The notes beneath the pieces were generated by a model. The model saw nothing but the letters and a program-made list of their open reading frames with translations. It was not told the DNA's origin and did not search any database. Positions 1-6,704 of a stretch of 6,704 nucleotides of DNA are shown one piece after another. This stretch comes from an uncultured Lachnospiraceae bacterium (GTDB taxonomy: Bacteria; Bacillota_A; Clostridia; TANB77; CAG-508), in the NCBI GenBank assembly GCA_947165105.1, contig CAMUZC010000085.1, positions 1-6,704 on the forward strand, written 5' to 3'. The translations under genes and the position numbers were made by a program. Within the stretch, counting starts at the first letter, position 1; each line of letters starts with the position of its first letter.

Positions 1-15
1 ATAATAATATTCCAT
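1..15 (-). CDS. Start of a protein gene, cut by the window edge
   Basis: Only the first codons are inside the window (reads M-E-Y-Y-Y). An AAGGAG ribosome binding site lies at 25-30. Two ATGs are possible: one at 20 (M-S-W-N-I-I), 4 nt from the GGAG, and one at 15, 9 nt from it. The other genes here use 7-9 nt, so I prefer 15. It follows tRNA-Gly directly and would be read from the same transcript. Product unknown. Confidence 0.5.
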
Positions 16-46
16 GACATAATTCTCCTTTAAAGATTTTTGTTAC

Positions 47-121
47 TGGAGCACGAGACCGGAATCGAACCGGCATTATCTGCTTGGAAGGCAGACGTCC
101 TAGCCATTAAACGACTCGTGC
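47..121 (-). tRNA. trnG: tRNA-Gly (anticodon UCC)
   Basis: A full cloverleaf of 75 nt with encoded CCA. The acceptor stem GCACGAG/CTCGTGC is perfect. The anticodon stem TCTGC/GCAGA holds the loop CTTCCAA, giving UCC, which reads GGA. The T arm is GCCGG/CCGGT around TTCGATT, with a U discriminator. It is the last tRNA of the cluster in transcription order and lies just upstream of the truncated gene at the window edge. Confidence 0.95.
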
Positions 122-163
122 ACTTTTCGAGGGTTTCAAGTCTTATTATACCCACAACTTATT

Positions 164-240
164 TGGTCGGAATGGAGTGACTCGAACACTCGATTTCTGG
201 TTCCCAAAACCAGCGACTTAACCAACTAGCCTACATCCCG
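164..240 (-). tRNA. trnP: tRNA-Pro (anticodon UGG), copy 1
   Basis: Cloverleaf of 77 nt with encoded CCA and A73. The acceptor CGGGATG/CATTCCG contains one G-U pair and begins with C1:G72, as bacterial tRNA-Pro does. Anticodon stem CTGGT/ACCAG with loop TTTGGGA gives UGG. T stem GAGTG/CACTC is perfect. A second, quite different tRNA-Pro with the same anticodon lies at 499-575, so the two are not a recent duplication. Confidence 0.94.
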
Positions 241-245
241 ATTTA

Positions 246-320
246 TGGCGGTCCCAGCGGGAATCGAACCCGCCTCGCCTGAGTGACAGTCAAGCATCCT
301 AGCCGATGAACGATGAGACC
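246..320 (-). tRNA. trnD: tRNA-Asp (anticodon GUC)
   Basis: Cloverleaf of 75 nt with encoded CCA and G73. Acceptor GGTCTCA/TGGGACC has one U-G pair. Anticodon stem CTTGA/TCAGG with loop CTGTCAC gives GUC. It lies just downstream of the 5' half of the permuted element at 330-478, separated by a short AT-rich spacer. Confidence 0.94.
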
Positions 321-329
321 ATTAATATG

Positions 330-478
330 GCCAAGCTAAATTTATATCCTGCTGCTCTACCTACTGAGCTACCGTCCCGAAATATAATTACTAATATATA
401 AATATATTAGCTGGTCGGGAGGGATGGATTCGAACCACCGACACGCAGGTCCTCTGAAAATTTGAAATAAGCTTTGGC
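330..478 (-). tRNA. Candidate circularly permuted tRNA: 3' half precedes 5' half
   Basis: Read along the minus strand, a 3' tRNA half (449-412) comes before a 5' half (379-348). The 3' half has anticodon-stem strand CCTGC, a 5-nt variable loop, T arm GGTGG/CCATC around TTCGAAT, acceptor strand CCTCCCG, A73 and CCA. The 5' half has acceptor strand CGGGACGG, T8-A9, D arm GCTC/GAGC with GG in the loop, and anticodon strand GCAGG. The halves fit: GCAGG pairs with CCTGC, and the acceptor gives 7 pairs if C374 is bulged. A 32-nt linker (411-380) joins the acceptor ends and contains an 8-bp hairpin (391-410). Leader and trailer add 14 pairs: 458-463 with 338-343, 470-474 with 333-337, and 476-478 with 330-332. 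The anticodon loop is split between halves and its identity is unclear. C1:G72 with A73 is Pro-like. It could instead be a decayed remnant of a tandem duplication. Confidence 0.6.
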
Positions 479-498
479 TCTAATTATTTAATTTTTAG
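464..498 (-). repeat. Inter-tRNA spacer repeat, copy A
   Basis: These 35 nt directly follow the CCA of tRNA-Pro copy 2. They match the 35 nt after the CCA of the Ala-like tRNA (1264-1298) at 26 of 35 positions, including a shared AGAGCC and CTTATTTC. This copy also forms part of the leader that pairs with the trailer of the permuted tRNA. Confidence 0.6.
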
Positions 499-575
499 TG
501 GTCCGGATTACAGGATTCGAACCTGTGACCCCTTGATCCCAAATCAAGTGCTCTACCAAGCTGAGCTAAATCCGG
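499..575 (-). tRNA. trnP: tRNA-Pro (anticodon UGG), copy 2
   Basis: Cloverleaf of 77 nt with encoded CCA and A73. All stems are perfect: acceptor CCGGATT/AATCCGG, D stem GCTC/GAGC, anticodon stem CTTGA/TCAAG with loop TTTGGGA, T stem ACAGG/CCTGT. This is the standard bacterial tRNA-Pro form and is closer to a host-type gene than the copy at 164-240. Confidence 0.95.
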
Positions 576-619
576 ATATTAACATTTAATAGGCTATCGC
601 AAGACCGAATTAACTAAGA

Positions 620-698
620 TGGTGCTCCCAGGCAGAGTTGAACTGCCGACACCTGGTGTTTCAGACCAGTGCTCTTACCACGACTGAGCTACAGAAGC
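620..698 (-). tRNA. trnF: tRNA-Phe (anticodon GAA)
   Basis: Cloverleaf of 79 nt with encoded CCA and A73. Anticodon stem CTGGT/ACCAG with loop CTGAAAC gives GAA. T stem GGCAG/CTGCC is perfect and D stem is GCTC/GAGC. The acceptor GCTTCTG/TGGGAGC closes with three G-U pairs, so it is weaker than usual. The D loop is long, at 11 nt. Confidence 0.9.
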
Positions 699-702
699 AT
701 TT

Positions 703-778
703 TGGTGTCGCCTAAAGGTATCGAACCTTTCTACTCTGGGCTTCAACCAGGGCCTAATCCATCTTAGGCTAAAGCGAC
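703..778 (-). tRNA. tRNA-Phe-like, anticodon GAA by position
   Basis: Cloverleaf of 76 nt with encoded CCA and A73. Acceptor GTCGCTT/AGGCGAC, D stem GCCT/AGGC and T stem AAAGG/CCTTT are sound. The anticodon stem CCTGG/CCAGA has a C-A mismatch at its base, and the loop TTGAAGC places GAA at 34-36. A shifted reading would give UGA (Ser), but the short variable loop argues against that. Only four bases separate it from the tRNA-Phe at 620-698, whose sequence is very different. Confidence 0.75.
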
Positions 779-832
779 ATTCATATAAGTATTAAATTTT
801 AAGCTGCTAAATCGTGTACTTAAGATAAACAT
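764..832 (-). CDS. Possible 22-codon leader-type ORF overlapping a tRNA
   Basis: An AAGGAG at 842-847 stands 8 nt before an ATG at 832, the spacing used by the real genes here. The frame gives 22 residues, begins M-F-I-L and ends in N-V-A-L-A, with its TAA inside the D stem of the Phe-like tRNA. Translation through a tRNA gene is unlikely to be productive. It may be a remnant start site or chance, so confidence is low. Confidence 0.25.
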   Translation of the reverse strand: MFILSTRFSSLKFNTYMNVALA

Positions 833-861
833 CGCTTTAACTCCTTCTTTAAAATATTTTA

Positions 862-937
862 TGGTGCTCCGTGCAGGACTCGAACCTACAGCCACAATCT
901 TGTAGGGATTGTAGTCTCCCAATTGACGTAACGGAGC
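862..937 (-). tRNA. trnV: tRNA-Val (anticodon UAC)
   Basis: Cloverleaf of 76 nt with encoded CCA and A73. Acceptor GCTCCGT/ACGGAGC is perfect. Anticodon stem CAATC/GATTG with loop CCTACAA gives UAC. T stem GTAGG/CCTGC has one U-G pair. The D stem CGTC/GACT has one mismatched pair. Confidence 0.93.
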
Positions 938-977
938 AAATACGGTGGAATTTGATTTTCATGAACTAGTTATTTTT

Positions 978-1036
978 ATATGCTTGTTAACAAACCCCTT
1001 AACAAACCACGCATATGAGTTCTACTAGCAAACTCA
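978..1036 (-). repeat. Structured spacer: two hairpins and a 10-bp direct repeat
   Basis: The 99-nt spacer between tRNA-Ser and tRNA-Val is unusually long for this cluster. It holds a hairpin with stems 978-983/1011-1016 (ATATGC/GCATAT). Inside its loop, TTAACAAACC on the plus strand occurs twice in direct orientation (987-996 and 999-1008, period 12). A second 6-bp hairpin (1016-1021/1031-1036) abuts the tRNA-Ser 3' end. No T-loop or ORF is visible. It may be a processing or regulatory structure; function unknown. Confidence 0.5.
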
Positions 1037-1129
1037 TGGCGGTGCGTGTAGGATTCGAACCCACGAACGGCTCATCACCGTTGGCGGTTTTCAAGACCGC
1101 TGCAATCAACCAGACTCTGCCAACGCACC
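1037..1129 (-). tRNA. trnS: tRNA-Ser (anticodon UGA)
   Basis: Type II tRNA of 93 nt with encoded CCA and G73. Acceptor GGTGCGT/ACGCACC is perfect. Anticodon stem GCGGT/ACCGC with loop CTTGAAA gives UGA, reading UCA. The variable arm AACGG/CCGTT forms a clean stem, as in serine tRNAs. T stem is GTGGG/CCTAC. Confidence 0.94.
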
Positions 1130-1134
1130 ATATA

Positions 1135-1211
1135 TGGCGGGGACTGCAAGATTCGAACTTGCGACACGTGGATTAACAGTCCACTGCTCTAACCAGCTGA
1201 GCTAAGCCCCC
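1135..1211 (-). tRNA. trnN: tRNA-Asn (anticodon GUU)
   Basis: Cloverleaf of 77 nt with encoded CCA and G73. Acceptor GGGGGCT/AGTCCCC has one G-U pair, D stem is GCTC/GAGC, anticodon stem GTGGA/TCCAC with loop CTGTTAA gives GUU, and T stem GCAAG/CTTGC is perfect. Five bases separate it from tRNA-Ser. Confidence 0.95.
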
Positions 1212-1263
1212 AGTTAACTTGGCCTAACTATTATATTCACCCAAAGAACTTTATTAGATTTTA

Positions 1264-1298
1264 GAAATAAGTATAGGCTCTATGTTATTAAATTTTAA
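1264..1298 (-). repeat. Inter-tRNA spacer repeat, copy B
   Basis: This stretch directly follows the CCA of the Ala-like tRNA and is the partner of the spacer repeat at 464-498 (26 of 35 positions identical). This copy lies in an 87-nt spacer before tRNA-Asn and shows no tRNA half beside it. Confidence 0.6.
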
Positions 1299-1374
1299 TG
1301 GTGGAGCCGGTGGGAGTCAAACCCACAACAGTCAGTTTGCAAAACTGTCTCGCTATCTCAGAACATGCGGTCCC
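1299..1374 (-). tRNA. Degenerate tRNA-Ala-like gene (UGC by position)
   Basis: The 3' half is sound: perfect T stem GTGGG/CCCAC around TTTGACT, acceptor strand CGGCTCC, A73 and CCA. The anticodon loop TTTGCAA gives UGC inside ACAGT/ACTGA, with an A-A mismatch at the base. The acceptor GGGACCG/CGGCTCC keeps the alanine identity pair G3:U70 but has an A-C mismatch at 4:69. The D arm is poor: no good stem, position 8 is C, and no GG in the loop. It begins immediately after the CCA of the normal tRNA-Ala, with no spacer. It may be a pseudogene or a highly divergent functional tRNA. Confidence 0.6.
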
Positions 1375-1450
1375 TGGTGGAGAAGACGAGGCTCGAACTC
1401 GCGACATCTAGCTTGCAAAGCTAGCGCTCTCCCAACTGAGCTACAACCCC
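1375..1450 (-). tRNA. trnA: tRNA-Ala (anticodon UGC)
   Basis: Cloverleaf of 76 nt with encoded CCA and A73. D stem GCTC/GAGC, anticodon stem CTAGC/GCTAG with loop TTTGCAA (UGC) and T stem GCGAG/CTCGT are good. The acceptor GGGGTTG/CTTCTCC keeps the alanine determinant G3:U70 but contains two adjacent U-U mismatches (5:68 and 6:67). It is the first tRNA of the cluster in transcription order. Confidence 0.9.
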
Positions 1451-1486
1451 ATGGGATTACCGAGGCTTAACGTACAACGGATCGAA

Positions 1487-1505
1487 GCTCAAAACCGAGG
1501 AGCTA
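1487..1505 (-). pseudogene. D-arm-like tRNA remnant upstream of the cluster
   Basis: The minus strand reads T-A followed by GCTC, a 9-nt loop with GG, and GAGC, which is a canonical D arm. TACCG before it can pair with CGGTA about 50 nt later, but there is no T arm between, so no complete tRNA exists. The plus-strand motif ACCGAGG followed by a TAACG-type end also occurs twice (near 1459 and 1494). This may be a deleted tRNA; weak evidence. Confidence 0.25.
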
Positions 1506-1518
1506 ACGGTAGTATATT

Positions 1519-1553
1519 AATAAAAATAAAAAACGTAACCATCTAGCTACGTT
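1519..1553 (-). terminator. Rho-independent terminator before the tRNA cluster
   Basis: On the minus strand AACGTA and TACGTT form a 6-bp stem (1548-1553 with 1532-1537) around a 10-nt loop. It is followed at once by a U-rich tract, TTTTATTTTTATT. It would end transcripts carrying the 42-codon gene. The tRNA cluster would then need its own promoter or read-through. A TATACT at 1511-1516 is a weak -10 candidate without a convincing -35. Confidence 0.7.
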
Positions 1554-1590
1554 GAACAAAGGGAATATATGTAAAACAATCTATGGAACT

Positions 1591-1649
1591 GTTACTGATA
1601 CTTTTATTCATTGTAGCTTAATTTTTGTTAAGCTACATCTTTCAGTAAC
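1591..1649 (-). ncRNA. Large nested hairpin (8 bp outer, 10 bp inner)
   Basis: The inner arms 1612-1621 and 1628-1637 are a perfect 10-bp inverted repeat around a 6-nt loop. The outer arms 1591-1598 and 1642-1649 add a perfect 8-bp stem (GTTACTGA/TCAGTAAC). It lies 7 nt after the stop of the 42-codon gene. No U-tract follows on either strand, so it is not a simple terminator. It may stabilise the 3' end of the mRNA, be a processing site, or be a small RNA. Confidence 0.6.
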
Positions 1650-1656
1650 TTAACTT

Positions 1657-1785
1657 CTATTTATTTGAATTACTATAATCGGCATCATACCCATTAGGCG
1701 CATCGAAATAACCAAACGGATTAACGTTTGAAGAGACATAGTTATTAAAATTCCAAGATACATTTGTCATTAAAACTGTTCTCAT
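1657..1785 (-). CDS. Small 42-residue protein of unknown function
   Basis: GGAG lies 8 nt before the ATG at 1785. An earlier ATG inside the ribosome binding site runs into TAA after two codons, so it is excluded. The 42-residue product starts M-R-T-V-L-M-T-N-V and is rich in Asn, Tyr, Ser and Asp (six Tyr or Phe, several Asn). It has no membrane segment, cysteine or recognisable motif. It ends in TAG, the only non-TAA stop among the complete genes here. It sits between the giant RNA and the tRNA cluster, with a 7-bp hairpin (1810-1816/1823-1829) just upstream and a nested hairpin just downstream. I do not recognise the family. The good ribosome binding site and defined structures around it argue that it is translated. 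Confidence 0.6.
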   Translation of the reverse strand: MRTVLMTNVSWNFNNYVSSNVNPFGYFDAPNGYDADYSNSNK

Positions 1786-1808
1786 TATTTCATCTCCTAA
1801 ATAGATTG

Positions 1809-1829
1809 TTGATATCTGATTTGATATCA
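1809..1829 (-). promoter_or_regulatory. Repeated TTGATATC, hairpin before the 42-codon gene
   Basis: TTGATATC occurs at 1809-1816 and 1821-1828 on the plus strand, spaced 12 bp, and each contains the palindrome GATATC. Together they form a 7-bp hairpin with a 6-nt loop. The position just upstream of the gene suggests an operator or an RNA structure affecting translation. This is inference from position only. Confidence 0.35.
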
Positions 1830-1876
1830 CTTAATTTAGCTAATTATTTTTAGCAATTTGAAAATTTTTATTTTTT

Positions 1877-2510
1877 ATTAAATATGCTTAATAATAACTA
1901 CTTATTAGACTTTCATCTTATTTCATTATTAAGGTAGTTGTTTGACTACAGTGACGATAAGTCTGAACTTAAAGGAGCTACCTCTAAGCTTCTTACCGCG
2001 GTCTAGCACTGAGAGGATTCATTACCTCTAACTTTCACCGAGCATTCAGAAAAATTACAATCATTATAAGTTCTTATTTGTACTTTTAAAGGTTGTTCTT
2101 CATAGTATTAGACAGATACGGCTACTCACATGTAAACTTCTCTTATATCCCTATTACTAGGTATTCAACTGTCAAGTCCCTTATGGATTTTCCTAGGTTT
2201 GATTAAGTTTTCCAGGCTTAATCCTAACTAGGATTCATATAACTTTTGGTTATCATCTATTGTGGAACCGAGAAGAATCATGTCTTAACTCTAATAATAA
2301 CAAATACACTAACGACTATCGTAATTCCTCTTTGAGGATTGTGTTCGGTTTGATTTCAATATATACTTCCGAATCGACTTGCCATCATAGGCTATCGTCT
2401 ATGAACGAAGATTTTTTGCAAGCTACGAATCTTTGTCAGCCGCTATCCTAGCACCGTAACAAACGGTCATTCACTAGGGTAATAGGTAATCATTATTAAG
2501 CATATTTAAT
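1877..2510 (-). ncRNA. Giant ornate structured RNA, ROOL/GOLLD-like
   Basis: A perfect 19-bp inverted repeat (2492-2510 with 1877-1895) extends to 25 bp with two G-U pairs (2486-2510/1877-1901). It closes an interval of about 634 nt with no credible ORF and higher GC than its flanks. Inside are many helices: ACCGT/ACGGT (2463-2467/2453-2457) stacked on CTAGG/CCTAG; 2428-2433/2408-2413, whose loop strand 2418-2422 can pair with 2378-2382 as a pseudoknot; CATAG/CTATG (2399-2403/2386-2390); a 7-bp hairpin 2201-2207/2217-2223; and a GUAA tetraloop on CCTA/TAGG (2150-2161). A TATAAT stands just upstream (2523-2528). Size, ornate fold and position beside phage tRNAs fit ROOL (about 600 nt) better than GOLLD (larger), both known from phages. 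Such RNAs are reported to assemble into multimers; their role is unknown. The family assignment is inference. Confidence 0.7.
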
Positions 2511-2522
2511 TGTTTACTTTAT

Positions 2523-2551
2523 ATTATACAATATTTTTTAAATTTTTTCAT
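2523..2551 (-). promoter_or_regulatory. Promoter for the giant RNA
   Basis: A consensus TATAAT lies at 2523-2528, with ATGAAA (4 of 6 to TTGACA) 17 bp upstream at 2546-2551. The expected start near 2516 is only a few bases before the terminal helix of the giant RNA. The sequence around the -10, ATTGTATAATATAAA, is shared with the promoter at 2720-2748. Confidence 0.65.
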
Positions 2552-2558
2552 ATAATAT

Positions 2559-2710
2559 AAATAAAAATAAATATTTGTTCTAACCTTGTTAAACTAAAGC
2601 TACCTTGACACTACTTCGCTCATAACGGACCCATACATGAGCCCTGGCTTTTCCATCTTCCGAATAGTAACCTGTTGGAATCGAACCAACATCAATATTT
2701 ATTTTAATTT
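2559..2710 (-). tRNA. Second permuted tRNA-like RNA with its own promoter
   Basis: A T arm (GTTGG/CCAAC around TTCGATT, 2690-2674) and 3' acceptor strand AGGTTAC (2673-2667) come first. A 62-nt linker follows, with a GCTCAT/ATGAGC hairpin (2637-2642/2618-2623). Then come the 5' acceptor strand GTAGCTT (2603-2597), T8-A9 and D arm GTTT/GAAC with GG in its loop (2594-2577). GTAGCTT pairs with AGGTTAC at all 7 positions, two as G-U. Outside, leader 2694-2710 and trailer 2559-2575 pair at 16 of 17 positions and replace the anticodon arm with a continuous helix. No CCA is encoded and no anticodon loop is visible, so it may be a tRNA-like structure rather than a decoding tRNA. A good promoter starts exactly at the leader, and the U-rich trailer may help end transcription. 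The layout recalls permuted tmRNA, but no tmRNA signature was seen. Confidence 0.55.
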
Positions 2711-2719
2711 TACATTTAT

Positions 2720-2748
2720 ATTATACAATAAATTTTTAATTTTGTAAA
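2720..2748 (-). promoter_or_regulatory. Promoter for the permuted tRNA-like RNA
   Basis: TTTACA (2743-2748) and TATAAT (2720-2725) are separated by exactly 17 bp, a strong sigma-70-type match. The expected start near 2713 falls at the first bases of the leader helix of the RNA at 2559-2710. Confidence 0.75.
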
Positions 2749-2801
2749 TATATTTTTAAAAATTTTTTAATTTTTTGAAGTTTTTGATTAACTTCACTAT
2801 T

Positions 2802-2830
2802 AATATACAACAAAATTTTAAATTTGTAAA
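2802..2830 (-). promoter_or_regulatory. Upstream tandem promoter similar to the next one
   Basis: TTTACA (2825-2830) and TATATT (2802-2807) are 17 bp apart, and the spacer resembles that of the promoter at 2720-2748, suggesting duplication. A 6-bp hairpin (GAAGTT/AACTTC) follows its expected start. The remainder of 2711-2857 is AT-rich with no ORF. Confidence 0.45.
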
Positions 2831-2857
2831 TACTTTTTTGAAATTTTTTATAAATTT

Positions 2858-3481
2858 TTAATTTCTATCGATTAATTTTGCAGTATTTACTAAGATTTTA
2901 GTTAATTGGGGGCTAATTCCAAATCTCTTTGCATTAGCTTCAATAGACTTTAATAGATTTCCATCATGTTGTCTTAATGAAGCAGCCTTCCAGTCAGCTA
3001 ACATCTCACAAATATCTACTAGATCCATTCCATTAACTCCATCTGGATAATGTTCTGGGTGATGTCTGTTAACTGCATAGTGATGAGCTGTTGCCTCTTT
3101 AATATTTTCTAGACTTTGCTTATATTCATCACTCATTTCACCATTTTCATTTTGGAATTTTAATCTTGCTAACTTTTTAGTGTTCTTAGCAAATATTTCT
3201 ACTTCTGGCGAAACTAGTTTTGAAGCATCATGGTCAATACCTCTTTGAGTTAATTCATCAGTAATTAATTTAATATAATATTGTACCATAGCAATATGCT
3301 TTCTTGTCTCTTCATTACATTCTGCAATTGACATATAATCTTCATCATTTTCATAAGAATCAACTAATAGACGTTTTTTACCACAACATTCACATGTACC
3401 TGGTTCTTCAAAATAAATAAAATTTTCTTGTCTTGCTTCTGGGTTAATCTTTTCGAGATAACATCTCTTACAATAACTCAT
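2858..3481 (-). CDS. Zinc-ribbon plus DUF5662 protein
   Basis: 207 residues from the ATG at 3481. An in-frame ATG three codons earlier (3490) touches the GGAG, whereas 3481 has a 9-nt spacing like its neighbours, so I choose it. Residues 4-33 form a probable zinc ribbon (Cys4, Cys7, Cys30, Cys33). From about residue 58 the sequence matches DUF5662 as I recall it from phage and bacterial proteins: a His62 helix, His84-Asp85 in R-G-I-D-H-D-A-S-K-L, His133-His134, the N-R-H-H-P-E-H stretch (140-144), then M-D-L-V-D-I-C-E-M-L-A-D-W. The order of His, His-Asp, His and Asp residues resembles an HD-type metal-dependent phosphohydrolase; that activity is inference and no function is established. It lies downstream of the UCA tRNA and ends in TAA. 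Confidence 0.88.
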   Translation of the reverse strand: MSYCKRCYLEKINPEARQENFIYFEEPGTCECCGKKRLLVDSYENDEDYMSIAECNEETRKHIAMVQYYIKLITDELTQRGIDHDASKLVSPEVEIFAKNTKKLARLKFQNENGEMSDEYKQSLENIKEATAHHYAVNRHHPEHYPDGVNGMDLVDICEMLADWKAASLRQHDGNLLKSIEANAKRFGISPQLTKILVNTAKLIDRN

Positions 3482-3511
3482 TAGAATCATCTCCTAACTT
3501 TTTATTTGTTC

Positions 3512-3610
3512 TGGCAGGGGTAGCAGGATTCGAACCCGCGAGGTACTTATTTGGACTGTTCCCTTCACCGGTTTTGAAGACCGGCGCCATAACCACTAGG
3601 CGATACCCCT
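3512..3610 (-). tRNA. Type II tRNA with anticodon UCA (opal suppressor or Sec)
   Basis: 99 nt with encoded CCA and G73. Acceptor AGGGGTA/TACCCCT is perfect, T stem GCGGG/CCTGC, anticodon stem CCGGT/ACCGG with loop CTTCAAA, giving UCA, which reads the stop codon UGA. The D arm is GCC/GGC with GG in the loop. The variable region is about 28 nt, longer than most Ser or Leu arms, and its stem is irregular. Long arm plus G73 fits serine-type charging, as in tRNA-Sec or a serine-derived opal suppressor, and does not fit a tRNA-Trp(UCA). The 7-bp acceptor and short D stem are less like classical bacterial tRNA-Sec (8-bp acceptor, 6-bp D stem). It lies between the isomerase and DUF5662 genes, away from the main cluster. 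Confidence 0.85.
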
Positions 3611-3662
3611 AAGAGAACATAAACAATGTAATAATACAAAGCCTATGTTAAAAATTTAGCAA

Positions 3663-4250
3663 TTATTTTACATCTTTTAGAATGCTTCCAATAGCTCCAC
3701 CTGGGTGGTTATACTTAAAATCAACTAATGTGATTCCAAGTCTATCAGCTAATTGTAATGCTAAACCTTGAAGTAAAATTAAATAAGTTGAACTTGATGC
3801 ATTAGGAACAATATTCCAATTATCTCCTTCATGTTCTAGCTCTAAAGTAAGATTAGTACTTAAAGTCTTATTTAATAAACTGTCCTTATTAAATGTAACA
3901 GCTATAGCTCTATCGCCACGTTGATTTAAATAATTTGCAAGTAAAATAGATTCTGCAGTATTACCACTCTTTGATAAGACAAAAACTAAATCTTTCTTAC
4001 CAATATAACCTAAATCACCATGCATCGCTGTGTTAGTATGCATAAATACAGCTGGAATACTTAATGAAGTACAAGTACCTACAATCTTTTCACAGATTGG
4101 AACATTTTTTCCTAATCCTGAAAATACTAGCTTTCCACCATTTTTAATACAGGCTTCAGCTTGATTTAAAATGTCGTTGAAATTCTCTTCAGATAAAGAT
4201 TCTAAAGATTTTTCAATTATAGACATTTGTTCCTTAAAATAATTTAACAT
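3663..4250 (-). CDS. kpsF: KpsF/GutQ-type sugar-phosphate isomerase (SIS domain)
   Basis: 195 residues forming one SIS domain. The family interconverts D-ribulose 5-phosphate and D-arabinose 5-phosphate in the cytoplasm. Hallmarks appear in order: G-L-G-K (Lys48), the M-H-G-D-L-G stretch (76-81), S-K-S-G-N-T-A-E (Glu100), Glu141 before the N-I-V-P-N-A-S-S-S-T stretch, and N-H-P-G-G (His182). Lys48, Glu100, Glu141 and His182 align with the four catalytic residues of E. coli KdsD (Lys59, Glu111, Glu152, His193), so an active enzyme is likely. The Glu in the H-P-x-E-A motif is Thr here. It lacks the two C-terminal CBS domains of cellular KdsD (about 328 aa), so it is the short form. GAGGTGAA precedes the ATG by a few bases. 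It follows the helicase by 47 nt. Its role in a phage is unknown; a related phosphosugar isomerase activity is possible. Confidence 0.88.
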   Translation of the reverse strand: MLNYFKEQMSIIEKSLESLSEENFNDILNQAEACIKNGGKLVFSGLGKNVPICEKIVGTCTSLSIPAVFMHTNTAMHGDLGYIGKKDLVFVLSKSGNTAESILLANYLNQRGDRAIAVTFNKDSLLNKTLSTNLTLELEHEGDNWNIVPNASSSTYLILLQGLALQLADRLGITLVDFKYNHPGGAIGSILKDVK

Positions 4251-4297
4251 AGTTTCACCTCTCTTAACCAGTACAATTTATAATACAAATGAAAAAA

Positions 4298-6010
4298 TTA
4301 ATTTTCAGATAATAAACGTAAGAATAATTCTCTTTGAGATTCTAATTGAACTTTATCAACGGTCTTTTCTTTTCCATCTACTATATAATCTTCGTATTCT
4401 TTCTTTTCATCTAATACTTCATGGATTTTAGTATCAATAGTTCCAATATTTTCTAAAACCTTAATAAATGCTGGTCTTGTGTTATTTACTCTATAAATTC
4501 TATCACAAGATTGATCAAAAGAAGAATAAGTCCAAGGAGTATCTAACATAATTAAATACATTGAAGAATTAAATGTTAAACCAGTACCCATTGCTTGATG
4601 AGTACCCATAATTATCTTATAATCATCATTTTCTTGAAATAAATTATTATTACGTTGACGCTCGCCTGCGCTTAATTCACCTAAGATTAGTAGTGGTTTA
4701 TATTCTTTTAAAGCTTCACTTAATGTCTTTATTGGTTGAACAAAATTTGACATTATAACGACTTTTTCACCTTGACTGAGTATTTCTTCAACCAAGTCTA
4801 AACAACGCAAAATTTTTGATGATTTTATGTCATTAGAAGATAAAATAGATGGGTCTACAGATGCTTGACGAAGTCTGGTTGTTAATGCTAATAAGTTAGA
4901 AGTATCTAAATTAATTAAGTCAACTTGAGTTCCAATTCCATCGACAATTTCATCATAAAATTTCTTATGATCTGGTTCCATTTCGATATATTCATATTCA
5001 ATAAATTTTCCAGGCATATCTGATCTAATTTGAGGTAGAGTTCTTCTTAATGAACAACTTTCTACTTCTTCTCTTAATACATCTAAATTTTGATATCCAA
5101 CAACTCTATCGTCGGCATCTTTGATCTCATATTGAGGTCTATAAGTAGTTAAAATTGAATTATCATTTTTAGTAAAAACTAAAGGTAAATAAGCACTAAT
5201 AGGATTATTTGTAATTAAAGTACCAGTAACTCCAACCATATATTCAGAAGATAATTTTAATAAATGAGCACCTTGTTGAGATTTTTTATTATTAGTTCTA
5301 TGAATCTCATCTACAACGATCATTCCAAAATCATTTTTTCCTTTTAATAAAGCTGCAGTTAAGTCTTTTTCTTTATCTTTTCCTTTTTTGCCTCCACCTC
5401 TTAATTTTTCAATGTTGGTAATGACAAAAAACTCCTCTATAGGATGCTTTAAAATTTCTACACACTCTTTTACTGAACGATAACTTACTTTACCATTCTT
5501 GCTAACTTTACGTCCAAGAATTATACCAGATAAAGAACTATATTTCTTAATTTCATTTAACCAGTTTTCTTTAATTGAATTTACTCCACAAATAATTAAA
5601 CAATGCTCTATAAGACCTCTTTTATAAAGAAGCTCTGCTGCACCAATTATTTCTAGAGTTTTACCTAATCCCATACTATCTAATAATAACCACTGTTTAT
5701 GTTTAACATGATAATTAAAAGCATCTACTTGATGCGGAAATGGTTTAAAATTTAATTGCTCTAATTCTTTATGTTTAATTGAATATTTATATTTTTCTTT
5801 TTCTAAAATAACAAATTTATCATTATTATAATAAAGTTTTAAATCATCTTCATTTAAAAGTGCAAATAAAAAATTATTAATATTAGTTTGAGAAATAATA
5901 TTTTCACCTGGTTTAATTTCTAAAGAATTATATATTAAATTTTTATTATATTTTAATTCAAAGATTAAATTATTATTTATATCTTTATATTTATAAAATA
6001 ATTCTATCAT
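4298..6010 (-). CDS. SNF2-family DNA helicase/translocase
   Basis: 570 residues. An ATP-driven DNA translocase of superfamily 2, with all helicase motifs visible: Q-type F-K-P-F-P-H-Q (88-94), motif I D-S-M-G-L-G-K-T (111-118), Ia near 141-150, motif II D-E-I-H (234-237), motif III G-V-T-G-T (260-264), motif IV around V-V-I-M-S-N-F (417-423), motif V M-G-T-H-Q-A-M-G-T-G-L-T (468-479) and motif VI D-Q-S-C-D-R-I-Y-R (499-507). The first 85 residues are poorly conserved and AT-rich in code. The ribosome binding site is weak (AAAAGAG) and the gene starts 11 nt after the 99-aa gene, so translational coupling is likely. In phages such proteins act in replication, recombination or repair. DNA-binding specificity cannot be read. 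The frame has no internal TGA over 570 codons. Confidence 0.95.
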   Translation of the reverse strand: MIELFYKYKDINNNLIFELKYNKNLIYNSLEIKPGENIISQTNINNFLFALLNEDDLKLYYNNDKFVILEKEKYKYSIKHKELEQLNFKPFPHQVDAFNYHVKHKQWLLLDSMGLGKTLEIIGAAELLYKRGLIEHCLIICGVNSIKENWLNEIKKYSSLSGIILGRKVSKNGKVSYRSVKECVEILKHPIEEFFVITNIEKLRGGGKKGKDKEKDLTAALLKGKNDFGMIVVDEIHRTNNKKSQQGAHLLKLSSEYMVGVTGTLITNNPISAYLPLVFTKNDNSILTTYRPQYEIKDADDRVVGYQNLDVLREEVESCSLRRTLPQIRSDMPGKFIEYEYIEMEPDHKKFYDEIVDGIGTQVDLINLDTSNLLALTTRLRQASVDPSILSSNDIKSSKILRCLDLVEEILSQGEKVVIMSNFVQPIKTLSEALKEYKPLLILGELSAGERQRNNNLFQENDDYKIIMGTHQAMGTGLTFNSSMYLIMLDTPWTYSSFDQSCDRIYRVNNTRPAFIKVLENIGTIDTKIHEVLDEKKEYEDYIVDGKEKTVDKVQLESQRELFLRLLSEN

Positions 6011-6021
6011 ATTTAACTCTT

Positions 6022-6321
6022 TTAAAATTTATTTAAGAAATATATTAACCATGATGGCATATCAGACTTAATTAAAGTCGGTTCATCTTTTACTAATGTT
6101 AGAGTTATATCATCATATTTAATAGCTTCATCCATAAATTCTTTTAAATTAACACAACTTATTTCCCATTCATGTGCTTTTTCAAAATAATAATATGGTT
6201 TAACTTTATTATAACTAAATATTAATGACAATAATTCTGGTACATATTTACTATACTTTATTAAAAATGAAGATTTTCCACTTAATTTCTTAGGTGGTCT
6301 TAATTCTGTAATATAAATCAT
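6022..6321 (-). CDS. Small protein resembling a detached HARP-like helicase domain
   Basis: 99 residues. It begins with a Pro- and Lys-rich strand (L-R-P-P-K-K-L-S-G-K), then a helix-like stretch and Y-Y-Y-F-E-K-A-H-E-W-E-I (43-54), followed by a helix. This pattern, basic strand then aromatic-W-E-I/V, is like the HARP-type N-terminal module seen before the helicase core in SMARCAL1-like and phage SNF2 proteins, where it binds branched or single-stranded DNA. Here the helicase 11 nt downstream lacks an obvious copy, so the domain may have been split off and act in trans. The ATG overlaps the stop of the upstream gene (TAATG), giving coupled translation. The assignment is inference from pattern and neighbourhood; otherwise it is a hypothetical protein. 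Confidence 0.7.
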   Translation of the reverse strand: MIYITELRPPKKLSGKSSFLIKYSKYVPELLSLIFSYNKVKPYYYFEKAHEWEISCVNLKEFMDEAIKYDDITLTLVKDEPTLIKSDMPSWLIYFLNKF

Positions 6322-6608
6322 TAGAATAATGAAACTGGTTCTGTAGATGTAAAGTTAACTTCTTCTTCAACATCTTCAGTCTTTACTTTAATTTCTAAAT
6401 CTACATTAAATTCTTTATTACAATAATCACAAATATATTGTTCTGATAAATCTGGTTCTTCATCATAATCTACAGCTAAAATCTTTCCTAAAGCATTTTT
6501 AACTACAGCATTAGAAGCTCCTGTTAAATATTTAGAAATATAAATTTCATCTAAAGTATATTCTGCTCCGCAATGTGGACAAGTAATTTTTATAAATTTA
6601 TTTTCCAT
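6321..6608 (-). CDS. Small zinc-ribbon protein
   Basis: 95 residues. Two Cys pairs, C-P-H-C (10-13) and C-D-Y-C (60-63), form a four-cysteine zinc ribbon with a long insert of 46 residues between the pairs. The tail (76-92) is acidic. There is no enzymatic motif. It probably binds nucleic acid or protein as a small replication or transcription accessory factor, but the function is not known. AAGGAG lies 9 nt before the ATG. It is the first gene of the operon, and its stop overlaps the next start by one base. Confidence 0.85.
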   Translation of the reverse strand: MENKFIKITCPHCGAEYTLDEIYISKYLTGASNAVVKNALGKILAVDYDEEPDLSEQYICDYCNKEFNVDLEIKVKTEDVEEEVNFTSTEPVSLF

Positions 6609-6643
6609 ATAATAAAACTCCTTATATATTATATCTCTATTAT

Positions 6644-6672
6644 ATTATACATTATTATAATATATATTTATA
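6644..6672 (-). promoter_or_regulatory. Probable promoter of the helicase operon
   Basis: TATAAT at 6644-6649 sits in TGTATAATATAAT, like the -10 regions at 2523 and 2720. The -35 position 17 bp upstream reads TATAAA, a weak match, in a nearly pure A-T stretch that runs to the window edge. The start would fall near 6637, leaving a short leader before the AAGGAG. Several overlapping TATAAT-like words make the exact site uncertain. Confidence 0.5.
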
Positions 6673-6704
6673 TAATATTTATATATTTTTTATAAAATTT
6701 TTTA

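Follow-up and report, generated by a model that had tools for sequence, protein, structure and literature searches.

A candidate phage gene for a circularly permuted tRNA-like RNA without an evident anticodon, located beside a ROOL RNA

Permuted tRNA genes have been described for algae and archaea (PMC3978253) and permuted tmRNA for some bacteria (PMC3985003). According to the available parts of the former paper, the 3' half comes first in the permuted tRNA genes of red and green algae and of archaea, the acceptor strands face an intervening sequence of 1–74 bp, and leader and trailer are paired; the genes give a tRNA with an anticodon by way of bulge-helix-bulge processing, and RNase P and RNase Z have been proposed to excise the intervening sequence from the permuted precursors (PMC3978253). 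In the two-piece tmRNA and the tag-less tmRNA of jakobid mitochondria, as far as presented in the available parts of the latter paper, a permuted tRNA-like domain is combined with a long helix that replaces the anticodon arm, the jakobid mitochondrial tmRNAs possessing neither tag nor pseudoknots (PMC3985003). Among the matches listed in a literature search, no report of permuted tRNA genes in phages was recognized by title or start of the abstract (subscription papers and preprints fell mostly outside its scope).

The window analyzed here, i.e. the whole stretch of 6,704 nucleotides of contig CAMUZC010000085.1 (assembly GCA_947165105.1, uncultured Lachnospiraceae bacterium), contains ten tRNAs called by ARAGORN and an element of approximately 152 nt on the minus strand (in the following, the target); the host is presumably bacterial. 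The features of the target and its surroundings are as follows:

2720–2748, minus strand: sigma-70-type promoter TTTACA-17-TATAAT (11/12), the -10 box ending at 2720
2694–2710, minus strand: leader strand of the outer helix, assigned by complementarity
2674–2690, minus strand: T arm GTTGG-TTCGATT-CCAAC with 5/5 pairs, read from the letters
2667–2673, minus strand: acceptor 3' strand AGGTTAC, next base T, no CCA
2604–2666, minus strand: linker of 63 nt inside the acceptor loop, beginning with TATT, without CCA
2597–2603, minus strand: acceptor 5' strand GTAGCTT, pairing 7/7 with 2667–2673
2596–2595, minus strand: U8-A9
2577–2594, minus strand: D arm GTTT-AACAAGGTTA-GAAC, with GG and terminal A's as in a tRNA D loop
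2559–2575, minus strand: trailer strand of the outer helix, at the place expected for an anticodon stem
2566–2706, minus strand: 141-bp segment swapped for an unrelated 58 bp (L001 6786–6843) in the relative
1887–2502, minus strand: ROOL RNA (RF03087, 256.7 bits, Rfam), downstream neighbour and not part of the target

The permuted order asserted in the preliminary description (T arm and AGGTTAC before GTAGCTT and a D arm) was recovered with the same coordinates and counts, including acceptor pairing at 7/7 positions (five Watson-Crick and two G-U pairs) and complementarity of the outer flanks 2694–2710 and 2559–2575 at 16 of 17 positions (94%). Its further statements, that no CCA is encoded (AGGTTAC is followed by T), that a continuous helix takes the place of the anticodon arm (an A-U helix, of which 12 uninterrupted pairs adjoin the body) and that the element has a promoter of its own with 17-bp spacing before the leader (TTTACA-17-TATAAT, 11/12), also agreed with our reading. 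GAU separates the leader from the T arm and a single A the D arm from the trailer; the D stem comprises four pairs, and pair 3-70 is A-U. UA at positions 8-9, A14, GG, A21, G53-C61 and TTCGA are the usual elbow letters of the D and T loops of tRNAs, and the target has all of them.

A strict definition of the permuted tRNA (T stem 5/5 with G53-C61, TTCRA, acceptor 7/7, UA, D stem 4/4, A...GG...A; the outer helix not required) matched the window once, at the target, and had no match in a Markov simulation of 30 Mb (one strand) with the composition of the window, the same simulation yielding 53 T arms; a looser definition gave 2 matches per 3 Mb simulated. The target is real as a sequence pattern. 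Neither of its halves lies inside a tRNA called by ARAGORN or a Rfam tRNA at gathering score, and no cloverleaf of normal order with an anticodon was called by ARAGORN or exceeded the Rfam threshold at this position; in Rfam, only the T half gave any signal, a match to tRNA-Sec below threshold (14.1 versus 47 bits, E 2.7).

Kin of the target were sought by a pattern in which T arm and D arm are spaced as in the permuted order (at least 120 matches), candidates with a half inside a called tRNA being discarded by a scanner, and by a search for the motif ACAGCAA (at least 120 matches), a leader motif common to many permuted tRNA genes in phage contigs. Since the patterns by which the loci were chosen required a T arm and a D arm at such a spacing, the counts are no estimate of prevalence. 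Among the matches listed, 118 unique pattern matches that were unfiltered for pairing comprised 60 with 7/7 and 17 with 6/7 acceptor pairs, 41 having five or fewer; with swapped partners, 7/7 pairs were reached in 0.74% and 6/7 in 3.19%. A core set of 74 elements (among the matches listed; acceptor at least 6/7, T stem 5/5, D stem 4/4), the pair counts of which lean towards structure because the set was filtered for pairing, showed a leader-trailer helix of on average 7.6 Watson-Crick pairs versus 4.8 with swapped partners and, in all 74, an acceptor loop of 3–23 nt (the pattern allowed up to 28). Of the 74, 35 formed a perfect anticodon arm on joining of the halves (5 pairs, with U33 and a purine at 37), versus 8.5% with swapped partners, 19 different anticodons being represented in the joined core elements (e.g. 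Thr-TGT, Ile-GAT). In the 73 aligned elements all seven acceptor pairs show changes on both sides, which appears supportive of the pairing but, in a set filtered for acceptor pairing, does not amount to independent evidence. Altogether, 311 records contained 85 permuted elements free of called tRNAs (target included), 76 of them with ACAGCAA; the target is one of the nine without it, some of which have near variants (TTCAGCAA or GCAGCAA) and some of which are perhaps chance matches.

The family extends over loci L081–L310 (examples: L093 2106–2176, plus strand; L196 5286–5340, minus; L204 4008–4089, minus; L249 7522–7602, plus), and in the nine family loci searched, Rfam at gathering threshold found nothing but ordinary tRNAs. 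Motif-bearing T arms were distributed over 81 permuted, 29 unpermuted (some by chance) and 74 other cases; the latter, with ACAGCAA and T arm and, under the search criteria, no D arm in either order (e.g. L217, L245), are possibly split or diverged forms. In the permuted tRNA of L156 (minus strand, near 132–78) the loop can be read by eye as CTCTAAG with the amber-reading anticodon CTA, the automatic reassembly having picked a different frame. Among the matches listed for genome contigs (119 pattern matches in 117 loci), 12 had at least 6/7 acceptor pairs, two of these being near-identical, and 107 failed the acceptor test; permuted elements were present, for instance, in bins named Clostridia, Lachnospiraceae, Treponema and Gammaproteobacteria.

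ACAGCAA is also found in 24 tRNAs of normal order (acceptor 7/7), where it belongs to an inserted segment that separates D arm from T arm and has the appearance of a small intron (three tRNAs of L254; L188, L210, L240, L251, L298 and others). A hairpin of at least five Watson-Crick pairs directly precedes the motif in 20 of the 24, as compared with 11% in shuffled sequences, and the permuted genes look like the same intron object opened in its hairpin loop. Of two family members looked up among named phages, one led to Synechococcus phage B23 and the other had no match. Synechococcus phage B23 has one such element, annotated as tRNA-Undet, with the variant ACTGCAA; in the same phage (L428 1622–1668), GGTGGTTCAGCAA and AACCACCTAGTT resemble the intron helix and motif, no tRNA halves being visible there by eye. 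Introns in phage tRNAs have been reported for Lak phages and termed enigmatic, and the word 'permuted' does not occur in the available text of that paper (PMC6784885).

A covariance model in permuted order (R1) was built from 73 of the 74 core elements (L221 5048–5104 was left out), all from other phages and none from the window. The search for which the preliminary description had called thus recovered the target (2690–2577) with 32.1 bits (E 4.5e-8), the second best score in the window; the best (47.9 bits) was obtained for another permuted element at 439–354 on the minus strand, in line with the earlier designation of the target as a second, independent one, and the third (26.4 bits) for the junction of two ordinary tRNAs. 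Because tandem ordinary tRNAs elsewhere score up to 39.9 bits (L428 2017–2104), the 32.1 bits alone are not decisive; the target differs from such junctions in that both of its halves lie outside called tRNAs. The other permuted tRNA of the window (330–470, minus strand) consists of T arm and acceptor strand with CCA followed by acceptor 5' strand and D arm, with a gap of 36 nt (CCA included) between the acceptor strands; its anticodon stem GCAGG/CCTGC is split between the halves, its flanks are GCCAAAGCT/AGCTTGGC, and it is missing from the 85-element set because the scan does not tolerate the additional base that follows its acceptor strand. By eye, two similar stretches follow tRNAs at 462–500 and 1258–1302 (minus strand: TTAAAT..AGAGCC..CTTATTTC); one of them belongs to the leader of the permuted tRNA at 330–470, and the second may be the remnant of a similar element.

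The target shares with the ACAGCAA family the succession of T arm, acceptor 3' strand, loop, acceptor 5' strand and D arm as well as a closing helix of leader and trailer; its closing helix, however, is flush with the body, whereas that of the family is set apart by the motif. CAGCAA is present on neither strand of the window, so the target is without the family motif, and its linker measures 63 nt in contrast to 3–23 nt in the family (a bound partly set by the search pattern, with at most 28). When the halves were joined by the family rule (variable loop of 4–5 nt, loop taken from the 3' half), the anticodon stem attained at most 3/5 pairs among the best 14 choices. Given the missing motif, the long acceptor loop and the missing anticodon arm under family joining, the target is, to judge from its sequence, a permuted tRNA-like RNA outside the ACAGCAA family, probably derived from permuted tRNA genes like those in many phages. 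Like the algal and archaeal permuted genes it has the 3' half first, acceptor strands facing an intervening sequence (63 nt) and paired leader and trailer; unlike them, to the extent that the available parts of PMC3978253 describe their products, it has a continuous helix and no evident anticodon, and inspection of the junction revealed no bulge-helix-bulge but 12 uninterrupted pairs adjoining the body. With no evident anticodon the target probably cannot decode; this likely non-decoding nature is not proven, because a joint inside the loop, combined with a 3-nt variable loop, writes a formal anticodon arm (AATAT-TTAATAA-ATATT or AATAT-TTATTAA-ATATT; 5 pairs, U33, purine 37), loops of a kind that A-T-rich sequence gives easily.

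The sole close relative found is a 230-kb contig catalogued as viral (IMGVR_UViG_3300028591_000080), with 95.0% identity on one side of the target and 96.3% on the other. The target itself is absent from it, which leaves the check for conserved pairing suggested in the preliminary description without a homologous copy: the 58-bp allele at this site (L001 6786–6843) has complementary ends (ATTTGG/CCAAAT), a helix of its own and 43% GC, and neither visible tRNA parts nor a Rfam family at threshold (two sub-threshold matches were taken as chance). Similarity of the two alleles was not significant (112 of 500 shuffles were as good), and from these two alleles we infer that the site, flanked by a constant promoter and ROOL, acts as an exchangeable RNA cassette. 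Target patterns (a 31-mer; T arm plus start of the linker; T arm plus D arm) had no match each in viral contigs. Blastn of the target against INPHARED yielded 24 records with query coverage below 80% throughout (E 0.2–0.6, best 20 of 24); in an inspection of five records, H1 reads by eye as protein-coding, H3 and H6 as A-T-rich or coding stretches and H17 as a tRNA-like T arm in normal order (not called by ARAGORN), and H15 is an annotated tRNA-Trp. The 210-aa neighbour protein as anchor led to four viral loci, one of them (L001) close; L002–L004 gave no blastn match and no permuted element in scans, their scattered matches to the looser scan being taken as chance. This anchor had no relative in genome contigs, its tblastn against INPHARED gave 16 records, all below 60% identity, and the helicase-like neighbour as anchor led to the same relative contig only. 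A ROOL-based pattern produced 21 loci, one of which (L023) is the relative itself and was left out; the other 20 were not used because ARAGORN found no tRNA in them. The match L006 in the relative looks protein-coding by eye. The relative also encodes a full tmRNA according to ARAGORN (L012 8756–9129, minus strand; tag AKSIFNKIANFFRGFGAQRVAALA).

As the -10 box ends at 2720, transcription of the target is predicted to start near 2713, three bases ahead of the leader strand. ROOL has its own promoter-like site (-10 at 2528–2523), and target and ROOL are preceded by the same 15-mer, ATTGTATAATATAAA, surrounding the -10 box; in the relative, the extended 15-mer (up to 2 mismatches) has 33 occurrences on one strand and 8 on the other, versus 9 and 1 for the reversed-pattern control. 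In a separate promoter scan of the relative (exact TATAAT, relaxed -35, outside same-strand open frames above 300 nt), 22 of the 34 listed sites have an open reading frame of 50 or more codons no further than 50 nt away; the relative's copy of the target promoter (G001 2102–2116) is absent from those 34, having been removed by the scan filters. The target promoter, unlike these 22 sites, is followed by no such reading frame for 889 nt and would therefore fit a promoter for a non-coding RNA. Target and ROOL are adjacent, have similar promoters and share the setting of a phage tRNA array, whereas their structures are unrelated; the available part of one report places ROOL RNA often near phage tRNA islands (PMC12286853). 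Elsewhere in the window, a sub-threshold tmRNA-family match at 1299–1374 reads as a tRNA by eye, and a 96-nt tRNA found by Rfam at 3515–3610 (minus strand), the counterpart of which in the relative (L001 5884–5979) is a tRNA-SeC with anticodon TCA according to ARAGORN, is a possible opal-reading tRNA.

In the nearest-neighbour model, which contains neither tertiary terms nor proteins, the forced permuted fold of the target has -32.1 kcal/mol as compared with -34.1 kcal/mol for the best fold, a competing structure favoured by 2 kcal/mol that pairs the acceptor strands differently. Pair probabilities were at most 0.08 in the acceptor, 0.09–0.28 in the D stem, 0.97 in the T arm and above 0.9 in 10 of 12 pairs of the outer helix; folding of the whole element gave z = -2.1. 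Our preferred reading, with close to an even chance of being right, is that a phage gene encodes a tRNA-like RNA that is circularly permuted and does not decode. RNA polymerase would start at the leader, and the transcript would fold as the upper half of a tRNA, with the long A-U helix closing it off. Excision of the 63-nt linker by the host enzymes RNase P, cutting before GTAGCTT, and RNase Z, cutting after AGGTTAC-T, could then give a tRNA-like body in two pieces that the acceptor and outer helices keep together, a model that has been proposed for two-piece tmRNA and permuted tRNAs. The product may mimic tRNA for proteins that read the acceptor-elbow half; the structural or decoy function put forward in the preliminary description is likewise hypothetical.

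The element could instead be a decaying permuted tRNA gene that has lost its anticodon arm and persists as a transcribed relic without function. This would account for the missing CAGCAA on both strands of the window, for the anticodon stem of at most 3/5 pairs under the family joining rule, for the absence of the target from the closest relative and for a linker exceeding the 3–23 nt of the core elements (pattern limit 28); however, a relic should have accumulated mismatches, whereas all helices and elbow letters of the target are intact and the promoter match is strong, and we regard decay as rather unlikely. Less probable still is a tRNA-shaped clamp from which RNase P and RNase Z would release the linker as a functional small RNA. 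Such excision has been proposed for permuted pre-tRNAs (PMC3978253, available parts), and the linker stands out by its GC content (48% versus 26% in the 300-nt flanks), but taken alone it is no more structured than its shuffles (z = -0.06) and has no Rfam match at E up to 10.

The formal anticodon arms described above, with 5 pairs, U33 and purine 37, together with the 35 of 74 phage kin that give a perfect arm on joining, are the attraction of assuming a working permuted tRNA, in which the A-U outer helix would open and the anticodon loop would contain the joint between the halves. That product would require a 3-nt variable loop and a joint within a 12-bp helix, in A-T-rich sequence where such loops are easily found, and with a variable loop of 4 or 5 nt no more than 3 pairs form among the best 14 choices; CAGCAA, moreover, is absent from the window, and a decoding tRNA is accordingly judged improbable. 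A tag-less permuted tmRNA-like domain of the jakobid-mitochondria type (PMC3985003, available parts: no tag, no pseudoknots) would share the position of T arm and acceptor 3' strand before the acceptor 5' strand and the long helix in place of the anticodon arm. The target differs from two-piece tmRNA in having a D stem (4 bp) and a pair 3-70 that is A-U and not G-U, and, in the Rfam search, neither tag frame nor pseudoknots came to light in an element of only about 152 nt. A G3-U70 pair and a D loop without stem are marks of tmRNA. No tmRNA is among the Rfam matches listed at 2540–2730, and the relative already has a tmRNA (ARAGORN, L012), which makes this assignment very improbable. That two unrelated tRNA remnants met by chance in an A-T-rich spacer is hardly credible, the nearby tRNA array and the ready pairing of A-T-rich flanks notwithstanding, given no match in 30 Mb simulated, acceptor pairing of 7/7 in just 0.74% of mismatched halves and flanks that pair as well.

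Returning to the preferred reading of a permuted, non-decoding tRNA-like RNA, we tentatively place it in a wider and doubtful scheme: phages may carry a family of permuted tRNAs that are rearranged ACAGCAA-type introns with splicing other than by bulge-helix-bulge, and the target may be an anticodon-less offshoot, transcribed separately as a two-piece mimic beside ROOL. To our knowledge, a bacterial host is not expected to have an archaeal splicing endonuclease. Permuted tRNAs in phages, if true, would raise the question of what joins their halves in a bacterium without this enzyme; with the target comes a type in which no anticodon is evident, and if this type is kept, the tRNA shape must serve another role.
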